This document shows positions 1-64,000 of a stretch of 64,000 nucleotides of DNA, one piece after another. The position numbers and the translations under genes are program-made. Source of the DNA: an uncultured Anaerolineaceae bacterium (lineage in GTDB: Bacteria > Chloroflexota > Anaerolineae > Anaerolineales > Anaerolineaceae); the NCBI GenBank assembly GCA_927443345.1, contig CAKMKJ010000006.1:1-64000 (forward strand), read 5' to 3'. Numbering within the stretch: the first letter of the stretch is position 1; each line of letters starts with the position of its first letter. The notes under the pieces are model-generated. The model was given only the letters and a program-made list of their open reading frames with translations. It had not been told where the DNA came from and did not search any database.

Positions 1-50
1 TGATCGCAAGATGGTTTATTCGTTTACAATGCCATCCTCAAAATTCCGTG

Positions 51-123
51 GAGTCCACTTTTGATCGTTAATTCGCTTTCTTACCAGAGTGTCCACTTTT
101 CATCTTTAAACGTGTCCACTTTT
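51..123. repeat. Three spaced copies of a TGTCCACTTTT motif, possible IS end
   Basis: The motif TCCACTTTT occurs at about 53-62, 91-100 and 114-123, preceded by GAG in the first copy and GTG in the other two, all in the same orientation. Spaced direct copies near one end are reminiscent of the multiple terminal repeats of IS21-type elements. No transposase is visible to the right, so any element would lie to the left of the window. The assignment is inference. Confidence 0.4.
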
Positions 124-173
124 GAACTTTTGGTAACAGATTGTGAATTTACCAAGGGTAGTTATTGAGGTTA

Positions 174-205
174 AAAAGAAAGAGCACTGATGCGCTCTTT
201 CTTTT
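174..205 (-). terminator. Intrinsic terminator after the DUF2202 gene
   Basis: A 12-bp perfect inverted repeat (AAAAGAAAGAGC at 174-185 against GCTCTTTCTTTT at 194-205) with an 8-nt loop lies 18 nt past the stop codon of the leftward DUF2202 gene. The T/A-rich arms give a U-tract on both strands. Confidence 0.8.
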
Positions 206-222
206 GTTGTGATCAACATTGT

Positions 223-1020
223 TTAGTTGTTGCCACTGCCTCCACCACCCTGCCCATTGCCGAATCCGCTGCCGCTGCCGCCGGTTTCAGTTGACAGAAT
301 CTGCTGGTAGAGATCGCTCGAAATGTATTGCGGTTCATAGGTAATGCCATACCGATTGGAAAGATTACCTACAAAGGCATTGAGATGATTGTATGAACCA
401 AGCAACAGGGAGTTGAAGACCTGTTGAATATCTTCTTGATCGGTTTGGGTCAGGCGCACCTGCAAATCAAGGATATCGATTTCTTCAATTGCAGCACCAA
501 CCTTGAAGGCTTCTTCAGCAGAAATGCTACCTTGAGCAATCAACTGGTTATATAGTGCTTGAAGATCAATATTGTTAAAAACACCGGCTTCAGCAGAAGC
601 ACTATCGGTCAGACCGTACCGATTGAATAATTCGAGTACCGAATCCATGTGTGTTTGTTCGCTTTTGGCAATATTTGAAAAAGCAGGTAAGCCCCATTGA
701 TTGGCAAGGAAGAGGTAGACATCACGTGCAAGCTTTTCTTCTTCGCGCATGTAAAACAGAGCATCAATTTCAGCCTGGTTTACCTCTCCAACAGGCAGCA
801 AAGCAATTGGTGTGCTGAGTGTATCGTGTTCAGAGATGGCGTCAGTTTCGTCAACTGTTACAGCTACTTCATTTTCATGGGTTGAAAAATCTGCTGCTTG
901 ATATTCAGACTGAGTTTCTTCTTCACTCATCGCGATGGTACGATTGACAGCACCAAATATGAGCAGGCCGATGACAGCCACAATAATTCCAATTCCAAAA
1001 CCTTTAGCAATTTTTTTCAT
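223..1020 (-). CDS. DUF2202 ferritin-like domain protein, membrane-anchored
   Basis: The 265-residue protein starts with a Lys-rich tip and one hydrophobic segment (about residues 8-28), so it is probably anchored or exported. The body from about residue 75 to 235 is a DUF2202 domain, a predicted four-helix, ferritin-like fold. Visible hallmarks are EEEKLARDVY, the SEQTHMD stretch and the HLNAF segment, with acidic and His residues placed as in ferritin-like metal sites. The C-terminus is Gly/Ser-rich and probably disordered. The start is supported by AAAGGA upstream of the ATG. The biochemical role of DUF2202 proteins is not established. It lies 18 nt downstream of a DUF4405 membrane protein read in the same direction, so the two are likely co-transcribed. 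Confidence 0.85.
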   Translation of the reverse strand: MKKIAKGFGIGIIVAVIGLLIFGAVNRTIAMSEEETQSEYQAADFSTHENEVAVTVDETDAISEHDTLSTPIALLPVGEVNQAEIDALFYMREEEKLARDVYLFLANQWGLPAFSNIAKSEQTHMDSVLELFNRYGLTDSASAEAGVFNNIDLQALYNQLIAQGSISAEEAFKVGAAIEEIDILDLQVRLTQTDQEDIQQVFNSLLLGSYNHLNAFVGNLSNRYGITYEPQYISSDLYQQILSTETGGSGSGFGNGQGGGGSGNN

Positions 1021-1038
1021 TTTTCTATCCTTTTTAAA

Positions 1039-1659
1039 TTAGATTTCTGAACTCATAGGTTGAAGTTTGTTTAATTCTTGTTTTTTTACAATCTTGTGTG
1101 TTACCTTGGCTACCCAACCCCAATGGATCACAAAGTGGATTAGCGCAGCGCCGACAAACATCACACCTGACCAGGTGTGGATAATATCCCAAACTGTGCG
1201 GCTGAAGAGAATCATAGGGTCCGCAATTAGTCCACCTTTGGTATGAGGGGCAAGCAAAAAATAGATGCCAGAAATTGTACAAATCAAAAAACCGAATCCC
1301 AAAACGCCATTGACAAGAGTGTTAGTCCAACTGGCTTTGTTTCCAATTGGTTTTCTCTCGATAATTGACCGACCAATACGTTTGGTGGTATTGACTACCC
1401 ACTTCCAATGAAAGATCAGGTGAACCAGAGCAATTATGATCATTGCCAGACTTATCCAGGTGTGCATCCATTCCCAACCTGCACGCTCAAAGATGATCTG
1501 AATACCATAATAAGGATTGCGTCCGCCTTTATAGCCGCCATCAGGAAAGATCAGGAAGTAGATGCCTGAAAGACTGGCAACCAGTGCTGCAAGAAACAAG
1601 CCTGCATCCAATATCCAATTATTTCGTGTCAGTTTGCTTACCTTTCGAACTTCGTTCAT
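1039..1659 (-). CDS. DUF4405 membrane protein, cytochrome b-like
   Basis: This 206-residue protein has about four transmembrane helices arranged as a tandem duplication. Each half carries a motif of the form HTW-x(10-13)-H-x3-HWxW (HTWISL with HLIFHWKW, then HTWSGV with HFVIHWGW). The repeated intramembrane His residues resemble bis-His haem ligands of cytochrome b561-type proteins, and DUF4405 is described as related to that fold. Haem binding is therefore inferred. The ATG at 1659 is preferred over the upstream TTG because GAGGAG sits 8 nt before it. It precedes the DUF2202 gene and probably shares its transcript. No redox partner is adjacent. Confidence 0.8.
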   Translation of the reverse strand: MNEVRKVSKLTRNNWILDAGLFLAALVASLSGIYFLIFPDGGYKGGRNPYYGIQIIFERAGWEWMHTWISLAMIIIALVHLIFHWKWVVNTTKRIGRSIIERKPIGNKASWTNTLVNGVLGFGFLICTISGIYFLLAPHTKGGLIADPMILFSRTVWDIIHTWSGVMFVGAALIHFVIHWGWVAKVTHKIVKKQELNKLQPMSSEI

Positions 1660-1821
1660 TTGCCTGCTCCTCAAGTTTTATTATCTATAGGATAAATTAC
1701 CCCTGTGAAGAAGTTGTGAAGGGTATAAGAATATTTTGTGAATATATTGAGCCAATAGAGAAAATAGATTTTTGAGGTGATGGTAAAATGAAAAATCATT
1801 TAAAGTTGAAATAGAGGCTCG

Positions 1822-2346
1822 ATGGAAGCAAAAATTAAAGCACTCATTGAACATTTTCATTTTTCAACCCTGCCCGCGGAGGGAACACTGTTTGCCAGCA
1901 CATTGCGCTCAACCCAGGAATTTGCAGACGGCAGCTCGGTCGGCACAGCCATGATCGGCAAGTACTGCAGCGATCCACTCAGCCAGTCGTTTTTTCACCG
2001 CCTGCCGGCGGATGAGACCTGGCACTTTTATGGTGGTGATGCTTTACGTCTGGTGTTATTGGCGCTTGACGGCAGCAGCCGGGATGTGATCATGGGCAGC
2101 AAACCGCTTAAAAAGGAGCATGTTCAGTTTGTGGTGCCCGCTGGCGTCTGGCAGGCCGGTGAGCTTATAGAAGGCGGCAGATATGCCCTGTTTGGCTGCA
2201 CCCTGGCACCCGGATTCACCGGCAGCATGTATGAAGGCGGCGTGCGCGAAGAACTGCTGGCTAACTATCCAAATCGAAGAAGTGACATTTTATTATTGAC
2301 TGCAGAAAATGCCGAAAAAAGGATGCCTGAAGGATTTGCCAAGTAA
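1822..2346 (+). CDS. DUF985 (cupin_5) family protein
   Basis: A 174-residue cytosolic protein matching the DUF985 cupin family along its length. Recognisable blocks are the N-terminal GTLFASTLRS region, HRLPADETWHFYGGD, and the late GCTLAPGFTG segment. Members form a small beta-barrel and a few have been crystallised, but no enzymatic role is established. The His/Glu pattern of the HRLPADETWHF block could bind a metal; that is inference. Start supported by AGAGG about 8 nt upstream. It is followed by the GNAT-like gene on the same strand after a 90-nt gap. Confidence 0.85.
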   Translation: MEAKIKALIEHFHFSTLPAEGTLFASTLRSTQEFADGSSVGTAMIGKYCSDPLSQSFFHRLPADETWHFYGGDALRLVLLALDGSSRDVIMGSKPLKKEHVQFVVPAGVWQAGELIEGGRYALFGCTLAPGFTGSMYEGGVREELLANYPNRRSDILLLTAENAEKRMPEGFAK

Positions 2347-2436
2347 ATCCCTCTTTTGAGTCACCTTAATCCGTTTTGGGTGTTATGTATTGCAGTGCAA
2401 TTATCTTTTTTAAGTGATGAACATAGGGATAAAAAA

Positions 2437-3573
2437 ATGACCGTTGAGATTCGTGAAGTTCAAAACCACCGGCAACTGCGTGACTTTATCCGTTTTCCAT
2501 TATCGTTATATAAGAACAACCGCTATTATGTGCCCAGTTTGTATATGGATGAAATGAACACACTGCGCAGCGACAAAAACCCTGCATTTGCCGAAGCCCA
2601 AGCAAGGTATTTTTTGGCTTATCGCGACGGAAAAATCGTTGGCCGTGTGGCAGGCATTTTGGTGCCAAAACACGAATTGAAATGGGGCGATAAATATATG
2701 CGCTTCGGCTGGCTGGATTTCATTGATGACCCTGAAGTCTCTACTACATTGATCACCGAAGTAGAAAAATGGGCACAGGAATTAGGCATGAACGGCCTGC
2801 ATGGTCCGCTGGGCTTTACCGATCTGGACCGCGAAGGCATGTTGATTGACGGCTTCGATGAGGTAGCCACCCTGGCGACTTTGTATAATTATCCTTATTA
2901 CCAAAATCACATTGAAGCGCTGGGCTACACCAAAGATGTCGATTGGCTGGAATACGAGATTATTCTTTCTGGTGAACACATGGGTCAAATCCGCAGGACG
3001 GCCGACCTGGTTGCCAAGAAGTATAATTTGCACCTATTAAAAGGAAACAAAAGAACCCTGCTCAAATATGCACCGCAGCTTTTTGATGTGCTGGATGAAG
3101 CATATCGCAATTTATACGGCACGGTTCCGCTCAGCAAGGCTCAAGTGCAAAGCTACATCAACAGTTACTTCGGTTTTGCTATCCCCGAAATGATCCCCAT
3201 CATCCTGGATGAGAATGACAGGGTCGTCGCTTTTGGCATCACCTTCCCCTCATTCTCAGAAGCACTGCAGAAGAGCCGCGGCGATATTTTTCCTTTTGGC
3301 TTTATCCACTTTTTGCGCGCGATGAAGAAGAACAAAATTGCCGATCTTTACCTGGTAGGTGTGCGTGATGAATATCGCGGCAAGGGTCTGAATAGCATGA
3401 TGATGGTCCAAATTTATGATGCCTTCATCAAACACGGCATCAGCATCGTTGAAGGCAACCCCAACCTTGAAGATAATATCGCAGTACAGACCATGTGGAA
3501 GTTTTTTGAGAATAGGGTGCGTAAACGTCGCCGCTGCTTCGTCAAACATTTGACAGCATCCTCGATGGAATAA
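2437..3573 (+). CDS. GNAT-fold N-acetyltransferase-like protein (YghO-type)
   Basis: The ATG at 2437 (378 residues) is preferred over the in-frame start at 2356, because the first 27 residues before it look non-homologous and AGGGAT precedes this ATG. The N-terminal half has the family signature: FPLSLYKNNRYYVP, AYRDGKIVGRVAGI and the HGPLGFTDLDREGMLI block. The C-terminal half has a GNAT-like acetyl-CoA loop candidate, VRDEYRGKGLNSMM, followed by NPNLEDN. This pattern fits large cytosolic proteins annotated as N-acetyltransferase or YghO-like, with no known substrate. A strong terminator follows 18 nt after the stop. Confidence 0.8.
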   Translation: MTVEIREVQNHRQLRDFIRFPLSLYKNNRYYVPSLYMDEMNTLRSDKNPAFAEAQARYFLAYRDGKIVGRVAGILVPKHELKWGDKYMRFGWLDFIDDPEVSTTLITEVEKWAQELGMNGLHGPLGFTDLDREGMLIDGFDEVATLATLYNYPYYQNHIEALGYTKDVDWLEYEIILSGEHMGQIRRTADLVAKKYNLHLLKGNKRTLLKYAPQLFDVLDEAYRNLYGTVPLSKAQVQSYINSYFGFAIPEMIPIILDENDRVVAFGITFPSFSEALQKSRGDIFPFGFIHFLRAMKKNKIADLYLVGVRDEYRGKGLNSMMMVQIYDAFIKHGISIVEGNPNLEDNIAVQTMWKFFENRVRKRRRCFVKHLTASSME

Positions 3574-3590
3574 TATTCCAGGTTCCAATA

Positions 3591-3626
3591 AGACCGATAA
3601 GAAAAATTTCTTATCGGTCTTTCTTA
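3591..3626 (+). terminator. Intrinsic terminator after the GNAT-like gene
   Basis: AGACCGATAAGAAA at 3591-3604 pairs with TTTCTTATCGGTCT at 3607-3620, followed by TTCTTATAT. The stem is 14 bp with a 2-nt centre. Confidence 0.85.
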
Positions 3627-3725
3627 TATCCGACTTTTTGAACACAATGTTTATATACATTATGCAGATAATATTCAGGACGAATGCATGCTACAAAAGG
3701 TAAGCTTAGAATTAGAGGCAAACCA

Positions 3726-3998
3726 ATGACAACGACAAAGTGGACAGAGGAAGTTACCCAGAAAAGACTGATAAAAGCTTATAAAAAAGAATTGCCAATG
3801 AGTGATGAAAAATTTACTCAAATAAGTGAAAAACTACACATAGGTATTGAACAAGCCGAATCTGTGTTTATTCATTTCGATCATATTCAAGGTGAATCAG
3901 AGATAGACCGCAATCAAATTTTTTCTAATTTACTTAAAGCTGCCGTCTATTTGGGGCTTAATTTAGAAAAAATCGATTTTCATCGAAAAGATGCTTAG
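3726..3998 (+). CDS. Small hypothetical protein
   Basis: A 90-residue, charged, soluble protein with no signal or membrane segment. I do not recognise the family. ATG 3726 is chosen over 3684 because AGAGG lies about 10 nt before it. The sequence is Lys/Glu-rich and predicted mostly helical, with a clear heptad-like stretch around DEKFTQISEKLHIGIEQAES. Base composition is more AT-rich than the flanking genes. It stands alone between a terminator and the convergent BrkB-family gene. Confidence 0.6.
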   Translation: MTTTKWTEEVTQKRLIKAYKKELPMSDEKFTQISEKLHIGIEQAESVFIHFDHIQGESEIDRNQIFSNLLKAAVYLGLNLEKIDFHRKDA

Positions 3999-4018
3999 CA
4001 TAATTTTTGCAATTTTTC

Positions 4019-4933
4019 TCATTTCTCTTTTGCCAAGTCTTTTTGGTCAGGTACTTTTTCAATTCCAAATTTAGTTTCCAATTTAGTGTTTTTTCGTATA
4101 CCAAACCTTATTGAAAAAACGTGGGTGAACTCAGCACCCAAGAGAAAAATAATGGTGGAAAAATAGACCCAGATCAATAAGACGGTCAACGATCCTGCTG
4201 TACCATATGCAGACCCGGTATTGCTGATTTGAAGATAGATACCAATTCCGAATTTACCCAGTATGAACAATAAACCTGTGACTGCTGCACCGATCCAGAC
4301 AACCGTCCAAGAAGTCTCTTTGTCAGGGATTACCCTGTAAATAATTGCGAAAAGAATGGTTACGGTTATGTACAAAACCAGAAAATTGATCATTTTCAAC
4401 AGAAAAACGTTCTGAATAATGCCCTTCGCTTGGCCAAGAAATTCAGAAAGGAAAACGCTGAGGATCAAAACAATTATGAATAGTAATCCAATGGCCAAAA
4501 TCAGAATAAAAGAGATAAATCGATTTTTTATTGTTTTAATAAAACTGAGATCCTGCTTCTTGGGAACCTTCCAAATCTTGTTTAATGCGTATTGAATTTG
4601 GTAAAAAAAGCCGGCGGCCACGATGATCAGAATGATGATGCTAAATATTGAAGCGAGAGGGCTCACAAATTGTTGTTGCGAATTCTCCAGGATTGATTTC
4701 ACAAACTCACCAGTTTGGAGTCCGATGAGGCTGCCAACTTGTGAAATGATGTGAACCTTGGCCGTTTCGGTGTCAAATATATTCCCGGCAATGGTCATTG
4801 CGATAATAAGCATTGGAGGGAGCGAAAAGATTGTATAGAAGGCTATTGCCGCCGATAATTGGGCAGCATTATCGTCTGCCCAGGCTTGAAATGAAGCTCT
4901 AACGACAGCCCAAATTGTCCTTGGTTTACTCAT
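4019..4933 (-). CDS. YihY/BrkB family inner-membrane protein
   Basis: A 304-residue polytopic membrane protein with about six transmembrane segments. Family hallmarks are the early AAQLSAAIAFYTIFSLPP block, the central FQIQYALNKIWKVP-type segment and the C-terminal GSAYGTAGSLTVLLIWVYFS block with LGAEF shortly after. These are diagnostic of the YihY/UPF0761 family, once called ribonuclease BN by error. The molecular role is unsettled; a transport or permease function is often proposed. The second in-frame ATG (4933) fits the family start. The cytoplasmic C-terminal tail is Lys/Glu-rich. It is monocistronic by context. Confidence 0.88.
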   Translation of the reverse strand: MSKPRTIWAVVRASFQAWADDNAAQLSAAIAFYTIFSLPPMLIIAMTIAGNIFDTETAKVHIISQVGSLIGLQTGEFVKSILENSQQQFVSPLASIFSIIILIIVAAGFFYQIQYALNKIWKVPKKQDLSFIKTIKNRFISFILILAIGLLFIIVLILSVFLSEFLGQAKGIIQNVFLLKMINFLVLYITVTILFAIIYRVIPDKETSWTVVWIGAAVTGLLFILGKFGIGIYLQISNTGSAYGTAGSLTVLLIWVYFSTIIFLLGAEFTHVFSIRFGIRKNTKLETKFGIEKVPDQKDLAKEK

Positions 4934-5163
4934 AAAGAAAAACCTCAAAAAAAACCAGTCTATTATAAATCTGCATATTTATAGATTACCTCATTCACTC
5001 TAATAATAACCTGAATCTAAAATTAATTTTTCAAAAATTTTTGAGGTAATTGTCAGATTACTTTTGATAGAATTGTGCGCGAATAATGTTAGTATTAATG
5101 TACTGAACAGTTTAAAACTTAAAATTGAAAATAATAAATCGGTTATGAAGTAGAAAGCAGGAA

Positions 5164-5856
5164 ATGAAAATGAAAACGACTAGAAACCTATCAACTTTAT
5201 CACTCTTATCTATTGTATTGATCATTGGATTGGCATTGACAGGATGCAGCTCCCCTTCTGCAGCCCCAATATCTGAGGTAACTGCCACCCCGATAATTGA
5301 AGAAGCCACCGCCACGGAGGCACCGACCGCTACTGCCGCCCCCAGCACTGAAGCCGGCGACTGTCTGGTTGGAGGCTGGACGCTGACCGATCTTTCAGCA
5401 TACATGGATTCAATCAAAAACCAGATTAGTCTGGATAGCGACGGTGATATCAATATTACCAGCGGCAATTTTGCTGGTAACGCAACTTTATTTTTCAACG
5501 CTGACAACACCAGCTCATTTGAAACCGAAAACTTTGGTCAAAACTTTACCATTGCGATGAAGATTTCTGATCAAACAATGGAAATTCCAGTTAAGCTTAT
5601 CATCAACGGAAAATCCACCGCGGATTACTCAATCGAAGGAAAGAATATTACCTTCAGCAATCAAAACGAGAACGATATATTAATTGCAATTGACGTGGCG
5701 GGTTCAGTAACCACCATGGATCAAAGCATGTTTGGCGAGCCAGGGACCCAAAAATTGTATGAATACAACTGTATAGACGCCAACACCCTATCATTAAAAG
5801 TCGTCAATGTTGATGGTATAGACCTGGCACCTTTATTGCTCACAAGGGTGCAATAA
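5164..5856 (+). CDS. Lipoprotein of unknown function
   Basis: A 230-residue protein with a lipoprotein signal peptide ending in LALTGC (lipid-anchored Cys near residue 28). A Thr/Ala/Pro-rich linker to about residue 58 is followed by a beta-rich globular domain. That domain begins CLVGGWTLTDLSAYM and contains alternating polar/hydrophobic strands with many Asn and Thr, and ends in LLTRVQ. The CxVGxW opening is seen in lipocalin-like surface lipoproteins, but I cannot place the family. Start supported by AGCAGGA. The 215 bases upstream show no gene. A terminator follows at 5883. Confidence 0.75.
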   Translation: MKMKTTRNLSTLSLLSIVLIIGLALTGCSSPSAAPISEVTATPIIEEATATEAPTATAAPSTEAGDCLVGGWTLTDLSAYMDSIKNQISLDSDGDINITSGNFAGNATLFFNADNTSSFETENFGQNFTIAMKISDQTMEIPVKLIINGKSTADYSIEGKNITFSNQNENDILIAIDVAGSVTTMDQSMFGEPGTQKLYEYNCIDANTLSLKVVNVDGIDLAPLLLTRVQ

Positions 5857-5882
5857 GATTCTGTGTGAAGAGATAGATACAA

Positions 5883-5916
5883 AAGTCCGGATTCTTGTGA
5901 ATTCGGACTTGTTTCA
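5883..5916 (+). terminator. Intrinsic terminator after the lipoprotein gene
   Basis: AAGTCCGGATTC at 5883-5894 pairs with GAATTCGGACTT at 5899-5910 around a TTGT loop with one mismatch, followed by GTTTC. The U-tract is modest. Confidence 0.7.
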
Positions 5917-6065
5917 ACCTGATAAAAAAAATTCAATCTGGTTTTCTGCAATACAATCAGCCCATACTTGGCTAAAACGCTATCTATTTATCCCTTTTAG
6001 AAATAATTAGAGTCACTCGCATCCTTGGTGTGGAAAAGCGGTTAACAATTGTGAGGAGTTATTCA

Positions 6066-6971
6066 ATGCCCATACCCCCTTCTACTCGCAAATACTGGAC
6101 CGAAGCCAACCGCATAAAAGACTATCCGCTGAGTGAAAAACTGCACGGATTTTTTTACATGCGGTTTCCATTTTTTTATATCGCCACAGCCACCGCCTCA
6201 AACGGTTTGGGCAAATTTGGTGCCAAATTAATCACGCTGATCAACAGGCTATTCCCTTCCAAGCCTGCCAAGAGCGGCCAGATTACTTTTGCCGACACTT
6301 ACCACGGTAAAGTAATTTCGCTGCAGACGGCAAAGACCTTGGTCAGTGTCAAACAAAACATAAAAGTGGATGATCTCGAAAAGGTCATCCCCTATCAATT
6401 AGCGCGCAGCCTGATACTTGACCATCCCGAGTCGCTGGTCGCGCTGGATTGTCCGTGCCGGGTGGTGCGTGAAAACCCTTGCCTGCCATTGGATGTATGT
6501 TTGATTGTGGGCGAACCCTTCGCCAGTTTCACCCTTGAACATCATCCGGATCAGTCGCGAGCAATCAACCAGGAAGAAGCCATCACCATCCTCGAAGCGG
6601 AAGAAGCCCGTGGACATGTGCATCATGCATTCTTCAAACAAGCTGTTTTGCAGCGCTTTTATGCCATCTGCAACTGCTGTTCATGCTGCTGCGGCGCTAT
6701 GCAAGCACATTCTTCCGGCACCCCCATGCTGGCATCATCAGGTTACACCGCTCAAATAAATGAAGCGCTTTGCATTGGCTGCGGGGTTTGCGAGCCTTAC
6801 TGCCAGTTTGGCGCTATTGAAGTCAAGGATGGCATCAGTCAAATCAATTTGACGGCCTGCATGGGCTGCGGCATCTGCGTTTCACACTGCGACCAGGAGG
6901 CTGTCGAACTTGTACTCACGCCATCCAGAGGCATGCCCCTCGAAATGGATAAAGTCCTCACTCAAACATGA
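6066..6971 (+). CDS. Cys-rich 4Fe-4S dicluster ferredoxin-type protein
   Basis: A 301-residue protein. ATG 6066 is preferred over 6030 because GAGGAGTT lies 6 nt before it. The C-terminal 60 residues hold two 4Fe-4S motifs, CIGCGVCEPYC and CMGCGICVSHC, so two [4Fe-4S] clusters are expected. The middle has further Cys: CPCR plus two more in the DCPCRVVRENPCLPLDVC stretch, and CNCCSCCCG, a very dense group before the ferredoxin domain. This layout resembles uncharacterised 4Fe-4S binding proteins of anaerobes that likely shuttle electrons. No partner oxidoreductase is adjacent. A substrate is not inferable. Confidence 0.8.
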   Translation: MPIPPSTRKYWTEANRIKDYPLSEKLHGFFYMRFPFFYIATATASNGLGKFGAKLITLINRLFPSKPAKSGQITFADTYHGKVISLQTAKTLVSVKQNIKVDDLEKVIPYQLARSLILDHPESLVALDCPCRVVRENPCLPLDVCLIVGEPFASFTLEHHPDQSRAINQEEAITILEAEEARGHVHHAFFKQAVLQRFYAICNCCSCCCGAMQAHSSGTPMLASSGYTAQINEALCIGCGVCEPYCQFGAIEVKDGISQINLTACMGCGICVSHCDQEAVELVLTPSRGMPLEMDKVLTQT

Positions 6972-7029
6972 TCTTGAACCGTTGAATTTTATATGCGATT
7001 GGACTATACTAAATCCGGAGGCACAATAG

Positions 7030-7260
7030 ATGAAACCGATCTTGCTTCTCGATGATAGTTTACAAGTTGAAGTGTTCTTTGAGTCTGACGATTGCGGCTA
7101 CGAAGACAATATTTGTCTGAAAATAATAGAATCATGTGCAGAAGTAGAAAAAGTCTTTCTACATGATGAGAGTCATTTGTATCTCACCCCCGTCCAGGCA
7201 CAGGAATTGGTCAATGCCTTGGACCAGGCGATCAAATTAAGCAGCTTTGTGAAAAAATGA
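7030..7260 (+). CDS. Small hypothetical protein
   Basis: A 76-residue acidic soluble protein preceded by a CGGAGG ribosome-binding site. It ends before a strong terminator, which supports a real short gene. The C-terminal third (LTPVQAQELVNALDQAIKL) is a predicted amphipathic helix. I do not recognise a family and propose no function. Confidence 0.6.
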   Translation: MKPILLLDDSLQVEVFFESDDCGYEDNICLKIIESCAEVEKVFLHDESHLYLTPVQAQELVNALDQAIKLSSFVKK

Positions 7261-7275
7261 TATTTTCCACTTAAC

Positions 7276-7308
7276 AAAAACCGCTTATATCGACATAAGC
7301 GGTTTTTT
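7276..7308 (+). terminator. Intrinsic terminator
   Basis: AAAAACCGCTTAT at 7276-7288 pairs with ATAAGCGGTTTTT at 7295-7307; the loop is ATCGAC. A U-tract follows on the plus strand. Confidence 0.9.
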
Positions 7309-7470
7309 CACTTTATTGAAGATCTATCAAAGAATAGGATTAATAAATGATTGATGCGATTTTTTTCAAATTCGCAAAATCCTAATCCAACGGTTTGGGG
7401 GTTGATTTTTCGGAAAAATTCTTCTAAAATTAGAGAATATTGGTCTATTTTATCTTTTAGAGGAGTGGAT

Positions 7471-8823
7471 ATGCACCCCAAAAAAAACGTTCGTTTCGCA
7501 AGACTCGGTATTGTTTTTACTTTTGTTTTGATGCTTTCAGCCTGTAATATACCTGGAACCCTACCCCAAAATGTGGATGACATTGTTGCTCAAACCTTAA
7601 CGGCAATGAGTGCTCAATCCGTAACGCCCACGTTGGAAGCTCCTGCTACAACAGATGCCGCAGGCACAGAAATCCCCACCCCGATGACGCCGCCAGAAAA
7701 CACCACCGCGCCAGTCGTGCACGTGATCATACCAGGCGAGATGCAAGCCATCGAAAGCACAGTGGATGACTTGCTGTACAACGGAGACGATTTCTCAATT
7801 AATTTGTTTGAACGCCCTTTTACGCAAACGCTCATGGAAAATCGGTTTGATCTTGATCTTCAAAAAATCGCCATGTCGACCGATAACACCTTCTTCTACT
7901 TTTCGCTTGACCTGAAAGATGTCAATCTCAACACAAAAACTCTGGATGGTAATTATGGCATCGAATTGGACCTTGATAAAAACGGACGCGGTGATTATCT
8001 TTTGTGGGCTTACCAACCTCCCACAACAACATCTTGGGACTATTTAGGCGTCGTGCTCTTCTCTGACCAAAATGAAGATGTCGGCGGTACCAGAGCGTTG
8101 GTATCTGATGCAGTTAAACCAGAGTGGAATGGTTACGAAACCGAAGTCTGGCCAAGCAAACCACTTACCGACCCCGACGGCGCATGGGCACGGATCTCTC
8201 CGAAGGATGCAACAGTTGTGCAGTTAGCAGTCAAACGCTCTCTGGTCGGCAACCCTGCCTCTTTCTTGTGGAGTGCTTGGACGGATGACCAGATCAAGGC
8301 AAGTTACAAATTTGAGTACAACGATTTTTATACCGCCGCAGAAGCAGGCTCGCCTTACGCTGCAAATCCGAACTATCCGCTGAAAGCACTTTCGCAAATG
8401 GATAGCACCTGTCGCGAAGCCTGGGGTTTTAAACCCACAGGCAACGAACCCGGCATCTGTAAGAAAGCCGTAGTTCAAGCCACAGCTAAACCAAAAACAA
8501 CAACCAAGCCCGGCGTAACCCCAACCATCACTCCCCTTGTCCCGACCAAACAGGTTATTACGGCTACACCTTGCGACCTGGCTCAAGTTGAAGCGTCGAT
8601 GTTGGCATGGAACCCTGTATGGGCCAGCTCAATAAGCATTTGCTTAAGCGGAAACGGCTGTAAGAATCCAGATGCGAGTGGTTACCTTAATTGGCTCGTT
8701 CCTCCAGGTGCTTATACCATCACAGCCAGTCAAGCAGTCTATAGGGTTCTTCCTGAATCAGTCAGTTTTACAGTTGATTGCAACAATACTGCTCATATTG
8801 ATTATTCCATAGACATTCCATAA
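7471..8823 (+). CDS. Large lipoprotein of unknown function
   Basis: The ATG at 7471 (450 residues) is chosen over 7351 because AGAGGAG precedes it and it gives an immediate signal peptide. The lipobox is LSAC at about residue 27. A Thr/Pro-rich linker follows. Residues about 105-300 form one folded domain with FYFSLDLKDVNLNTKTLDGNYGIELD, suggesting a beta-sandwich that measures or binds something extracellular; DLDKNGRGD resembles a Ca-binding loop. A second Thr/Pro linker (about 340-375) leads to a C-terminal Cys-containing domain with CLSGNGC and a PEGA-like beta pattern. Function unknown. Confidence 0.75.
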   Translation: MHPKKNVRFARLGIVFTFVLMLSACNIPGTLPQNVDDIVAQTLTAMSAQSVTPTLEAPATTDAAGTEIPTPMTPPENTTAPVVHVIIPGEMQAIESTVDDLLYNGDDFSINLFERPFTQTLMENRFDLDLQKIAMSTDNTFFYFSLDLKDVNLNTKTLDGNYGIELDLDKNGRGDYLLWAYQPPTTTSWDYLGVVLFSDQNEDVGGTRALVSDAVKPEWNGYETEVWPSKPLTDPDGAWARISPKDATVVQLAVKRSLVGNPASFLWSAWTDDQIKASYKFEYNDFYTAAEAGSPYAANPNYPLKALSQMDSTCREAWGFKPTGNEPGICKKAVVQATAKPKTTTKPGVTPTITPLVPTKQVITATPCDLAQVEASMLAWNPVWASSISICLSGNGCKNPDASGYLNWLVPPGAYTITASQAVYRVLPESVSFTVDCNNTAHIDYSIDIP

Positions 8824-8859
8824 AAAACTTGTTTCTCTAAAACCAACAAATATTCAATA

Positions 8860-8902
8860 AAAAACTCCTTCCTGGTCAGAATTAACCAGTAAGGAGTTTT
8901 TT
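8860..8902 (+). terminator. Intrinsic terminator after the large lipoprotein gene
   Basis: AAAAACTCCTT at 8860-8870 pairs with AAGGAGTTTTT at 8891-8901, with a nested TGGT/ACCA stem inside. It ends just before the promoter of the PadR operon. Confidence 0.85.
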
Positions 8903-8903
8903 A

Positions 8904-8934
8904 TTGACAAATAATATTATAGTATTATAATATT
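8904..8934 (+). promoter_or_regulatory. padR-operon promoter with overlapping palindromic operator
   Basis: A consensus -35 TTGACA (8904-8909) and -10 TATAAT (8926-8931) are 16 bp apart. A perfect 9-bp inverted repeat, AATATTATA (8913-8921) and TATAATATT (8926-8934), covers the spacer and the -10. The start codon of the PadR gene is 7 nt after the -10, so transcription should begin at or next to its A. Autorepression is inferred from what is known of PadR proteins. Confidence 0.8.
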
Positions 8935-8937
8935 CGT

Positions 8938-9522
8938 ATGACAGAATATATCTTGACCAACGCCGAACTCGCCATCCTTAGCCTGATTGCCGAGCAACCC
9001 CGCCACGGATATGAGCTCGAACAGATTATTGAAGAACGCGGCATGCGCGACTGGACGGAAGTTGCGTTTTCTTCCATCTATTTCATTCTCAACGGATTGG
9101 TCAAAAAAGATTTGGCAGACTCGGTCTTGCAGCCGGCTGCCGGCCGCGGACCCGCCAAAAAGGTCTTCACCGCTACCCCGCTCGGTTATCAAGTGCTGCA
9201 CGATGGCATTTACTGGGCCATTTCCATCGCGGATCACGACACTAAGCGTTTTCTGCTGGGGCTGTCTTGCCTGCCGCTGCTCTCTGCACATGAAGTAGAA
9301 AGAGCATTTCAAGAACGCATGGCCTCCCTCTCTGCCAAGATCAAGTCATTTTTGACCCACTCCGCTTTTACCGTCCCGGGCTTTCCAGCACATGTGCGGG
9401 CGATGTTTGAATATTCGATTGCCATCATCCAGACCGAGCTGGATTGGTCTGAAAAATTTCTAGACGCCTATTTGAAAGGAAATTCACAAAATGGAAAAAC
9501 TGGACCTCAAAAAACAATATAA
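8938..9522 (+). CDS. PadR family transcriptional regulator
   Basis: A 194-residue regulator. Residues 1-90 are a winged-helix PadR domain with the typical ILSLIAEQPRHGYELEQII opening and the wing region near GRGPAKKVFTATPLG. The C-terminal half (about 100-190) is helical, as in the longer PadR proteins that dimerise through it. PadR proteins commonly repress small-molecule or drug response genes and are released by ligand. It is the first gene of an operon with two GyrI-like proteins and overlaps the next gene by 32 nt. The ATG falls right at the predicted transcription start, so the mRNA may lack a leader. Confidence 0.93.
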   Translation: MTEYILTNAELAILSLIAEQPRHGYELEQIIEERGMRDWTEVAFSSIYFILNGLVKKDLADSVLQPAAGRGPAKKVFTATPLGYQVLHDGIYWAISIADHDTKRFLLGLSCLPLLSAHEVERAFQERMASLSAKIKSFLTHSAFTVPGFPAHVRAMFEYSIAIIQTELDWSEKFLDAYLKGNSQNGKTGPQKTI

Positions 9523-10111
9523 ATCACTGTATACCCCTTCGGCCAAAGAAAATAACATCATTGATATCCCACCGCTGACCTATATCATGGTGGACGGACA
9601 CGGCGATCCGAATACTGCCCCAGTTTATGTGGAAGCCATTCAAACGCTTTTCAGCCTTGCCTATACCCTCAAATTTCACTGCAAAACCGCACTTGAACGT
9701 GATTTTTCTGTGATGGGACTCGAAGGCCTATGGTGGGTTCCGGATATGAGTTCGTTCAGCACGGCAAAAAAATCCGATTGGGATTGGACGATGATGATCT
9801 TGCAGCCGGATTTCATCACCCCTGCGCTTTTTGAAGAAGCCAAAAACAAAGCGGTCGCCAAAGGCAAAGCTCCATTGGCCGATATCGCCAGACTTGAAAC
9901 TTATCACGAAGGAACGAGCGTTCAAATCATGTATTTCGGCCCCTATGCGGACGAGGGACCAACCATCGCAAAAATGCATGCCTATGCCATCGGTCAGGGC
10001 TATGTACTTGATGGCAAACATCACGAGATCTACATGAGCGATGCGCGCAAGGTAGCACCAGAGAAAAACAAGACCATTATTCGGCAGCCCATCAAAAAGG
10101 GTTCACAATGA
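9491..10111 (+). CDS. GyrI-like small-molecule binding domain protein
   Basis: A 206-residue protein of the GyrI-like (SOUL/BmrR C-terminal type) family. Visible features are YIMVDGHGDPN near residue 30, the conserved VEAIQTLFSLAYTLKF helix, MGLEGLWWVPD, and the late YEGTSVQIMYFGPYADEGPTI-like block. Stand-alone GyrI-like proteins bind amphipathic ligands, and some hydrolyse cyclopropane or similar compounds. It overlaps padR and the next gene, so translation is probably coupled. A sensor or sequestration role under PadR control is inferred. Confidence 0.88.
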   Translation: MEKLDLKKQYKSLYTPSAKENNIIDIPPLTYIMVDGHGDPNTAPVYVEAIQTLFSLAYTLKFHCKTALERDFSVMGLEGLWWVPDMSSFSTAKKSDWDWTMMILQPDFITPALFEEAKNKAVAKGKAPLADIARLETYHEGTSVQIMYFGPYADEGPTIAKMHAYAIGQGYVLDGKHHEIYMSDARKVAPEKNKTIIRQPIKKGSQ

Positions 10112-10704
10112 TCAAAATTGACCATCGAAAAACAATGAAACACCTTTACCATCCCTCCTGCAAATCACCGTCCATCGTTGATGTGCCAGCAATGAACTAT
10201 CTGATGGTAGATGGCCATGGCAAACCAGACGGGCTGCAGTTTCAACAAGCGGCAGGTGTGCTCTACCCTCTAGCCTATACACTCAAATGGATGGTGAGAC
10301 TGGCCAGCGATATAGACTATCACGTTATGCCCATGGAAGTATTATGGGTGGTCAACCGTGAAAATAAGGAATTCTCCTTCACAATGATGTTGATGCAGCC
10401 TGAATATGTAACAGTAGATCTGGTGGAGCAAGCTCGTTTGAAAGTTCAGAATAAGGTTGATGCAGAACAACTCGCTAATGTTCGTTTTGGCTCTCATACG
10501 GATAGTGTTTGCGTTCAATATTTGCATGTTGGCGCTTATGAAAAAATGAACGCCTCTGGCAAGCTTATGGAAATTTATGCCGAGCAGCAAGGCTACGCCA
10601 TCCCGGTGCATTACTCACATGACATCTATTTGAATGATGTTCGCAAAACCAAACCTGAGAATTTGAAATCGATCATGCGATATCAGGTAGTCAAAATTAT
10701 CTGA
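10108..10704 (+). CDS. GyrI-like protein, paralogue of the preceding gene
   Basis: A 198-residue paralogue sharing the same landmarks: KHLYHPSCKSPSIVDVPAM in place of the first copy's N-terminus, YLMVDGHGKPD, LAYTLKWM and MPMEVLWVV. The C-terminal strand VQYLHVGAYEKM matches the same block of its neighbour. The start overlaps the upstream stop as ATGA. Tandem duplication followed by divergence may have given two ligand ranges, which is inference. No terminator was seen before the following kinase gene, 39 nt on. Confidence 0.87.
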   Translation: MIKIDHRKTMKHLYHPSCKSPSIVDVPAMNYLMVDGHGKPDGLQFQQAAGVLYPLAYTLKWMVRLASDIDYHVMPMEVLWVVNRENKEFSFTMMLMQPEYVTVDLVEQARLKVQNKVDAEQLANVRFGSHTDSVCVQYLHVGAYEKMNASGKLMEIYAEQQGYAIPVHYSHDIYLNDVRKTKPENLKSIMRYQVVKII

Positions 10705-10743
10705 TTTTGACTGAAGTGGAAAACTGGAATATTATTATTATCA

Positions 10744-11652
10744 ATGAAAAGTCTCACCCAGCCTATTGTTGAATGGATCAAATCCCAGCTTGGCAGCCAG
10801 GCTGAGATAATTGAAAACATCCGCTTGCAGGGCAGCACTTCTTCTGACCTCTTCACTATTCAAATCCGTGAGACGTCGCAGGTGTATGAATTAGTGCTGC
10901 GCCTGTTAACCAACCAGGAATGGCTGCAAACAGAACCCGATCTGGCAGACCATGAGGCTGCTGCACTGATTATGGCAAAACAAAGCGGCTTGCCCGTGCC
11001 TGAAGTGGTCGCCTGGGATGCTCAAGGTGCAAACTGCGGTGTTCCAGCCATCTTGATGACCGCTGTCCCAGGCAAGGTGAATTTGCATCCGCTTGATTTT
11101 GACGACTGGCTCAAGCAAATGGCTTCGACGCTGCAACCGCTGCACGAACTGGATGCCGCAGATTTCGGCTGGCAGTACTTTTGCTATAACAACCTAAAGA
11201 CCCTCAAAGTCCCCGAATGGTCGGCTCAGCCTGGCCTGTGGCAGCGTGCCATAGAAATCGTCAACCAGCCTCCGCCAAACACAAAATTCTGCTTCATCCA
11301 CCGCGATTACCATCCCATGAACACGCTCTGGCAGGGTGAAACCCTGAGCGGCGTGGTGGATTGGGTGAATGCCTGCCGCGGACCTGCCCCCTTCGACCTG
11401 GCCTGGAATCGCCTCAACTTGATGCTAATGTATGGGGTTGAAGCTGCTGACCGTTTGCGCGACCATGCCATTGCGATTTGCGGAGATCAGGTTTGGCATC
11501 CTTATTGGGACCTTATGGCTATGATTGAGTTGCTACCCGGCCCGCCAGAGGTGTATGCTCCCTGGCCGGTTTTTGGGTTGTGTGATCTATCGGTCAGTCT
11601 GTTGAAGCAAAGAGCAGATGCCTACTTGCTCTCGGTCTTAAAATCATTTTAA
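10744..11652 (+). CDS. Aminoglycoside phosphotransferase (APH) family kinase
   Basis: A 302-residue protein with the APH/choline-kinase fold. The catalytic loop is HRDYHPMN and the metal-binding aspartate lies in VVDWVNA, both in the usual spacing; the N-terminal lobe includes the VLRLL strand. Such enzymes phosphorylate hydroxyl groups on antibiotics, sugars, amines or coenzymes, and the substrate cannot be read from sequence. It may be the last gene of the PadR operon (39-nt gap), which would fit a drug-response theme. Its 3' end overlaps the convergent pyrD gene by 9 nt. Confidence 0.85.
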   Translation: MKSLTQPIVEWIKSQLGSQAEIIENIRLQGSTSSDLFTIQIRETSQVYELVLRLLTNQEWLQTEPDLADHEAAALIMAKQSGLPVPEVVAWDAQGANCGVPAILMTAVPGKVNLHPLDFDDWLKQMASTLQPLHELDAADFGWQYFCYNNLKTLKVPEWSAQPGLWQRAIEIVNQPPPNTKFCFIHRDYHPMNTLWQGETLSGVVDWVNACRGPAPFDLAWNRLNLMLMYGVEAADRLRDHAIAICGDQVWHPYWDLMAMIELLPGPPEVYAPWPVFGLCDLSVSLLKQRADAYLLSVLKSF

Positions 11653-12672
11653 TCCCGTGTTTATGATATTGCACACCAACCCCGGCCCCTCGTAGATCAA
11701 GCCGGTATAGAGCTGCACGAGCACGGCGCCGGCATCCAGTTTGCGTTGGGCATCTGCGGTGCACATCACCCCACCGCTGGCGACAATTGGCAAAGTACCG
11801 CCAGTACGTGCAAAGACTTTCTTGATCTTGTCAGTATTCAGATCATTCAACGGTTTGCCGCTCAGACCACCTTCTTCAAACGATTTGGAAGATACTAGGC
11901 CATCCCGCCTGAGCGTGGTGTTGCCAATGATTACGCCATCCATGCCCAAAGATTGGATGGTCTCGAGCGCGGAATCCAGTTCTTCGTCAGACAGGTCAGG
12001 CGCCAGTTTGACCAATACCGGCACCGGTTTATGGAGTGCTTTTACCTGCGCCGAACGTTCCGCAGCGACAGGGTTGAGCAGCGCTTCAAGTGCTGCACGT
12101 TGTTGCAAAGTGCGCAAACCCGGTGTATTCGGCGAACTGATGTTGACTGCCAGATAATCCGCTTTTTCAGCAAAAGCCCGCACCAAAGTGACATAATCCT
12201 CGGCGGCGCTTTCAAGCGGTGTGGATTTGTTTTTGCCAATGTTGACCCCCAATACCAGCCCTTTCGGTTTGGGTTGATTGAGATGCCGCAGCATAGGTTC
12301 CGCCCCATTGCCAGGAAAGCCCATGCGATTGATCACGGCCTCGTCTTCAACCAAACGAAAAACACGCGGTTTGGGGTTACCCGGCTGCGCGAGCGGTGTG
12401 ACGGTACCGACCTCGATGTGCCCGAACCCCAGGCAGGCTAATCCGCGCCAGGCAGTGCCTTCTTTGTCGTAACCGGCCGCCATGCCTAAAGGATTGGGAA
12501 AGGTCAGCCCAAAAGCCTTGACCTCGGGTCCGTTATGCTGAACGGGAAACATGGCGCGAATTACTGCACGTCCGAGCGCCAAACTGCCGCCCAGTGCCAG
12601 CAGGTTGATGGTGGCGTGATGGGCTTGCTCGGGGTCGTTCAAAAAAATCAATGGGCGAAGTGATTTATACAT
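11644..12672 (-). CDS. pyrD: Dihydroorotate dehydrogenase, class 2 (quinone)
   Basis: Oxidises dihydroorotate to orotate, passing electrons to quinone at the membrane, the fourth step of UMP synthesis. Visible blocks are NPLGMAAGYDKEG, GHIEVGTVTP, NRMGFPGNGA and NISSPNTPGLR; the Ser in the last is the class 2 catalytic base (class 1 has Cys). ATG 12672 (342 residues) starts MYKSLRPLIF, which fits the family better than the start 33 nt upstream. It is the last gene of the pyr run, separated from pyrFE by a GC-rich hairpin. It overlaps the convergent kinase gene by 9 nt. Confidence 0.95.
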   Translation of the reverse strand: MYKSLRPLIFLNDPEQAHHATINLLALGGSLALGRAVIRAMFPVQHNGPEVKAFGLTFPNPLGMAAGYDKEGTAWRGLACLGFGHIEVGTVTPLAQPGNPKPRVFRLVEDEAVINRMGFPGNGAEPMLRHLNQPKPKGLVLGVNIGKNKSTPLESAAEDYVTLVRAFAEKADYLAVNISSPNTPGLRTLQQRAALEALLNPVAAERSAQVKALHKPVPVLVKLAPDLSDEELDSALETIQSLGMDGVIIGNTTLRRDGLVSSKSFEEGGLSGKPLNDLNTDKIKKVFARTGGTLPIVASGGVMCTADAQRKLDAGAVLVQLYTGLIYEGPGLVCNIINTGLK

Positions 12673-12710
12673 TTGCTTGTCTTTCGGGTTTGATTCAATA
12701 GCCAAGCTTT

Positions 12711-12743
12711 AGACCCCCGCGATTTTGAAAACCGCGGGGGTCT
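12711..12743. repeat. GC-rich palindromic element between pyrFE and pyrD
   Basis: AGACCCCCGCG at 12711-12721 pairs with CGCGGGGGTCT at 12733-12743, with further TTTT/AAAA pairing inside. No U-tract follows on either strand, so it is a poor terminator here. It belongs to the same sequence family as the hairpins at 27962 and 53644. Confidence 0.8.
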
Positions 12744-12748
12744 GGCTG

Positions 12749-14176
12749 CTAACTTGACTTAATAAAATCGCGAACGGCTGATATTTGCTCGTTCGGAATG
12801 CTGTGATTCGCTTGATAATAATCCAGCAGATCAGTGAGGGTAAAGACAGCATGCAACCGATACCCTGCCCCGGCAAGTGATTCCGCAGCGCCAGATTGGC
12901 GGTCAATCAACACGACGACATCCTCAACGATAAGACCTGCGCTTTTGAGTTTCTCAATTGCTTCAAACTTGCTCTCTCCGGTGGTCGCCAGGTCATCAAT
13001 CACGACGGTCCGCTCCCCTGCCTGATAAATACCCTCAATCTCGGCCCGGGTGCCGTAAGCTTTCGCCTCTTTACGCGGATAGATAAGCGGCCAGCCGTTT
13101 TGCAGGCTGATGGCTGTGGCCATGGGCAGCGCCGCGTATGGCAGTGCGGCTAATCGATCAAAATGTAACTTTTTCAGTATTACACTATACGCAACACCAA
13201 CTTCGGCCAGCAGCGACGGCATTGAAACCAGCCGGCGTAGATCAAGGTAAATCGGAGATTGCAGCCCTGATTTCAGGGTGAAATTGCCAAACTGAACACA
13301 ACCAGCTTTCAACAATCCCTCTGCGAGGGTTTTAAAATATGAAGGACTCTCCTCAACAGATTTGAACGCGGCATTATCTCTTCTTGCCTGGCGAATGGCG
13401 TTAGTAATCTGTTCGGCTGCCAACCGCGGATCATCCGCACGCGAAATTTGGCGCGATACCGGCACAAGCAACCCCAGCCCGTCTGCACGCAGCCCTGCCG
13501 CCAGCACGGATGAAAGCTCTCCGCCCTGAGCGCCGACACCCGGCGCTAGTATCCACAGATTGGGAGCCAGAATCCTTACCCGGCGCAATGCTTCCGGATA
13601 GGTCGCTCCTACCACAATGCCGACGTTATCCAGAGCGTTCCACCTTTCAGCAAGCTGGGCCACCTTTTCGTAGACCGTAATAGGGCTGCCTGAGTTGACC
13701 AATTGAAGGTCTTGCATATCACCTGACCCGGGATTGGAGGTTTTGCAAAGCACAAAAACACCGTGAGCAGGGTCTTTTTTGAAAGGGGTAAGCGCATCCT
13801 GCCCCAAATAGGGGTTCAAGGTGACAGCATCCGCTTTGAGCGCTTCAAAAACGGATCGCGCGTAAGCTTCAGCGGTTGAAGAGATATCACCGCGTTTGGC
13901 ATCCAGAATCACCGGCACACTTTCGGGGATGGCGTCAATCACATCCGCGAGCGCCTGCCAACCCTCCGCCCCATAAGCTTCAAAAAAAGCGGCGTTGGGT
14001 TTGAAGGCTACTGCCAGGTCTTGCGTGGCTGCTATCAATCGCAGACATAAATCCCGCGCCGCAGAAGCTGTGTCTTCGGTCAGGTCAGCGGGATGTGGAT
14101 CAAGCCCCACACATAAGAGCGAATCCAGCTTGCGGGCTCGTTCTTCCAAACAAGAGAAGAAAGATTGGGTCTCCAT
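12749..14176 (-). CDS. pyrFE: Bifunctional orotidine-5'-phosphate decarboxylase / orotate phosphoribosyltransferase
   Basis: A 475-residue fusion that would carry out the last two steps of UMP synthesis, orotate to OMP to UMP. Residues about 1-265 are a group 2 OMP decarboxylase, with the catalytic Lys94 in DAKRGD and the CVGLDP opening. Residues about 280-475 are orotate phosphoribosyltransferase, with VQFGNFTLKSG, YPRKEAKAYGT and the PRPP-binding VVIDDLATTGES at 391-402. The order PyrF-PyrE is the reverse of eukaryotic UMPS. The gene begins 3 nt after pyrB. Nothing looks degenerate in either half. Confidence 0.95.
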   Translation of the reverse strand: METQSFFSCLEERARKLDSLLCVGLDPHPADLTEDTASAARDLCLRLIAATQDLAVAFKPNAAFFEAYGAEGWQALADVIDAIPESVPVILDAKRGDISSTAEAYARSVFEALKADAVTLNPYLGQDALTPFKKDPAHGVFVLCKTSNPGSGDMQDLQLVNSGSPITVYEKVAQLAERWNALDNVGIVVGATYPEALRRVRILAPNLWILAPGVGAQGGELSSVLAAGLRADGLGLLVPVSRQISRADDPRLAAEQITNAIRQARRDNAAFKSVEESPSYFKTLAEGLLKAGCVQFGNFTLKSGLQSPIYLDLRRLVSMPSLLAEVGVAYSVILKKLHFDRLAALPYAALPMATAISLQNGWPLIYPRKEAKAYGTRAEIEGIYQAGERTVVIDDLATTGESKFEAIEKLKSAGLIVEDVVVLIDRQSGAAESLAGAGYRLHAVFTLTDLLDYYQANHSIPNEQISAVRDFIKSS

Positions 14177-14179
14177 TAA

Positions 14180-15172
14180 CTAGGCCTTCCCCAGCACCAG
14201 CGCCAGTAGAGCCATACGCACATACAGGCCATATTCCATCTGACGAAAGTAAGCTGCACGCGGATCGTTATCAAAATCCATGCTGATCTCGCCCACGCGC
14301 GGCAGCGGATGCATGACGATCATGTCACTTTTTGCTTTGGTCATCAGTTCGGGGGTGATCACATAAGAACCCCTTACTTTTTCGTAGTCTTCGGGGTTCT
14401 CAAAGCGTTCTTTTTGCACGCGGGTGACATAGAGCACATCCGTCTGGGCAAGCACCTCATCCAGACTGGTATATTCTGCCTGCGGGATGAGCTTGTCGCC
14501 AATCTCTTTGACCACATCTTCCGGCATGCGCAGTAATTCGGGTGAGACATAATTGAGTTTTACATTATAAAGCGTGAGCAGCCTGGCCAGCGAATGTACG
14601 GTACGTCCGTATTTCAGATCGCCGAGCATCGTGATGGTCAACCCGTTGACACGGCCCATTTCTTCCAGAATGGTGAAAAGATCCAGCAGCGCCTGGGTGG
14701 GATGCTCACCCGTACCGTCGCCGGCGTTGATGATGGGCTTGCGTCCGTATTGCGCAGCCAGGGCGGCTGAGCCGGTTTCAGGGTGGCGCAGCACGATCAC
14801 ATCCGAGTAGCATTCCAGCGAACGGATGGTGTCAGGCAATGATTCCCCTTTGGCCACGGAGGAATAGCGCACCTCGCTAATGGGGATTACGCTTCCGCCC
14901 AATCGCTCCATGGCAGCGGTGAATGAGGAGGATGTACGCGTTGAGGGCTCATAAAAAAGGTTGGTGAGAATCTTTCCCTTTAGCATGTCAAAGGTTCCCA
15001 CCCGGCGCACCATTTCTTGCATCTCATGCGCCACACCAAATATGTAGTTTAAGTCGGCATGATTGAACTGTTTGACCGAGAGAATGTCTTTGCCGTAGAA
15101 GGGTGCGTCCTGGCGGTCGCCAAAAGGTAAATAGGGGTTCATTTGATTGAGGGTCGCAGTTTGAATGGTCAT
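14180..15172 (-). CDS. pyrB: Aspartate carbamoyltransferase catalytic chain
   Basis: Condenses carbamoyl phosphate with aspartate, the committed step of pyrimidine synthesis. At 330 residues it is slightly longer than the usual 305-310, through an N-terminal extension of about 20 residues. Carbamoyl-phosphate residues are visible in STRTS (77-81), and [11 protein letters not shown] and the MHPLPR motif are intact. No regulatory chain (pyrI) lies in this window. It follows pyrC after 24 nt and precedes pyrFE by 3 nt, so it lies inside one operon. Upstream AGGAGG supports the start. Confidence 0.96.
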
Positions 15173-15196
15173 GTTCCTCCTTTATAAAAAGATTGA

Positions 15197-16261
15197 TTAT
15201 TGGATGATTGCTCTCAAGTCGCAGCCAAAACCTGGCTGGCTCAAAACCTGTCCGTCTTTAAAAACTTCCTCACCGCGCAAAACGACGCGGGTGACTCTGC
15301 CCTGCACCAACCTCCCTTCAAAGGGCGTCCAACCAGCACGCGAATGTAGATCCTCGCCGTAGATAGGCCAGACAGCGTTTTCATCCACCTCGACCCAGGT
15401 TTCAGGCTGTTCGGGCAGTCCAAAGATGCGTCGAGGGTTGGTATAGCAGAGGTCAATCAACTCCTCGAGGCACAAAAGATCTTGATTCACGGCGGTCAAA
15501 TAAAGAGGTAGCGCTGTCTCAAGACCCGGAAAACCCGGCGGAGGTGTGGCGCCGTCTTTTTCAGCCAGGGTGTGCGGCGCGTGGTCGCTGGCAAAACAAT
15601 CAACCGCATCCAGGTTATCCCACAGGGCTTTTTGATCTGCCAGACTTGCCAGGCGCGGACGCACTTCTGATCTTCCGCTTCCGATGGTGGGGATATCCGC
15701 TTCGGTGAGAAAAAGATGATGCGGCGCAACCTCACAGGTCACCGGTGCACCTCGTTCTTTGGCGGCACGGATCAGCAGAATTTCGTCTTTGCGTGAAACG
15801 TGACAAAAATGGACGGGGCGCTTCATTTCAACGGCCAGCTTGAGCGCAGCAGCCAGGGTCTCGCCTTCGGCGTGCACGCAGAGAGGTTTGTTAACTGGCC
15901 AACGTTCAAAGTGCTTTCGCCAGGCAGCTTGATCCGTCAGGCGCAGCGGACCGTAGGTCTGGTCGAGGTACATCTTCATCCCTGCGGCTTTATTGGCCAG
16001 TGTGGGAAGTTTAGAAGCGTTATCTGCCCCCGCCCCAACAAATTGAGCATAGTCGCAGTGAGCTTTCTGCCCAGCCAAAGTCAAAGCAAGCGAGAGCGTT
16101 TCTTCATCACAAATCGGCGGCGCTGTGTTAGGCATAGCCAGCACGGCGGTGAATCCGCCAGCCAGAGCAGCGGCGGTGCCGCTCTTCCAGTCTTCTTTGT
16201 AGGTGGCACCCGGTTCACGCAGGTGCACGTGCGGGTCAATTAATCCTGGTAGACGCAGCAT
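15197..16261 (-). CDS. pyrC: Dihydroorotase
   Basis: Cyclises carbamoyl-aspartate to dihydroorotate. The 354-residue protein begins MLRLPGLIDPHVHLREPG, holding the metal-binding HxH (His11, His13) of the amidohydrolase superfamily, without the usual 45-50-residue N-terminal barrel segment. Further landmarks are MPNTAPP, HVSRKDE, CEVAPHH and the catalytic-Asp segment FASDHAPH. It is the first structural gene of pyrC-pyrB-pyrFE-pyrD and is preceded by a 160-nt leader with an attenuator-like terminator. SD-like AAAGGAT lies 8 nt before the ATG. Confidence 0.93.
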   Translation of the reverse strand: MLRLPGLIDPHVHLREPGATYKEDWKSGTAAALAGGFTAVLAMPNTAPPICDEETLSLALTLAGQKAHCDYAQFVGAGADNASKLPTLANKAAGMKMYLDQTYGPLRLTDQAAWRKHFERWPVNKPLCVHAEGETLAAALKLAVEMKRPVHFCHVSRKDEILLIRAAKERGAPVTCEVAPHHLFLTEADIPTIGSGRSEVRPRLASLADQKALWDNLDAVDCFASDHAPHTLAEKDGATPPPGFPGLETALPLYLTAVNQDLLCLEELIDLCYTNPRRIFGLPEQPETWVEVDENAVWPIYGEDLHSRAGWTPFEGRLVQGRVTRVVLRGEEVFKDGQVLSQPGFGCDLRAIIQ

Positions 16262-16300
16262 TTCAGATCCTTTCTGGTCGCGGTCGACCTTACAGGTTTC

Positions 16301-16329
16301 AAAAAAAAGAGAGCCTCAAAAGGCTCTCT
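16301..16329 (-). terminator. Attenuator-type terminator in the pyr leader
   Basis: On the minus strand, AGAGAGCCT (16329-16321) pairs with AGGCTCTCT (16316-16308) around a 4-nt loop and is followed by a run of T to 16301. It lies after the pyr promoter and 40 nt before pyrC, so it can only act within the operon leader. The stop codon of the leader ORF touches its first stem base. Confidence 0.88.
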
Positions 16330-16418
16330 CAGAAAATCAAATTAATGATGGCTCGACGGCCGCCAGCGATGACTCTCCCTGGTTTTTGGCGGCATTTGAT
16401 GTGCTCGTGGTTTCTCAT
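16329..16418 (-). CDS. Putative 29-residue pyr leader peptide
   Basis: An ATG at 16418, only 3-5 nt past the predicted transcription start, opens a 29-codon frame that stops with TGA at 16331-16329, on the first base of the terminator stem. The peptide begins MRNHEHIKCRQK and ends GGRRAIINLIF. Its last codons lie in a U-rich tract (10 U in 18 nt). There is no Shine-Dalgarno sequence, so it would be translated as a near-leaderless message. The position, not the sequence, argues for a regulatory role like that of the enteric pyrBI leader peptide. Translation is not proven. Confidence 0.55.
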   Translation of the reverse strand: MRNHEHIKCRQKPGRVIAGGRRAIINLIF

Positions 16419-16427
16419 ATTGGACTA

Positions 16428-16455
16428 ATTTTATGCCGATTTGGCATTCTGTCAA
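16428..16455 (-). promoter_or_regulatory. Promoter of the pyr operon
   Basis: Reading leftward, TTGACA (16455-16450) is followed after 16 bp by TAAAAT (16433-16428). The spacer holds a small palindrome, GCC-x5-GGC. The predicted start is near 16421, about 160 nt upstream of pyrC. Confidence 0.8.
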
Positions 16456-16492
16456 GGGTTGTATAGACAAGTAAAAATTATGCCTCACCTCC

Positions 16493-16526
16493 TAAAAAAA
16501 CTCTGACCTCGAAATAGATCAGAGTT
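16493..16526 (-). terminator. Terminator of the first paralogous small-protein gene
   Basis: ACTCTGA (16500-16506) pairs with TCAGAGT (16519-16525); read leftward the stem ends in seven T residues. It separates the small gene at 16563 from the pyr promoter. Confidence 0.8.
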
Positions 16527-16562
16527 ATCATTTATACAGATCTAATCCACAAAGTAAGAATA

Positions 16563-16865
16563 TTACTTTTTATAAGCCGCAATAACAGCATCTGCATTGA
16601 CAATATTTTTCTCAGGAGCCGGTGGAGGTGCAGCAGATTCTCTGGAAGCCAGTGTACGTAAAGCTTCAGCACTTTCTGAGGCTGGTTTCTGTTTAACTTC
16701 TTCTGCACTAAATTCTTTGTTTTCTCTGATAGGCGCCGTATTTTGTTGAGACCCAGAAGTCATCTTTGCGGCTTCTGCTTTTTCAACTTCGGTTTTTTGA
16801 TCCGTGGCATTGACCTCTTGAGGTTTGGGCGTCTGATAAGAAACTCGGTTAATTGGACTAATCAT
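16563..16865 (-). CDS. Small Ala/Glu-rich protein, paralogue A
   Basis: A 100-residue hydrophilic protein without signal peptide, rich in Ala, Glu, Lys and Pro and probably largely disordered. It starts MISPINRVSYQTP. Its end, EALRTLASRES followed by VNADAVIAAYKK, is matched by the protein encoded at 17026 (EALQILASQER and PESVLAAYRNN). The two are therefore tandem relatives sharing both termini, with a variable middle. I do not recognise the family. An adaptor or secreted-substrate-like role is conceivable from the conserved ends, but unsupported. Confidence 0.65.
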   Translation of the reverse strand: MISPINRVSYQTPKPQEVNATDQKTEVEKAEAAKMTSGSQQNTAPIRENKEFSAEEVKQKPASESAEALRTLASRESAAPPPAPEKNIVNADAVIAAYKK

Positions 16866-16974
16866 TTTTCACCTCTCAATAACAATAAAAGGATACAGCT
16901 TCTCTAATTAATATTATCGGCAGATAATCTATAAACTTTAATAATTATCTATATTGGATGAGTCAGTTTAACTT

Positions 16975-17004
16975 TAAAAACCCCACCTTCATAAGAAGAT
17001 GGGG
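16975..17004 (-). terminator. Terminator of the second paralogous small-protein gene
   Basis: CCCCACCTTC (16981-16990) pairs with GAAGATGGGG (16995-17004) around ATAA with one mismatch; read leftward it is followed by TTTTT. Confidence 0.85.
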
Positions 17005-17025
17005 AATCAAGATTATGTGACCCTT

Positions 17026-17508
17026 CTAATTATTGCGGTATGCAGCTAAAACAGATTCCGGGCTGATCGAGGATTTCAAGGTAATGATCGACGGGGAACC
17101 TCTCTCTTGAGAAGCTAAAATCTGTAAGGCTTCTTTGGCCTTTACAGCAGGAGATTCTTTAACTTTGCCTGCCTTGGCTTCTTTAAATTCCTTTTCAGAT
17201 TCTGCTTTCAAGTTGACCGAAACGTTAACTGAAGGGGTATTGACCGCTACAGAAGCTATTGCAATGGTTTCAGGAGGCGTAATATTTTTTATTTTGTTTC
17301 TTTCCAAAATACCAGGTGTTCCATTTGCTGACTCTTTGGCTGAAGAAGATGTTATTCCGACTTTTATATCTTCATGTACTCCGCGTGCAGAAGCTGAAGC
17401 GGAACTATTGGTGACAGTAGTTTTTGGAGCAGAATTTTTATCAGCGGCGAGTGTCGCGCCGTAATAAACGGCTGTGTTGGCAATATTGGGTGTGATTGGA
17501 TGTATCAT
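17026..17508 (-). CDS. Small Ser/Ala-rich protein, paralogue B
   Basis: A 160-residue protein. ATG 17508 is chosen because AGGAGAGG precedes it; the earlier in-frame start lacks a site. The first residues MIHPITPN parallel MISPINRV of the neighbour, and the C-terminal 40 residues carry the shared EAL-x2-LAS-x-E and V-x-AAY motifs. The middle is longer than in paralogue A and rich in Ser, Thr, Val and Lys, with low complexity. No signal or membrane helix. Each gene has its own terminator, so they appear to be transcribed separately. Confidence 0.65.
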   Translation of the reverse strand: MIHPITPNIANTAVYYGATLAADKNSAPKTTVTNSSASASARGVHEDIKVGITSSSAKESANGTPGILERNKIKNITPPETIAIASVAVNTPSVNVSVNLKAESEKEFKEAKAGKVKESPAVKAKEALQILASQERGSPSIITLKSSISPESVLAAYRNN

Positions 17509-17625
17509 TTTATATCCTCTCCTGGTATCAATTGATGCAGGTAACAAGTAAATTATTATAACATTACTTTTAAATTACTACTTTAGAGTTTTGAAAGGTT
17601 TTAGTGATGATTGAGACCCCTAAAC

Positions 17626-17654
17626 AAAAAAGCTGAAGAGTTCACAGCTTTTTT
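17626..17654. terminator. Terminator after the MFS gene
   Basis: AAAAAAGCTG (17626-17635) pairs with CAGCTTTTTT (17645-17654). Symmetric A/T tracts let it act on both strands; the leftward MFS gene ends 32 nt to its right. Confidence 0.8.
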
Positions 17655-17685
17655 GAATGAGAAAATTTGTGGCAATATCTGTTTA

Positions 17686-18942
17686 CTATTTTGTTAGCCG
17701 GGTTTTAGGCATCCATAAAAACATCATGAGCGCGGCAATCAAGGCAAGGGTACCGCCAAAAATAAATGGTGCTGATGGGCCAAATCCGTCCCAACTGCCG
17801 ACCCCCTGCCAAAGGATGCCCGCAATCAGAGAAGATGGAAATGCCAACAACCCTATCACGGCATGATAAGTACCATACGCGGTCCCTCTCAAATTTTCGG
17901 AAACCAAATCCGCAACCATCGCGTTGGCGGTACCGAATGCCAGCCCATAATAGATGCCATAAACAATATAGAGAACCCACACCTGCCAAGCGGATTGTGC
18001 CAAAGCGAAGCCAAAATAGATGGCTGCATACACCAACCAGCCGCCGATGATCAAGCGCCTGCGGCCAATGCGATCAGACCATGATCCGGCTGGGGTGGCA
18101 ATCAGCGCAATCACAAGGTTGTAGGCTGCCAGCATGATCAAAATACCCACCACCGAAAGACCTAAGTTCTGAGCTCGTAGCACGAGAAACCCGTCAGAAG
18201 AATTGCCAAGGGTAAAGATACTGACAATAATCAGAAATATTGTGAAGGGTTTACCCATGTTTTTGAATGAAAACTTTGGCGCTTCACGAACCCCGGCGAC
18301 TTTAACTTCCTTAGTGCCGAGTGCCAGTGTAAGAACTGCCAGTACAGCCGGGATGAGACTGATCAACACAAGCGTCTGAAAAGTGGATCGAGTGAGGGCA
18401 AGCGTATTTTTCTGCGCCAGCCAGACTACCAGGGCGGCAATGAGCAAGCCAAGGTTAGCCCCTGCTTTATCCATGGCCCGGTTGAATCCGAAGGCCAATC
18501 CGCGTAAGGCCATGGGGGTTGAATCCGCGACCAGTGCGTCACGCGGCGCGGTGCGGATTCCCTTGCCCACCCGATCTGCCCAACGAACACCCGCCACCAA
18601 TCCCCAGGTATTGGCAAGAAAAAAGAAAGGTTTCGAGAGAGCCGAAAATGCATAGCCAAGTACGGCCAGCCATTTTCGTCCGTGTAATTTGTCAGAAAGC
18701 CAACCAGAAAACACCTTTAGAATGCTGGCGGTGGCTTCTGCGATGCCCTCGATCAATCCGATGACACTGGTTTGTACCCCAAGCACGTTAGCCAGAAACA
18801 GCGGCAGAATGTTCAGTACCATGTCGCTTGAGATATCCATAAAGAAACTGGTGAAACCGACTGCCCAAACATTGCGGGGTAAGTCTTTAACGGTGGGACG
18901 CTTTGCGTGTTCATCAGTTCTTACTATAGGTTTTTCTGCCAC
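17686..18942 (-). CDS. Major facilitator superfamily transporter
   Basis: A 418-residue protein with about twelve transmembrane segments in two halves. Visible family features are SWLSDKLHGRKW-like loop 2-3 (here GWLSDKLHGRKW), the ADRVGKGIRTAPRDAL block and, in the second half, GSWSDRIGRRRLIIGG. The ADRVGKGIRTAPRDAL segment is typical of a bacterial subfamily annotated as generic MFS or drug-resistance efflux proteins. Substrate unknown. The cytoplasmic N-terminus is charged. Monocistronic, with a terminator downstream. Confidence 0.9.
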   Translation of the reverse strand: MAEKPIVRTDEHAKRPTVKDLPRNVWAVGFTSFFMDISSDMVLNILPLFLANVLGVQTSVIGLIEGIAEATASILKVFSGWLSDKLHGRKWLAVLGYAFSALSKPFFFLANTWGLVAGVRWADRVGKGIRTAPRDALVADSTPMALRGLAFGFNRAMDKAGANLGLLIAALVVWLAQKNTLALTRSTFQTLVLISLIPAVLAVLTLALGTKEVKVAGVREAPKFSFKNMGKPFTIFLIIVSIFTLGNSSDGFLVLRAQNLGLSVVGILIMLAAYNLVIALIATPAGSWSDRIGRRRLIIGGWLVYAAIYFGFALAQSAWQVWVLYIVYGIYYGLAFGTANAMVADLVSENLRGTAYGTYHAVIGLLAFPSSLIAGILWQGVGSWDGFGPSAPFIFGGTLALIAALMMFLWMPKTRLTK

Positions 18943-19066
18943 TATTTTTGCCTTTCACCGATAATTACTAAACCTAATTGGATGAAATTTCTGGAGTGTG
19001 ATCGATCAACAGGCATTTTATGACTTAATTCCGATAAACACAATAGGTGTTACATCGTATAAACAA

Positions 19067-19103
19067 TTGACTGCCGTATAAAAAAATGATAATATGTACG
19101 GCA
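19067..19103 (+). promoter_or_regulatory. Toxin-antitoxin promoter with inverted-repeat operator
   Basis: TTGACT (19067-19072) and TAATAT (19090-19095) are 17 bp apart. A perfect inverted repeat, TGCCGTA (19072-19078) and TACGGCA (19097-19103), brackets the -10 with 25-bp centre spacing. This fits autoregulation by the ribbon-helix-helix antitoxin encoded next. Confidence 0.75.
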
Positions 19104-19114
19104 AGAGGTGAATT

Positions 19115-19351
19115 ATGCAAAAAACAAAACTAACAGTTAGGGTTGACCAAGATTTATTAAACAATTTAAAACAATATGCAGCTTCGAACCGGACAACATT
19201 AACTGATTTAATTGATGCCTATTTACGACACATCCCTGACCAAAATCCCGGAAAGCACACTGCAATTGTCAGTAAATTAAGCGGCATCCTGTCTCAAGAT
19301 GTAACAATTGAAGATTATAAGAAACATCTAGAAGAAAAATATGCCCGCTAA
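19115..19351 (+). CDS. Ribbon-helix-helix antitoxin
   Basis: A 78-residue protein with an N-terminal RHH motif: the strand KTKLTVRVDQDLLNNLKQYA, then the helix after RTTLTDLIDAYL. The C-terminal 35 residues would wrap the toxin. It resembles DUF6364-type antitoxins. It overlaps the PIN toxin by 11 nt, and AAGAGGTG precedes its start. As in other VapBC modules it should repress its own promoter through the inverted repeat just upstream. Confidence 0.8.
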   Translation: MQKTKLTVRVDQDLLNNLKQYAASNRTTLTDLIDAYLRHIPDQNPGKHTAIVSKLSGILSQDVTIEDYKKHLEEKYAR

Positions 19352-19772
19352 ACCAGTTATTCTCGTAGACTTAAATATCTTATTAGATGTTCTTTACAAG
19401 CGGGAACCTTTTTACGAACTTTCAGCCCGGGTATTAGGCTTAATAGAGTCAGACCAGGTAATTGGTTTTGTCGCCTCCCATAGTCTTCCCACGCTTTTTT
19501 ATATTCTTAATAAAGATAAATCAATCAAGAACGCCAAAGCTGTAATTACCAACCTGTTGAGACTATTCAAAGTAGCGTCAGTAGATCAAGCGACGATCGA
19601 ACAGGCACTAGAGCTGAGCTACAAAGATTTTGAGGATACCGTTCAAATGAGTTCTGCCTTGCAATGCAAGGCAGATTATTTGATCACCCGCAATACCAAA
19701 GATTTTCAATCCCCACTTGTTCCAGTTTTGCAACCAGTAGAATTCATGGCGATTTTCAGTAGTTCAAAATAA
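19341..19772 (+). CDS. PIN-domain toxin, VapC-type
   Basis: A 143-residue PIN-domain ribonuclease. Acidic residues of the active site are visible as Asp in VDLNILLD, then in DFEDTVQMSSA, and Asp in ITRNTKDF. The mid-protein motif DFEDTVQ and the ADYLITRNTKDF end are typical of this PIN subgroup. In the family such toxins cleave RNA, often tRNA or rRNA; the target here is unknown. Translation is likely coupled to the antitoxin through the overlap. Confidence 0.85.
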   Translation: MPAKPVILVDLNILLDVLYKREPFYELSARVLGLIESDQVIGFVASHSLPTLFYILNKDKSIKNAKAVITNLLRLFKVASVDQATIEQALELSYKDFEDTVQMSSALQCKADYLITRNTKDFQSPLVPVLQPVEFMAIFSSSK

Positions 19773-19784
19773 ATTTTTTATGCT

Positions 19785-20954
19785 TCAAGCAGCTAAATTA
19801 AGAATCTTGCGCACGTCTTCATAACCAAGCTTCACAAAGCTGCCAAAGCTGCGCTTGCCGCTTTTTGTGCATTTGGCGGCCATTTCATCAATGCGATCGG
19901 CTGGAATATCCATCTCTGAAAGGCGCGTAACAAGACCCATTGATTGGAAGAAGGCTTCCATTCTCTCAATACCGGCTTGAGCCACCGCTTCCGGATTGAA
20001 GACATCCATTTCAACATTCCAAACCCGCACAGACCATTGTACAAAGCGGTTAACGTCATGCTTCCACACATATTTCATCCAGGCGGGAAAAACCACTGCC
20101 AATCCGGCACCGTGAGCAATATCATAAATTCCACTGATTTCGTGTTCAATCTCGTGTGAAGCCCAATCTCCGACTCTGCCGGTATTCAAAAGATTGTTGT
20201 GCGCGACTGTTCCGGCCCACATGATTTCAGACCAGGCATCATAGTCTTTTGGGTTCTGTAAAACCAGAGGGGCTTGGCTGATAAGAGTTTTCATCGTCGC
20301 TTCTATCAAGCGGTCAGTCAATTCAACATGCTGAACGTTGGTAAAGTAGCGTTCCAGTAAATGCGCCATGATATCGGTAACCCCGCAGGCCACTTGAAAT
20401 TTTGGAAGTGAAAAAGCCAGCTCTGGGTTGAGGATCGAGAAGCGCGGATAAATCAATTCAGAATTGACCGCCCGTTTAAGCCAACCTTCTTCATTGGTAA
20501 TGACTGTTCCGGTGCTCGCCTCGCTGCCCGCTGCCGGAATGGTTAAAACCGTGCCAATGGGTAGTGCAGCCACAGGCTCACCTTTGCCCAGGTAAAAATC
20601 CCAGACATCACCCTCAATGACCGCACCCATGGCGATGGCTTTGGCGGAATCAATTACGCTGCCACCACCTACTGCCAGGATCAATCCAAGTTTGTGTTCT
20701 TTGCAAAGCTTTACACCCTCGTGCACCAGCGACAAGCGTGGATTGGGTTGGACCCCGCCCAACTCAACCCACTGAACACCTGCCTTTTTGAGTGACGCGG
20801 TCACGCGGTCAAACAACCCGGAGGCTTTGATACTTCCTCCACCATAATGCAGCAAAATTGTCTTGCTGTGAAGGGCGACCTGTTCTCCAACTTTTTCTTC
20901 GCTGTTTTTGCCAAACAAAATTCTGGTTGGGTTGATAAATTCAAAGTTTTCCAT
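19785..20954 (-). CDS. Iron-containing alcohol dehydrogenase (butanol dehydrogenase type)
   Basis: A 389-residue group III alcohol dehydrogenase. ATG 20954 is preferred because AGGAGAAAT precedes it and the protein then begins MENFEFINPTRILFG, as in YqhD/BDH proteins. The NAD(P) site is GGGSVIDSAKAIA, and metal ligands lie in DIMAHLLERYF and HEIEHEISGIYDIAHGAGLA. These enzymes interconvert aldehydes and alcohols in fermentation and often prefer NADPH. Monocistronic by context, between two toxin-antitoxin pairs. Substrate cannot be assigned. Confidence 0.92.
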   Translation of the reverse strand: MENFEFINPTRILFGKNSEEKVGEQVALHSKTILLHYGGGSIKASGLFDRVTASLKKAGVQWVELGGVQPNPRLSLVHEGVKLCKEHKLGLILAVGGGSVIDSAKAIAMGAVIEGDVWDFYLGKGEPVAALPIGTVLTIPAAGSEASTGTVITNEEGWLKRAVNSELIYPRFSILNPELAFSLPKFQVACGVTDIMAHLLERYFTNVQHVELTDRLIEATMKTLISQAPLVLQNPKDYDAWSEIMWAGTVAHNNLLNTGRVGDWASHEIEHEISGIYDIAHGAGLAVVFPAWMKYVWKHDVNRFVQWSVRVWNVEMDVFNPEAVAQAGIERMEAFFQSMGLVTRLSEMDIPADRIDEMAAKCTKSGKRSFGSFVKLGYEDVRKILNLAA

Positions 20955-21060
20955 AACGCTATTTCTCCTGTATATCAATAAATTTTTAACATTGCTCATC
21001 TGGAACAAAAGAGATTTCTACATGGATATATTCGTTTCCAATGATAAAACCGAAGACAAA

Positions 21061-21444
21061 TTAAACTTTGTGCTTTGATATGTAATTTACACCATGTATT
21101 CCATTAAAATGTTCATCCTGCGTCCATAAAGTGGCCTCATACAAACGAGCCGTACTCAAGATTAAACTATCTGCCATAAGAATTTTGTACTTTATTGAAA
21201 GTTGAGCAGCGGATAGTGCGATTTCTCGAGTAATCTCAACACTTAATCCGGTAGACATTATTCCCGCGATCTGTAAAGCATCTTCCTCACCTTTCTTCAA
21301 GAGAGTGAGTTTAAACACCTCATAAAGACAAATTACTGGAACAATTAAATGCTCAATATCTTCAAGGGCAGGTCTAAAGAAATTCGCGTTCCTTCCTGCT
21401 GTGAAATACTCGAGCCAACCTGAGGAATCTACCACATTCATCAT
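21061..21444 (-). CDS. PIN-domain toxin, VapC-type
   Basis: A 127-residue PIN protein. Active-site acidic residues are visible in VDSSGWLEYF, in CLYEVFKL and in MADSLILSTARLYEATLWTQDEHF. It overlaps the upstream antitoxin stop by 4 nt (ATGA), so the pair is one operon. Predicted RNase toxin neutralised by the AbrB-type partner. Confidence 0.87.
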   Translation of the reverse strand: MMNVVDSSGWLEYFTAGRNANFFRPALEDIEHLIVPVICLYEVFKLTLLKKGEEDALQIAGIMSTGLSVEITREIALSAAQLSIKYKILMADSLILSTARLYEATLWTQDEHFNGIHGVNYISKHKV

Positions 21445-21653
21445 CTTTCCTCGTCATCATCCTCTCGATAACCTTCGGTCTGCATGCCTTTCAAGAGACC
21501 AAAAGCTTCTTCAATGGGAGGTGCGATCATTAGATGAAGTGTTTTTTTGTAAGGGATGAAGGTGATTTTTTGACCGGGTTTGATATTAAATTCTTTTCGC
21601 ACTTCGCTAGGAATAACGACCTGGAATTTTGTGGAAATAGTTGATGTGTACAT
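21441..21653 (-). CDS. AbrB/MazE-type antitoxin (VapB)
   Basis: A 70-residue protein with the swapped-hairpin SpoVT-AbrB fold: STKFQVVIPSEVRKEFNIKPGQKI is the standard DNA-binding half, here beginning at residue 7. The C-terminal tail, rich in Glu, Asp and Arg, should bind the PIN toxin. ATGA overlap with the toxin gene. AGGAG precedes the start. Confidence 0.88.
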   Translation of the reverse strand: MYTSTISTKFQVVIPSEVRKEFNIKPGQKITFIPYKKTLHLMIAPPIEEAFGLLKGMQTEGYREDDDEER

Positions 21654-21705
21654 GTATTACGTCTCCTAATCGATTATAAAACGTAAAACAATTATAGCGT
21701 ATTCA

Positions 21706-21751
21706 AATAAAAAGTAACCACTCTACATAAATAATTCATTGAAGAGTGGTT
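21706..21751 (-). terminator. Terminator of the citrate synthase gene
   Basis: AACCACTCT (21716-21724) pairs with AGAGTGGTT (21743-21751); read leftward the stem is followed by ACTTTTTATTTG. The loop is long (18 nt). Confidence 0.7.
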
Positions 21752-21777
21752 CTATCAGAGCAATTAAATCAGATAAA

Positions 21778-23082
21778 TTACTCCCCTTCGATCATCTTCT
21801 CCAATATATCAGTGGTCAAAGATTTCGGTCTTTCGATGGGCTTGCCCAACGCGCGAGACCAGGTCACATGGGTGGTGATGCCCAAAATACGGCTAAAGCC
21901 AAACAGAACGGTATAAAAATCCATTTCATTCAGACCGAAATAATGCTGCAAGGTGCCGTTGATCGCATCCACATTCGGCCACGGATTCTTGACTTTCTCA
22001 TTTTCTTTCAAGATGCCTGGCAGGAGCTGGTAGACTTTCTCCACCAGTTGGAACACGGGATCATGAGGCAGATACTTCATGGCAAACTCACGCTGTGCCA
22101 AGAAGCGCGGATCGGTGACACGCAGCACAGCGTGTCCGTAGCCGGGTATCAACCTGCCGCTGGTGATAAATTCGTGAAGATAGGTGTTCAATTGTTCATC
22201 CGTGGGCAGTTTGTCGTTGAAGTGGCTCAACACATCCAACAGCCAGCGCAGGCACTCCTGGTTGGCCAAACCATGCAGTGGACCAGCGAGGCCATTCATG
22301 CCCGATGCGCATGAAAGATAGATATCAGAAAGCGCAGACCCCACCAGATGGCTGGTATGTGTACTGACGTTGGCACCCTCATGATCAGAATGCAACACTA
22401 CGAACAAACGCATCAAATCCATGTAAGCCGGGTCATGCTTGCCAATCATCCATGCAAAGTTGGCGCTCCAATCCAATTTGGGGTTGGGCTGCACAAATAT
22501 TCCGTTGCGGTATTTAAGATTGTAAATATTGGCAATGATGGTAGGCAGTTTGGCAGTCAGGTTTAGGCTGTCTTCGAGATAATATCCCCAGTAATCTTCT
22601 TTATCAATGCCGTAATAGAAACGCCGTGCAAAAACGGACTCACTCTGCAGCGCTAAAATAGCCTGAGAAAATAGTGTCATGGGATGGGTGTAAGCAGGCA
22701 TGGGAGCCAGGGATTTAAACACATGGTCGGGCACGTTGCTGCGCACCTTCCACTCGATCTCAACCTGGTCGGCTTCTTGTTTGGTGGGCATCTCGCCTGT
22801 CATCAACAGGTAATAAAGACCGCCTGCCAACGGGAATTCAGCATTATCCGCTTTGGGTAGTTTTTCGAGAACTTCGGGAATGGTGAATCCACGCAAGCGC
22901 AGCCCTTCTTGTTGGTTGACATGTGAAATATCCGTTACGCCAATGGGAACGCCACGGATACCGCCGTAAAGTTGTTCAACCGTCACTTCGGCAACATTGA
23001 AACTGCCGTGTTCTTTGACCAATTGTTTCATTCTGGCACGTTCTGCGGTTAATTTTGAGATAATTCGATGTTCAATATTCAT
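21778..23082 (-). CDS. Citrate synthase
   Basis: Condenses acetyl-CoA and oxaloacetate to citrate. The 434-residue protein is of the larger type related to mitochondrial citrate synthase rather than the short GltA form. Active-site His lie in LHSDHEGANVSTHTSHLVGS and GPLHGLANQE, and the PGYGHAVLR segment with the following DPR is intact. The acetyl-CoA catalytic Asp is expected in the PNVDAINGTL block. Transcribed away from icd-acn, with the IclR gene 22 nt upstream in the same direction, so the regulator and citrate synthase probably form an operon. Confidence 0.95.
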   Translation of the reverse strand: MNIEHRIISKLTAERARMKQLVKEHGSFNVAEVTVEQLYGGIRGVPIGVTDISHVNQQEGLRLRGFTIPEVLEKLPKADNAEFPLAGGLYYLLMTGEMPTKQEADQVEIEWKVRSNVPDHVFKSLAPMPAYTHPMTLFSQAILALQSESVFARRFYYGIDKEDYWGYYLEDSLNLTAKLPTIIANIYNLKYRNGIFVQPNPKLDWSANFAWMIGKHDPAYMDLMRLFVVLHSDHEGANVSTHTSHLVGSALSDIYLSCASGMNGLAGPLHGLANQECLRWLLDVLSHFNDKLPTDEQLNTYLHEFITSGRLIPGYGHAVLRVTDPRFLAQREFAMKYLPHDPVFQLVEKVYQLLPGILKENEKVKNPWPNVDAINGTLQHYFGLNEMDFYTVLFGFSRILGITTHVTWSRALGKPIERPKSLTTDILEKMIEGE

Positions 23083-23104
23083 GGCTTTTTCCTGTAGTAC
23101 ATTA

Positions 23105-23896
23105 TTAAGAACGTGTGGTGTAACCCAATAGACGTGAAATATCCATGGCGGCGATCACCGCATCATGCCCGTAACTTTCAATAACATCCTGACTGAAGCG
23201 CTGCGTCGGACCTGAAATGGTCAATGCCCCGGTCACTTGACGATCAGGGCCGTAGATGGGGGCAGCGACCCCTGAGGCATCCTGAATCCACTCGCCGTGA
23301 CTAAAAGCATAACCCTGTTGTTTGATTTTGACCAACTCATCCCGTAACAGCTTGAGATCCGTGATGGTGTGTCGGGTAAAAGGCTGCAAAGGCACACTTG
23401 CCAAAATATGTTCCTGTTGCACTTCGTTTAAAAAGGCCAGGATCACCTTTCCGGCAGAACCCGCGTAGAGTGGAAGACGCAGCCCGAGGCGAGCCACTAT
23501 GCGCACGTTCTGCGGAGATTCTAAACGTTCGACACAAACGCGGTCTGTACCATCTACAACATAGAGGCTGATAGTTTCACGCGAAAGCTGCTGTAGTTCA
23601 TTCATAATGGGCATGGCCACTGCGCGAATATCCAATGTTGCCAGGTAGACACCGCTCCAATTGAGGATGCGAATGCCCATGCTGTAGGTTTTAGTTTCAA
23701 TGTTTTGCTGTAAAACGCCGCGCTCCCTCATTTCTTGCAGCAGGCGGCCTGTAGTGCTGGTGGAGAGTCCGGTCATTCTGGCCAACTCGCGCACGCCAAG
23801 ATCGGTGCGCTCCTGGGTGAAACAATCCAGAATCTCGCACACATGCGCCAGCACACCTTTTTTGGAACTGTTCAAATCGCTCATTTGTTGTCCCAT
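23105..23896 (-). CDS. IclR family transcriptional regulator
   Basis: A 263-residue regulator if started at ATG 23896; ATG 23884 (259 residues) is equally possible, and the start at 23953 is unlikely because it would cross the icd promoter. The N-terminal winged helix (VRELARMTGLSTSTTGRLLQEM) is followed by an effector domain with GLRLPLYAGSAGKVILAF and GVAAPIYGPD. IclR proteins sense small carboxylates or aromatics. Placed between citrate synthase and the divergent icd-acn genes, it is a strong candidate for control of this TCA module. No Shine-Dalgarno is evident. Confidence 0.9.
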   Translation of the reverse strand: MGQQMSDLNSSKKGVLAHVCEILDCFTQERTDLGVRELARMTGLSTSTTGRLLQEMRERGVLQQNIETKTYSMGIRILNWSGVYLATLDIRAVAMPIMNELQQLSRETISLYVVDGTDRVCVERLESPQNVRIVARLGLRLPLYAGSAGKVILAFLNEVQQEHILASVPLQPFTRHTITDLKLLRDELVKIKQQGYAFSHGEWIQDASGVAAPIYGPDRQVTGALTISGPTQRFSQDVIESYGHDAVIAAMDISRLLGYTTRS

Positions 23897-23931
23897 ATAA
23901 TAAGACAGCGTCCCATTATTTATTGTATAAT
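23890..23931 (+). promoter_or_regulatory. icd promoter with GTCCCAT direct repeats
   Basis: A -10 TATAAT (23926-23931) has a weak -35 AAGACA (23902-23907). GTCCCAT occurs at 23890-23896 and 23910-23916, exactly 20 bp apart, flanking the -35. The spacing puts both copies on one face of the helix, as expected for a regulator such as the adjacent IclR protein. Confidence 0.55.
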
Positions 23932-23981
23932 AGTGTACATAATTTGATTGCATATGTCAATTACCCATTTGGAGAATTTTT

Positions 23982-25265
23982 ATGTTTCAATCCAGCACTG
24001 CTCAAGCCATCACGATTCAAAACGGCAAAATCATAGTTCCAGAACACCCGATCATCCCTTTTATGGAAGGCGACGGGGTCGGACCCGAGGTCATGCGTTC
24101 CGCTCAACAGGTGGTGGATGCTGCTGTTGCCAAAGCCTATAACGGTAGTCGTTCCATTAAATGGAAGGAAGTGCTGGCCGGACAAAAAGCTGAAAAACTG
24201 ACGGGCAGCACCCTGCCCGAAGAAACACTCAATACCTTCAAAACTTGCCATGTTGGGCTAAAGGGTCCGCTAAACACCCCTGTAGGAGAAGGTGCGCGTT
24301 CACTTAATGTCGCCATGCGCAAAGAACTTGATCTTTACGCCAACTTCCGCCCGGTCAAGTATTATCCTCCGGCGCCATCCCCTTTGCTGCACCCTGAGCG
24401 GGTGAATGCGGTGCTTTTCCGTGAGAACACTGAAGACGTATACGCCGGGATCGAATTTGCCGCCGGTTCTGATGAGGCTAAAGCCTTGTTGGAATTCTTC
24501 AAAACCCAATCACCCGAGAATTACGCCCGCATTCGTTTCCCTGAATCTTCTGCACTGGGGCTCAAACCGATTTCGAGTGACGGTTCGCAAAGAATCGTGC
24601 GCAGCGCGATTGAATATGCGCTGCAAAACAAACGCAAATCCGTCACCATCCTTCACAAAGGAAATATCATGAAGTTCACCGAAGGTGGATTCATGAATTG
24701 GGGCTACGATGTAGCTGAGAAGGAATTTGCCACTGAAACTTACAGCATGCGTCTGCATAAACGCCTCGCCGCAGAACAAGGCGAAGAGGCCGCAAAAAAT
24801 GCCTTGAAAGAAGCCAAAGATTCAGGCAAATTGATCATCAAAGACATGATCGTAGATGCCGCCTTTGAGCGCTCAATTGCCCACCCCGAAGACATGGATG
24901 TGTTGGTGACCACCAACCTCAACGGCGACTATCTCTCAGACGCATTGGCCGCACTGGTCGGAGGATTGGGTATTGCTCCGGGTGCCAATATTAATTACCT
25001 GACCGGGGATGCGATTTTCGAAGCCGTGCACGGCACCGCACCCGACATTGCCGGCAAAGACCTGGCGAACCCCTGTTCATTGATCTTGTCTTCAGTATTG
25101 ATGCTGCGTTACCTGGGCTGGATGGAAGCCGCCGATCTGGTTGAAAATTCCTTAAGCCAGACCTTTGCCAATCGCACCGTGACCGCCGATTTTGCCTGCC
25201 AGATGGAAAATGCCGTAAGCTGCTCCACCACCCAATTCACTGCCTTGCTGCTTCAAAGGATTTAA
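23982..25265 (+). CDS. icd: Isocitrate dehydrogenase, predicted NAD+-dependent
   Basis: Oxidatively decarboxylates isocitrate to 2-oxoglutarate. The 427-residue protein aligns with E. coli Icd (offset about 11). Substrate residues are present in GEGARSLNVAMRK. At the cofactor site the segment HGTAPDIAGKD has Asp355-Ile356 where the NADP enzyme has Lys344-Tyr345, and VTADFAC has Ala402 and Cys406 in place of Tyr391 and Arg395. All four adenosine-phosphate contacts are thus lost, which predicts NAD+ use. GGAGAAT precedes the ATG. acn follows after 1 nt. Confidence 0.94.
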   Translation: MFQSSTAQAITIQNGKIIVPEHPIIPFMEGDGVGPEVMRSAQQVVDAAVAKAYNGSRSIKWKEVLAGQKAEKLTGSTLPEETLNTFKTCHVGLKGPLNTPVGEGARSLNVAMRKELDLYANFRPVKYYPPAPSPLLHPERVNAVLFRENTEDVYAGIEFAAGSDEAKALLEFFKTQSPENYARIRFPESSALGLKPISSDGSQRIVRSAIEYALQNKRKSVTILHKGNIMKFTEGGFMNWGYDVAEKEFATETYSMRLHKRLAAEQGEEAAKNALKEAKDSGKLIIKDMIVDAAFERSIAHPEDMDVLVTTNLNGDYLSDALAALVGGLGIAPGANINYLTGDAIFEAVHGTAPDIAGKDLANPCSLILSSVLMLRYLGWMEAADLVENSLSQTFANRTVTADFACQMENAVSCSTTQFTALLLQRI

Positions 25266-25266
25266 C

Positions 25267-27951
25267 ATGAGCCAGAAAACCATTAACCCATACGACACCG
25301 ATTCAATCTCACTTGAAGGCAAGCGCTTTCGCTACTATCCTCTTCAGCAAATAGAAGCGTCTGAATCGCTCAAGCTGCAGCGCCTGCCCTACTGCATCCG
25401 CATATTGCTAGAAAGCGCCATGCGCAATTTCAACGGTCAAACCATTACCGCCAAGAGCGTCAGAGACCTGGCCACATGGACCAACGTCCCCGGCGATCAC
25501 GGGCTTGTTTCGTTTAATCCGGCACGCATCCTCCTACAAGACCTTACCGGCGTGCCCCTGGTGGTAGATCTGGCAGCCCTGCGTGCAGCAGCCCAAAGGA
25601 GCGGCAAAGACCCCGCCGGCATCAATCCCTTGATCCCGGTTGATTTGGTGATTGACCACTCCATCCAGGTGGATTTCGCCGGTTCGGGAGAAGCGCTCGC
25701 CAAAAACACGGAACTCGAATTCGCCCGCAATCGCGAACGTTACGAATTCCTTAAATGGGCGCAATCCTCCATTCGCAATTTCAGGGTCATCCCGCCCGCT
25801 TCTGGCATTGTGCATCAGGTAAACCTTGAATACCTGGCACAGGTGGCCATGACCAAAGAAGAAGACGGAGAAACCTGGGTCTACCCAGACAACGTCTTCG
25901 GCACTGACTCGCACACCACCATGATTAACGGTTTGGGTGTACTGGGCTGGGGTGTAGGCGGCATTGAAGCTGCTGCTGCCATGCTCCTCCAGCCAGTGGA
26001 AACACTCATACCCGATGTGGTCGGAGTTAACGTCAGTGGCGCACTCAAAGAAGGCGTTTCACCCACGGATGTGGTGCTCACGCTCACCCATGTGCTGCGC
26101 AAGCTGGGTGTGGTCAACAAGATGGTCGAATTCTACGGCGAGGGTCTGGATGCGCTCACAGTGCCCAACCGCGCCATGCTATCAAATATGGCGCCTGAAT
26201 ACGGTGCCACCGCGGCTTACTTCCCCGTGGATCAAGCCGTGCTGGAATATCTGCGCCTCACCGGCCGCCCGGCAGAGTTGATCTCACTGGTGGATGCCTA
26301 TTTCAAAGCTCAGGGGCTCTTCCGCTCGGCTGAAAGTGTTGTGCCGGAATATACGGTGAAAGTCGATCTTAACCTTGATCAAATTGAACCCTCGCTTGCC
26401 GGGCCTAAACGTCCGCAAGACCTGGTGCCGCTGGATCAAGTCAGCCAGAACTTCAAGACTGCGCTTGCTGCCCCGCTTGACGCCCGCGGATTCGCTCTGC
26501 TCACCGACTCCATGGATCAAAAAGCCGCGATCAATTTGAACGGCAGTGAATCAGAATTGACCCACGGTTCGGTGGTGATTGCCTCGATTACCTCGTGCAC
26601 CAACACCTCTGACCCGTTTGCATTGATCAGCGCCGGCTTATTGGCAAAAAAAGCGGCGGCGCTCGGCTTGCGCGCTCAATCTTATGTCAAAACCAGCTTT
26701 GCGCCCGGCTCAAAGGCGGTGATGGATTATCTTCAAAAAGCTGGTCTGGTTGAACCCCTCGAACAACTGGGCTTTCACCTGGTGGGCTTTGGCTGTGCCA
26801 CCTGCATCGGCAACTCGGGTCCGTTGGATGCCGCGATCGGTGAAGCCATCACCCAAAACAAACTGGTGGCGGCTTCGGTGATCTCTGGCAACCGCAACTT
26901 TGAGGGCCGCGTCCATCCGCTGGTTCAGGCCAATTACCTGGCATCCCCGGCGTTGGTGGTGGCTTATGCCATCAGCGGCAATGTGCAGCGCAACCTTCGA
27001 CAAGACCCGCTCGGATATTCTCAAAGTGGTGAACCTGTCTTCTTGAAGGATATCTGGCCCTCCAATCAGGAGGTTTATGACACCCTCAACCAGGTGGTCA
27101 CACCCCAGGTGTATCGTGATGCCTATGCGAAAATAACAGAAGGCGGTGAGCTGTGGAAGTCAATAAAAGTAGAACCCAGTTTGCTGTATCAATGGAATCC
27201 GGCTTCGACTTATATTCTTGAATCACCCTTCTGCGAAACCAAAAGCAACGCCGAAACGGATTTGATCAGTGCGCGAATTCTAGCGATTTTTGGCGACTCG
27301 ATCACCACCGATCACATCTCCCCGGCAGGCGCCATCCCGGGCTCCTCCCCTGCAGCAGATTACCTGCTCGGCAAGGGTGTGCAGCCCGCGGACTTCAACT
27401 CTTACGGCGCGCGGCGTGGCAACCATGAAGTCATGGAGCGCGGCACCTTCGCCAACATCCGCATCAAGAATCTGATGCTGCCCGGCGTGGAAGGCAGCCA
27501 GACGCGACACTTGCCTGATGGAGAACAAATGACCATCTTTGAGGCCGCCCAACACTACAAACAAGACGGCGTAGACACCGTTATATTGGCTGGCAAGGAA
27601 TACGGCACCGGTTCAAGTCGGGATTGGGCTGCCAAGGGTCCGCTGCTGCTGGGCGTCAAGGCTGTGATCGCCGAATCTTTTGAGCGCATTCATCGCTCCA
27701 ACCTGGCCGGCATGGGCGTGCTGCCCCTGCAGTTTTCAGCCAAAAACAACCCCAAAGATCTGGGGCTGGACGGTTCCGAAATGATCTCTATTCAAGGTCT
27801 GAACCAGTTAACCCCCGGAGGCATGCTCGCGGTCACAGCACAAAAAAATGGCGGTGCCACCGTGCGCTTTTTGGTGAAAGTGCTGCTCAACTCTGAGGCA
27901 GAGATTAAGTTGTGGCAAAACGGCGGGATTTTGAAGTCGTTTGTGAATTAG
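25267..27951 (+). CDS. acnA: Aconitate hydratase (AcnA/IRP type)
   Basis: Converts citrate to isocitrate. The 894-residue protein is full length for the AcnA family, with domains 1-3 followed by the linker and swivelling domain 4. [4Fe-4S] cysteines are in ITSCTNTSDP and FGCATCIGNSG. Other active-site blocks are VFGTDSHTTMINGLGVLGWGVGG in domain 1 and GAIPGSSPAADYL and EYGTGSSRDWAAKGP in domain 4. It lies 1 nt after icd, so the two are co-translated. A strong terminator follows at 27962. Confidence 0.96.
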   Translation: MSQKTINPYDTDSISLEGKRFRYYPLQQIEASESLKLQRLPYCIRILLESAMRNFNGQTITAKSVRDLATWTNVPGDHGLVSFNPARILLQDLTGVPLVVDLAALRAAAQRSGKDPAGINPLIPVDLVIDHSIQVDFAGSGEALAKNTELEFARNRERYEFLKWAQSSIRNFRVIPPASGIVHQVNLEYLAQVAMTKEEDGETWVYPDNVFGTDSHTTMINGLGVLGWGVGGIEAAAAMLLQPVETLIPDVVGVNVSGALKEGVSPTDVVLTLTHVLRKLGVVNKMVEFYGEGLDALTVPNRAMLSNMAPEYGATAAYFPVDQAVLEYLRLTGRPAELISLVDAYFKAQGLFRSAESVVPEYTVKVDLNLDQIEPSLAGPKRPQDLVPLDQVSQNFKTALAAPLDARGFALLTDSMDQKAAINLNGSESELTHGSVVIASITSCTNTSDPFALISAGLLAKKAAALGLRAQSYVKTSFAPGSKAVMDYLQKAGLVEPLEQLGFHLVGFGCATCIGNSGPLDAAIGEAITQNKLVAASVISGNRNFEGRVHPLVQANYLASPALVVAYAISGNVQRNLRQDPLGYSQSGEPVFLKDIWPSNQEVYDTLNQVVTPQVYRDAYAKITEGGELWKSIKVEPSLLYQWNPASTYILESPFCETKSNAETDLISARILAIFGDSITTDHISPAGAIPGSSPAADYLLGKGVQPADFNSYGARRGNHEVMERGTFANIRIKNLMLPGVEGSQTRHLPDGEQMTIFEAAQHYKQDGVDTVILAGKEYGTGSSRDWAAKGPLLLGVKAVIAESFERIHRSNLAGMGVLPLQFSAKNNPKDLGLDGSEMISIQGLNQLTPGGMLAVTAQKNGGATVRFLVKVLLNSEAEIKLWQNGGILKSFVN

Positions 27952-27961
27952 TCTGGAAGCC

Positions 27962-27996
27962 CCCCGCGGATTTCGAATCCGCGGGGTATTTTTTTG
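27962..27996 (+). terminator. Terminator of icd-acnA, CCCCGCGG-family hairpin
   Basis: CCCCGCGGATT (27962-27972) pairs with AATCCGCGGGG (27976-27986) around TCG, followed by TATTTTTTTG. The arms resemble the hairpins at 12711 and 53644. The remaining 220 bases to the next gene show nothing recognisable. Confidence 0.9.
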
Positions 27997-28216
27997 TCAA
28001 AGTATATTATGACCTCAACGCATTTTTTTGCATGGTAATAAACTGCTGTCTACCTTTTTCTATTGTAAAAAGACGTAGACTAAATATTTGCTAATTGCAG
28101 GTTTAAAAAAATGAACCATTAGCTTCCATTTAGGAATCTAATCAATCAACTCTCCTCATTTTCGTTTTCTCGAAAAAGGTTGTTGAAACATTGATAAACT
28201 CACTGTTTCTCCATGT

Positions 28217-28894
28217 TTACCAATCACGATTTTCATAATCCACAGCATCACAATCGCCATCACCATCCAGATCACAATGGGTGCCATCCAGACCGGCCAG
28301 ATAATCGATCTCATCTTGAGGCCCATCAATCTGTTTCATAACCTCAATTTGGTATCCAATACAAAATCGTTCGACATCCTCACCAGTCCAGACTTCATCA
28401 GGCACTACACCACCATATTTTTTTAGATATTGATGATATAACTCAGAATGAGTTGCGTCATGGGCAATAGATGCAGCATACCATGTGACACTATAAAAAG
28501 CGGTTGCATCACCCACAGCAAATCTTGGGGGGTCTTCCCAAGCCCACATTCCACTTTTTTCATATTGCTCAATTAGACCAATATAGGTTTCCACTTTTCG
28601 ATAAGCTTCAGGCGCTTTGGATTCTAACAAAGCCAGTGCTTGTTTAGTCTGATCAATAAACTGCTCGGTTCCGATAATCTTAATTGAACCATAGAAAGGT
28701 CCGCTATTTTCGAGGACTGATTCTGTGGGATCCAGTGCAGGCGTTATAACAATAGTTGTATTAGTCGCTGATGGAAATATCATTGGTGGTTCTGGCGTTG
28801 GCGTATTGGTCAATATATTAGTAAATGAGCAAGCACCCACAACAAGCAAAATGAATACCATACCAACAAAAACCAATAGTTTTTGTCTTTTCAT
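28217..28894 (-). CDS. Lipoprotein with C-terminal Ca-binding-like loop
   Basis: A 225-residue lipoprotein. ATG 28894 is chosen because GAGGAG lies 8 nt upstream. Lipobox VVGAC, then a Pro/Thr-rich linker. The folded part contains YAASIAHDATHSELYHQY, a His-rich helix that could be a metal site, and Cys in ERFCIGYQIEVM. The last 20 residues include DLDGDGDCDAVDY, an EF-hand-like calcium loop of the kind seen in dockerins and thrombospondin repeats. The function is unknown. No neighbour suggests a partner. Confidence 0.72.
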   Translation of the reverse strand: MKRQKLLVFVGMVFILLVVGACSFTNILTNTPTPEPPMIFPSATNTTIVITPALDPTESVLENSGPFYGSIKIIGTEQFIDQTKQALALLESKAPEAYRKVETYIGLIEQYEKSGMWAWEDPPRFAVGDATAFYSVTWYAASIAHDATHSELYHQYLKKYGGVVPDEVWTGEDVERFCIGYQIEVMKQIDGPQDEIDYLAGLDGTHCDLDGDGDCDAVDYENRDW

Positions 28895-29067
28895 TATTTG
28901 GCTCCTCAAATAAAAAAATCTAAACTACCTCATGAATTAAGTGAATCTTGTAAAAATATTATTTACCAATACTTAATGAAAGTCAATCATTTACTAGAGA
29001 ATATTCTCTTTTAAAACAGATAGTCATACCCACAGATTCAATAAACCGTTAGGGATATGCTTTTCTA

Positions 29068-29340
29068 TCAGGGGTTTTTCAAACACTCATCGTGATTATC
29101 CACGTTGCGTAACAGGCAGTGGGTTTCACCCTCTTTTTCGTCCAGTTGAAAGGTCATGCGGTATTTCAGGTCAATCCTGGCTTCCCATATCCCCGGCGCA
29201 CCCTGTACTTTTTTAACTCTCAATGATGGGTAATAAACATCTTCAGCCAATAATCTCAATGACCTCACCGTTTTCTTTTGAATATCAATGGGTAAAGCCT
29301 TAAAGGCTTTCTTGAAGCGCTCGGTGCGGACGAAAATCAT
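29068..29340 (-). CDS. RelE/ParE superfamily toxin
   Basis: A 90-residue basic protein with a RelE-like fold: RTERFKKAFKALPIDIQKKT at the N-terminus, then SLRVKKVQGAPGIWEARIDLKYR and the C-terminal FQL-x8-HCLLRNVDNHDE. In the family, toxins of this fold cut ribosome-bound mRNA or poison gyrase. It overlaps the AbrB-type antitoxin by one nucleotide. Confidence 0.82.
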   Translation of the reverse strand: MIFVRTERFKKAFKALPIDIQKKTVRSLRLLAEDVYYPSLRVKKVQGAPGIWEARIDLKYRMTFQLDEKEGETHCLLRNVDNHDECLKNP

Positions 29341-29627
29341 TACTCTGATTCCAGATCGTTAATCAGGTCATCAACATCGGCAAAATTCTTAACTCTCCCA
29401 GCGTCGATATCCTCTTCGGCCTGGTGCTCACCTGTCTGCCAACGATTGCGCCAAAAATAAGCTTGAGACCGGTCAATCGCCATCTGCGGTGTTAATCGGA
29501 TGGTACCATCATCATCCACTTTTACATCCAACAGGTCCCCAGCCTTCAGGTTTGTTTTGCGACGCACTGAAGTGGGTAGTGTGATCTGCCCATTTTCTCT
29601 TAATTGCAGTACAGAATTATCTGACAT
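29340..29627 (-). CDS. AbrB-type antitoxin paired with RelE-like toxin
   Basis: A 95-residue protein whose first 45 residues are a SpoVT-AbrB domain (ENGQITLPTSVRRKTNLKAG followed by DLLDVKVDDDG). The C-terminal half, with many acidic residues ending DDLINDLESE, should neutralise the basic toxin. The toxin starts on the last base of the antitoxin stop, so translation is coupled. An AbrB-fold antitoxin with a RelE-fold toxin is a less common pairing than AbrB/PIN or AbrB/MazF. Confidence 0.82.
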   Translation of the reverse strand: MSDNSVLQLRENGQITLPTSVRRKTNLKAGDLLDVKVDDDGTIRLTPQMAIDRSQAYFWRNRWQTGEHQAEEDIDAGRVKNFADVDDLINDLESE

Positions 29628-29817
29628 ATCTACCTCAAAATTTACGAATTTCGCAATTTCATTAATTACTATTTTACGATAAATTCAAGTATGTTGCAAG
29701 AATAAAAATTCAACCTGTGTTTGACTTCCCATTTTGGATGAGGTAGACCGAATCTACATAAAATTTGTTGGTTTGAAACTAAATAGGGATATGAGGTTTT
29801 TTTATTTAAAATAGCAT

Positions 29818-29975
29818 TATAATTACAACAAGCAACCAGGAGTTTACTGAATGACGACTGATATCCTTTAATTACATAACTTTTTTCGGGCAACCTTATC
29901 GGCCGCGGAGTGCGCTCCGCTCAGTTTTTGTTTATCTTTACACCGAGGGCATTTGCCCCCGGTTTTTGTTTTTAA
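29818..29975 (+). promoter_or_regulatory. Attenuator-like leader of the ABC-F gene
   Basis: A TATAAT (29818-29823) is followed by a short ORF and then two terminator-like hairpins before the ABC-F start. Hairpin 1: GCGGAG (29905-29910) with CTCCGC (29915-29920), then TTTTTG. Hairpin 2: CCGAGGGC (29943-29950) with GCCCCCGG (29955-29962, one mismatch), then TTTTTGTTTTT. No gene on this strand lies upstream, so the hairpins are not ordinary 3' terminators. The -35 is unclear. Confidence 0.6.
29851..29871 (+). CDS. Putative 6-residue leader peptide of the ABC-F gene
   Basis: ATG at 29851 opens a frame coding MTTDIL and stops at TAA. An AGGAG at 29838-29842 lies 8 nt before it, an optimal spacing that is unlikely to be chance in this AT-rich stretch. 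Leader peptides of this size commonly precede ABC-F and Erm genes and let a drug-stalled ribosome switch the downstream terminators. The function is inferred from position. Confidence 0.6.
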   Translation: MTTDIL

Positions 29976-29989
29976 AGGTCAGGTCATTC

Positions 29990-31609
29990 ATGCTTGTTGT
30001 TCATCATCTATCGAAATCTTATGGGATCACTCCCGTTTTATCCAACATATCCTTTACGATTAACCCCGGAGAGAAAATCGCGCTGGTCGGACCCAATGGC
30101 TGCGGCAAGACCACCCTCTTGCGCATCCTGGCTGGCCAGGAGCACGCGGATTCAGGCAGCCACCAGTACAATCCGCCAGATCTTAGCGTGGGCTACCTAC
30201 CCCAAGGCAGCAGCTTTAATGCGGATGACACCTTCGCGGATTACATCCGCCGCGCCGAGGGGGATCTGCCTGGTTTATCGTTACAACTCGAAGAACTTGC
30301 CGGGCAGTTGATGCGTTCCCCACAAAATGCTTCTCATCAACGACAGTATGATGCGGTTTTATCACAAATTGAGGAGCGTTCAAGCGCCGCCGCCAGCGCC
30401 CCCGCAGTGCTGGCTTCACTCGGTCTGGAACACCTGCCCGGCGACCTACCGCTGTCAGCCCTCAGCGGCGGACAGAAAACGCGGTTGGGGCTTGCCGGCA
30501 TTTTACTCACCAATCCACGCTTGCTGCTGTTGGATGAGCCCACCAATCATCTTGATTTTGAAATGCTGGATTGGCTCGAAAACTGGTTGTTGCATTCGCG
30601 CTGTGCGGTACTGGTGGTTTCGCATGACCGTGCCTTTCTGGATCATGTGGCCCAAAGCATCCTTGAGCTGGATGCGACCACGCATACACTGAAAGCCTAT
30701 ACCGGCAACTACAGCGATTACCTTGACCAAAAAGAGAATGAAAGAAATAAACAGTGGGCTGAATATCGCGATCAAGAGATGGAAATCAGGCGTATGAAGC
30801 AAGACATCGCGAGAACCAAACAACAATCGCTTAAAGTTGAACTATCGACTACCCCTCGCCAACCTGGTATTCGTCGGATTGCAAAAAAAGTGGCCAAAAA
30901 AGCCCTGTCGCGAGAAAAGAAGCTGGACCGGTATATTGAGTCAGATGAGCGGGTCGATAAACCACATGACTCATGGCAGATGAAGATGGATTTTGCATCC
31001 GCACCAGAAAGCGGCCGGGACGTGCTCATACTTGAGAACCTTTCGATCGGCTACGCGCAGACCGTAATTCTGAGCAACCTTAATGCCGTGCTGCGATATG
31101 GTGAACGTGCCGCGCTGGTCGGACCCAACGGATGCGGCAAGACCACCTTGCTGCGTACCGCTGCTGGCAGTCTGCCGGTGTTGTCTGGCCGCTGCCGCCT
31201 GGGCGCAAACGTCATTCCCGGCTACATCACCCAGGAGCAGGAAGAACTGGACTCAAGATTCAACGCCCTGACCACCTTTCAGCGCAGCACCAGCCTCAAC
31301 GAGACGGACTCACGTGCCTTTTTGCACAAATACCTCTTCAGCAGCGATGATGTTTTCACCCCCGTTGGAAGCCTGTCTTTTGGGCAGCGCGCCCGCCTGG
31401 CGTTAGCCTGTCTGGTAGCGCAAGGATGCAATTTTTTGCTGTTAGATGAACCTCTCAACCACCTCGACCTGTCTTCACGCGCCCAGTTTGAACAGGCGCT
31501 GACGGATTTTGAGGGCACCATCCTCACTGTGGTACACGACCGTTATTTCATCCAACGCTATGCCACAAGCTTGTGGCAGATAGAAAGGGGGATTTTGAGG
31601 ATCAAATAA
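29990..31609 (+). CDS. ABC-F family ATPase, possibly antibiotic-resistance type
   Basis: A 539-residue protein with two ABC domains and no membrane segment, the ABC-F layout of ribosome-associated ATPases. Each half has Walker A (GPNGCGKTT), a signature motif (LSGGQKTRL in the first, LSFGQRARL in the second) and Walker B (LLLLDEPTNHLDF and FLLLDEPLNHLDL). The linker is long and highly charged, with an RRIAKKVAKKALSREKKLDR stretch, as in resistance-type members that reach the peptidyl-transferase centre. AAAGGTCAGG precedes ATG 29990. Which drugs, if any, it protects against cannot be read from sequence. Confidence 0.9.
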   Translation: MLVVHHLSKSYGITPVLSNISFTINPGEKIALVGPNGCGKTTLLRILAGQEHADSGSHQYNPPDLSVGYLPQGSSFNADDTFADYIRRAEGDLPGLSLQLEELAGQLMRSPQNASHQRQYDAVLSQIEERSSAAASAPAVLASLGLEHLPGDLPLSALSGGQKTRLGLAGILLTNPRLLLLDEPTNHLDFEMLDWLENWLLHSRCAVLVVSHDRAFLDHVAQSILELDATTHTLKAYTGNYSDYLDQKENERNKQWAEYRDQEMEIRRMKQDIARTKQQSLKVELSTTPRQPGIRRIAKKVAKKALSREKKLDRYIESDERVDKPHDSWQMKMDFASAPESGRDVLILENLSIGYAQTVILSNLNAVLRYGERAALVGPNGCGKTTLLRTAAGSLPVLSGRCRLGANVIPGYITQEQEELDSRFNALTTFQRSTSLNETDSRAFLHKYLFSSDDVFTPVGSLSFGQRARLALACLVAQGCNFLLLDEPLNHLDLSSRAQFEQALTDFEGTILTVVHDRYFIQRYATSLWQIERGILRIK

Positions 31610-31767
31610 TCTTTTCAGTTTGCGCCTCTAGTATAAACATTATACAAAATGAATCGTAATCTAATTGTATTGCTACATGATAATTTGTATAATTAATTTA
31701 GGAACAATTTTCAAAAAATTGCTATTTCTAATCAGTAATTAAGCATCATTTGAAGAATTGAAAACCT

Positions 31768-33513
31768 ATGTCTCTTCAAAAAAGAACTTTAATTGTTGTA
31801 ACTATTTTAGTAGTTTGTTCAACTCTTGGGATTTATCTTGTTTCCAGATTGACTTTACTAGATGGATTTCTTCAGTTAGAAATCCAAGATACACAAGAAA
31901 ATATAGTGCGGTCAAAAAACTCCTACATCGAACAATCAATAAGTATCATCCCATCTGCAAGAGGTTATGCAGTTTGGGATGATATGTATGCCTTTGTTCA
32001 AAATCCAGATCCCGCCTTCCTAGAGGCCATCGATCTTACTCCTGAAATATTTGCCACACATCAAGTAAATCTGATTTCAATTGTAGATAAAGACGGCAAA
32101 CTTCTCTATCTCGAAATGTTTGACCTTGTAACTCTAAATCCACTCGAGATTCCATCTGATTTATTGTTATTTCTCAATAAGGGTAGTCCTATTCTGGAGT
32201 TTAGCAACGACAAAACAGAAATCACAGGTTTAATATTACTAAATGGCAAACCCATGTTTATTGCGTCGCTGGCTGCTTTACAAACAAATTTTTCAGGCAG
32301 TCCAAAAGGGGCAGTGATTTTCGGGAGATACCTTGATGAACAAGTTATTGCTAACTTGTCAAATACGACGAACATATTAACTTATGCATATCTGTTGGAC
32401 GACACAACAATGCCTTCCGATGTTAAACACGCCCATTCGAAATTATCTGCAAATAAGGACTTAAATATAGTTTATGTGAATAGCATCGATAAAACTAAGA
32501 TTGCAGGCTATACATATTTGACCACATTGACAAACGAACCTGCGTTTTTATTGAAAATTGTTCTTCCACGTAACATTTATGCCCAGGGTCGCACCAGCTT
32601 AGGGTATTTCACTATTCTTACCGGTTTCGTGGGTTTTTTATTCTTGATCATTTTTATATTGATCATAAGACATGATGTATTAAAACCGCTCTCAAGACTC
32701 ACTTCACAGATTGTTGAAATCCAAGAATCGGGAGATGACTCAAAAAGAGTAAAAACAAAAGGTAAAGGCGAACTTGCACAACTTGGAAAATCCATTAACT
32801 ACATGCTGGCTTCCCTTGAAAACCGTACCAAGGAACTTGAATTAACCAACCAGGAACTGCATGCCTTTTCATATTCTGTATCCCATGACCTCCATGCTCC
32901 TTTACGTGCTATCAATACATATTCTGAATTAGTTTTAGAGGAGTATTCGACTTCTATTCCCGCAGAAGGGAAAAGATATATTAAAAACATTTTAGAAAGC
33001 GGGAAGAAATTAATTCATTTGATTGATCGCTTATTAGAATTGTCACGTCTTGAACGCAATACCCTTGAAAAAACACAAATATCGCCTAAAGAAATCATCA
33101 ATAACATCTTGCAATATCACATCACTGAAATTGATCTACGTCAGATTCGGATAGAGATTGAAGAACTGCCAGAATGTTATGCAGATTCTACGCTTGTTTC
33201 ACAAGTATTCACCAACTTGATAAGTAATGCATTCAAGTACACAACCAAAAATCCTAATCCAAGAATTGTCATTGGAAGTTTTGAGGATAATCATAGAACT
33301 GTCTATTTTATTCGCGACAACGGAATTGGTTTTGATATGTTGTATGCGGATAAATTATTTAAAATATTTGAAAGGCTTCATACAGATACCGAGTTCCAAG
33401 GTTCTGGTATTGGATTATCCATAGTAGCTCGTATTGTTTCACGGCATGGGGGAATCATCTGGGCAGAAGCAAAAGTAAATGAAGGAGCTTGTTTTTATTT
33501 CACTTTACAATAA
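31768..33513 (+). CDS. CHASE4-type sensor histidine kinase
   Basis: A 581-residue membrane kinase. TM1 is about residues 8-30 and TM2 about 282-300, enclosing a 250-residue extracytoplasmic domain that resembles CHASE4 (ARGYAVWDDMYAFVQ). A HAMP domain follows. The phosphoacceptor is His373 in FSYSVSHDLHAPLRA, and the ATPase domain has NLISNAFKYT, DNGIGFD and GSGIGLSI. No response regulator is adjacent, so it is an orphan kinase. It is more AT-rich than its neighbours. Confidence 0.9.
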   Translation: MSLQKRTLIVVTILVVCSTLGIYLVSRLTLLDGFLQLEIQDTQENIVRSKNSYIEQSISIIPSARGYAVWDDMYAFVQNPDPAFLEAIDLTPEIFATHQVNLISIVDKDGKLLYLEMFDLVTLNPLEIPSDLLLFLNKGSPILEFSNDKTEITGLILLNGKPMFIASLAALQTNFSGSPKGAVIFGRYLDEQVIANLSNTTNILTYAYLLDDTTMPSDVKHAHSKLSANKDLNIVYVNSIDKTKIAGYTYLTTLTNEPAFLLKIVLPRNIYAQGRTSLGYFTILTGFVGFLFLIIFILIIRHDVLKPLSRLTSQIVEIQESGDDSKRVKTKGKGELAQLGKSINYMLASLENRTKELELTNQELHAFSYSVSHDLHAPLRAINTYSELVLEEYSTSIPAEGKRYIKNILESGKKLIHLIDRLLELSRLERNTLEKTQISPKEIINNILQYHITEIDLRQIRIEIEELPECYADSTLVSQVFTNLISNAFKYTTKNPNPRIVIGSFEDNHRTVYFIRDNGIGFDMLYADKLFKIFERLHTDTEFQGSGIGLSIVARIVSRHGGIIWAEAKVNEGACFYFTLQ

Positions 33514-33599
33514 AGTGCTTTACGAAAAAACCCCATTTCTTAATCAAGAAGTTATCTTCAATGCAATAAAAAAAAGCAATCTAATATATTTATGATATT

Positions 33600-33618
33600 T
33601 ATGACATATAATGTCATA
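33600..33618 (+). promoter_or_regulatory. Palindromic operator over the Prx-Grx promoter
   Basis: TATGACAT (33600-33607) and ATGTCATA (33611-33618) form a perfect 8-bp inverted repeat with a 3-bp centre. The centre contains TATAAT (33607-33612), a likely -10. AAAGGAG and the ATG follow within 20 nt. The regulator is unknown. Confidence 0.65.
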
Positions 33619-33635
33619 TAACAAAAGGAGTCATT

Positions 33636-34382
33636 ATGACGATTCAACTTGGCGCTCACGCGCCTGATTTCACATTACCCAGCCAACTTGGCAAAAATAT
33701 TACCCTCAGCGACCTGCGCGGAAAGAACGTCGTGCTGGCTTTCTATCCCCTTGCCTGGACGCCCGTGTGTACGCTGCAGATTCCGCTCTATGAAGCTGAA
33801 ATGGATAAGTTTATTGCACTTGACACTGAGATACTCTCGATCAGTGTGGATTCAGCGGACTGTCTGCGTGCCTGGGCTGAAAGCCTTGGCGGCATTCACT
33901 ACCCCATGTTGAGCGATTTCTGGCCGCATGGTGCAGTTGCCGAACGCTATGGTGTGCTGCAGCCCGACGGACGCAGTGAACGCGCCCTCTTTATTATCGA
34001 CAAACAGGGCATCGTACGTTACATTGATATTCATGATATTGCAGATCAGCCCTCCAACGAAGTACTGCGCAAAGCCATTCGCGAGATTGATCCCGAAGTA
34101 CGCGACCGCCCTGAAATGCCTGAACCCAAACCAGCGGCACTGCCTCACGGCGGCATCGTGATGTACTGCAACAGTTGGTGCCCCGATTGCAAACGCGCCC
34201 GCAAATGGCTGGCCGACAACCATCTCTCCTACACCGAAGTGGATATCACCACGACCCCAGGTGCGGCAAAGCAGGTTGAAAAATGGGCAAATGGCAATCG
34301 CACCACCCCTACATTTGACATTGACGGCACCATCGTGGTAGATTACGACCTTCCAAGGTTAAAAGAAGTGTTGAAGGTTTAA
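33636..34382 (+). CDS. AhpE-like peroxiredoxin fused to a glutaredoxin-like domain
   Basis: A 248-residue fusion. Residues 1-155 are a peroxiredoxin with the peroxidatic Cys45 in WTPVCT and a conserved Arg116 at positions matching mycobacterial AhpE. Residues 172-248 are a glutaredoxin/mycoredoxin-like domain with a WCPDC redox motif (Cys182, Cys185), a cis-Pro TTPT and a final Asp-rich strand. In mycobacteria AhpE is reduced by separate mycoredoxin-1, so this fusion would supply its own reductant. Cys76 and Cys178 are extra thiols. The protein is cytosolic and likely reduces peroxides or peroxynitrite. Confidence 0.9.
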
Positions 34383-34398
34383 CATAAGACATTCTAGT

Positions 34399-34440
34399 AA
34401 AAAAATCCAACCCTTGAATTACTGGGTTGGATTTTTGTTT
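34399..34440. terminator. Bidirectional terminator between Prx-Grx and the lipoprotein gene
   Basis: AAAAATCCAACCC (34401-34413) pairs with GGGTTGGATTTTT (34424-34436), with A and T runs outside. It serves both convergent genes. Confidence 0.9.
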
Positions 34441-34454
34441 ATCAAAGTTCTAAT

Positions 34455-36873
34455 TTAATAGGATGATGGAGCCATTTGCCAATCACCGCTGAACATGGTG
34501 CCCACTCCTGAATAATCAAAACGCCAGGAACCCGAGCCGCCCGAATGGTCAATCGTACCCTGGATAGTAACAGTAATATAAGGCTGTTGATTAATATCAT
34601 TCTCGATCCAGGTCATGGTGAAAGTTCCTCCTGAACCATACTGGATATCGGGATCGACCGGTTGATAGGTGAATGGACTCTCGAATGGTTCGATCTCTCC
34701 CTTCTTGTTCAAGGTAAAAGCCAGGGAGGGGCTACTATCGACATACGCCCCAGCAAATTGTGAAGCACCGACCGTTTGTGAACACCAGTAGCAAAATTCA
34801 GGAACCTGCGGACAAGGTAGAGGAACCGTGCAAGATTCGCCACAATCGCCCATCCCGCCTGCACTCTCAGACACGCAGGCCGGTGGATTGGCGTATGGAT
34901 AGCAATTCGATAATGCCGCACAGGGGTTTTCACGGAACATCATGTTTGTCGGATTCAAGGTTCCGCGCAACAAAGTGGATTGGATCGGTTTGAATTCCAC
35001 TTGAACGGTCATGTCAGCATCATTATCACCCGCATTGAAGAGAATGAAAAATACTTCTTTATATTTCCCGGTATTGTTGCCCGTGCTAACGCTGTTGACC
35101 ACGATGGGGTCAAAACTCTCTCCGGTCATCACATCGTCAGGTCCCTTGATGGCCACGGCGTTATTTAGAAATCCTTGAAGCGGTACTGCAAAGATCATCA
35201 TTCCGCTGCCGGGGTTACCGTTAGTCAATCTCACGTCCAATTGACCCTCATCGTATGGGTGAAGTGAAGCATCCATTTTGATTGAAAACGCGTATCCATT
35301 CCATGGGCTTAACGTCCGGTTCAAAATCAAGGTAGGGACCGGTTCAATGGTATAAGGGTCAGGAGGCCGTTCACCGCTGATGGTGCCTGATAGAAGATCA
35401 ATCATTGTATTCGCATCCTTTGGTATGCCTTCTCCATTAGGAGAGAACGAGACCTGAACATCATCTGTGCTCTTCAGCAATATATAATTTTTAAACAGGT
35501 CGCCATAGTAGCTGCCGCCCTCTGTCAAACCCGAAGAAACTTTTTCTGGATGGATATAAAGGTCAGCCAGGAATTTTGGAAATTCCCTTTCGTTTAGCTC
35601 ATTGAAGGTTTCCATCATCCCCATGCTCCAACTCACTTGACCGGTCATGTGCGTACCACTGTAGGCCTGCTTGATAAAATCAGTGCCGTAATTTCTGACC
35701 AGGTATTGCACATACCAACTCGCACCATAACCCGCCCTTTGCATTTCCACTGAACCACCACTGAACCAGGGTGTGGACATGGCAGTAACCAAGTGTTGAT
35801 CCGCCAAACCAGACCGGTAGTTCTCATTCCCACTGACAAAAGATTCAAACCAAACTGCCGTTGCCTCGTCCAGGCTGGTAAAGGAGTCCCGGTCCACCCC
35901 ATTGGGATAGGACAATAATTGCATATAGTGCAGCATCTCGTGCCCATAGGTTAACAACGGCTCGTTCGGCCTTTCGCCTTTGACCAGGGTAGGTTTGATG
36001 GTTATGTTGTATCCATAATATGAACTGTAACTGAACGCCCCATCATTGCCCGAACCCGGATTACCCACATAGATATTGAGGGGTACCGGTTTAAATTTTA
36101 AAGCCGTTAACGCTTCTTCGGTTTTATCGACAGCGTGCATCAAGGCATCCAATGATGCGCCAAAATCACCACCCTGAAAGTAAATATTATACGAACCATG
36201 TTCGGTGGCATAGGAGGTGTGATTCCATGATAATGCGTTGGTGACCACCTTGAATCTGACGCTGTTAGGCGTTATATCCCAATAAGTAAATTGTGCATTT
36301 CTATTGATCGGAATTTTGGAAGCCAGTTTTGCATCAAGGTCCGCTTGTGTATCGTTCATCTGCTTGAGTGTGGTGGTGATGGTTTTAGCATCCAGATCAA
36401 CCTGGGCATCTAAAACTGGCAGAAATAGATTGACCTCTCCCCCCGCGGTTCGCGAATAACCATCCACGCCCGCCATCAGGCTGATTTTGTTCGCCTGATC
36501 AGGATCAGTCTTATCCAAAGAGGAAAGAACCTCTCTGGGAATCTCAAAGACCACTTGGATCTCCCCATCAAAATCCACCGGGAGGTTGGTAATCTCATAA
36601 GTATCCGATTGGGCTAAAGTTTGAACATCCTCTACTGGTTCGCTGGAGGATCGATTGATCGTCAAGGTTGTTCCTGAAGATATATTACTACTAGACAATT
36701 CCACAGCGATCTCATCCAACTCGACCGCTGCCCCCCCCAGGCAAAAGTTCAACGGTTGTTGTCTTCTTAATCTCCCCTGCCTCGGTTACGGTTTTGGAAG
36801 GAAGATTACAAGACGCAATCAATAAGACCGTGGCACTGAATACACTGAGCAGCCGCAGAAAAGGTGATTTCAT
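34455..36873 (-). CDS. Secreted metallopeptidase-like lipoprotein, frameshifted at a poly-G tract
   Basis: The true start is ATG 36873 with AAAGGA before it. It codes a lipoprotein signal peptide (MKSPFLRLLSVF then LLIASC) and enters a run of eight G (C run at 36731-36738). With eight G the frame stops a few codons later; with seven it reads on into a 765-residue frame. That frame contains HEMLH (an HExxH motif) with Glu 21 residues on in DEATAVWFES, as in gluzincin proteases, and a Cys-rich segment near its end. It may be phase variable, a sequencing error or a broken gene. The family was not recognised beyond the zinc motif. Confidence 0.75.
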
Positions 36874-36938
36874 TGAGTTGTCCTTTCGAATCTAATGGAA
36901 AACTACGGATAATAATTGAATGATACGAAATTCCAACT

Positions 36939-36993
36939 AAAAATACAATAAATGGTCTTCGATACGAGAGCGATTTCTGTATCGAAGACCATT
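36939..36993 (-). terminator. Terminator of the phosphorylase-deoC operon
   Basis: AATGGTCTTCGATAC (36951-36965) pairs perfectly over 15 bp with GTATCGAAGACCATT (36979-36993); read leftward it is followed by TATTGTATTTTT. Confidence 0.85.
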
Positions 36994-37027
36994 CATTGTG
37001 AATTACCCATTTGGGCTTAAGCCTAAT

Positions 37028-37465
37028 TTAAGATTTATCCCACTCGCCGGGCTGCTCGCTCAATGCGGCTTGAATTAACACCTGCTTTTGGTCTTCATCC
37101 AGAGCGCAGTAATCCGTGTTGGCCAGGCCGGTGTTGCGGTTCTCAACCAGCAAGATGGTGGCATCATGGCTGAGCACGCAGCAGTGCCAGGCATTTTGCC
37201 GTACGTTATAAAGCTTGCAGGGTTCCATCACAATGGGCAACAATTCTTCAAGTGATTCATCGCCGGTACCCATAAAGAGGATTGCCTTGCCGGCCAGCAG
37301 CACAAAGACCTCATCGGTTTCAACGTGCCGTTCAACACGGTTGATGTTGCGCGGAATCAGCTCGTCAATGTAGCGCAGAAAAGCCACACGCCAGGTGCCA
37401 AAATCAATCAGCGGAAGATAGCCAATGCCGTCGAATTCCTTGATTTCCAATAATTTTTCATCCAT
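37028..37465 (-). CDS. Cupin-fold protein at the end of the phosphorylase operon
   Basis: A 145-residue cytosolic protein with a single-domain cupin pattern: RHVETDEVFVLLAGKAILF, then EPCKLYNVRQNAWHCCVL. It resembles WxcM/ureidoglycolate-lyase-like cupins, which can act on sugars or small acids, but catalytic His are incomplete and a sugar-sensing or isomerase role is only suggested by its operon with two phosphorylase-like genes. It starts 15 nt after the GH94 stop. GAGG precedes the ATG. Confidence 0.75.
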   Translation of the reverse strand: MDEKLLEIKEFDGIGYLPLIDFGTWRVAFLRYIDELIPRNINRVERHVETDEVFVLLAGKAILFMGTGDESLEELLPIVMEPCKLYNVRQNAWHCCVLSHDATILLVENRNTGLANTDYCALDEDQKQVLIQAALSEQPGEWDKS

Positions 37466-37480
37466 GTTTGAGGTCCTCTT

Positions 37481-40177
37481 TCAATCTTCCAGATATACTG
37501 CGATTTCGGTCTTATCAGGCCAGGCTGCTATTTCTTCCCGCTTGAAAACAACTTCTGCTGCAAAAACGTCGCGCACAATGCCATTGACTTCCAATTTCTT
37601 GATTCGCGAAGAGCTGCTGCTCTGAGAACGCTGATAGTGCAACTCAAGCACCTTGCCTGCAAAGCGGAAGGTCACGCTGCATTGGTCAGGCTGCGAAGCT
37701 GCAAAGCTCGGCGCAAGCACCAGGTCGCCCAGGCGACCTTTGACGCCGTAGACCTCAGTCAGCATGGTTAAGAGAAACCACGATGCTGACCCGGTTAAGT
37801 ATGGATACATGCCCCGTCCACGGCTGTTGAAATACTCAGGCAGCCCGGGGTACATGTGGCTTTTGTTGAAATTCTGGCTCTGCCGGTACATCCCATTGAG
37901 AACCTTCCAGCCTTCCTCCACCTTGCCGCGTTTGTATAAAGCGTTGCCAAACATAACGGCCATATGGCTGAACATGGCACCATTCTCTTTGTGACCGAAG
38001 GCAAAACCAAAAGCGCGCCCAAGGTGCTCTACCCCTTCTCCAAAATAGCTGTTTAGCTTATATCCGCCAACAGCTTCTTCGTAGAGATAGCGATCCGCAG
38101 CGTTAACGATCTTTTCGACTTGATCCTCATTGGCGATGCCGCTCATTAAGGTAAAGACCTGACCAGTGAGGGTCATGCGCACGCCATTGGGATGATCACC
38201 ATCCACGCGGTTGCCCAGGTTGTCATAATAGCCGTTGAACCAGGCCTGGCCTTCTTTGTTGGTGACCCATTCCTGCCTGCGGATGTGCGCGGTCAGCCAG
38301 TCAGCCTTGCCTTGTAAATCCCAGGCCAGGTCAGAACATTTAACCAAAACTTTGATGCCACTGAGTTCGCCTTCTACTGAAGTGAAATAATCTTCAAGGC
38401 GCTGATGCTTGGCATCGATGGACTCGTATTCAGAAACCGGAGCATTGAGCAGGTTGACCAACTCATTAGCCAATTCAATTTCTGTCACTCCTCTGGATTG
38501 AAGCGCAAGGCAGAGTTTAGCCAGCGCTGATAGGTTCGCAGCATACAGCGCTGAAAAAGCCACACTCTCACCCTTCTCCGCAGCCATGTCGAGTGCATCG
38601 TTCCAATCTGCACCCTCGAGGCGGATCATATTGTGGTCGCCCACATTGTAGAAAACTGCCAGGTGTTGTACGAGCATGTGTTCAAGCAAACTGCCCTGCA
38701 CCACCTTGCCGGTTTTGGTTTTTAATTGAGTATCACTGCCGGCCTTCCAGTTCAGGTTGGCTTTTTTGGCGCGGTGGCTGAGATGGTCTGCGAAGTAGGT
38801 TTGATTGCGCAGCAAGAAATTCAGGTCGCCGCTCAAGTCTATATATTGCTGCACGGTCAACAGCGGCCAGGCGCCGTGATCCATCCACACGCGGGGGATG
38901 TTGTTGCGGTCTGCTTTAAACTCACCCGGTTTGCTGCCGATGATGGTGGCATTGGAACCATCCATGCGCACACCGGCAAAACTATCATGCAGCAGCCCGG
39001 CCACGTCTTCAGGTTCAGTGAGCAGCAGTGCCAGGGCATCCTGCCAAAGGTCGCGCCATCCGCGGCCGCCGCGGCCGTAATCGTGATAAGGCAAGAAAGA
39101 GTTGCCCATCCAGCGTCGCAGAATGGGTTGAATACCTACCCATTTCAACCAACCGTCGAATTCTTCATCACCGGTGTTGAAAACGAGCAGGTCAGTTTTT
39201 TGTTTCCAGAAAGCGCGTGACTCAGCCAGATGCTTTTCCACTTTGGCAGCCGTTCCATATTGAGTGATCAAGGCATTCACATCCTGACCCTCTGAGAGGA
39301 TGGAAAGGACAATCACATAAGTGATGGAAGTGCCTGGCTGTAAGGTTAGCGTTTTGAAGCGCAAGCCGCCCATACTTTCGTAGCCATCCGGTCCTTTGCC
39401 CACACCTTGGGCTGGGGGGAGGTTATTGACCACCGCTTGCGGCCAATCCAGGGTGCCGCCCTCGCCGATGAAATCTTCCACGGAAGGGAAGAACCCCGTC
39501 GGTGCGCTGCCGTCGCCTTCTGCGCCTAGCACTGCATAGCGTAGCGAATTGTGGGTATGTCCGCGTTCGTCAAAAGAAAGCGTGGGCTGCACCACCACCC
39601 CGTTTGTGACACACGAAGTGCGGTGAAGCAGTGATGTCACGTGGCGGTGGTCGCGCAGATTATCTGCAGAACGACCAAAAATGGGCACGGCTGCAGTCGG
39701 GACGATTTCAACGGTTTTGCTACCGGTGTTGGTCACAACCACGCGCATTAATTCAACATGATCTGCGGTCATGGGCACAAAGCTGGTCACTTCTGCTTGC
39801 AAACCTGAGGCGTGCGTGCGAGTGACCGACTGCCAGAGCAGCCCGGCTTTGAGGTGAGCTTTTTCTTCTTCATCACCAAATCGTTTGGCGGTTTGCTGTG
39901 CACTGCCGCCAGTGGCAGACCAGGCCTGGCCGTCCACCAGCAGCCAAAAGTTGCGGGCTGAACGACTGTTATGCAAATCCTCCACTGAAGTGGGTAAGAG
40001 CAAAAACGAGTTCTGATCCGCTTTGGCATCGCCGTTGAAGGTGGGGGTCACACTTGAGATCATGCCCGCCTGATTAACCAACGGCAAATAAAGATAGCTG
40101 CCGCTTTCAGCGTCGGCTTGTTCAAAAGTGCCCTGCCGGTCAATAAACTTCCACTGTCTCGGATCATTTGTTTTCAT
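37481..40177 (-). CDS. GH94-family glycoside phosphorylase
   Basis: An 898-residue cytosolic enzyme of the GH94 type. Recognised blocks are the Gly-rich YHDYGRGGRGWRDLWQD (about 364-380), the catalytic-acid segment GADWNDALDM (Asp527) and the C-terminal HMAVMFGNALYKRG and GSASWFLLTMLTE. Members split beta-glucosyl oligosaccharides with phosphate to give glucose 1-phosphate and a shorter sugar. Length (about 900) fits cellobiose, chitobiose or laminaribiose phosphorylases; I cannot choose among them, though its partner gene suggests a beta-glucan chain breakdown route. Between a deoC gene and a cupin gene, same operon. Confidence 0.88.
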   Translation of the reverse strand: MKTNDPRQWKFIDRQGTFEQADAESGSYLYLPLVNQAGMISSVTPTFNGDAKADQNSFLLLPTSVEDLHNSRSARNFWLLVDGQAWSATGGSAQQTAKRFGDEEEKAHLKAGLLWQSVTRTHASGLQAEVTSFVPMTADHVELMRVVVTNTGSKTVEIVPTAAVPIFGRSADNLRDHRHVTSLLHRTSCVTNGVVVQPTLSFDERGHTHNSLRYAVLGAEGDGSAPTGFFPSVEDFIGEGGTLDWPQAVVNNLPPAQGVGKGPDGYESMGGLRFKTLTLQPGTSITYVIVLSILSEGQDVNALITQYGTAAKVEKHLAESRAFWKQKTDLLVFNTGDEEFDGWLKWVGIQPILRRWMGNSFLPYHDYGRGGRGWRDLWQDALALLLTEPEDVAGLLHDSFAGVRMDGSNATIIGSKPGEFKADRNNIPRVWMDHGAWPLLTVQQYIDLSGDLNFLLRNQTYFADHLSHRAKKANLNWKAGSDTQLKTKTGKVVQGSLLEHMLVQHLAVFYNVGDHNMIRLEGADWNDALDMAAEKGESVAFSALYAANLSALAKLCLALQSRGVTEIELANELVNLLNAPVSEYESIDAKHQRLEDYFTSVEGELSGIKVLVKCSDLAWDLQGKADWLTAHIRRQEWVTNKEGQAWFNGYYDNLGNRVDGDHPNGVRMTLTGQVFTLMSGIANEDQVEKIVNAADRYLYEEAVGGYKLNSYFGEGVEHLGRAFGFAFGHKENGAMFSHMAVMFGNALYKRGKVEEGWKVLNGMYRQSQNFNKSHMYPGLPEYFNSRGRGMYPYLTGSASWFLLTMLTEVYGVKGRLGDLVLAPSFAASQPDQCSVTFRFAGKVLELHYQRSQSSSSSRIKKLEVNGIVRDVFAAEVVFKREEIAAWPDKTEIAVYLED

Positions 40178-40328
40178 TGGACCTCACTCTAAAAAATAAG
40201 AAGTAATACTCAAAACAAGAGCGATTCTTCGAGAAGGGTTTCTCCGTTATCGATTCGGATGCTGAAGGTTGCAACTTTAGAGTATGCGACGCGCCTAAAT
40301 CGAAACCGAGTTGATAAACAAACCCCGG

Positions 40329-41048
40329 CTATTGGTAGCCTCGTTTTTTGGCTTCTTCAAGCATGGCTTCGGTGGCAGTCGCCCCGCTGCGGGTACAGCC
40401 GAGTTCGCGGACTTTAAGCAACTGGTCAAGGTTGCGCACGCCGCCTGCCGCTTTGAGTTGCACTTCGGGGGTGCTGTGCTGGCGCATGAGCCTCAAGTTG
40501 TGTTCAGTGGCACCCTGGTAGTTGTAATCACCGTTGGGCTGTTTGACAAAGCCATAACCACTGGAGGTTTTGACGAAAGCTACTTTTAAGTGAGAGCATA
40601 TCTCGCACAATTTGATGATGTGCTCATCCTGAAGGTAATCGGTCTCGAAAATAACCTTGAGAATAGCGCCGTTTCGGATGCAGGTCTGATTTACAGCATC
40701 AATGTCAGCGCTGACATAATCCCAATCGCTACCCATGGCTTTGCCGATGTTGATGACCATGTCAATTTCGGTCGAACCTTCATGGATTGCGAGTTCGGTC
40801 TCGGCCACTTTGATCTGCGTGGTATTGTTGCCATGCGGGAAGCCGACAACCGAGCAGACTTTCACATCTGAGCCTTGCAGCGCTTCGCGACACATCTTCA
40901 CCGCATAGGGTTTAACGCAGACGGTAGCAACATCGTATTGTTTGGCGATTTCACACCCTTTAAGAATCTCCGCGTCTGTCATGGTGGGATGAAGCAAGGA
41001 GTGGTCAATCATTTTTGCGATGTCTTTTAAGGTTACTTCATTTATCAT
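40329..41048 (-). CDS. deoC: Deoxyribose-phosphate aldolase
   Basis: Cleaves 2-deoxyribose 5-phosphate to glyceraldehyde 3-phosphate and acetaldehyde through a Lys Schiff base. The 239-residue protein has IDHSLLHPTMT near the N-terminus, SVVGFPHGNN, TEIDMVINIG and the Schiff-base segment VAFVKTSSGYGF with the catalytic Lys. DeoC is normally part of nucleoside salvage, so its location between two large carbohydrate phosphorylase genes is unusual. Some LsrF- or KDPG-type relatives differ in the Lys context, which here matches DeoC. Confidence 0.93.
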   Translation of the reverse strand: MINEVTLKDIAKMIDHSLLHPTMTDAEILKGCEIAKQYDVATVCVKPYAVKMCREALQGSDVKVCSVVGFPHGNNTTQIKVAETELAIHEGSTEIDMVINIGKAMGSDWDYVSADIDAVNQTCIRNGAILKVIFETDYLQDEHIIKLCEICSHLKVAFVKTSSGYGFVKQPNGDYNYQGATEHNLRLMRQHSTPEVQLKAAGGVRNLDQLLKVRELGCTRSGATATEAMLEEAKKRGYQ

Positions 41049-41135
41049 TGTTTTCCTTTAATTGTTTGTTGCCCATCCATATGTAAATAATGTTTGCCGC
41101 CGCTTCTACGTTTGTCTACAAAATTTTTATAGCCA

Positions 41136-44100
41136 TTAGTAGTGTACATCCATGGCCACGATTTTACCTTCGCGTGCCAACCCGGCATAGGGCGAAGCGA
41201 TTACATTCCCTTTAACGCTAACATCTTCACCTTCAGTAGTGCGGAAGTTGATGCTTGCGGGTTTGATATTGAAGGTATCTAGCCTGGATGGATTATGCAA
41301 AGTCACATCGCAGGAGCCCATCAGTTTGAATTTGAAAGTCCCATCGGGCTTGAACAACCAGCCCGGCAGTAAAGGATGTATTGTGAGTGTAAGTTTGCCG
41401 TCTTCAAACCTGAAGGGGCTTTGACCGGCGGTCATGATGACCCACATACTCAGGAACTCGGCAGTGGATCCGCTTAATCTGGCGACAAAACCGTTGCCGT
41501 GCAGGCTCGGGTCTGGATGTGCGCTTGAAGCGATGAAGGATGAATTTTCAAGCGGACTGCGCCCGTAGATCTCAGGATCCATAAAGGCTGGCACGTGACT
41601 CTTAAACTCGTGATAGAACGCTTCAAACATGCCCTTGCGCAACAGTTCAAGCATCAGCTTGAAGGCCATGTGCATCCAGATGGATTCATTTTCAAGCCAG
41701 CCGGGAGTGAAAGCGCGTGCGCGACCGATCATGTGCGGCTGACTTTCAAGACTGGCGTTCAAACGGAACATCTTCAGCTTCTGGTCGAAAAGATCACTCG
41801 TGCGCAGCTTCTGATATAAACTACTTGAAGCCTCAGCATCCAGAGTGCGCAGACAGCGCACAGGACCTTCGAGGAAGGTCGGCAAGGGCTGTGCCTCAAA
41901 TTTAGTTACATGGATGATCGGTCTGCCAAGCGCGTCGCTTTGCCCAGTCTTTTCAAACTGAGTCGGACGATGCACAAAATAGGTGGTCGGCAGATCACCC
42001 GCAGCGATTTCGGCACGCTTCAATCCGTCTTGTAAATAAGCCTGCATGGATTTTAGTGTTGAGCTTAAATCAACTTCACTAAAAGCGCCGTCAAATCCAA
42101 GGCGGGTGAGCTCTCGGTACTGCTCCAAAGCTGCAGAAAGTTCATCCCACACCTTGAATGGTGAAGGGTTGGCCGCCATTACCTGGTCAATGCTGGTCAC
42201 CAGTTTGTTTAATTCAACCGGCAACTTAACTTTCCGGTCGGTTTCGCCCAGCAGATCAACCAGAAAGTTGATCAGGCGCATCAGTTCATAGCTGTCAGGC
42301 ATGGATGAACCGAAAAGCGCCGGCATGCCGTTGAGAGCATCATACCAACCCGGTTTGCCGCCTTCCATTTGCACGCCATACCCGGAAGGATCAAGCGCCA
42401 CAAATTTGAGCAGCGCCAGCAGCGCAAATTTTGAAACCAGAGGGACTTTAAAGACCTCCCCCTTGCCATACCCGGTGCGGCTCCAATGGCCGTCTGCCTT
42501 GCGGGCAGTCAGCATGGCGGCTTTCTCTACATCTTTATAGACCACATTAAACTGGCGCGGTGCATCGCCATCCAACACATAGCGTTTGCTGCGCGGATTG
42601 ATGCAATTGGCGTTGTCAAAGAAAGCCAGCGGTTCTGAATCAAAGAGCAAATGCTCACGCTTTTCGGGGTAAATATTTAAATAAGATTCAACCAGGTCGA
42701 GGTTATAGCTCCAATGGTCGGACCAGTACCCTTCGCCATGCACGGCCTGGATGTGCTGCTCCGCCCCGGCAAACACCTTTTCAAGAAATTCATCCGGCGA
42801 AACGGATAGGTCTGATTTTAGAGCCGCGGTCATCAACTGACCGGGAGTGAAGTGTCCACTCAATACTTCTTGCAGCTCTTCTGGTTTGCCTGCCATTTTG
42901 ACAAAAGCAGGCACAGCATCCGTAGACAGGGTGAAGTTGGAGCCCTGAATGGTGAGCGGATTGTAGCCGTCGCTTTGGATCAGGCTCATGAACAATCGGA
43001 TGTTAAAGTCGCCTGATTCTGGAAAGAAATAGGTGTCACTGCGGCGGTTCTGGTTAATATCCCGGTAGCTACCATTGCCCTGGCTGTAAAGCTCAGGGGC
43101 AACCACAAAGAAATTGTAATCGCGTTCAAGGTCGCCATGGCGGCGCGAGAAGATGTGATAAGTGTGTTTTCCGCCGAGCAAAAGGGGCATGCCGCCGCGC
43201 ATGACATTATCCAGCCAGGTTTGGCTGCAATAATCATCAAAAATAGCAGAAGAAGATTCGGTGTGAATGGGGTTGGTTAATTCAAGCGCCAATTGGCGCT
43301 CTTCTTCAACCTTGCCTGGCATGAAATCCCCCTTTTGCAGTCGTGAAACTTGCGATTGAATCACCTCCAATTGCGGAGCGTGTCCGTAGTAGCTGTTGAT
43401 GGTTTCAGATTTGCCTTCGGGTAGTTCAAGTTCAGTTGCAAACATGGCGCAGGGAGTGCGTCCCTGTGTAACCTGTGCTACGGCTAGCATGGACTGCAAT
43501 CCGCTGCTGGCCAGCTTCTGTGGAAAATTAAAAGCGGTATCCGTACCAAACACGACCTGTGGATCAACCAGGGCAGTAAGTTTTTTGCCTTCATTAAAAG
43601 CCACGGCAAAATTGCCGGCTTTGATTTCTTCGACGTGCAGTTTGTCATCCGCGCTGGCTTTGATGCGGAAGAACGGCAGCCCTTCATCATGATTAACAAC
43701 TTCGATCCAGGCTTCAATGGTGCGGCCCATGTTCTTGAAAGTCTGGTCATCAATTCCGAACGGACAGATTACGGGCAAACCGTCCAGCATTTCGAGCTTT
43801 AGCGAGCCTTTGCCGATATTGGTGAGGGTCACCTTGCGCACCAAAGCCGCGAAGGGTTCATTGGGCAAAAGGAAATATAAGACATTGATTTTTAGCCCGA
43901 GATTTTCGTTGACTTCTTCAATTTCAAGATCATTCAACCCGGTGGTCATGCTGCGTTTGACTTGATCGCTATTTGCAGCGCCAAAGGGTTCATAATGCCA
44001 GACCTCGCTGCCGCGTTTCCCTTTGAGAAAAGTTCGAAAGCCCAACTGCGCTGCCACCTGGTATGCCCGCTGGGCGCACTGGTATTCCATCAATGGATGG

Positions 44101-44270
44101 TCTTTGCTCTCCACACCAAACCCGGCGATCCCTTGTCCGCGGTTGACGTAAAACACCCACATAGGGATGCCCTTCAGCCCGGCAATGCCCGGCAGAAAGC
44201 TTGAAAACACCTTTTTTTGTTGGAAATCTTGCAAAACAAATCGCCCGGAGGATGAAGTCAAGTCAGCCAT
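41136..44270 (-). CDS. Large glycoside phosphorylase-like protein, GH161/GH94 group
   Basis: A 1044-residue cytosolic protein. The first 60 residues (SSFLPGIAGLKGIPMW, then VNRGQGIAGFG) are typical of proteins annotated as long cellobiose phosphorylases, some now placed in GH161 (beta-1,3-oligoglucan phosphorylases). The central part has RRHGDLERDYNFF, SYRDINQNRRSD and the aromatic-rich HWSYNLDLVESYLNIYPEKR. The exact CAZy family is uncertain. If GH161, with the GH94 enzyme downstream it would complete a phosphorolytic path from beta-1,3-glucan oligosaccharides to glucose and glucose 1-phosphate. Starts the operon with deoC and the GH94 gene. Confidence 0.7.
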   Translation of the reverse strand: MADLTSSSGRFVLQDFQQKKVFSSFLPGIAGLKGIPMWVFYVNRGQGIAGFGVESKDHPLMEYQCAQRAYQVAAQLGFRTFLKGKRGSEVWHYEPFGAANSDQVKRSMTTGLNDLEIEEVNENLGLKINVLYFLLPNEPFAALVRKVTLTNIGKGSLKLEMLDGLPVICPFGIDDQTFKNMGRTIEAWIEVVNHDEGLPFFRIKASADDKLHVEEIKAGNFAVAFNEGKKLTALVDPQVVFGTDTAFNFPQKLASSGLQSMLAVAQVTQGRTPCAMFATELELPEGKSETINSYYGHAPQLEVIQSQVSRLQKGDFMPGKVEEERQLALELTNPIHTESSSAIFDDYCSQTWLDNVMRGGMPLLLGGKHTYHIFSRRHGDLERDYNFFVVAPELYSQGNGSYRDINQNRRSDTYFFPESGDFNIRLFMSLIQSDGYNPLTIQGSNFTLSTDAVPAFVKMAGKPEELQEVLSGHFTPGQLMTAALKSDLSVSPDEFLEKVFAGAEQHIQAVHGEGYWSDHWSYNLDLVESYLNIYPEKREHLLFDSEPLAFFDNANCINPRSKRYVLDGDAPRQFNVVYKDVEKAAMLTARKADGHWSRTGYGKGEVFKVPLVSKFALLALLKFVALDPSGYGVQMEGGKPGWYDALNGMPALFGSSMPDSYELMRLINFLVDLLGETDRKVKLPVELNKLVTSIDQVMAANPSPFKVWDELSAALEQYRELTRLGFDGAFSEVDLSSTLKSMQAYLQDGLKRAEIAAGDLPTTYFVHRPTQFEKTGQSDALGRPIIHVTKFEAQPLPTFLEGPVRCLRTLDAEASSSLYQKLRTSDLFDQKLKMFRLNASLESQPHMIGRARAFTPGWLENESIWMHMAFKLMLELLRKGMFEAFYHEFKSHVPAFMDPEIYGRSPLENSSFIASSAHPDPSLHGNGFVARLSGSTAEFLSMWVIMTAGQSPFRFEDGKLTLTIHPLLPGWLFKPDGTFKFKLMGSCDVTLHNPSRLDTFNIKPASINFRTTEGEDVSVKGNVIASPYAGLAREGKIVAMDVHY

Positions 44271-44327
44271 AACACTTCCTTTGTATATTTGTAATTATGT
44301 TTCAAAAGACCTATTCATCTATAGACT

Positions 44328-45719
44328 TTAGTTCTCAAGTATTTGATTTAAATCCAATAGAAAAGTATCACTTCGTTTGGTCGAAATTTCAATCAACTGA
44401 GGTGTGAATCCGGTTCGAGAACACAACGCAAATTGGATTTTCCTGTCACCTAATTCTCGTTCGACCAAATGTGCTTTTCTCTCAAGGTCAGCCAAAATAT
44501 TCGTCCCCACAGGTTGGTTACTCCATTTACATTCGACCAAAATTGCATCTTTTTCACCGACCACAATCAGATCAATCTCTTCGTTGGCACTCCACCAACG
44601 ACTTATTTTTTCAGGCAGGAATGATAATTTGCCAGATAGTCCGTTCCGCCAAAAATATTGTTGACAGATCTCTTCAAAAGCCAGGCTGGAGAAATGATCG
44701 ATTTCAGAAAGCACCTGGTTTTCCAGGATGAAATTGGTTCCACCACGCTCAAGTTGCGAGCGATTAGGGAGAACATAACGAAACCAAAAACGGAGGTAAT
44801 GGTCTTTCAACCGATAAACCCCCCGGCGGCTCTTTTGGGGTTGTGTTTCGGTTACCGGCACTAATCGCTCAATCAAGTGAAGCTGTTGTAAAGTATCCAG
44901 GTATGAAGTAGCTCCATCTATTCCAGTAGCTTGTTTAATTTCGTTCAAACGTGTTTTACCAGCCGCTATGGCCTGAAGAATAGCAAAGTAATTTCGGGGC
45001 TCCCGCAGCTCTTGTTGCAGGATGAAATGCACTTCATCGTACAAATACGAACCTCGTGTAAGTATGTTTTCCTGGATGTTCTCTTTAAGTGATTTATGAG
45101 GTTCGATTGTATGCAAATACGCCGGTGTACCACCATACACCGCATAAGCGCGTACTTGATCTTCCGTTGAAAAAGATGGGTAAAACTGACGGGCATCTTT
45201 AAATTGCAGCGGTTCCAGCAGGTATTGGGCAGTCCTTCTACCATAGAGCGGAGCCTGGTAACCCAGCACTGTTTCTTCCATCATTCCAATATACGATCCA
45301 CACAAGACAAGCATAATTTGAGAATTCTTAAAGGTTTGGTCCCAGGATTTTTGCAGTATTGAAGCCAGCGGTGGGTGTGCAGTAACCATATATGGAAACT
45401 CATCCAACACGACCACTAAACGCTCTTTCTGAGCTGCTTGACTCAGCGCTTGAAATAACGCTTCCCAACTGGAATAGACTGCGTCCAATTGCCCTGGAGC
45501 ATATAGTGTTGCATTTATTGCATTGGAAAGAGCAGTACGCAATGAGATTTCAGAACCCAAATCAGAGACAAAGAAAACAGCACGCTTTCCTTCACAAAAA
45601 CGGGCCATTAGCTCGGTCTTGCCCACCCGTCGGCGACCATAGAGAACAAAGAATTCTGCTTTACCAGACGCGTAACGCTTTTCAAGCAAATCGAGTTCAG
45701 AAAGTCGGTTTACGAACAT
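44328..45719 (-). CDS. AAA ATPase with C-terminal nuclease-like domain (DUF234)
   Basis: A 463-residue protein. Walker A is GRRRVGKTELM and Walker B LVVVLDEFPYM. A winged-helix-like middle (GIDGATSYLDTLQQLHLIERL) joins a C-terminal DUF234 domain with a PD-(D/E)xK-like nuclease signature EIDLIVVG-x4-ILVECKW. Such archaeal-type ATPases are widespread in Chloroflexota and Bacteroidetes as stand-alone genes. Their role is unresolved; a DNA or tRNA processing or toxin-like role has been suggested. No partner is adjacent. Start is supported by GAGAG. Confidence 0.85.
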   Translation of the reverse strand: MFVNRLSELDLLEKRYASGKAEFFVLYGRRRVGKTELMARFCEGKRAVFFVSDLGSEISLRTALSNAINATLYAPGQLDAVYSSWEALFQALSQAAQKERLVVVLDEFPYMVTAHPPLASILQKSWDQTFKNSQIMLVLCGSYIGMMEETVLGYQAPLYGRRTAQYLLEPLQFKDARQFYPSFSTEDQVRAYAVYGGTPAYLHTIEPHKSLKENIQENILTRGSYLYDEVHFILQQELREPRNYFAILQAIAAGKTRLNEIKQATGIDGATSYLDTLQQLHLIERLVPVTETQPQKSRRGVYRLKDHYLRFWFRYVLPNRSQLERGGTNFILENQVLSEIDHFSSLAFEEICQQYFWRNGLSGKLSFLPEKISRWWSANEEIDLIVVGEKDAILVECKWSNQPVGTNILADLERKAHLVERELGDRKIQFALCSRTGFTPQLIEISTKRSDTFLLDLNQILEN

Positions 45720-45936
45720 TTAGCTCTCTTTTCAAATAAGAAAATCACGATTATGATAATTTAGATTTCCTTATTTATTGTATCATAAAGTCGCTTCATT
45801 TTGGTTGGGGTGTGGTGGGTAACAAATTTGTTTGTGCAGTGGAGTCTTCTGTACGTTATTTCTTAAAATCATCACCCTGCCCCTCTCTAATCGTAGGCAA
45901 GAGTTGCAGGGTGAAAGATTTTATCTAGCATTTTCG

Positions 45937-48105
45937 TTATTGTTTTTTGTTCAGTTTCAACCTGATCTCGATGTACAAGAACAGCAGCATCACAGCCAGC
46001 AGCACGACCATCGTTGGCACAACCCACTTGAGCATGCTGATTCTGAATGCCTGCACGGCATCCACACCCGGAGCAACCGGAGTCTGTTCACTGGATGCTG
46101 AAACATTCTCACCAGTGGCGATGCCTGCATCCAGCCAGCCGGTTTCTTCGTTCTCGCCAGTCACAATCAAGAAGTTGTGTTTTGAAGCTTGTCTGCTGAC
46201 CAATCCATCCACAGCGTAAGTCAAACCCGCAGGAGTGCTTCCCAAGACCGCCAGCAGCACCTTGCTGGTGGTGGCGTCATATCCGCGGATGGCCAGGTAG
46301 CCGGCATCTTGACCCGCTTGAGGGCGTGTGACCATTTCAAGCGCACTCTGATCGCTCAGCAAGTTTTGTTCATCAAATACCAATGACGGGAATTGTGTCT
46401 TTTCAGTCAGGCTGACAAAATCAGAAGGCGCACCCACGAGAATCATACTGGCATTGGCAGCAAGGGTCGGGTCGATGGCATCAGCATAACCTGCATGGAG
46501 CTGCAAAATAGTATGGTCGGGCAATCCAGCGCCAAGCCAGCCGGCAAGCTTTGCCGCCGCCTGGATGTTACCAAATTCTCCCGGGGCAACCTGTATCAAA
46601 ACATTATCAAGACCAGACCCGGTCAGAAAGGCGTTGGGGAAATCACCAAAGTTTTTAGAAACCAATGATCCGCCGATGGCAGCTTCAAGTGGCATATGCA
46701 GCAGCGAACTTGAGCTGACGCGCATCCAGGCCATATTGGCGGTGGGGGCAGTGCACAAGTCGCGCGTATACAAGTCTGCCACAAATTCAACTGTGTTGCG
46801 TCCAGCGTGCACCAGGTTGGCAGGCATGATCAATTTGAACATGGCCTGGTTGGAGGTGTTGTCAGTGAGACGCAGGCTGACGGCTGGGTATCCATTCACC
46901 AACATTTGAAGGCCAGAACGCAGGTAATCCAATTGCTGTGAATGGCTGATCACCAAATCGAAACTGGCGTCGGCTCTTACCTTGTTACCTGCTGGCACGA
47001 AGAAATCAAAAGATTGTGACAGGCTGTTGGGTTTGGTGAAAACCAATTCACCCACACCAAGGTCATCGAGGGTCATATCTTCAAGCCCGGTCGCCGCTGC
47101 TACTGGATTGATGCCGCTCACCAGCATGGTTTTGGCGTCTCCGCCGGCAATCACTTGATCAGCACTGACTGCCTGGGCTGCCTTAACCAGACCCGTTTCA
47201 TCCCCGCTCACAAGCAATGCGTAACCGCCTGCCGGTTTGAAGAAGTAGATGAGACCCTCGCTGGCATTCACCTGAAAATCAGTAGTAATGCCAAGCGAAG
47301 AAAGTGAAAGAGACTTCAAAGAGTCTGTATTCGCTACCAGAATTACATTTTGACGGGTAGAAGCGGCAGGACGAAAATCTGCAAGCGATATGACTTCTGC
47401 AATGGTCTCTCCGTTTGAGATTTGGCCAATGCCCGCAGCCAAAACCATCGCTGCCTGCAGTTCACCAACACTCGGGTCAGCCGGCAAGGCTATCTTCAGA
47501 GGAACTGGCTGCACTGAATTCTTGATCACAAAAGGTGCCGGAAAATCGTTGAGCGTTAATGATGTCTGACTCTCATCATATCCAAAGGTGAGTTTGGATG
47601 TCGGCGAGATGGTCACACTGGAGAGCAGATTCATCAAACAAGAGATGGAGCCATCCCAGCGAATGGTCAGGATATTCACGCCATCGCGAGTGACCGGTGC
47701 AATAAGGGTGGCATCAAATTCGAAGCGCAAGGTTTGTTCGCCGCTGGTTTGTAGCGTATTGATGCCCACCATGGTGTCATTCAAAAACACACTCAGATCG
47801 CCGCCCACCAACCCGGATAGGGTCTGGTTGGATTCAGTGGCTACCAGGCTTGAAAAGAAAGCCATGATGTCGAGATCCAATGAGGCAGTGCCCTCAGGCT
47901 TCCAATCCGCAGGCATGTTAAAGGTAAATTCAACTTCAGAGGTTGGGCCGGTTAGGGTATGAGGAATCACCATCCCCAAATCAGTCAGGGTCAGATCCGC
48001 CTGGCCAGTTGTTTGTGCTTGAACCGGTCGAACGGATGCAAGGTTAACAATCAACCCTGCCAGAAGGATGAATCCAAAAAGTTTGTAAACGAATGAACGT
48101 TTCAT
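45937..48105 (-). CDS. BcsB-like cellulose synthase regulatory subunit
   Basis: A 722-residue secreted protein with a signal peptide (to about residue 30), a long beta-rich extracellular part and a single C-terminal transmembrane helix (about 693-716) with a short basic tail. The layout and the repeated carbohydrate-binding-like domains match BcsB, the periplasmic partner of the cellulose synthase BcsA, which needs c-di-GMP. No BcsA or glycosyltransferase gene is in this window. SD GGAGGAT precedes the ATG. It is downstream of a Wzz-like gene by 14 nt in the same direction. Confidence 0.85.
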   Translation of the reverse strand: MKRSFVYKLFGFILLAGLIVNLASVRPVQAQTTGQADLTLTDLGMVIPHTLTGPTSEVEFTFNMPADWKPEGTASLDLDIMAFFSSLVATESNQTLSGLVGGDLSVFLNDTMVGINTLQTSGEQTLRFEFDATLIAPVTRDGVNILTIRWDGSISCLMNLLSSVTISPTSKLTFGYDESQTSLTLNDFPAPFVIKNSVQPVPLKIALPADPSVGELQAAMVLAAGIGQISNGETIAEVISLADFRPAASTRQNVILVANTDSLKSLSLSSLGITTDFQVNASEGLIYFFKPAGGYALLVSGDETGLVKAAQAVSADQVIAGGDAKTMLVSGINPVAAATGLEDMTLDDLGVGELVFTKPNSLSQSFDFFVPAGNKVRADASFDLVISHSQQLDYLRSGLQMLVNGYPAVSLRLTDNTSNQAMFKLIMPANLVHAGRNTVEFVADLYTRDLCTAPTANMAWMRVSSSSLLHMPLEAAIGGSLVSKNFGDFPNAFLTGSGLDNVLIQVAPGEFGNIQAAAKLAGWLGAGLPDHTILQLHAGYADAIDPTLAANASMILVGAPSDFVSLTEKTQFPSLVFDEQNLLSDQSALEMVTRPQAGQDAGYLAIRGYDATTSKVLLAVLGSTPAGLTYAVDGLVSRQASKHNFLIVTGENEETGWLDAGIATGENVSASSEQTPVAPGVDAVQAFRISMLKWVVPTMVVLLAVMLLFLYIEIRLKLNKKQ

Positions 48106-48119
48106 GTCATCCTCCTTTG

Positions 48120-49211
48120 TCAGTTTCCCATGACCATTTTGTCAGCACCGGAGCGGGCATCTTTGACCGCTTCTTCGACACGAATGATCATCTGGTCACT
48201 GGAATCATCAGGCAGGCGGGTAACCACACCGGCAACAGGGGTTAAGAAAATCTTCTCGCCAGATTCCGTCTGGATGGGTTCTTCAAGTGCCGCGATCAGG
48301 CGTTCAAATGTTTTCTTGGCCGGGAAGTCAGGCGTAGTTGGCAGCAAAACACCAAACTCAAGACGGCTCCATCGACCAACAAGGTCGTTGCCGCGCAACT
48401 GATCATGCAACCGTTCAACCACATTCTGCAGCAAAATGGAAGTAATGCGCTCTGGCAATCCATCGATCAGGTCTTCAAGGCCTTGAAGATAGATCACACC
48501 AAAGGCCACTGGAACCTCTTTTGGCTTGATCAGTTCTGTGGTAAACGACCTCAGCAAGTATTTTCTGGTGAAAGCCAGTGATTGCTTGTCTGTGATCGAT
48601 CGTTCACGCAAAGCTTCAAGAGGTGTACGCAAGACCTCTCGCAGCAGCAAGAATATGATCCCGGCGAGAAGGCCGGCACCGGCGGCTATCAGTAGATCAA
48701 GGAAGGGACGCGGTCTAAAAGGTATGGTGGGTTCAACCGCGGTATCCAGAAAGACGATGTCATAAACCTGATAGATGCTTTTAATGTAGCTGATGCCATT
48801 CTGGCCAATATTGTTGGCCAGCAAGGTAACTGATTGAGGATCAGGTCCCTCGACATGCAGCACCAGAATGTTGGTGTCTGTTTGCACTTCGGAGTAGACA
48901 CGCATCTCTTTCAACGCGCCTTCATCTAATTGCAGGCGGCTGATCGTATCTTGATACACCCGGTTGCTATCCAAAATATCCGCGTAGGTGGTTGAGATGG
49001 TTCGCTTATCCAGTGTATCCAGACTGCTGACCACGTCACGACTGCTGGTCAATGTATTATTTGGATAGACCAGGAATTTTGCCGATGCCCGGTACATTGG
49101 CGTGACCAGCACCGTCCAGATCAATGCCCCAACTGCAAAAGCTGAGACAAAGATCACCAAAATCCGCCATCCTCTTTGAAATCTCGTAAAACTGGTTCGG
49201 TTCGTTGACAT
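48120..49211 (-). CDS. Wzz-like chain-length protein fused to a degenerate GGDEF-like domain
   Basis: A 363-residue protein. TM1 is about residues 14-34 and TM2 about 168-190. Between them lies a Wzz-type extracytoplasmic region (PMYRASAKFLVYP, then ISTTYADILDSN), as in polysaccharide co-polymerases. The cytoplasmic C-terminal 170 residues resemble a diguanylate cyclase fold, but the position of GGDEF reads SRLEF, so it should be inactive and may serve as a c-di-GMP-sensing or oligomerisation domain. Together with the BcsB-like gene it points to regulated exopolysaccharide export. GAGGAGGATGT precedes the ATG. Confidence 0.78.
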   Translation of the reverse strand: MSTNRTSFTRFQRGWRILVIFVSAFAVGALIWTVLVTPMYRASAKFLVYPNNTLTSSRDVVSSLDTLDKRTISTTYADILDSNRVYQDTISRLQLDEGALKEMRVYSEVQTDTNILVLHVEGPDPQSVTLLANNIGQNGISYIKSIYQVYDIVFLDTAVEPTIPFRPRPFLDLLIAAGAGLLAGIIFLLLREVLRTPLEALRERSITDKQSLAFTRKYLLRSFTTELIKPKEVPVAFGVIYLQGLEDLIDGLPERITSILLQNVVERLHDQLRGNDLVGRWSRLEFGVLLPTTPDFPAKKTFERLIAALEEPIQTESGEKIFLTPVAGVVTRLPDDSSDQMIIRVEEAVKDARSGADKMVMGN

Positions 49212-49237
49212 ACATCCTCCTCTTTTAAGAACAATCG

Positions 49238-50029
49238 CTATTCAAGCGGGGCAATCACAAATAACCTGCCCCACGAATCTTCATTACCCTGGGCGATACA
49301 AGTTTGAAATGTTGTACGCGTTCCGCCGCCATAAACGCGGTAGAACAGATCAGTGGAACTAAGCGTTTCACCGCTTGACAGGCTGACAAAGTTGCTGGTC
49401 GGGCTGTTTGGACTGAGTGCCTGAAATTCTTCTGAATAAGAAACATAGTATTCATCTGTCGTGCCATCACCGTAGATCAATGTTACCGATTGGCCAGAAC
49501 GAAGACTAAAGAAGTAGGCGCCAGAAAGGTAGTTATGCGCCAGCAGCCCCGTATTGCCGGTTATGTTTCTAACCATGCCAAAGTAGGTAGCCGTGTTGGG
49601 CAAGGATGAAACATAAGCTGCATCGGATGAAGGCTGCGGAACCACCCGCAGAGATAAAACGTCTTCAACATAAACGCCAACGACCTGACCGGCATTACCA
49701 TTTTTAAGATTTTCAATAAAAGTATCCAAAAAAGGCGGCGGCAGCGGTGTCGGCGTGGGAAGTGGTGTGGCAGTGCTAACCGGTGTGGCAGTCTCAGTTG
49801 GGGTGGCTGTATTTTCGGGGGTCTGGGTTAATGTCGGTGTTGAAGATACTGCAGGAGTGATCGTCGCCGTAGCGGTTGAAGTAAATTGTTTGGTTGGTGT
49901 GTACAGATGCACCATGTTTGCACCTGAATTGGAACCGCCGCTATTCTTAAACTGACAGCCCGTAAAGATTAGGCAGGCAGCTATTAAAAATAATAAAGGG
50001 AACGCAAATTTGCGTTGGAATATTCTCAA
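49238..50029 (-). CDS. Sortase-like lipoprotein
   Basis: A 263-residue lipoprotein starting at a TTG codon (no ATG precedes the lipobox). The lipobox is FTGC (Cys25), then a Thr/Pro linker to about residue 97. The rest matches a sortase fold: His165 in LLAHNY, Cys244 in FQTCIA and Arg255 in WGRLFVI have the order and spacing of the sortase triad. Lipid anchoring is unusual for sortases, which mostly use a membrane helix. It is 26 nt upstream of the Wzz-like gene, and its substrate is unknown. Confidence 0.75.
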   Translation of the reverse strand: MRIFQRKFAFPLLFLIAACLIFTGCQFKNSGGSNSGANMVHLYTPTKQFTSTATATITPAVSSTPTLTQTPENTATPTETATPVSTATPLPTPTPLPPPFLDTFIENLKNGNAGQVVGVYVEDVLSLRVVPQPSSDAAYVSSLPNTATYFGMVRNITGNTGLLAHNYLSGAYFFSLRSGQSVTLIYGDGTTDEYYVSYSEEFQALSPNSPTSNFVSLSSGETLSSTDLFYRVYGGGTRTTFQTCIAQGNEDSWGRLFVIAPLE

Positions 50030-50160
50030 GGTTTATCTGACCAGTTCAATAGTTAGGCAGGGATTTTACGATAACTCCCTAATTTGATTATAGGCGAGTT
50101 TTAGTCGAAATCAATAAGGTTCCCGTAAAGAAGAGGCGTTTTCCATTAAGGGTAATTTAT

Positions 50161-50188
50161 AAAAAAAAGAGACAAATTATTGTCCCGG
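50161..50188 (-). terminator. Terminator of the YjfB-like gene
   Basis: GAGACA (50169-50175 region) pairs with TGTCCC across an AT-rich loop with one G-T pair; read leftward it is followed by eight T residues. Confidence 0.6.
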
Positions 50189-50208
50189 TAAATTTTTAGC
50201 GTCTTAAA

Positions 50209-50412
50209 TTATGCAGTACGGTTGACGATTTGGCCGGTGCCATCCAAAGAGGAGTTCTGAATCATTTTGACCAAAGCCGCAGCTTGCGCTTCATGTTGAT
50301 CCATCTGATTCTTCATCACCGCCATCGAAATCTCATTACGAATCTGCGTGTTCGAGCGGTTCGTGAGCGAACTGGCTAAAACGTCTTCCATGGATGTACC
50401 AGAAACTATCAT
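50209..50412 (-). CDS. YjfB-like small putative motility protein
   Basis: A 67-residue protein fitting the putative motility protein family (YjfB): a helical stretch IRNEISMAVMKNQMDQHEAQ followed by a Gly-containing tail. The family is known mainly from association with flagellar regulons; its function is unresolved. No flagellar gene is in this window. It sits alone, with a terminator 20 nt past its stop. Confidence 0.65.
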   Translation of the reverse strand: MIVSGTSMEDVLASSLTNRSNTQIRNEISMAVMKNQMDQHEAQAAALVKMIQNSSLDGTGQIVNRTA

Positions 50413-50531
50413 AATAATATTTTCGGTAGTTTTTCTGAAAAGTTAAACCAGTTTGTGCTATAACTGGTAAATAAATTGGATGTTCGTATTCAATCCAATC
50501 ATTAATCTTAAAATCTGGTGGAGAGTTCCTG

Positions 50532-50972
50532 TTGTCGATAATGCCTTTTTGGAAAACCAAACCGCTTGACCAACTTACCCCCGAAGAGTGGGAGTCTCTA
50601 TGCGACGGCTGCGCCAAGTGCTGTCTGATCAAGTTTGAAGATGAAGATTCTGGACGCATTTATCACACCAACGTGGTATGTAAACTGCTTGAAATTTTCC
50701 ACTGCAAATGCACGCGTTATGACGAACGATCGGTGTTGGTGCCAGAATGCCTTACTCTGGATGCCACCCTGGCCGGCAGCTTAAAATGGATGCCCGACAC
50801 CTGCGCCTATCGGTTGCTGGCAGAAGGCAAGAACCTGCCAATATGGCATCCGCTGGTGAGCGGCGACCCAAAATCGGTGCACAAGGCGGGTATCTCGGTA
50901 CGCGGCAAGGTGGTCTCAGCTAAGGATGTCGACCCGGATGACCTGCCCGATTATGTTGTGGATGATGATTAA
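50532..50972 (+). CDS. UPF0260 (YcgN) Cys-cluster protein
   Basis: A 146-residue protein of the YcgN/UPF0260 family. The eight Cys are arranged as CDGCAKCCL, a central CKLLEIFHCKCTRY, and later single Cys in PECLTL and DTCAYRLL. The cluster suggests metal or Fe-S binding; the role is not established. The frame starts at TTG 50532, 7 nt after GGAGAG; an ATG three codons later (50541) is the alternative. Divergent from the leftward YjfB-like gene. Confidence 0.85.
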   Translation: MSIMPFWKTKPLDQLTPEEWESLCDGCAKCCLIKFEDEDSGRIYHTNVVCKLLEIFHCKCTRYDERSVLVPECLTLDATLAGSLKWMPDTCAYRLLAEGKNLPIWHPLVSGDPKSVHKAGISVRGKVVSAKDVDPDDLPDYVVDDD

Positions 50973-50981
50973 TTTACTCTA

Positions 50982-52484
50982 TTAGCGAATTATTCTGGAG
51001 TTGATGCCGGCGTTTTGGCTGGCTGTGATAATTTGGGCACCTTTCACTAGACTGGTTTGAAACTGTTTCTCCCCTGGTAAAGCAGTCCAACCACTTAAAA
51101 CCAACGGCAGAGGATCTCCTGCACCGATCCACTCACCTTTATACTTTCGGGCAAAGTGCACATGGGTTCCCGTGGCGAGACCGCCTTCACATGAGGGATG
51201 GCCGATGGGATCATCTAGTCTAACGCGTGTTCCCTGAGCGATGCTATCCTGTTTGGCAATGTGCATGTAAAAAAGTTGCCAACCGGTCTTCATCATTTGT
51301 TCATCTTCAAGTGCAATCACCACGATATTTTCGGATGATCGAACGACGACTCCAGGCGCGGCTGAAAGCACCCATGCTCTGGATGTTGAACAGCGAGGTT
51401 CCCCCGTGAGGGGTGCAAAATCCAAAGCACCAGAGGGCGTGCCGGAATTCCAATCCACATGCAGCCCGCCAGTGAGTGCCCACTCCTCACCCGGGGCAAA
51501 AGGTAATTCAAGAAGTGGCGGCTCGAGGTTTCCAGAAAATAGTGGTTCGACACTTTCTGCCCTTTGCCAGTAGTCTCCAAACAATTGTTGATAAAGGTTG
51601 AGAAAGTTATCAGGACCGTAGAGGTTGGCTTCCCAGGCGCTTTGCGGATATATTTGTGCGAAAAAGTATTGCAGCGCCACCGAACCTGCATTGGATTGCG
51701 GCGCAATCCGAAGTGCACTGCCATTAAAAAAATTGAGTGAAGTGAATAGACCTTCCCGCCAACCGTAATATCCCTTATTGAGCAATTTTGCCGCCAGAGA
51801 ACACTCTAAAAAAAAGCCCCGATAATCAGAAAAATGAAAGCCCAATGGGTAAGTATGATCAATGGTTGCAGGCAGGCTGGTCAACCAATGCGAACGATAT
51901 TCAATGACTGCCAGTAACAAGCGTGGATTTACAGAAGTATTCGTTGCCACGCGCCTCACAATTTCAGCACCTGATAGAAGCTCTGCTCCTACCTGCTGCT
52001 GAAAATTGGCCAAATAGCCGCCTGAAGCGAGGATGTAGCCCTGAATATCAAAATCATCCGCACTGGGTGAAAAGATCACTTCACTATCTGGAAGAAGTTT
52101 GTCTGAAGAATAGTTCATGCCGATTGCATCAGAAATTTGCAAAAGCTGACCGGGTGTGATCATTTTGTAAGGGTCAAGCGGACGGTCAGAATTGATCTGG
52201 TTTGGTTCAACGCCAAAATGTTTCGCTACTGAATTTAATGTGTCTCCAGATTGGGCGTAGTATTGATATCTTCCGTCAATAACAGTCATCGGCGTTTGGA
52301 TGAGCTGTATGTATGAATTTGTTGAAGTGGTTGGATTTGTAGATTCTGCCGACTGGGTCTGATAAGAACGTGATGTTGGAAAAGGAATTTCGCTGGCATA
52401 ATCACGAGGTTTAGGGAAAGGAAAATTACACCCGCTTATTAATATTAGCAGCAGCGATATTGAAGCAATGACTCTTTTTTTCAA
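50982..52484 (-). CDS. LysM/M23 lipoprotein, predicted cell-wall hydrolase
   Basis: A 500-residue lipoprotein with a TTG start and lipobox LISGC. After a Ser/Thr-rich linker come a LysM domain (YYAQSGDTLNSVAKHFGVEP, about 70-115), then a helical region with TSVNPRLLLAVIEYRS that resembles lytic transglycosylase-like folds. Last is a LytM/M23 endopeptidase-like domain with LHVDWN, GALDFAP and GTHVHFAR, the HxH pattern of zinc M23 peptidases. It would bind and cut peptidoglycan at the outer surface of the membrane. Its own gene only, converging on the YcgN gene. Confidence 0.82.
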   Translation of the reverse strand: MKKRVIASISLLLILISGCNFPFPKPRDYASEIPFPTSRSYQTQSAESTNPTTSTNSYIQLIQTPMTVIDGRYQYYAQSGDTLNSVAKHFGVEPNQINSDRPLDPYKMITPGQLLQISDAIGMNYSSDKLLPDSEVIFSPSADDFDIQGYILASGGYLANFQQQVGAELLSGAEIVRRVATNTSVNPRLLLAVIEYRSHWLTSLPATIDHTYPLGFHFSDYRGFFLECSLAAKLLNKGYYGWREGLFTSLNFFNGSALRIAPQSNAGSVALQYFFAQIYPQSAWEANLYGPDNFLNLYQQLFGDYWQRAESVEPLFSGNLEPPLLELPFAPGEEWALTGGLHVDWNSGTPSGALDFAPLTGEPRCSTSRAWVLSAAPGVVVRSSENIVVIALEDEQMMKTGWQLFYMHIAKQDSIAQGTRVRLDDPIGHPSCEGGLATGTHVHFARKYKGEWIGAGDPLPLVLSGWTALPGEKQFQTSLVKGAQIITASQNAGINSRIIR

Positions 52485-52619
52485 TTTTTACTTTCTAAAA
52501 AAGCGAAAACCTAATACAACTAAAATATGTCTAATTTGATTATACAATCATTAGATACTGGCAAGTCCATCTTCTGTTTATATCATCCAGACAACCTCTG
52601 TTAAAAAGCAAAACAGGAA

Positions 52620-52655
52620 TATAATAATGCACAGACCATCCCTCCCCGCGGGGAG
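52620..52655 (+). promoter_or_regulatory. fba promoter region and palindromic leader hairpin
   Basis: A -10 TATAAT (52620-52625) has a weak -35 CTGTTA (52598-52603). The 5' leader carries a perfect 14-bp palindrome, CTCCCCGCGGGGAG (52642-52655), followed by AAGGAGA and the ATG. The CCCCGCGG core is shared with the hairpins at 27962 and 53644. Confidence 0.5.
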
Positions 52656-52675
52656 CTAATCTTAAGGAGAATGAC

Positions 52676-53626
52676 ATGATCGTTACCACGAAAGAACTGT
52701 TTAAAGCCGCATACGGCAAGTACGCCATTGGTGCCTATAACATCAACAATCTGGAACAGGCCATGGGTCTCTTCCGCGGATGTGTTGACAGCCAGGCTCC
52801 CTTCATTATTCAGATCAGCAAAGGCGCACGCAGCTACACGCATAAAACCATGCTCGAAGGCCTCATCCGCTCTGCTGACCAGGTTTTCCCCGATGCCATT
52901 TTTGCCGTCCATCTTGATCACGGCGACGAAGAAACCTGCTATGACTGCATCAACAGCGGATTCTATTCCTCCGTCATGATCGACGCCTCGGCAGAATCTT
53001 TTGAAAAGAACATTGAGATTACCAAGCGTGTCGTAGATGTCGCCCACAAAAAAGGCATTGTGGTCGAAGCCGAACTCGGCCAGCTCGGTGGTGTTGAAGA
53101 ACATGTAAATGTGGATGAAGCCAACGCCAAGCTCACTGATCCCAAACAGGCTGCTGAGTTCGTCAAACAAACCGGCTGCGATTCTCTGGCCTGTGCCATC
53201 GGCACCAGCCACGGCGCTTTCAAGTTCAGCGGTTCCCAGGGCTTACACTTCGATGTCCTCGAACAAATCCAGAAAGTCCTCCCCAACTTCCCGCTGGTCA
53301 TGCACGGTTCATCCTCTGTGCCTCAAGACGAAGTGGCTCGCATTAACGCTGCTGGCGGTAAGCTTGCCGGCGCCAAGGGTGTGGATCCCACACAATTCAA
53401 ACGCGCTGCTGAACTCGGCGTCACCAAGATCAACATTGACACCGACGGCCGCCTGGTCTGGACCCGCGTCCATCGCGAATACTTCCTCGAGCACCCCGAA
53501 GGATTCGACCTGCGCCCCGTAGGCAAAATCTTCATGACTGAATATGCCAAGTTCATTGAACAGAAGAACAATTACCTCGGCAGCAACAACCAGATCGACG
53601 CCGTCCGCGCCATCTTAAGCAAGTAA
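52676..53626 (+). CDS. fba: Class II fructose-bisphosphate aldolase
   Basis: Cleaves fructose 1,6-bisphosphate in glycolysis and acts in reverse in gluconeogenesis. The 316-residue protein has zinc ligands in VHLDHGDE and the VVEAELGQLGG segment; the later block GTSHGAFKFSG contributes ligand His, and the C-terminal part has VMHGSSSVP with NIDTDGRL. All class II hallmarks are intact. AAGGAGA precedes the ATG, and the gene stands alone with its own terminator. Confidence 0.95.
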   Translation: MIVTTKELFKAAYGKYAIGAYNINNLEQAMGLFRGCVDSQAPFIIQISKGARSYTHKTMLEGLIRSADQVFPDAIFAVHLDHGDEETCYDCINSGFYSSVMIDASAESFEKNIEITKRVVDVAHKKGIVVEAELGQLGGVEEHVNVDEANAKLTDPKQAAEFVKQTGCDSLACAIGTSHGAFKFSGSQGLHFDVLEQIQKVLPNFPLVMHGSSSVPQDEVARINAAGGKLAGAKGVDPTQFKRAAELGVTKINIDTDGRLVWTRVHREYFLEHPEGFDLRPVGKIFMTEYAKFIEQKNNYLGSNNQIDAVRAILSK

Positions 53627-53643
53627 ATTTTGCATCGTTTTAT

Positions 53644-53679
53644 ACCCCCGCGGTTTAAAAACCGCGGGGGTCTTTTTTA
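53644..53679 (+). terminator. Terminator of fba, CCCCGCGG-family hairpin
   Basis: ACCCCCGCGGTTT (53644-53656) pairs with AAACCGCGGGGGT (53659-53671), then CTTTTTTA. The stem is 13 bp. Confidence 0.9.
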
Positions 53680-54216
53680 TTGCTTTAGCGAATACCTACA
53701 CAAATGCTCCACCGGTTTGAATTTGATCAATCCAATTTCGGTGATTTGCGCTGCGTGCGGATTCGGCAATGACTGACAAACCTCAATTATTTGCGGCACC
53801 AATTCGCTGCGAGTGATCTGCATCGCCAAACCGCAATGCGGAATCCAGTTACCAGGTGCGTAGTATTCCAACCCTGGTGTTGCCTCTGCTTGTATGAAGT
53901 GGTTTTCCAATTCAGAATGGTGTGCAAGCATTTCTTGGGTGACCACCAGTGCCCAAAAGACTGTGCTATCCGCTCCATTAAACAATCCGATGTGTTGAAA
54001 CGAAATCGGAATGGGCCTCTTAGATTGACAAAATTGATAAAGAATTTTTTCAGCTTTACTCGTATTGAGGTCGTCAAAAATCCGCACTGTAATATGGGGG
54101 CGATTTCCAGAAAGGTGCTAATAATCTGCCAAGCCCTTATCGGCTAACTGTAGCCACACTTTTCTGACAATGGTTTCGGTTTTCTGATCAAAACAAAAAC
54201 CAATAGAATAAGGCAT
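53677..54216 (-). pseudogene. 2H phosphoesterase (2'-5' RNA ligase-like), interrupted by an in-frame TAG
   Basis: From ATG 54216, with GGAGGG 4 nt before it, the frame codes 32 residues beginning MPYSIGFCFDQ and then meets TAG at 54120-54118. It continues in the same frame with GNRPHITVRIFDDL and runs to 53677, giving 179 residues if the stop is read through. RPHIT is the first HxT motif of 2H phosphoesterases; the second (NWIPHCGLAM) has Gly in place of Thr. Only one substitution separates it from an open frame. It could be a recent pseudogene, read-through or a base error. Confidence 0.75.
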
Positions 54217-54409
54217 TTTCCCTCCCTAATTAATTACATGAATAATTCAATAAATAGCTGGTTCATTACAACAGTTCGAATCATCAATTTTTGACCAAGA
54301 AACCGAGCATTTGAGAAAATGCTCAGTGTAGATTCTACCTAATCTAATTATCAATTCTTGCGGAAAATCAGTTATACTGAAATGTGGATATTCAGACACG
54401 GAGGTTCTT

Positions 54410-54679
54410 ATGAGCAACATTTTTCATGTTCAAGTTGTCCAGCGAGGTATCATCACCCTACCCAAGGAACTGCGTGAAACCAATCGCATTGAGGAAGGCG
54501 ATTTGCTTACTTTAATCAATCTTGGCGATGGAGTCGTGGTTATGAGTCCGCAACGTTCGCATGTAGAAGAAATTAGTAACAAATTGGCCAAAGAATGGCA
54601 GGAGTCAGGTGAAACTTTGGAATCCATGTTGACAACTTTGCGCGAAGTGCGGGAAGAATATGGCACAAAGAAGTCTTAG
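54410..54679 (+). CDS. AbrB/MazE-type antitoxin
   Basis: An 89-residue protein with a SpoVT-AbrB-like N-terminus (VVQRGIITLPKELRETNRIEEG, then DLLTLINLGDG) and a helical, Glu-rich C-terminus that would bind its toxin. It overlaps the PIN toxin by 20 nt. CGGAGG precedes the ATG. Confidence 0.85.
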   Translation: MSNIFHVQVVQRGIITLPKELRETNRIEEGDLLTLINLGDGVVVMSPQRSHVEEISNKLAKEWQESGETLESMLTTLREVREEYGTKKS

Positions 54680-55112
54680 GGTTTTTGTTGATACAAGCGT
54701 AATTATCGCCGCTGTTCTCTCTCCCTCAGGAGGTGCACGCCAAGTGTTTCTTCTGGGCGAAGCAGGCATTCTGCATCTGATCGTCGGATCCAATGTATTA
54801 CGTGAAGCAGATGAAGTAGTCCGGCGAAAAATTCCTGACTCGCTTCCATTGCTGGCACAATTACTTACGGCTAGTCATATTGAAACATCCAGAAAACCTA
54901 CTGAAAAAGAGAGTAAAACAGCCCAAACCCACGTTTTGTATCTACCAGATGCCCTTGTTTTAGCTGAAGCTATCGCCACCCAACCGGACTGGTTAATAAC
55001 ACATGATAAAGAACATTTTCTTAATCAGCGAAGTAATATGCAATTATCGTTTGCAATTGGAACACCAGGAGATCTCATCCTTGCCATAAAGGCAAATTAT
55101 CGGGATTCATAA
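54660..55112 (+). CDS. PIN-domain toxin
   Basis: A 150-residue PIN-domain protein. The N-terminal acidic residue is in VFVDTSVIIAAVLS, with SGGARQVF next, and the C-terminal acidic cluster LPDALVLAEAI and WLITHDKEHFL completes the active site. It resembles the PIN subgroup annotated as putative toxin component. Translated through the overlap with the antitoxin. The 137 bases after it hold no gene. Confidence 0.85.
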   Translation: MAQRSLRVFVDTSVIIAAVLSPSGGARQVFLLGEAGILHLIVGSNVLREADEVVRRKIPDSLPLLAQLLTASHIETSRKPTEKESKTAQTHVLYLPDALVLAEAIATQPDWLITHDKEHFLNQRSNMQLSFAIGTPGDLILAIKANYRDS

Positions 55113-55249
55113 TTTTCGAAACAAGGTACTTTCGCAAATCTCTGGATGAATCCAATGCAGTTCAAGACTAAAAAATTCGAAGAGTCTTTATCACATCCAT
55201 GTATTTTTTGGCTGACAGAAACGTGGAACCGAGTTTTCCACAGTTCTGA

Positions 55250-56440
55250 TTAATTCAAACCTGCCGCAAATGCTTGACCGAACTCAAAGCAGCGCTCGGC
55301 TGTTTCGCCTTCTGGAGCCCATTTTTGACGCAGCCCTTCGTTGACCACCTCAAACCCTGCTTCATCCAGGCGGGAGGAGATGAGTTTGACGGCTTCTCCG
55401 CTCCAACCGTAGCAGCCAAATGCAGCCGCCTTTTTGTGTTTAAATTTCAAGCCGCGCATCTCTTCCAGGACGGCCGCAACATCGCGTAACATGCCATTAT
55501 TGACAGTGGCTGATCCAATCAGCACAGCTTTGGATTTAAATATCTCGGTCATCAGATCAGTCTTGTCCATCCTGGCCAGGTTGTATAACTTGACCGTCGT
55601 CTCGGGTACAGCGTTGACGATGCCCTTAACGATAATTTCAGCCATCTGGCGGGTTCCATCCCACATGGTGTCGTAAGCGACGGTGATCTGGTCTTCGGCA
55701 TAATTATCTGCCCATTTCAAGTAATGCTCCACGATTTGCAGCGGTTCCTTTCGCCAAATGACGCCGTGGCTTGGACAGATCATATCAATTGGAAGATTTA
55801 AAGCTTTAAGCTCTTTAATCTTTTTGGTCACTGCCGGGCTATAAAGCGTGAGAATATTGGCATAATACTTGAGAGCCTCTTGGTAAAGTTCCCCTTGATC
55901 AATCCGGTCATTGTAAAGACGTTCAGAAGCCAGATGCTGTCCAAACGCATCGTTGCTAAAAAGGATGTTATCGCCGGTTAGATAGGTAAACATGGAATCA
56001 GGCCAATGCAGCATCGGCGCTTCAATAAAAATCAACTCTTTTGACCCCAGACTTAACCGCTCTCCAGTTTTTACAACATGATAATTCCAATCCTGGTGGT
56101 ACTGTCCGCGCAAAGATTTCACACAGTTGGCTGAGCAATAAATCGGTGTATTGGGGATGTGGCGCATTAATTCAGGCAACGCTCCGCTGTGATCCACCTC
56201 GCCGTGATTGATGACAATAAAATCAATTTTTTCGAGCGGAATCTCTTTTTTGAGATTTTTAACAAATTCCTTGTCAAAGGGCGACCAAACCGTGTCAATT
56301 AAAACCGTCTTTTCATCGCGGATTAAAAATGCATTGTAACTGGAGCCTTTGTGCGTTGAAAATTCTTCTCCATGAAATTTGCGTAATTCCCAATCAATTT
56401 TCCCTACCCACTTGCAGTTCGATTTAATCTGGATCGACAT
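55250..56440 (-). CDS. fprA: Flavodiiron protein (FprA type)
   Basis: Reduces O2 to water or NO to N2O in anaerobes, protecting them from both. The 396-residue protein has an N-terminal metallo-beta-lactamase-like diiron domain and a C-terminal flavodoxin domain (about 252-396). Diiron ligands are all present: His79, Glu81 and Asp83 in NHGEVDHSG, then His145 in MLHWPDS, Asp164 in NDAFGQH and His225 in PSHG, matching the Moorella FprA spacing. No rubredoxin is adjacent. AGAGGA precedes the ATG. Confidence 0.95.
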   Translation of the reverse strand: MSIQIKSNCKWVGKIDWELRKFHGEEFSTHKGSSYNAFLIRDEKTVLIDTVWSPFDKEFVKNLKKEIPLEKIDFIVINHGEVDHSGALPELMRHIPNTPIYCSANCVKSLRGQYHQDWNYHVVKTGERLSLGSKELIFIEAPMLHWPDSMFTYLTGDNILFSNDAFGQHLASERLYNDRIDQGELYQEALKYYANILTLYSPAVTKKIKELKALNLPIDMICPSHGVIWRKEPLQIVEHYLKWADNYAEDQITVAYDTMWDGTRQMAEIIVKGIVNAVPETTVKLYNLARMDKTDLMTEIFKSKAVLIGSATVNNGMLRDVAAVLEEMRGLKFKHKKAAAFGCYGWSGEAVKLISSRLDEAGFEVVNEGLRQKWAPEGETAERCFEFGQAFAAGLN

Positions 56441-56570
56441 TTTTTCCTCTGAACAAAAGTTAGATATTTTATCTCCCGCAGGAGTAATTATTAGCTTTTT
56501 GTAAGTAAAATGATTATAGTCTGCATATATAAAAATTTAATCAAAATTAGCTTAAAAATTTAACAAGTAG

Positions 56571-56599
56571 TTGACTTTTAGTAATCAAAGTTGTAACAT
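56571..56599 (+). promoter_or_regulatory. Promoter upstream of the small ORF and liv operon
   Basis: TTGACT (56571-56576) and TAACAT (56594-56599) are 17 bp apart, giving a predicted start near 56606. No other strong promoter was seen between here and livK. Confidence 0.7.
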
Positions 56600-56618
56600 A
56601 TTTGAATACAAACACATT

Positions 56619-56726
56619 ATGATAACTCTACACCTTGTATATATTTACTTTGTCGTTCTCATGCTTGCAACCATTTGGTTTATTACAAGCTTTATTACGG
56701 TTAGGATGGCAAAAAAACAGGGTTAG
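56619..56726 (+). CDS. Putative 35-residue membrane peptide or liv leader peptide
   Basis: ATG 56619 to TAG 56726 codes a 35-residue peptide with one hydrophobic helix (LVYIYFVVLMLATIWFITSF) and a basic tail RMAKKQG, the positive-inside form of a small membrane protein. It has no Shine-Dalgarno. Thirteen of 35 residues are Ile, Leu or Val, so it could also be a leader peptide sensing branched-chain aminoacyl-tRNA for the liv operon, whose first gene follows a terminator. The two readings cannot be separated from sequence. Confidence 0.5.
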   Translation: MITLHLVYIYFVVLMLATIWFITSFITVRMAKKQG

Positions 56727-56750
56727 AAATTTTCAGAAGTTTACCCGAAG

Positions 56751-56780
56751 CCACCTGACCAAAATCAGGTGGTTTTTTTC
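56751..56780 (+). terminator. Terminator between the small ORF and livK
   Basis: CCACCTGA (56751-56758) pairs with TCAGGTGG (56765-56772), followed by TTTTTTTC. It lies 113 nt before livK on the same strand, so it ends the small ORF or attenuates the operon. No other gene lies between 56441 and 56892; the last 110 bases before livK carry a strong AAGGAGG at about 56808 without an obvious ATG after it. Confidence 0.85.
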
Positions 56781-56892
56781 TTCAATAGGAAGAATGGTGA
56801 AAGAATCAAGGAGGTGCAGCAATTATCAAACAAACTCTTTTGATTTTCCTGCAATTTATCAATCAACAAAAATTTACTAAGGAGAAATACAC

Positions 56893-58161
56893 ATGAAAGC
56901 AATGAAGTTTTTAGCAGTTTTTATTGTTTTAGCGATGCTCCTGGCCGCATGCGGTCAAGCAGTCGCAACCGAAGCACCTGCCGCCGCGACAGAAGCCCCT
57001 GCCGCAGCCACTGAAGCCCCTGTGGCTTCCGGTGCCCCTGAAGATGTTTGCGCAGCCGACGAATGGGGTTGCGCCAAGATCGAACCCGGCCAGACAATTA
57101 AAATTGGCATGGGCTCCCCGATGACCGGTGGTGATGCATCCTTTGGTATTGATGCAGAACAATCTGGAAAGCTTGCTGTTGCAGACGCTGAAGATTTCAA
57201 TGGTTTTCAGTTTGAACTCTTGGCTGAAGACGATATGGGTGGCGCTGAAGGTGGTGCAGCTGTCGCAAATAAATTCGTTGCTGATCCCACTCTCGTTGGC
57301 GTTGCCGGCCACCTTTTCTCTGGTGCCAGCTTTGCCGCAGCCCCAATCTACGAAGCAGTTGGTATTCCCATGCTTTCACCATCAGCCACCAATCCTGGTT
57401 TAACCCAGCAGGGTTTCAAGGTCTTCAATCGTGTACCTTTCACCGATGCAGCACAAGGTTCCGCCGCGGCTGAATTCATCTACAATGAACTTGGCATCCG
57501 CAAGATCGCAGTATTGCACGATGGTGAAGATTATGGAAAAGGCCTGGCCGAGATCGTTAAGTCCTCTTTTGAAGGACTCGGCGGTGAAGTTGTAGAATTC
57601 ATGGGCATCACCTCCAAAGAAGCTGATTACACCCCTGTTCTGACAACCATTGCTGCAAAACAACCCGAATTGCTTTACTTCGGTGGCTATACACAAGACG
57701 GAGCTGTCCTCGCTAACCAGATGAAAACAACTGGTTTAGAGAATACCATTTTCTTTGGCTGTGACGGCACATTTGGTACCGACTTCCTCAATCGTGCTGG
57801 CGATAATGCAGAGGGTTCTTACCACGCTACCCCCCGCACACCCCCTGCCACTCCAGAGAAAGATAAATTCGACGCAGATTACAACACTGCCTATGGTGTT
57901 GGACCTGGCGAACTTTCTCCATTCTCATGGAATAGCTATGACTGCGTAACAGTTTTGATCACCAAGGTGAGAGAAGTTGGATTTGTCGGATCTGATGGTG
58001 CTTTGTACATTCCACGTAGTGCTCTGGTTGCTGCTGTCCGTGGATTGACTGACTATGTTGGCATCTCTGGTACATACACTTGTGACGCCACCGGTGAATG
58101 CAATATCCAGGGTCCTCAGTTCCACAAAGTTGAGAACGGTGAGTTTGTCGCCGTCAACTAA
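56893..58161 (+). CDS. livK: Branched-chain amino-acid ABC transporter substrate-binding lipoprotein
   Basis: A 422-residue lipoprotein (lipobox LLAAC) with a low-complexity ATEAPAA repeat linker, followed by a type I periplasmic-binding fold. Recognised blocks are GQTIKIGMGSPMTGGDASFG, VAGHLFSGASFAAAPIYE, GIPMLSPSATNPGLT and VLHDGEDYGKGLAEIVK. It captures Leu, Ile or Val at the cell surface for the permeases encoded downstream. AAGGAGAA precedes the ATG. A very stable hairpin separates it from livH. Confidence 0.92.
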   Translation: MKAMKFLAVFIVLAMLLAACGQAVATEAPAAATEAPAAATEAPVASGAPEDVCAADEWGCAKIEPGQTIKIGMGSPMTGGDASFGIDAEQSGKLAVADAEDFNGFQFELLAEDDMGGAEGGAAVANKFVADPTLVGVAGHLFSGASFAAAPIYEAVGIPMLSPSATNPGLTQQGFKVFNRVPFTDAAQGSAAAEFIYNELGIRKIAVLHDGEDYGKGLAEIVKSSFEGLGGEVVEFMGITSKEADYTPVLTTIAAKQPELLYFGGYTQDGAVLANQMKTTGLENTIFFGCDGTFGTDFLNRAGDNAEGSYHATPRTPPATPEKDKFDADYNTAYGVGPGELSPFSWNSYDCVTVLITKVREVGFVGSDGALYIPRSALVAAVRGLTDYVGISGTYTCDATGECNIQGPQFHKVENGEFVAVN

Positions 58162-58181
58162 TAGAATTATTGCTGATGTAG

Positions 58182-58211
58182 ACGCAGGGAAAGTTCATAC
58201 TTTCCCTGCGT
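58182..58211 (+). other. Intercistronic hairpin between livK and livH
   Basis: ACGCAGGGAAAGT (58182-58194) pairs perfectly over 13 bp with ACTTTCCCTGCGT (58199-58211) around TCAT. No U-tract follows, so it is more likely an RNA-stability or partial-termination element that keeps livK expression above the permeases. Confidence 0.8.
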
Positions 58212-58251
58212 GTTACCTTTAATTTCAACTAACATTCTAGAGGAGTGATGT

Positions 58252-59361
58252 ATGCAATCGAAAGAGACATCCACCCCACAAATCAAAAGAAGTAAGCTGC
58301 CAAAACAAATCCGCCAAGGGTTTGGAATTATTGTATTGTTATTAATATTATGGCGGTTGTATTTGGTTTTTGGTGTCGAGCAGGAATATACTGTAGATAT
58401 ATGGGCCAGGTTATTAATTTCTGGACTGGTCATTGGGGGCGTATATTCACTGATCGCCATTGGTTACACTCTTGTTTACGGTATTCTGCGTATGATCAAC
58501 TTTGCACATGGCGAAGTGATGATGGTCGGTACCTTTGCAGGTTACCTGGTACTTGAAGCTACCAAGTCAATCACGGTGCCAACACCGGATAATTCGCTGT
58601 TAAGTTTTTCTAATGCATATCCTATTATTTCTGTCATTCTGGCTTTTGCAATTGGTATGCTTATAGCTGCAACAACCGGCTATTTCCTTGAAAAAATTGC
58701 TTATCGTCCACTTCGAAAAGCACCGAGGTTAATCCCATTAATCAGTGCAATTGGGGCTTCTATCTTTTTGCAAAACTTTGCCCAACTTCTTTTCAGTCCT
58801 CAAACGCGTGATTATGTAAATCCAGATATCATCAGCCGCGGAGCAGGATGGACGATGATGATCAATGACTCTAAGGTAATCCTGCCTTACACCGGAGTGC
58901 TCACGTTTGTTCTATCGATCCTCTTAATGATCGGTTTGTATACCATGATCAAAAAGACAAAACTTGGCAAAGCCATGCGTTCTGTTGCCATGGACAAGCA
59001 AACCGCGGCTTTGATGGGTATCGATGTGAATGTGATCATTAGCAGAACTTTCATTATCAGTGGTGCCCTCGCCGGTGCTGCCGGCGTTATGTGGGGGCTT
59101 CATAACGGGCTTGTTTACTACTTTGTTGGTTTCCTGCCGGGTATTAAAGCATTTACTGCTGCGGTGATGGGGGGTATCGGCAACATTCCCGGAGCCATGC
59201 TAGGTGGTATGTTACTTGGGTTAATGGAATCTCTAGGGCCGACTGCTCTTGGTATCAGTTACCAGCTTAAGGATGTCATCTCTTTTGTGATCTTGATTGT
59301 GATATTGATCTTTAGACCAAATGGCATACTGGGTGAAGCCCTCTCGGAGGAAAAAGTATGA
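58252..59361 (+). CDS. livH: Branched-chain amino-acid ABC transporter permease
   Basis: A 369-residue inner-membrane permease with about eight helices plus an N-terminal one. LivH blocks are LLISGLVIGGVYSLIAIGYTLVYG with MINFAHGEVMM, the coupling-helix segment and the late FTAAVMGGIGNIPGAMLGG. It forms the channel with LivM. It overlaps livM by 4 nt (ATGA). GAGGAG precedes the ATG. Confidence 0.95.
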   Translation: MQSKETSTPQIKRSKLPKQIRQGFGIIVLLLILWRLYLVFGVEQEYTVDIWARLLISGLVIGGVYSLIAIGYTLVYGILRMINFAHGEVMMVGTFAGYLVLEATKSITVPTPDNSLLSFSNAYPIISVILAFAIGMLIAATTGYFLEKIAYRPLRKAPRLIPLISAIGASIFLQNFAQLLFSPQTRDYVNPDIISRGAGWTMMINDSKVILPYTGVLTFVLSILLMIGLYTMIKKTKLGKAMRSVAMDKQTAALMGIDVNVIISRTFIISGALAGAAGVMWGLHNGLVYYFVGFLPGIKAFTAAVMGGIGNIPGAMLGGMLLGLMESLGPTALGISYQLKDVISFVILIVILIFRPNGILGEALSEEKV

Positions 59362-60923
59362 ACAGGCAAGAATTTCAGAAATTTTCGCAACATGGTCTTG
59401 TGTTCGCCATAATCATGATATTTCTGGTGCTGGTCGATTTTCAGACCATGTTCGCCACTGTCATTAGCAAGATCTTAGGGACGAACGTACTTCGCGGTGG
59501 TCTTCCGGAAGTCCAGTATATGGTGATTTTCCTGGTCTTATATAGTCTCTGGATGGGTTGGTTCATCTCCAGAAAAGAAGAAAATAAGTCCAGGCGAATA
59601 ATTATGACCTTGGTGGCAAGTCTTACCGCTGGCGTAGTTGTTGGATTGTTTGGGCTTATCTTGAACAGTCTGATTCAATCAGGCACAGATGTAAGACGCT
59701 ACCTGGCTGCTCTTTCACCTGAAAGCATGAAATTATTCCTCCTCAACCTGGATGGCTTAGGTCCTCTCGCGCTTCTTGGAGTGTTTACCGTTTCAGGTTT
59801 ATTGGGCGGTGTCCTTTCAATTATCCTGCAATCACCATCGGTTGGTAAATGGCCAAAAACAATAAAAACAGGTATCAGTTCCACTTGGCAAAAATTTACT
59901 GGCTCATTACCACCCTTCATAAGAAAAAACGCCAAATATCTAGCATACCTTGTATTAGGAATTGTGATTATTGTGCTCCCCACCCGTTGGGGTTCGTACA
60001 ATAATTTTGTTACAGGGCTGGTGGGTTTATACATAATTTTGGGTATTGGCCTTAACATCATCGTGGGCCTTTCAGGGCAACTGGTTTTAGGTTTTGCAGC
60101 ATTCTTTGCCATGGGCGCATACAGTATGGCACTTTTGAACGCACCACTGCCGCACGGCCTGATGTGGGGTTTCTGGCCGGCCTTGTTAGTTGGTGTTTTG
60201 ATGGCAGTTGTTGCTGCTATTCTACTCGGCCTGCCTATGATGAGGCTGCGCGGAGATTACCTGGCTATTGTGACACTTGGATTTGGTGAGATTATCCGCA
60301 TTTTGCTTAAGAGTGACCTGCTATCGGACTTTTCCGGCGGTCCCCGTGGCATCCAGGATATAAAAGGGCCGACGATCTTTGGACTTCCTTTCAATAATGA
60401 TGTTCAATTTACTTATTTGATCATTGCGGGAGTCATACTAGCAATATTTGTTTACAATAGGCTGGAGAACTCAAGAACCGGACGTGCCTGGTTGGCAATA
60501 AAAGAAGATGCGATTGCTGCCAGAGCTACTGGTATCAATGTTCAGCGTAATAAACTGCTGGCACTATGCATTGGGGCAGCATTTGCAGGTTTAGCAGGAG
60601 CTTTTTTTGCTGCCAGAAACCAATTCACCGGTCCCAATGACCATACACTAATGGTTTCGATCAATATTCTCAGTATTGTAATCGTAGGCGGAATGAACAG
60701 TATTCCCGGTATCATCCTTGGTGCTTTCACTTTGAAAGGCTTGCCAGAAATATTACGGGAGATGGAAAATTACCGGTTGCTGGTTTTTGGCGGTCTGTTG
60801 GTTTTCATGATGATCGCCCGGCCTGAAGGCCTCTGGCCTGCTAAGCGCCCACAATTAGAGAAGAAGATAAAACCTGATACCAGGGATGGGGATACACCTG
60901 GCAAAGGAGACAAAAATGAATGA
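59358..60923 (+). CDS. livM: Branched-chain amino-acid ABC transporter permease, N-terminally extended
   Basis: A 521-residue permease. The last 320 residues match LivM (GLNIIVGLSGQLVLGFAAFF, RLRGDYLAIVTLGFGEIIRI, SRTGRAWLAIKEDAIAARA and VGGMNSIPG). The first 190 residues are an extension with about four extra hydrophobic segments and charged loops that standard LivM proteins of about 300-420 residues lack. The extension could hold an extra regulatory or assembly domain. It overlaps livH and livG at its ends. Confidence 0.92.
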   Translation: MNRQEFQKFSQHGLVFAIIMIFLVLVDFQTMFATVISKILGTNVLRGGLPEVQYMVIFLVLYSLWMGWFISRKEENKSRRIIMTLVASLTAGVVVGLFGLILNSLIQSGTDVRRYLAALSPESMKLFLLNLDGLGPLALLGVFTVSGLLGGVLSIILQSPSVGKWPKTIKTGISSTWQKFTGSLPPFIRKNAKYLAYLVLGIVIIVLPTRWGSYNNFVTGLVGLYIILGIGLNIIVGLSGQLVLGFAAFFAMGAYSMALLNAPLPHGLMWGFWPALLVGVLMAVVAAILLGLPMMRLRGDYLAIVTLGFGEIIRILLKSDLLSDFSGGPRGIQDIKGPTIFGLPFNNDVQFTYLIIAGVILAIFVYNRLENSRTGRAWLAIKEDAIAARATGINVQRNKLLALCIGAAFAGLAGAFFAARNQFTGPNDHTLMVSINILSIVIVGGMNSIPGIILGAFTLKGLPEILREMENYRLLVFGGLLVFMMIARPEGLWPAKRPQLEKKIKPDTRDGDTPGKGDKNE

Positions 60924-61740
60924 GATTGCGATAAAGGTTGATCAGGTTAGCAAGATATTCGGCGGTCTGACTGCCGTCAATCAAGTGAACCTTGAAATTC
61001 CACAGAAAACTATTTACAGCATAATTGGTCCTAATGGTGCTGGCAAGACGACATTATTTAATTGTATTTCGGGGTTCTATGTTCCCGAAAAAGGGAAGAT
61101 CCTTTATTTTGGACAAGAAATACAAGGTCTCTCCACAGATTTGATCGCATCCGTTGGTATCTCTAGAACATACCAAAACATCCGGTTGTTTAGCAACTTA
61201 ACTGCGCTCGAAAATATAATGATCGGGTTACATCCCAAATTTCGCTCCAACTGGGTCGACGCTATCGTTCATTCTCCCCGTTACTTACGGGAAGATAAAG
61301 AAACCAAGCAAGAAGCCATCCGTTTACTTAATTTTGTCGGGTTGGCTGGTTATGGCGATTACCTGGCGTTTAATCTTCCATATGGTGTTCAACGTCGCCT
61401 TGAAATTGGACGCGCTTTAGCAAATCAACCCAGGATTCTGCTGCTCGATGAACCCACCGCGGGTATGAACATGCAAGAAACTCAATCAACGACAGAATTC
61501 ATAAAAAAGTTGCGCGATGACCTTGGCATTACCATCATCCTGATTGAGCATGATATGCAAGTTGTGATGGGAATATCCGACCGGATCAGTGTTCTGGATT
61601 ATGGCACAAAGATTGCCGAAGGAAATGCGGCAGAGGTTCAATCCAACCCGAAAGTAATCGAAGCATACCTTGGACCTGGCGGAGCAGCGCTGGCAGAGAA
61701 ATTTCAGAAGCAAAGGCGGAGCAATGTTAAAAGTCACTGA
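60916..61740 (+). CDS. livG: Branched-chain amino-acid ABC transporter ATP-binding protein
   Basis: A 275-residue ATPase. ATG 60916 fits AAAGGAG upstream better than the earlier in-frame codon. Motifs are GPNGAGKTTLFNCISGF (Walker A), LPYGVQRRLEIGRAL (signature) and ILLLDEPTAGMN (Walker B). It overlaps livM by 8 nt and livF by 17 nt, so the operon is tightly coupled. Confidence 0.96.
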   Translation: MNEIAIKVDQVSKIFGGLTAVNQVNLEIPQKTIYSIIGPNGAGKTTLFNCISGFYVPEKGKILYFGQEIQGLSTDLIASVGISRTYQNIRLFSNLTALENIMIGLHPKFRSNWVDAIVHSPRYLREDKETKQEAIRLLNFVGLAGYGDYLAFNLPYGVQRRLEIGRALANQPRILLLDEPTAGMNMQETQSTTEFIKKLRDDLGITIILIEHDMQVVMGISDRISVLDYGTKIAEGNAAEVQSNPKVIEAYLGPGGAALAEKFQKQRRSNVKSH

Positions 61741-62440
61741 TCTGAATGTGTCTTATGGCGCTATTCATGCATTACAGGGAGTCAATTTCGAACTAAATGA
61801 AGGCGAGATCGTTACCTTGATCGGTGCGAATGGCGCTGGAAAATCCACACTCCTTAACACGATCTCCGGGTTGCTGCCAGCAACGCTTGGAAAAGTGGAA
61901 TACCTTGGAGAAGACATACTAAAGCTTCCACCCCAGAAAATCGTTCGTAAAGGAATAGTTCACGTTCCAGAAGGCAGAAAAATTTTTGCGGCGATGACTG
62001 TGATGGAAAACCTGGAAATGGGTGCTTACACAGTAGAAGACAAGGAATGGATTAAAAAAAGAATAAATGAAATGTTCCAGGTCTTCCCGGTATTAGGCAA
62101 ACGTTCCAACCAACTTGGCGGAACATTATCTGGTGGTGAGCAGCAAATGCTCGCAATTGCCCGAGGGTTGATGGCGAATCCTAAATTAATCCTGCTTGAT
62201 GAACCCTCCATGGGGTTGTCTCCGGTGCTTGTGGAACAAATTTTTGATATCATCCAGGACATTAACAAACAAGGAACAAGCGTTCTTCTCGTAGAGCAAA
62301 ACGCTCAAATGGCATTAGTCATTGCAGACCGTGCATATGTGTTAGAAACCGGAAAGATCGTCCTTCAGGGAAATGCAGACGATGTTCTCCACGATCCCAA
62401 GGTGATCAACGCCTACCTTGGCGGCGGAGCAACCGACTAG
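61724..62440 (+). CDS. livF: Branched-chain amino-acid ABC transporter ATP-binding protein
   Basis: A 238-residue second ATPase of the transporter. ATG 61724 follows GGCGGAG. Walker A is GANGAGKSTLLNTISGL, the signature LSGGEQQMLAIARGL and Walker B LILLDEPSMGLSP. Completes the five-gene liv set (binding protein, two permeases, two ATPases). Confidence 0.96.
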   Translation: MLKVTDLNVSYGAIHALQGVNFELNEGEIVTLIGANGAGKSTLLNTISGLLPATLGKVEYLGEDILKLPPQKIVRKGIVHVPEGRKIFAAMTVMENLEMGAYTVEDKEWIKKRINEMFQVFPVLGKRSNQLGGTLSGGEQQMLAIARGLMANPKLILLDEPSMGLSPVLVEQIFDIIQDINKQGTSVLLVEQNAQMALVIADRAYVLETGKIVLQGNADDVLHDPKVINAYLGGGATD

Positions 62441-62454
62441 TTTTCTCAATAATC

Positions 62455-62493
62455 AAAAAAAGAGAGACATGGTTTTTTCCAGTCTCTCTTTTT
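62455..62493. terminator. Terminator shared by livF and the convergent MCP gene
   Basis: AGAGAGAC plus TGG (62461-62472, one bulged A) pairs with CCA plus GTCTCTCT (62479-62489). A and T runs on both sides fit a bidirectional terminator. Confidence 0.85.
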
Positions 62494-62555
62494 GTTTAAT
62501 TAATTTTCTTTCTATTTTAGATCAGATCCATTACACCACCGAATCGTCGATAATC

Positions 62556-64000
62556 CTATTCTTTGGTTATCTGAACTTCTTCCTGATTTAATTTAAATGT
62601 ATTCACTATTTGTTGAAGTGCATGTGCCATATCTGCAAGAGATTGGGCAGAAGCAGTTACTTCTTCAACCTGAGCGCTCATCTCTTCTGCGCTGGCACTC
62701 ACCTCTTCGATGGCTGCACTGTTTTCTTGACTGACACTGGCAATGCTTTCAACTGCTTGAGAAACTTCTGATGAATTGGCGGCCATTTCTTCAGTGGATG
62801 CGGTATTTTCTTCGATTACAGCCGAAACTGAGTCGACCGAGGCAACCAACGCTTCTGATGCGATTTTCATTTTCTCTGAAGCTTCAGAAGCTTCAAGCGC
62901 TTGTTTGTTTACAGCTTCTGCGGCAGTTAATATTTCATTAAGCGCTTGGCCAGCTTCATTGGCATTGGTTAAACCGACTTCCATTTCTTTTGTGCCTTCT
63001 GCCATGGCTTTCACGGCTTCTGCAACTGTGGTCAATATGCCATTGATCAAACCACCGATTTCTTTGGTAGCAAGTGAAGATCTTTCAGCCAATTTTCTGA
63101 CTTCATCAGCAACAACCGCAAATCCTTTGCCGTGCTCGCCAGCACGGGCGGCTTCAATGGCTGCATTCAAAGCCAGCAAATTCGTTTGAGATGCAATATC
63201 TTCGATGGTTTCCACGATCTGTCCAATCTCTTCAGACCGTTTACCCATTTCTTCTACCTTATCGGCTGAGATTCCAACCTTGGCCTTGATGCTCTGCATA
63301 CCTGTCAATGTACGTTCAACGGTGAGCGCACCTTTTTCTGCAGCTTCTGAAGCAGTGCGAGAACCTGAAGAAACGGCGGTGGCATTGTTGGCCACTTGTG
63401 TAATAGCGTTGCTGATCTCTTCGGTTACAGCAGAAGCTTGTGCAATTGAGCTGCTTTGTTCTTGTGCCCCTCTGGCGACGCCATCAATGGCTTGTGTCAT
63501 TTGTTCAACCGCCGAAGCCGTCCTATTGATGGATGAAGCCTGGTCAGCTGTGCCTTTTGCAATTTGCTGCACAGTGGCTGCAATTTGGTTGGTAGCCTGG
63601 CCTGCCTGGTTGGCAGCATTAGCCAATTGCTGTGATGCCGCGCTCAAGCTGGTAACGTTTAAGGCCACATTCCCGATTGCCTTACGCAAATTCGAAACCA
63701 TTTCAGCAAAGGCAAGACCAAGTTCATCTTTCTCAGACATGGGCTGAGGATCGACGGTAAGATCATTGGCAGCAATGACTTGCGCAATGCCTGCCCCGTC
63801 TTGCATATACCCAATAATGCCATTGAAAGATTTGCCAATATCACCAATCTCATCTTTGCGGTTCGTGATTAAATCTTTTTCTTTTTCAGTCATATCGCGT
63901 GCCAGATCACCGACCGAAAGCTGTTTGCCGGCTTTCACTAGAATCGACATCGGTTTTGTGATCGAGTTGCTTATGAAGAAGGCAAGGAACAAAACCGCTA
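62556..64000 (-). CDS. Methyl-accepting chemotaxis protein, N-terminus beyond the window
   Basis: The visible 478 residues run leftward from the right edge. They begin with the end of a transmembrane segment and a HAMP domain ([20 protein letters not shown], then [13 protein letters not shown]). A second HAMP-like helix pair and a methyl-accepting signalling domain follow, with the hairpin tip [20 protein letters not shown] intact and the flanking Ala/Glu/Gln-rich helices. The sensor region is not in the window. Che and flagellar genes are absent nearby. It could drive type IV pili or flagella. The gene ends with QITKE at 62556. Confidence 0.92.

Follow-up and report, generated by a model that had tools for sequence, protein, structure and literature searches.

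The pyrimidine (pyr) operon in the window (i.e., the whole 64,000-nt stretch of DNA that was analyzed) is preceded by a leader that probably acts as a translation-coupled, UTP-responsive attenuator of de novo pyrimidine synthesis. The layout is similar to that of pyrBI, with a start that is predicted to be leaderless, and in relatives the same element probably controls uracil uptake as well. Attenuation of the pyrBI type, which is known from enteric bacteria, is a textbook case of nucleotide sensing through the coupling of ribosome and polymerase. The initial annotation had suggested this logic for the window, with a different peptide and no Shine-Dalgarno (SD) sequence. That suggestion is supported by the conserved placement of start and stop among relatives and by the absence of PyrR, with UTP as the presumed signal.

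All elements of this leader are located on the minus strand of the window. The promoter, ATG, 29-codon frame, TGA, U-rich tract, terminator, and stem that had been annotated were confirmed by a minus-strand read, exact to the base. The sigma-70-type promoter TTGACA-16-TAAAAT (16428–16455) consists of TTGACA at 16455–16450, a 16-nt spacer, and TAAAAT at 16433–16428. It has 11 of 12 consensus matches and is the top promoter-like site in the region 15000–17700. Based on promoter spacing and the base preferences of related leaders, transcription is predicted to start at the purine at +7/+8 after the -10 box (16420–16421). The ATG (16418–16416) lies 9 nt past the -10 box and thus 2–3 nt past the likely purine start (16421/16420). 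It opens a near-leaderless ORF of 29 codons plus TGA (MRNHEHIKCRQKPGRVIAGGRRAIINLIF; 16329–16418), with the TGA at 16331–16329. Within this ORF, a mid-ORF stem GCCGCCA/TGGCGGC (16359–16393; arms 16393–16387 and 16365–16359; -13.2 kcal/mol) is a candidate RNA polymerase pause hairpin, and a U-rich tract (TTAATTTGATTTTCT; 16331–16345) is a candidate UTP-sensitive pause region. An intrinsic terminator, GAGAGAGCC-TTTT-GGCTCTCTT followed by a T run (16300–16330), represents the putative attenuator; its GAGAGCC/GGCTCTC pairing is kept in most relatives. The terminator stem (16330–16307) has 10 pairs and begins at the G of the TGA, and the distance from start to stem is 89 nt. The first gene of the operon is pyrC (dihydroorotase; 15197–16261), which has the SD-like sequence AGAAAGGA ahead of its ATG at 16261. 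It is followed on the same strand by pyrB (aspartate carbamoyltransferase; 14180–15172), a pyrF-pyrE fusion (orotidine-5'-phosphate decarboxylase/orotate phosphoribosyltransferase; 12749–14176), and pyrD (quinone-dependent dihydroorotate dehydrogenase; 11644–12705), giving the order pyrC-pyrB-pyrF/E-pyrD. No promoter-like site was reported between the terminator and pyrC in the window, such that the simplest assumption is that the operon is reached by polymerases reading through the terminator.

Several other features of the window were recorded. A second strong promoter, TTGACA-16-TATAAT, is found at 8904–8940 on the plus strand, with an ATG 6 nt past the -10 box that opens the ORF 8938–9522 (+). 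By the look of the protein, this ORF encodes a PadR-like regulator, and an AT-rich palindrome within the promoter could be the operator of this regulator itself. Two neighboring small ORFs on the minus strand (16563–16865 and 17026–17547) have similar C-terminal ends (VIAAYKK and VLAAYRNN), are followed by terminators, and resemble tandem paralogues; the 16563–16865 ORF has no NCBIfam match.

Homologous loci were gathered by PyrC matches. Within the family, TTGAC(A/T)-16-TANAAT followed by an ATG within 3–13 nt is present in 35 of the 36 loci with a closely related PyrC, and the remaining locus has its ATG 18 nt past the -10 box. When the start codon was chosen without open-frame preference, the reading frame from ATG to terminator stem in 35 family leaders contained a single stop (9 nt before the stem), compared with 55 in the +1 frame and 28 in the +2 frame. 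In other genera, less closely related PyrC genes (about 50% identity) differ in their 5' regions. An order-level set was also compiled from many families, resulting in 74 parsed leaders, which are related to one another such that their counts are not independent. Carriers of the element include the cultured strains Thermanaerothrix daxensis GNS-1 and Leptolinea tardivitalis YMTK-2. The promoter TTGAC-16-TANAAT is kept in 73 of the 74, as is the 16-nt spacer, and the start codon (73 ATG and one GTG) is mostly found 8–12 nt past the -10 box. Here the start codon was sought within a set range of distances downstream of the -10 box, and if there were two candidates, one with an open frame was preferred. 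All 74 frames are open, with no stop in 1629 frame-0 codons, versus 61 and 46 stops in the other frames. After clustering of leaders that share at least six 8-mers, frame 0 is open in all 42, versus 16 and 22 for the other frames (shuffle product about 1e-12). The initial annotation had proposed conserved ATG-to-stop placement as a check, and this conservation was found. It had also supposed that the sensing logic evolved here. The element itself stands, but it occurs order-wide and also before uracil permease genes and hence is not local; judged from sequence comparison, it is best interpreted as an ancient and conserved device.

The position of the stop is more variable than that of the start. 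Many leaders have it at the base of the stem as in the window, others in the loop or near the pyrC start, and in none of the 74 is it more than 9 nt upstream of the terminator stem. In two loci (L043 and L326), the leader frame runs in phase into pyrC without a stop, and readthrough transcripts from these loci would yield an N-terminally extended dihydroorotase. Several loci scored as having no element through strict terminator rules (for example, L025, L074, and L092) visibly carry it. In L028, the ATG first assigned precedes the start site, and a better ORF, 24 codons long, stops at the base of the stem (L348). In a class-level promoter scan, the pattern was clear in L161, L163, L176, and L206, which are loci of other orders. 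Elsewhere in the class, permissive rules gave just suggestive starts (including GTG), so no claim is made there. In one order member of family f12 (L248), a similar leader is located 677 nt upstream of pyrB and precedes a small PII/NIF3-like ORF, which is followed by pyrB; the pyrC of this genome stands elsewhere (L210). Among genomes of the same genus as the window (within G124–G138), 12 of 16 have no close PyrC match, and those checked have PyrB-like matches of about 40% identity or none. De novo pyrimidine synthesis has perhaps been lost in these genomes.

The association with pyrimidine genes was also recovered when genes were disregarded. The pattern TTGACA-16-TANAAT-N6..12-ATG-N62..92-GAGAGCC was searched for in the genomes of 84,980 species, and at least 118 sites were found. 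Among the matches listed, 59 have the complementary arm and a T run. At these 59 listed terminator sites, frame 0 is open in 58, whereas the +1 and +2 frames are open in 11 and 24, respectively. Directly downstream is pyrC in 46 cases and, as judged by best family match only, a uracil permease in 12; the last site runs off the contig end. The 59 listed sites without a terminator have ordinary stop counts (72, 79, and 56 by frame) and no credible pyr gene. Two loci (L335 and L389) have tandem copies, one before the permease and the second before pyrC. These two, along with L281, L297, L304, and L392, carry the attenuator before a uracil permease-like gene that itself lies upstream of pyrC.

For the start region, none of the 74 leaders has an SD-like tetramer 5–14 nt upstream of the leader start, and an SD-like sequence is present at 51 of the 74 pyrC starts. 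After the -10 box, positions +5 and +6 are C in 73% and 51% of the leaders, respectively, and +8 is A or G in 98%, suggesting a 5' UTR of 0–5 nt in nearly all of them. The leaderless status of these ORFs is accordingly a prediction from their promoters. Further downstream, a C/G-rich hairpin zone precedes the U-rich tract in the relatives. In 68 leaders, T accounts for 46–54% of the 18 nt before the stem, versus about 20% further upstream. The hairpin zone folds better than shuffled sequences on average (mean z -1.58). The signal is strong in families f14, f8, and f5 and not in the large family f12, where the hairpin is weak or missing, as is also the case for several members of the family to which the window belongs. 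For one hairpin type, which occupies a place equivalent to the window stem in 17 relatives, two-sided changes were found in 6 of 12 pairs, and 90.7% of cells are paired, far less when the alignment is slid. A recurring form of the mid-ORF hairpin, CGCCCCGGAGC...GCUCC-N-GU-GGGCG, has asymmetric bulges, encodes RPGAxxPxG, and is found in L022, L070–L084, L097, L098, L118, L128, and L163. It is possibly a distinct RNA motif.

These features may be combined into the following mechanism. Transcription would begin 0–5 nt before the AUG, so that a ribosome could bind at the 5' end of the emerging transcript with no need for an SD sequence. With ample UTP, RNA polymerase would outrun the ribosome, the terminator would form, and transcription would stop before pyrC. 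When UTP is scarce, the polymerase would pause past the hairpin, in the 18-nt U-rich tract, and the ribosome would catch up with it, reaching or passing through the terminator stem. Because the window ORF ends at the first base of the stem, the ribosome footprint would cover the 5' arm. With the terminator blocked, the polymerase would continue into pyrC-pyrB-pyrFE-pyrD. A bolder form of this hypothesis, to which we give even odds, is that leaderless 70S-type initiation at the nascent 5' end is the timing device of the UTP sensor and arose independently of enteric pyrBI. The race between ribosome loading, once the AUG leaves RNA polymerase, and the polymerase crossing the U-rich tract about 70–90 nt later would then set pyr expression across this Chloroflexota order, with start-site choice among C/purine residues as a possible second input.

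Other explanations of the leader ORF have to be considered. If it were a chance frame between an ordinary promoter and an ordinary terminator, there would be no regulation at all. The window ORF alone would agree with this, as it is expected by chance: 67% of dinucleotide-shuffled leaders stay open, and thus the significance of the ORF comes from the comparison with relatives. However, the order-wide conservation and the gene-blind scan, together with the lack of a second promoter-like site from terminator to pyrC, leave this explanation with almost no probability; barring a systematic artefact, it is refuted by the sequence comparison. It is also extremely improbable that the ORF encodes a functional small protein or the leader peptide of an amino-acid-type attenuator. 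Although a short ORF in a conserved place ahead of a terminator is what such explanations predict, the leaders have no common peptide or regulatory codon run, and their stops fall at or past the stem or at most 9 nt before it. Moreover, the codon differences comprise 80 synonymous versus 239 nonsynonymous changes, and the counts by codon position are 144/143/192 (8/14/12 among the closest relatives of the window). The initial annotation had looked to codon-position-3 variation as a sign of translation. The enrichment is weak, indicating that the open frame is conserved and the peptide is not. The lack of peptide conservation argues against amino-acid sensing and suggests that the act of translation, not its product, matters. 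Given that there is no clear purifying selection on the peptide, stop avoidance is the sole argument for translation.

Explanations that accept a regulated terminator differ in the signal or in its reader. In PyrR-type attenuation, the mid-leader stem would be a PyrR-binding loop, and PyrR with UMP would promote termination. The conserved CCAGGGAGAG in the window stem loosely resembles the PyrR binding loop, and pyrR is present elsewhere in the family (genus g10). However, the loop sequence is common to the closest relatives only. The best protein in the window genome (98.8% complete) scores 36 bits against a PyrR cut-off of 138, and ten phosphoribosyltransferase-domain matches look, on inspection, like members of the hpt, apt, prs, xpt, comF, purF, upp, and pyrE types. 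PyrR was found in 10 of 147 family genomes, all of genus g10, and in none of the 36 element-bearing genomes. Furthermore, Rfam RF00515 has no match in the window or eight relatives; no Rfam family reached its gathering score on the window, and chance matches appeared only at a loose threshold. PyrR control is thus largely refuted and highly improbable. The initial annotation had left the stem as either a pause hairpin or a PyrR-like site and had held that a pyrR gene with a PyrR-binding stem would favor the other mechanism. Neither was found, and with no PyrR gene or Rfam match, a pause hairpin is the preferable interpretation of the stem. Alternatively, the same attenuator with the same translated leaderless ORF may read another signal, such as general translation capacity or purine or CTP pools. 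The sequence names no signal, the coupling hangs on the speed of ribosome and polymerase, and any non-UTP signal that uncouples the two would fit the same anatomy. Nevertheless, this alternative is rather unlikely, considering that pyrC or a uracil permease follows 58 of the 59 listed terminator sites and that the sequence leading up to the terminator is enriched in U specifically, rather than in A, C, or G. A different type of control, start-site switching, operates at enteric pyrC and pyrD. Applied to these leaders, CTP, GTP, or ATP levels would pick the 5' end at the C-rich stretch before the purine start and thereby alter leaderless initiation. The C residues at +5/+6 and the purine at +8 agree with this, and leaderless initiation should respond to extra 5' nucleotides. 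Yet start-site selection leaves the U-rich tract, the terminator, and the open frame unexplained. As the main control it is very unlikely, and it may be an additional input at most.

In the literature searched (a limited library), no report of such a pyr attenuator in Chloroflexota, or of Chloroflexi/Anaerolineae pyr leaders, was found. What appears to be new is a pyrBI-like layout with a start that lacks an SD sequence, found across a large order in a phylum far removed from the enteric bacteria; in that literature, the element is undescribed. It allows a direct test of whether a leaderless start proceeds quickly enough for a ribosome to become coupled to the polymerase within about 90 nt, and it adds many small leader ORFs, descriptions of which were not found in the same literature.

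Among known systems, Escherichia coli pyrBI is the closest. At low UTP, the polymerase pauses on the U-rich leader, and the coupled ribosome blocks the terminator, resulting in readthrough (PMC10135430; PMC5021804). In the E. coli pyrL sequence examined here, start and stem are 88 nt apart, compared with 89 nt in the window. In both leaders, a hairpin is followed by a U tract and then by the terminator, and both serve a pyr operon with no repressor. In amino-acid attenuators, more than 20 bp separate the leader gene from the terminator downstream of it, whereas the pyrBI terminator is located within the leader gene (PMC4824070). The leaders described here follow the pyrBI rule: as in pyrL, the terminator is inside or at the end of the ORF, which in these leaders is presumably translated. 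However, pyrL has an SD sequence and a longer 5' UTR (here predicted to be 0–5 nt, with SD in 0 of 74 leaders) and runs 44 codons through the terminator, whereas the window ORF ends at the stem base. The first gene is pyrB in E. coli and pyrC or a uracil permease here. The PyrR attenuator (Rfam RF00515) likewise places a terminator in the pyr leader but differs in that neither a PyrR gene nor a binding-loop match was found here. Leaderless genes account for a few percent of genes in some Chloroflexi (PMC3160421). A leaderless attenuator ORF is known from trpL of Sinorhizobium meliloti, in which the AUG is at the 5' end of the transcript (PMC7298713). The window leader is predicted to share this start, whereas trpL belongs to a tryptophan operon and encodes a 14-aa leader peptide for amino-acid rather than nucleotide sensing.
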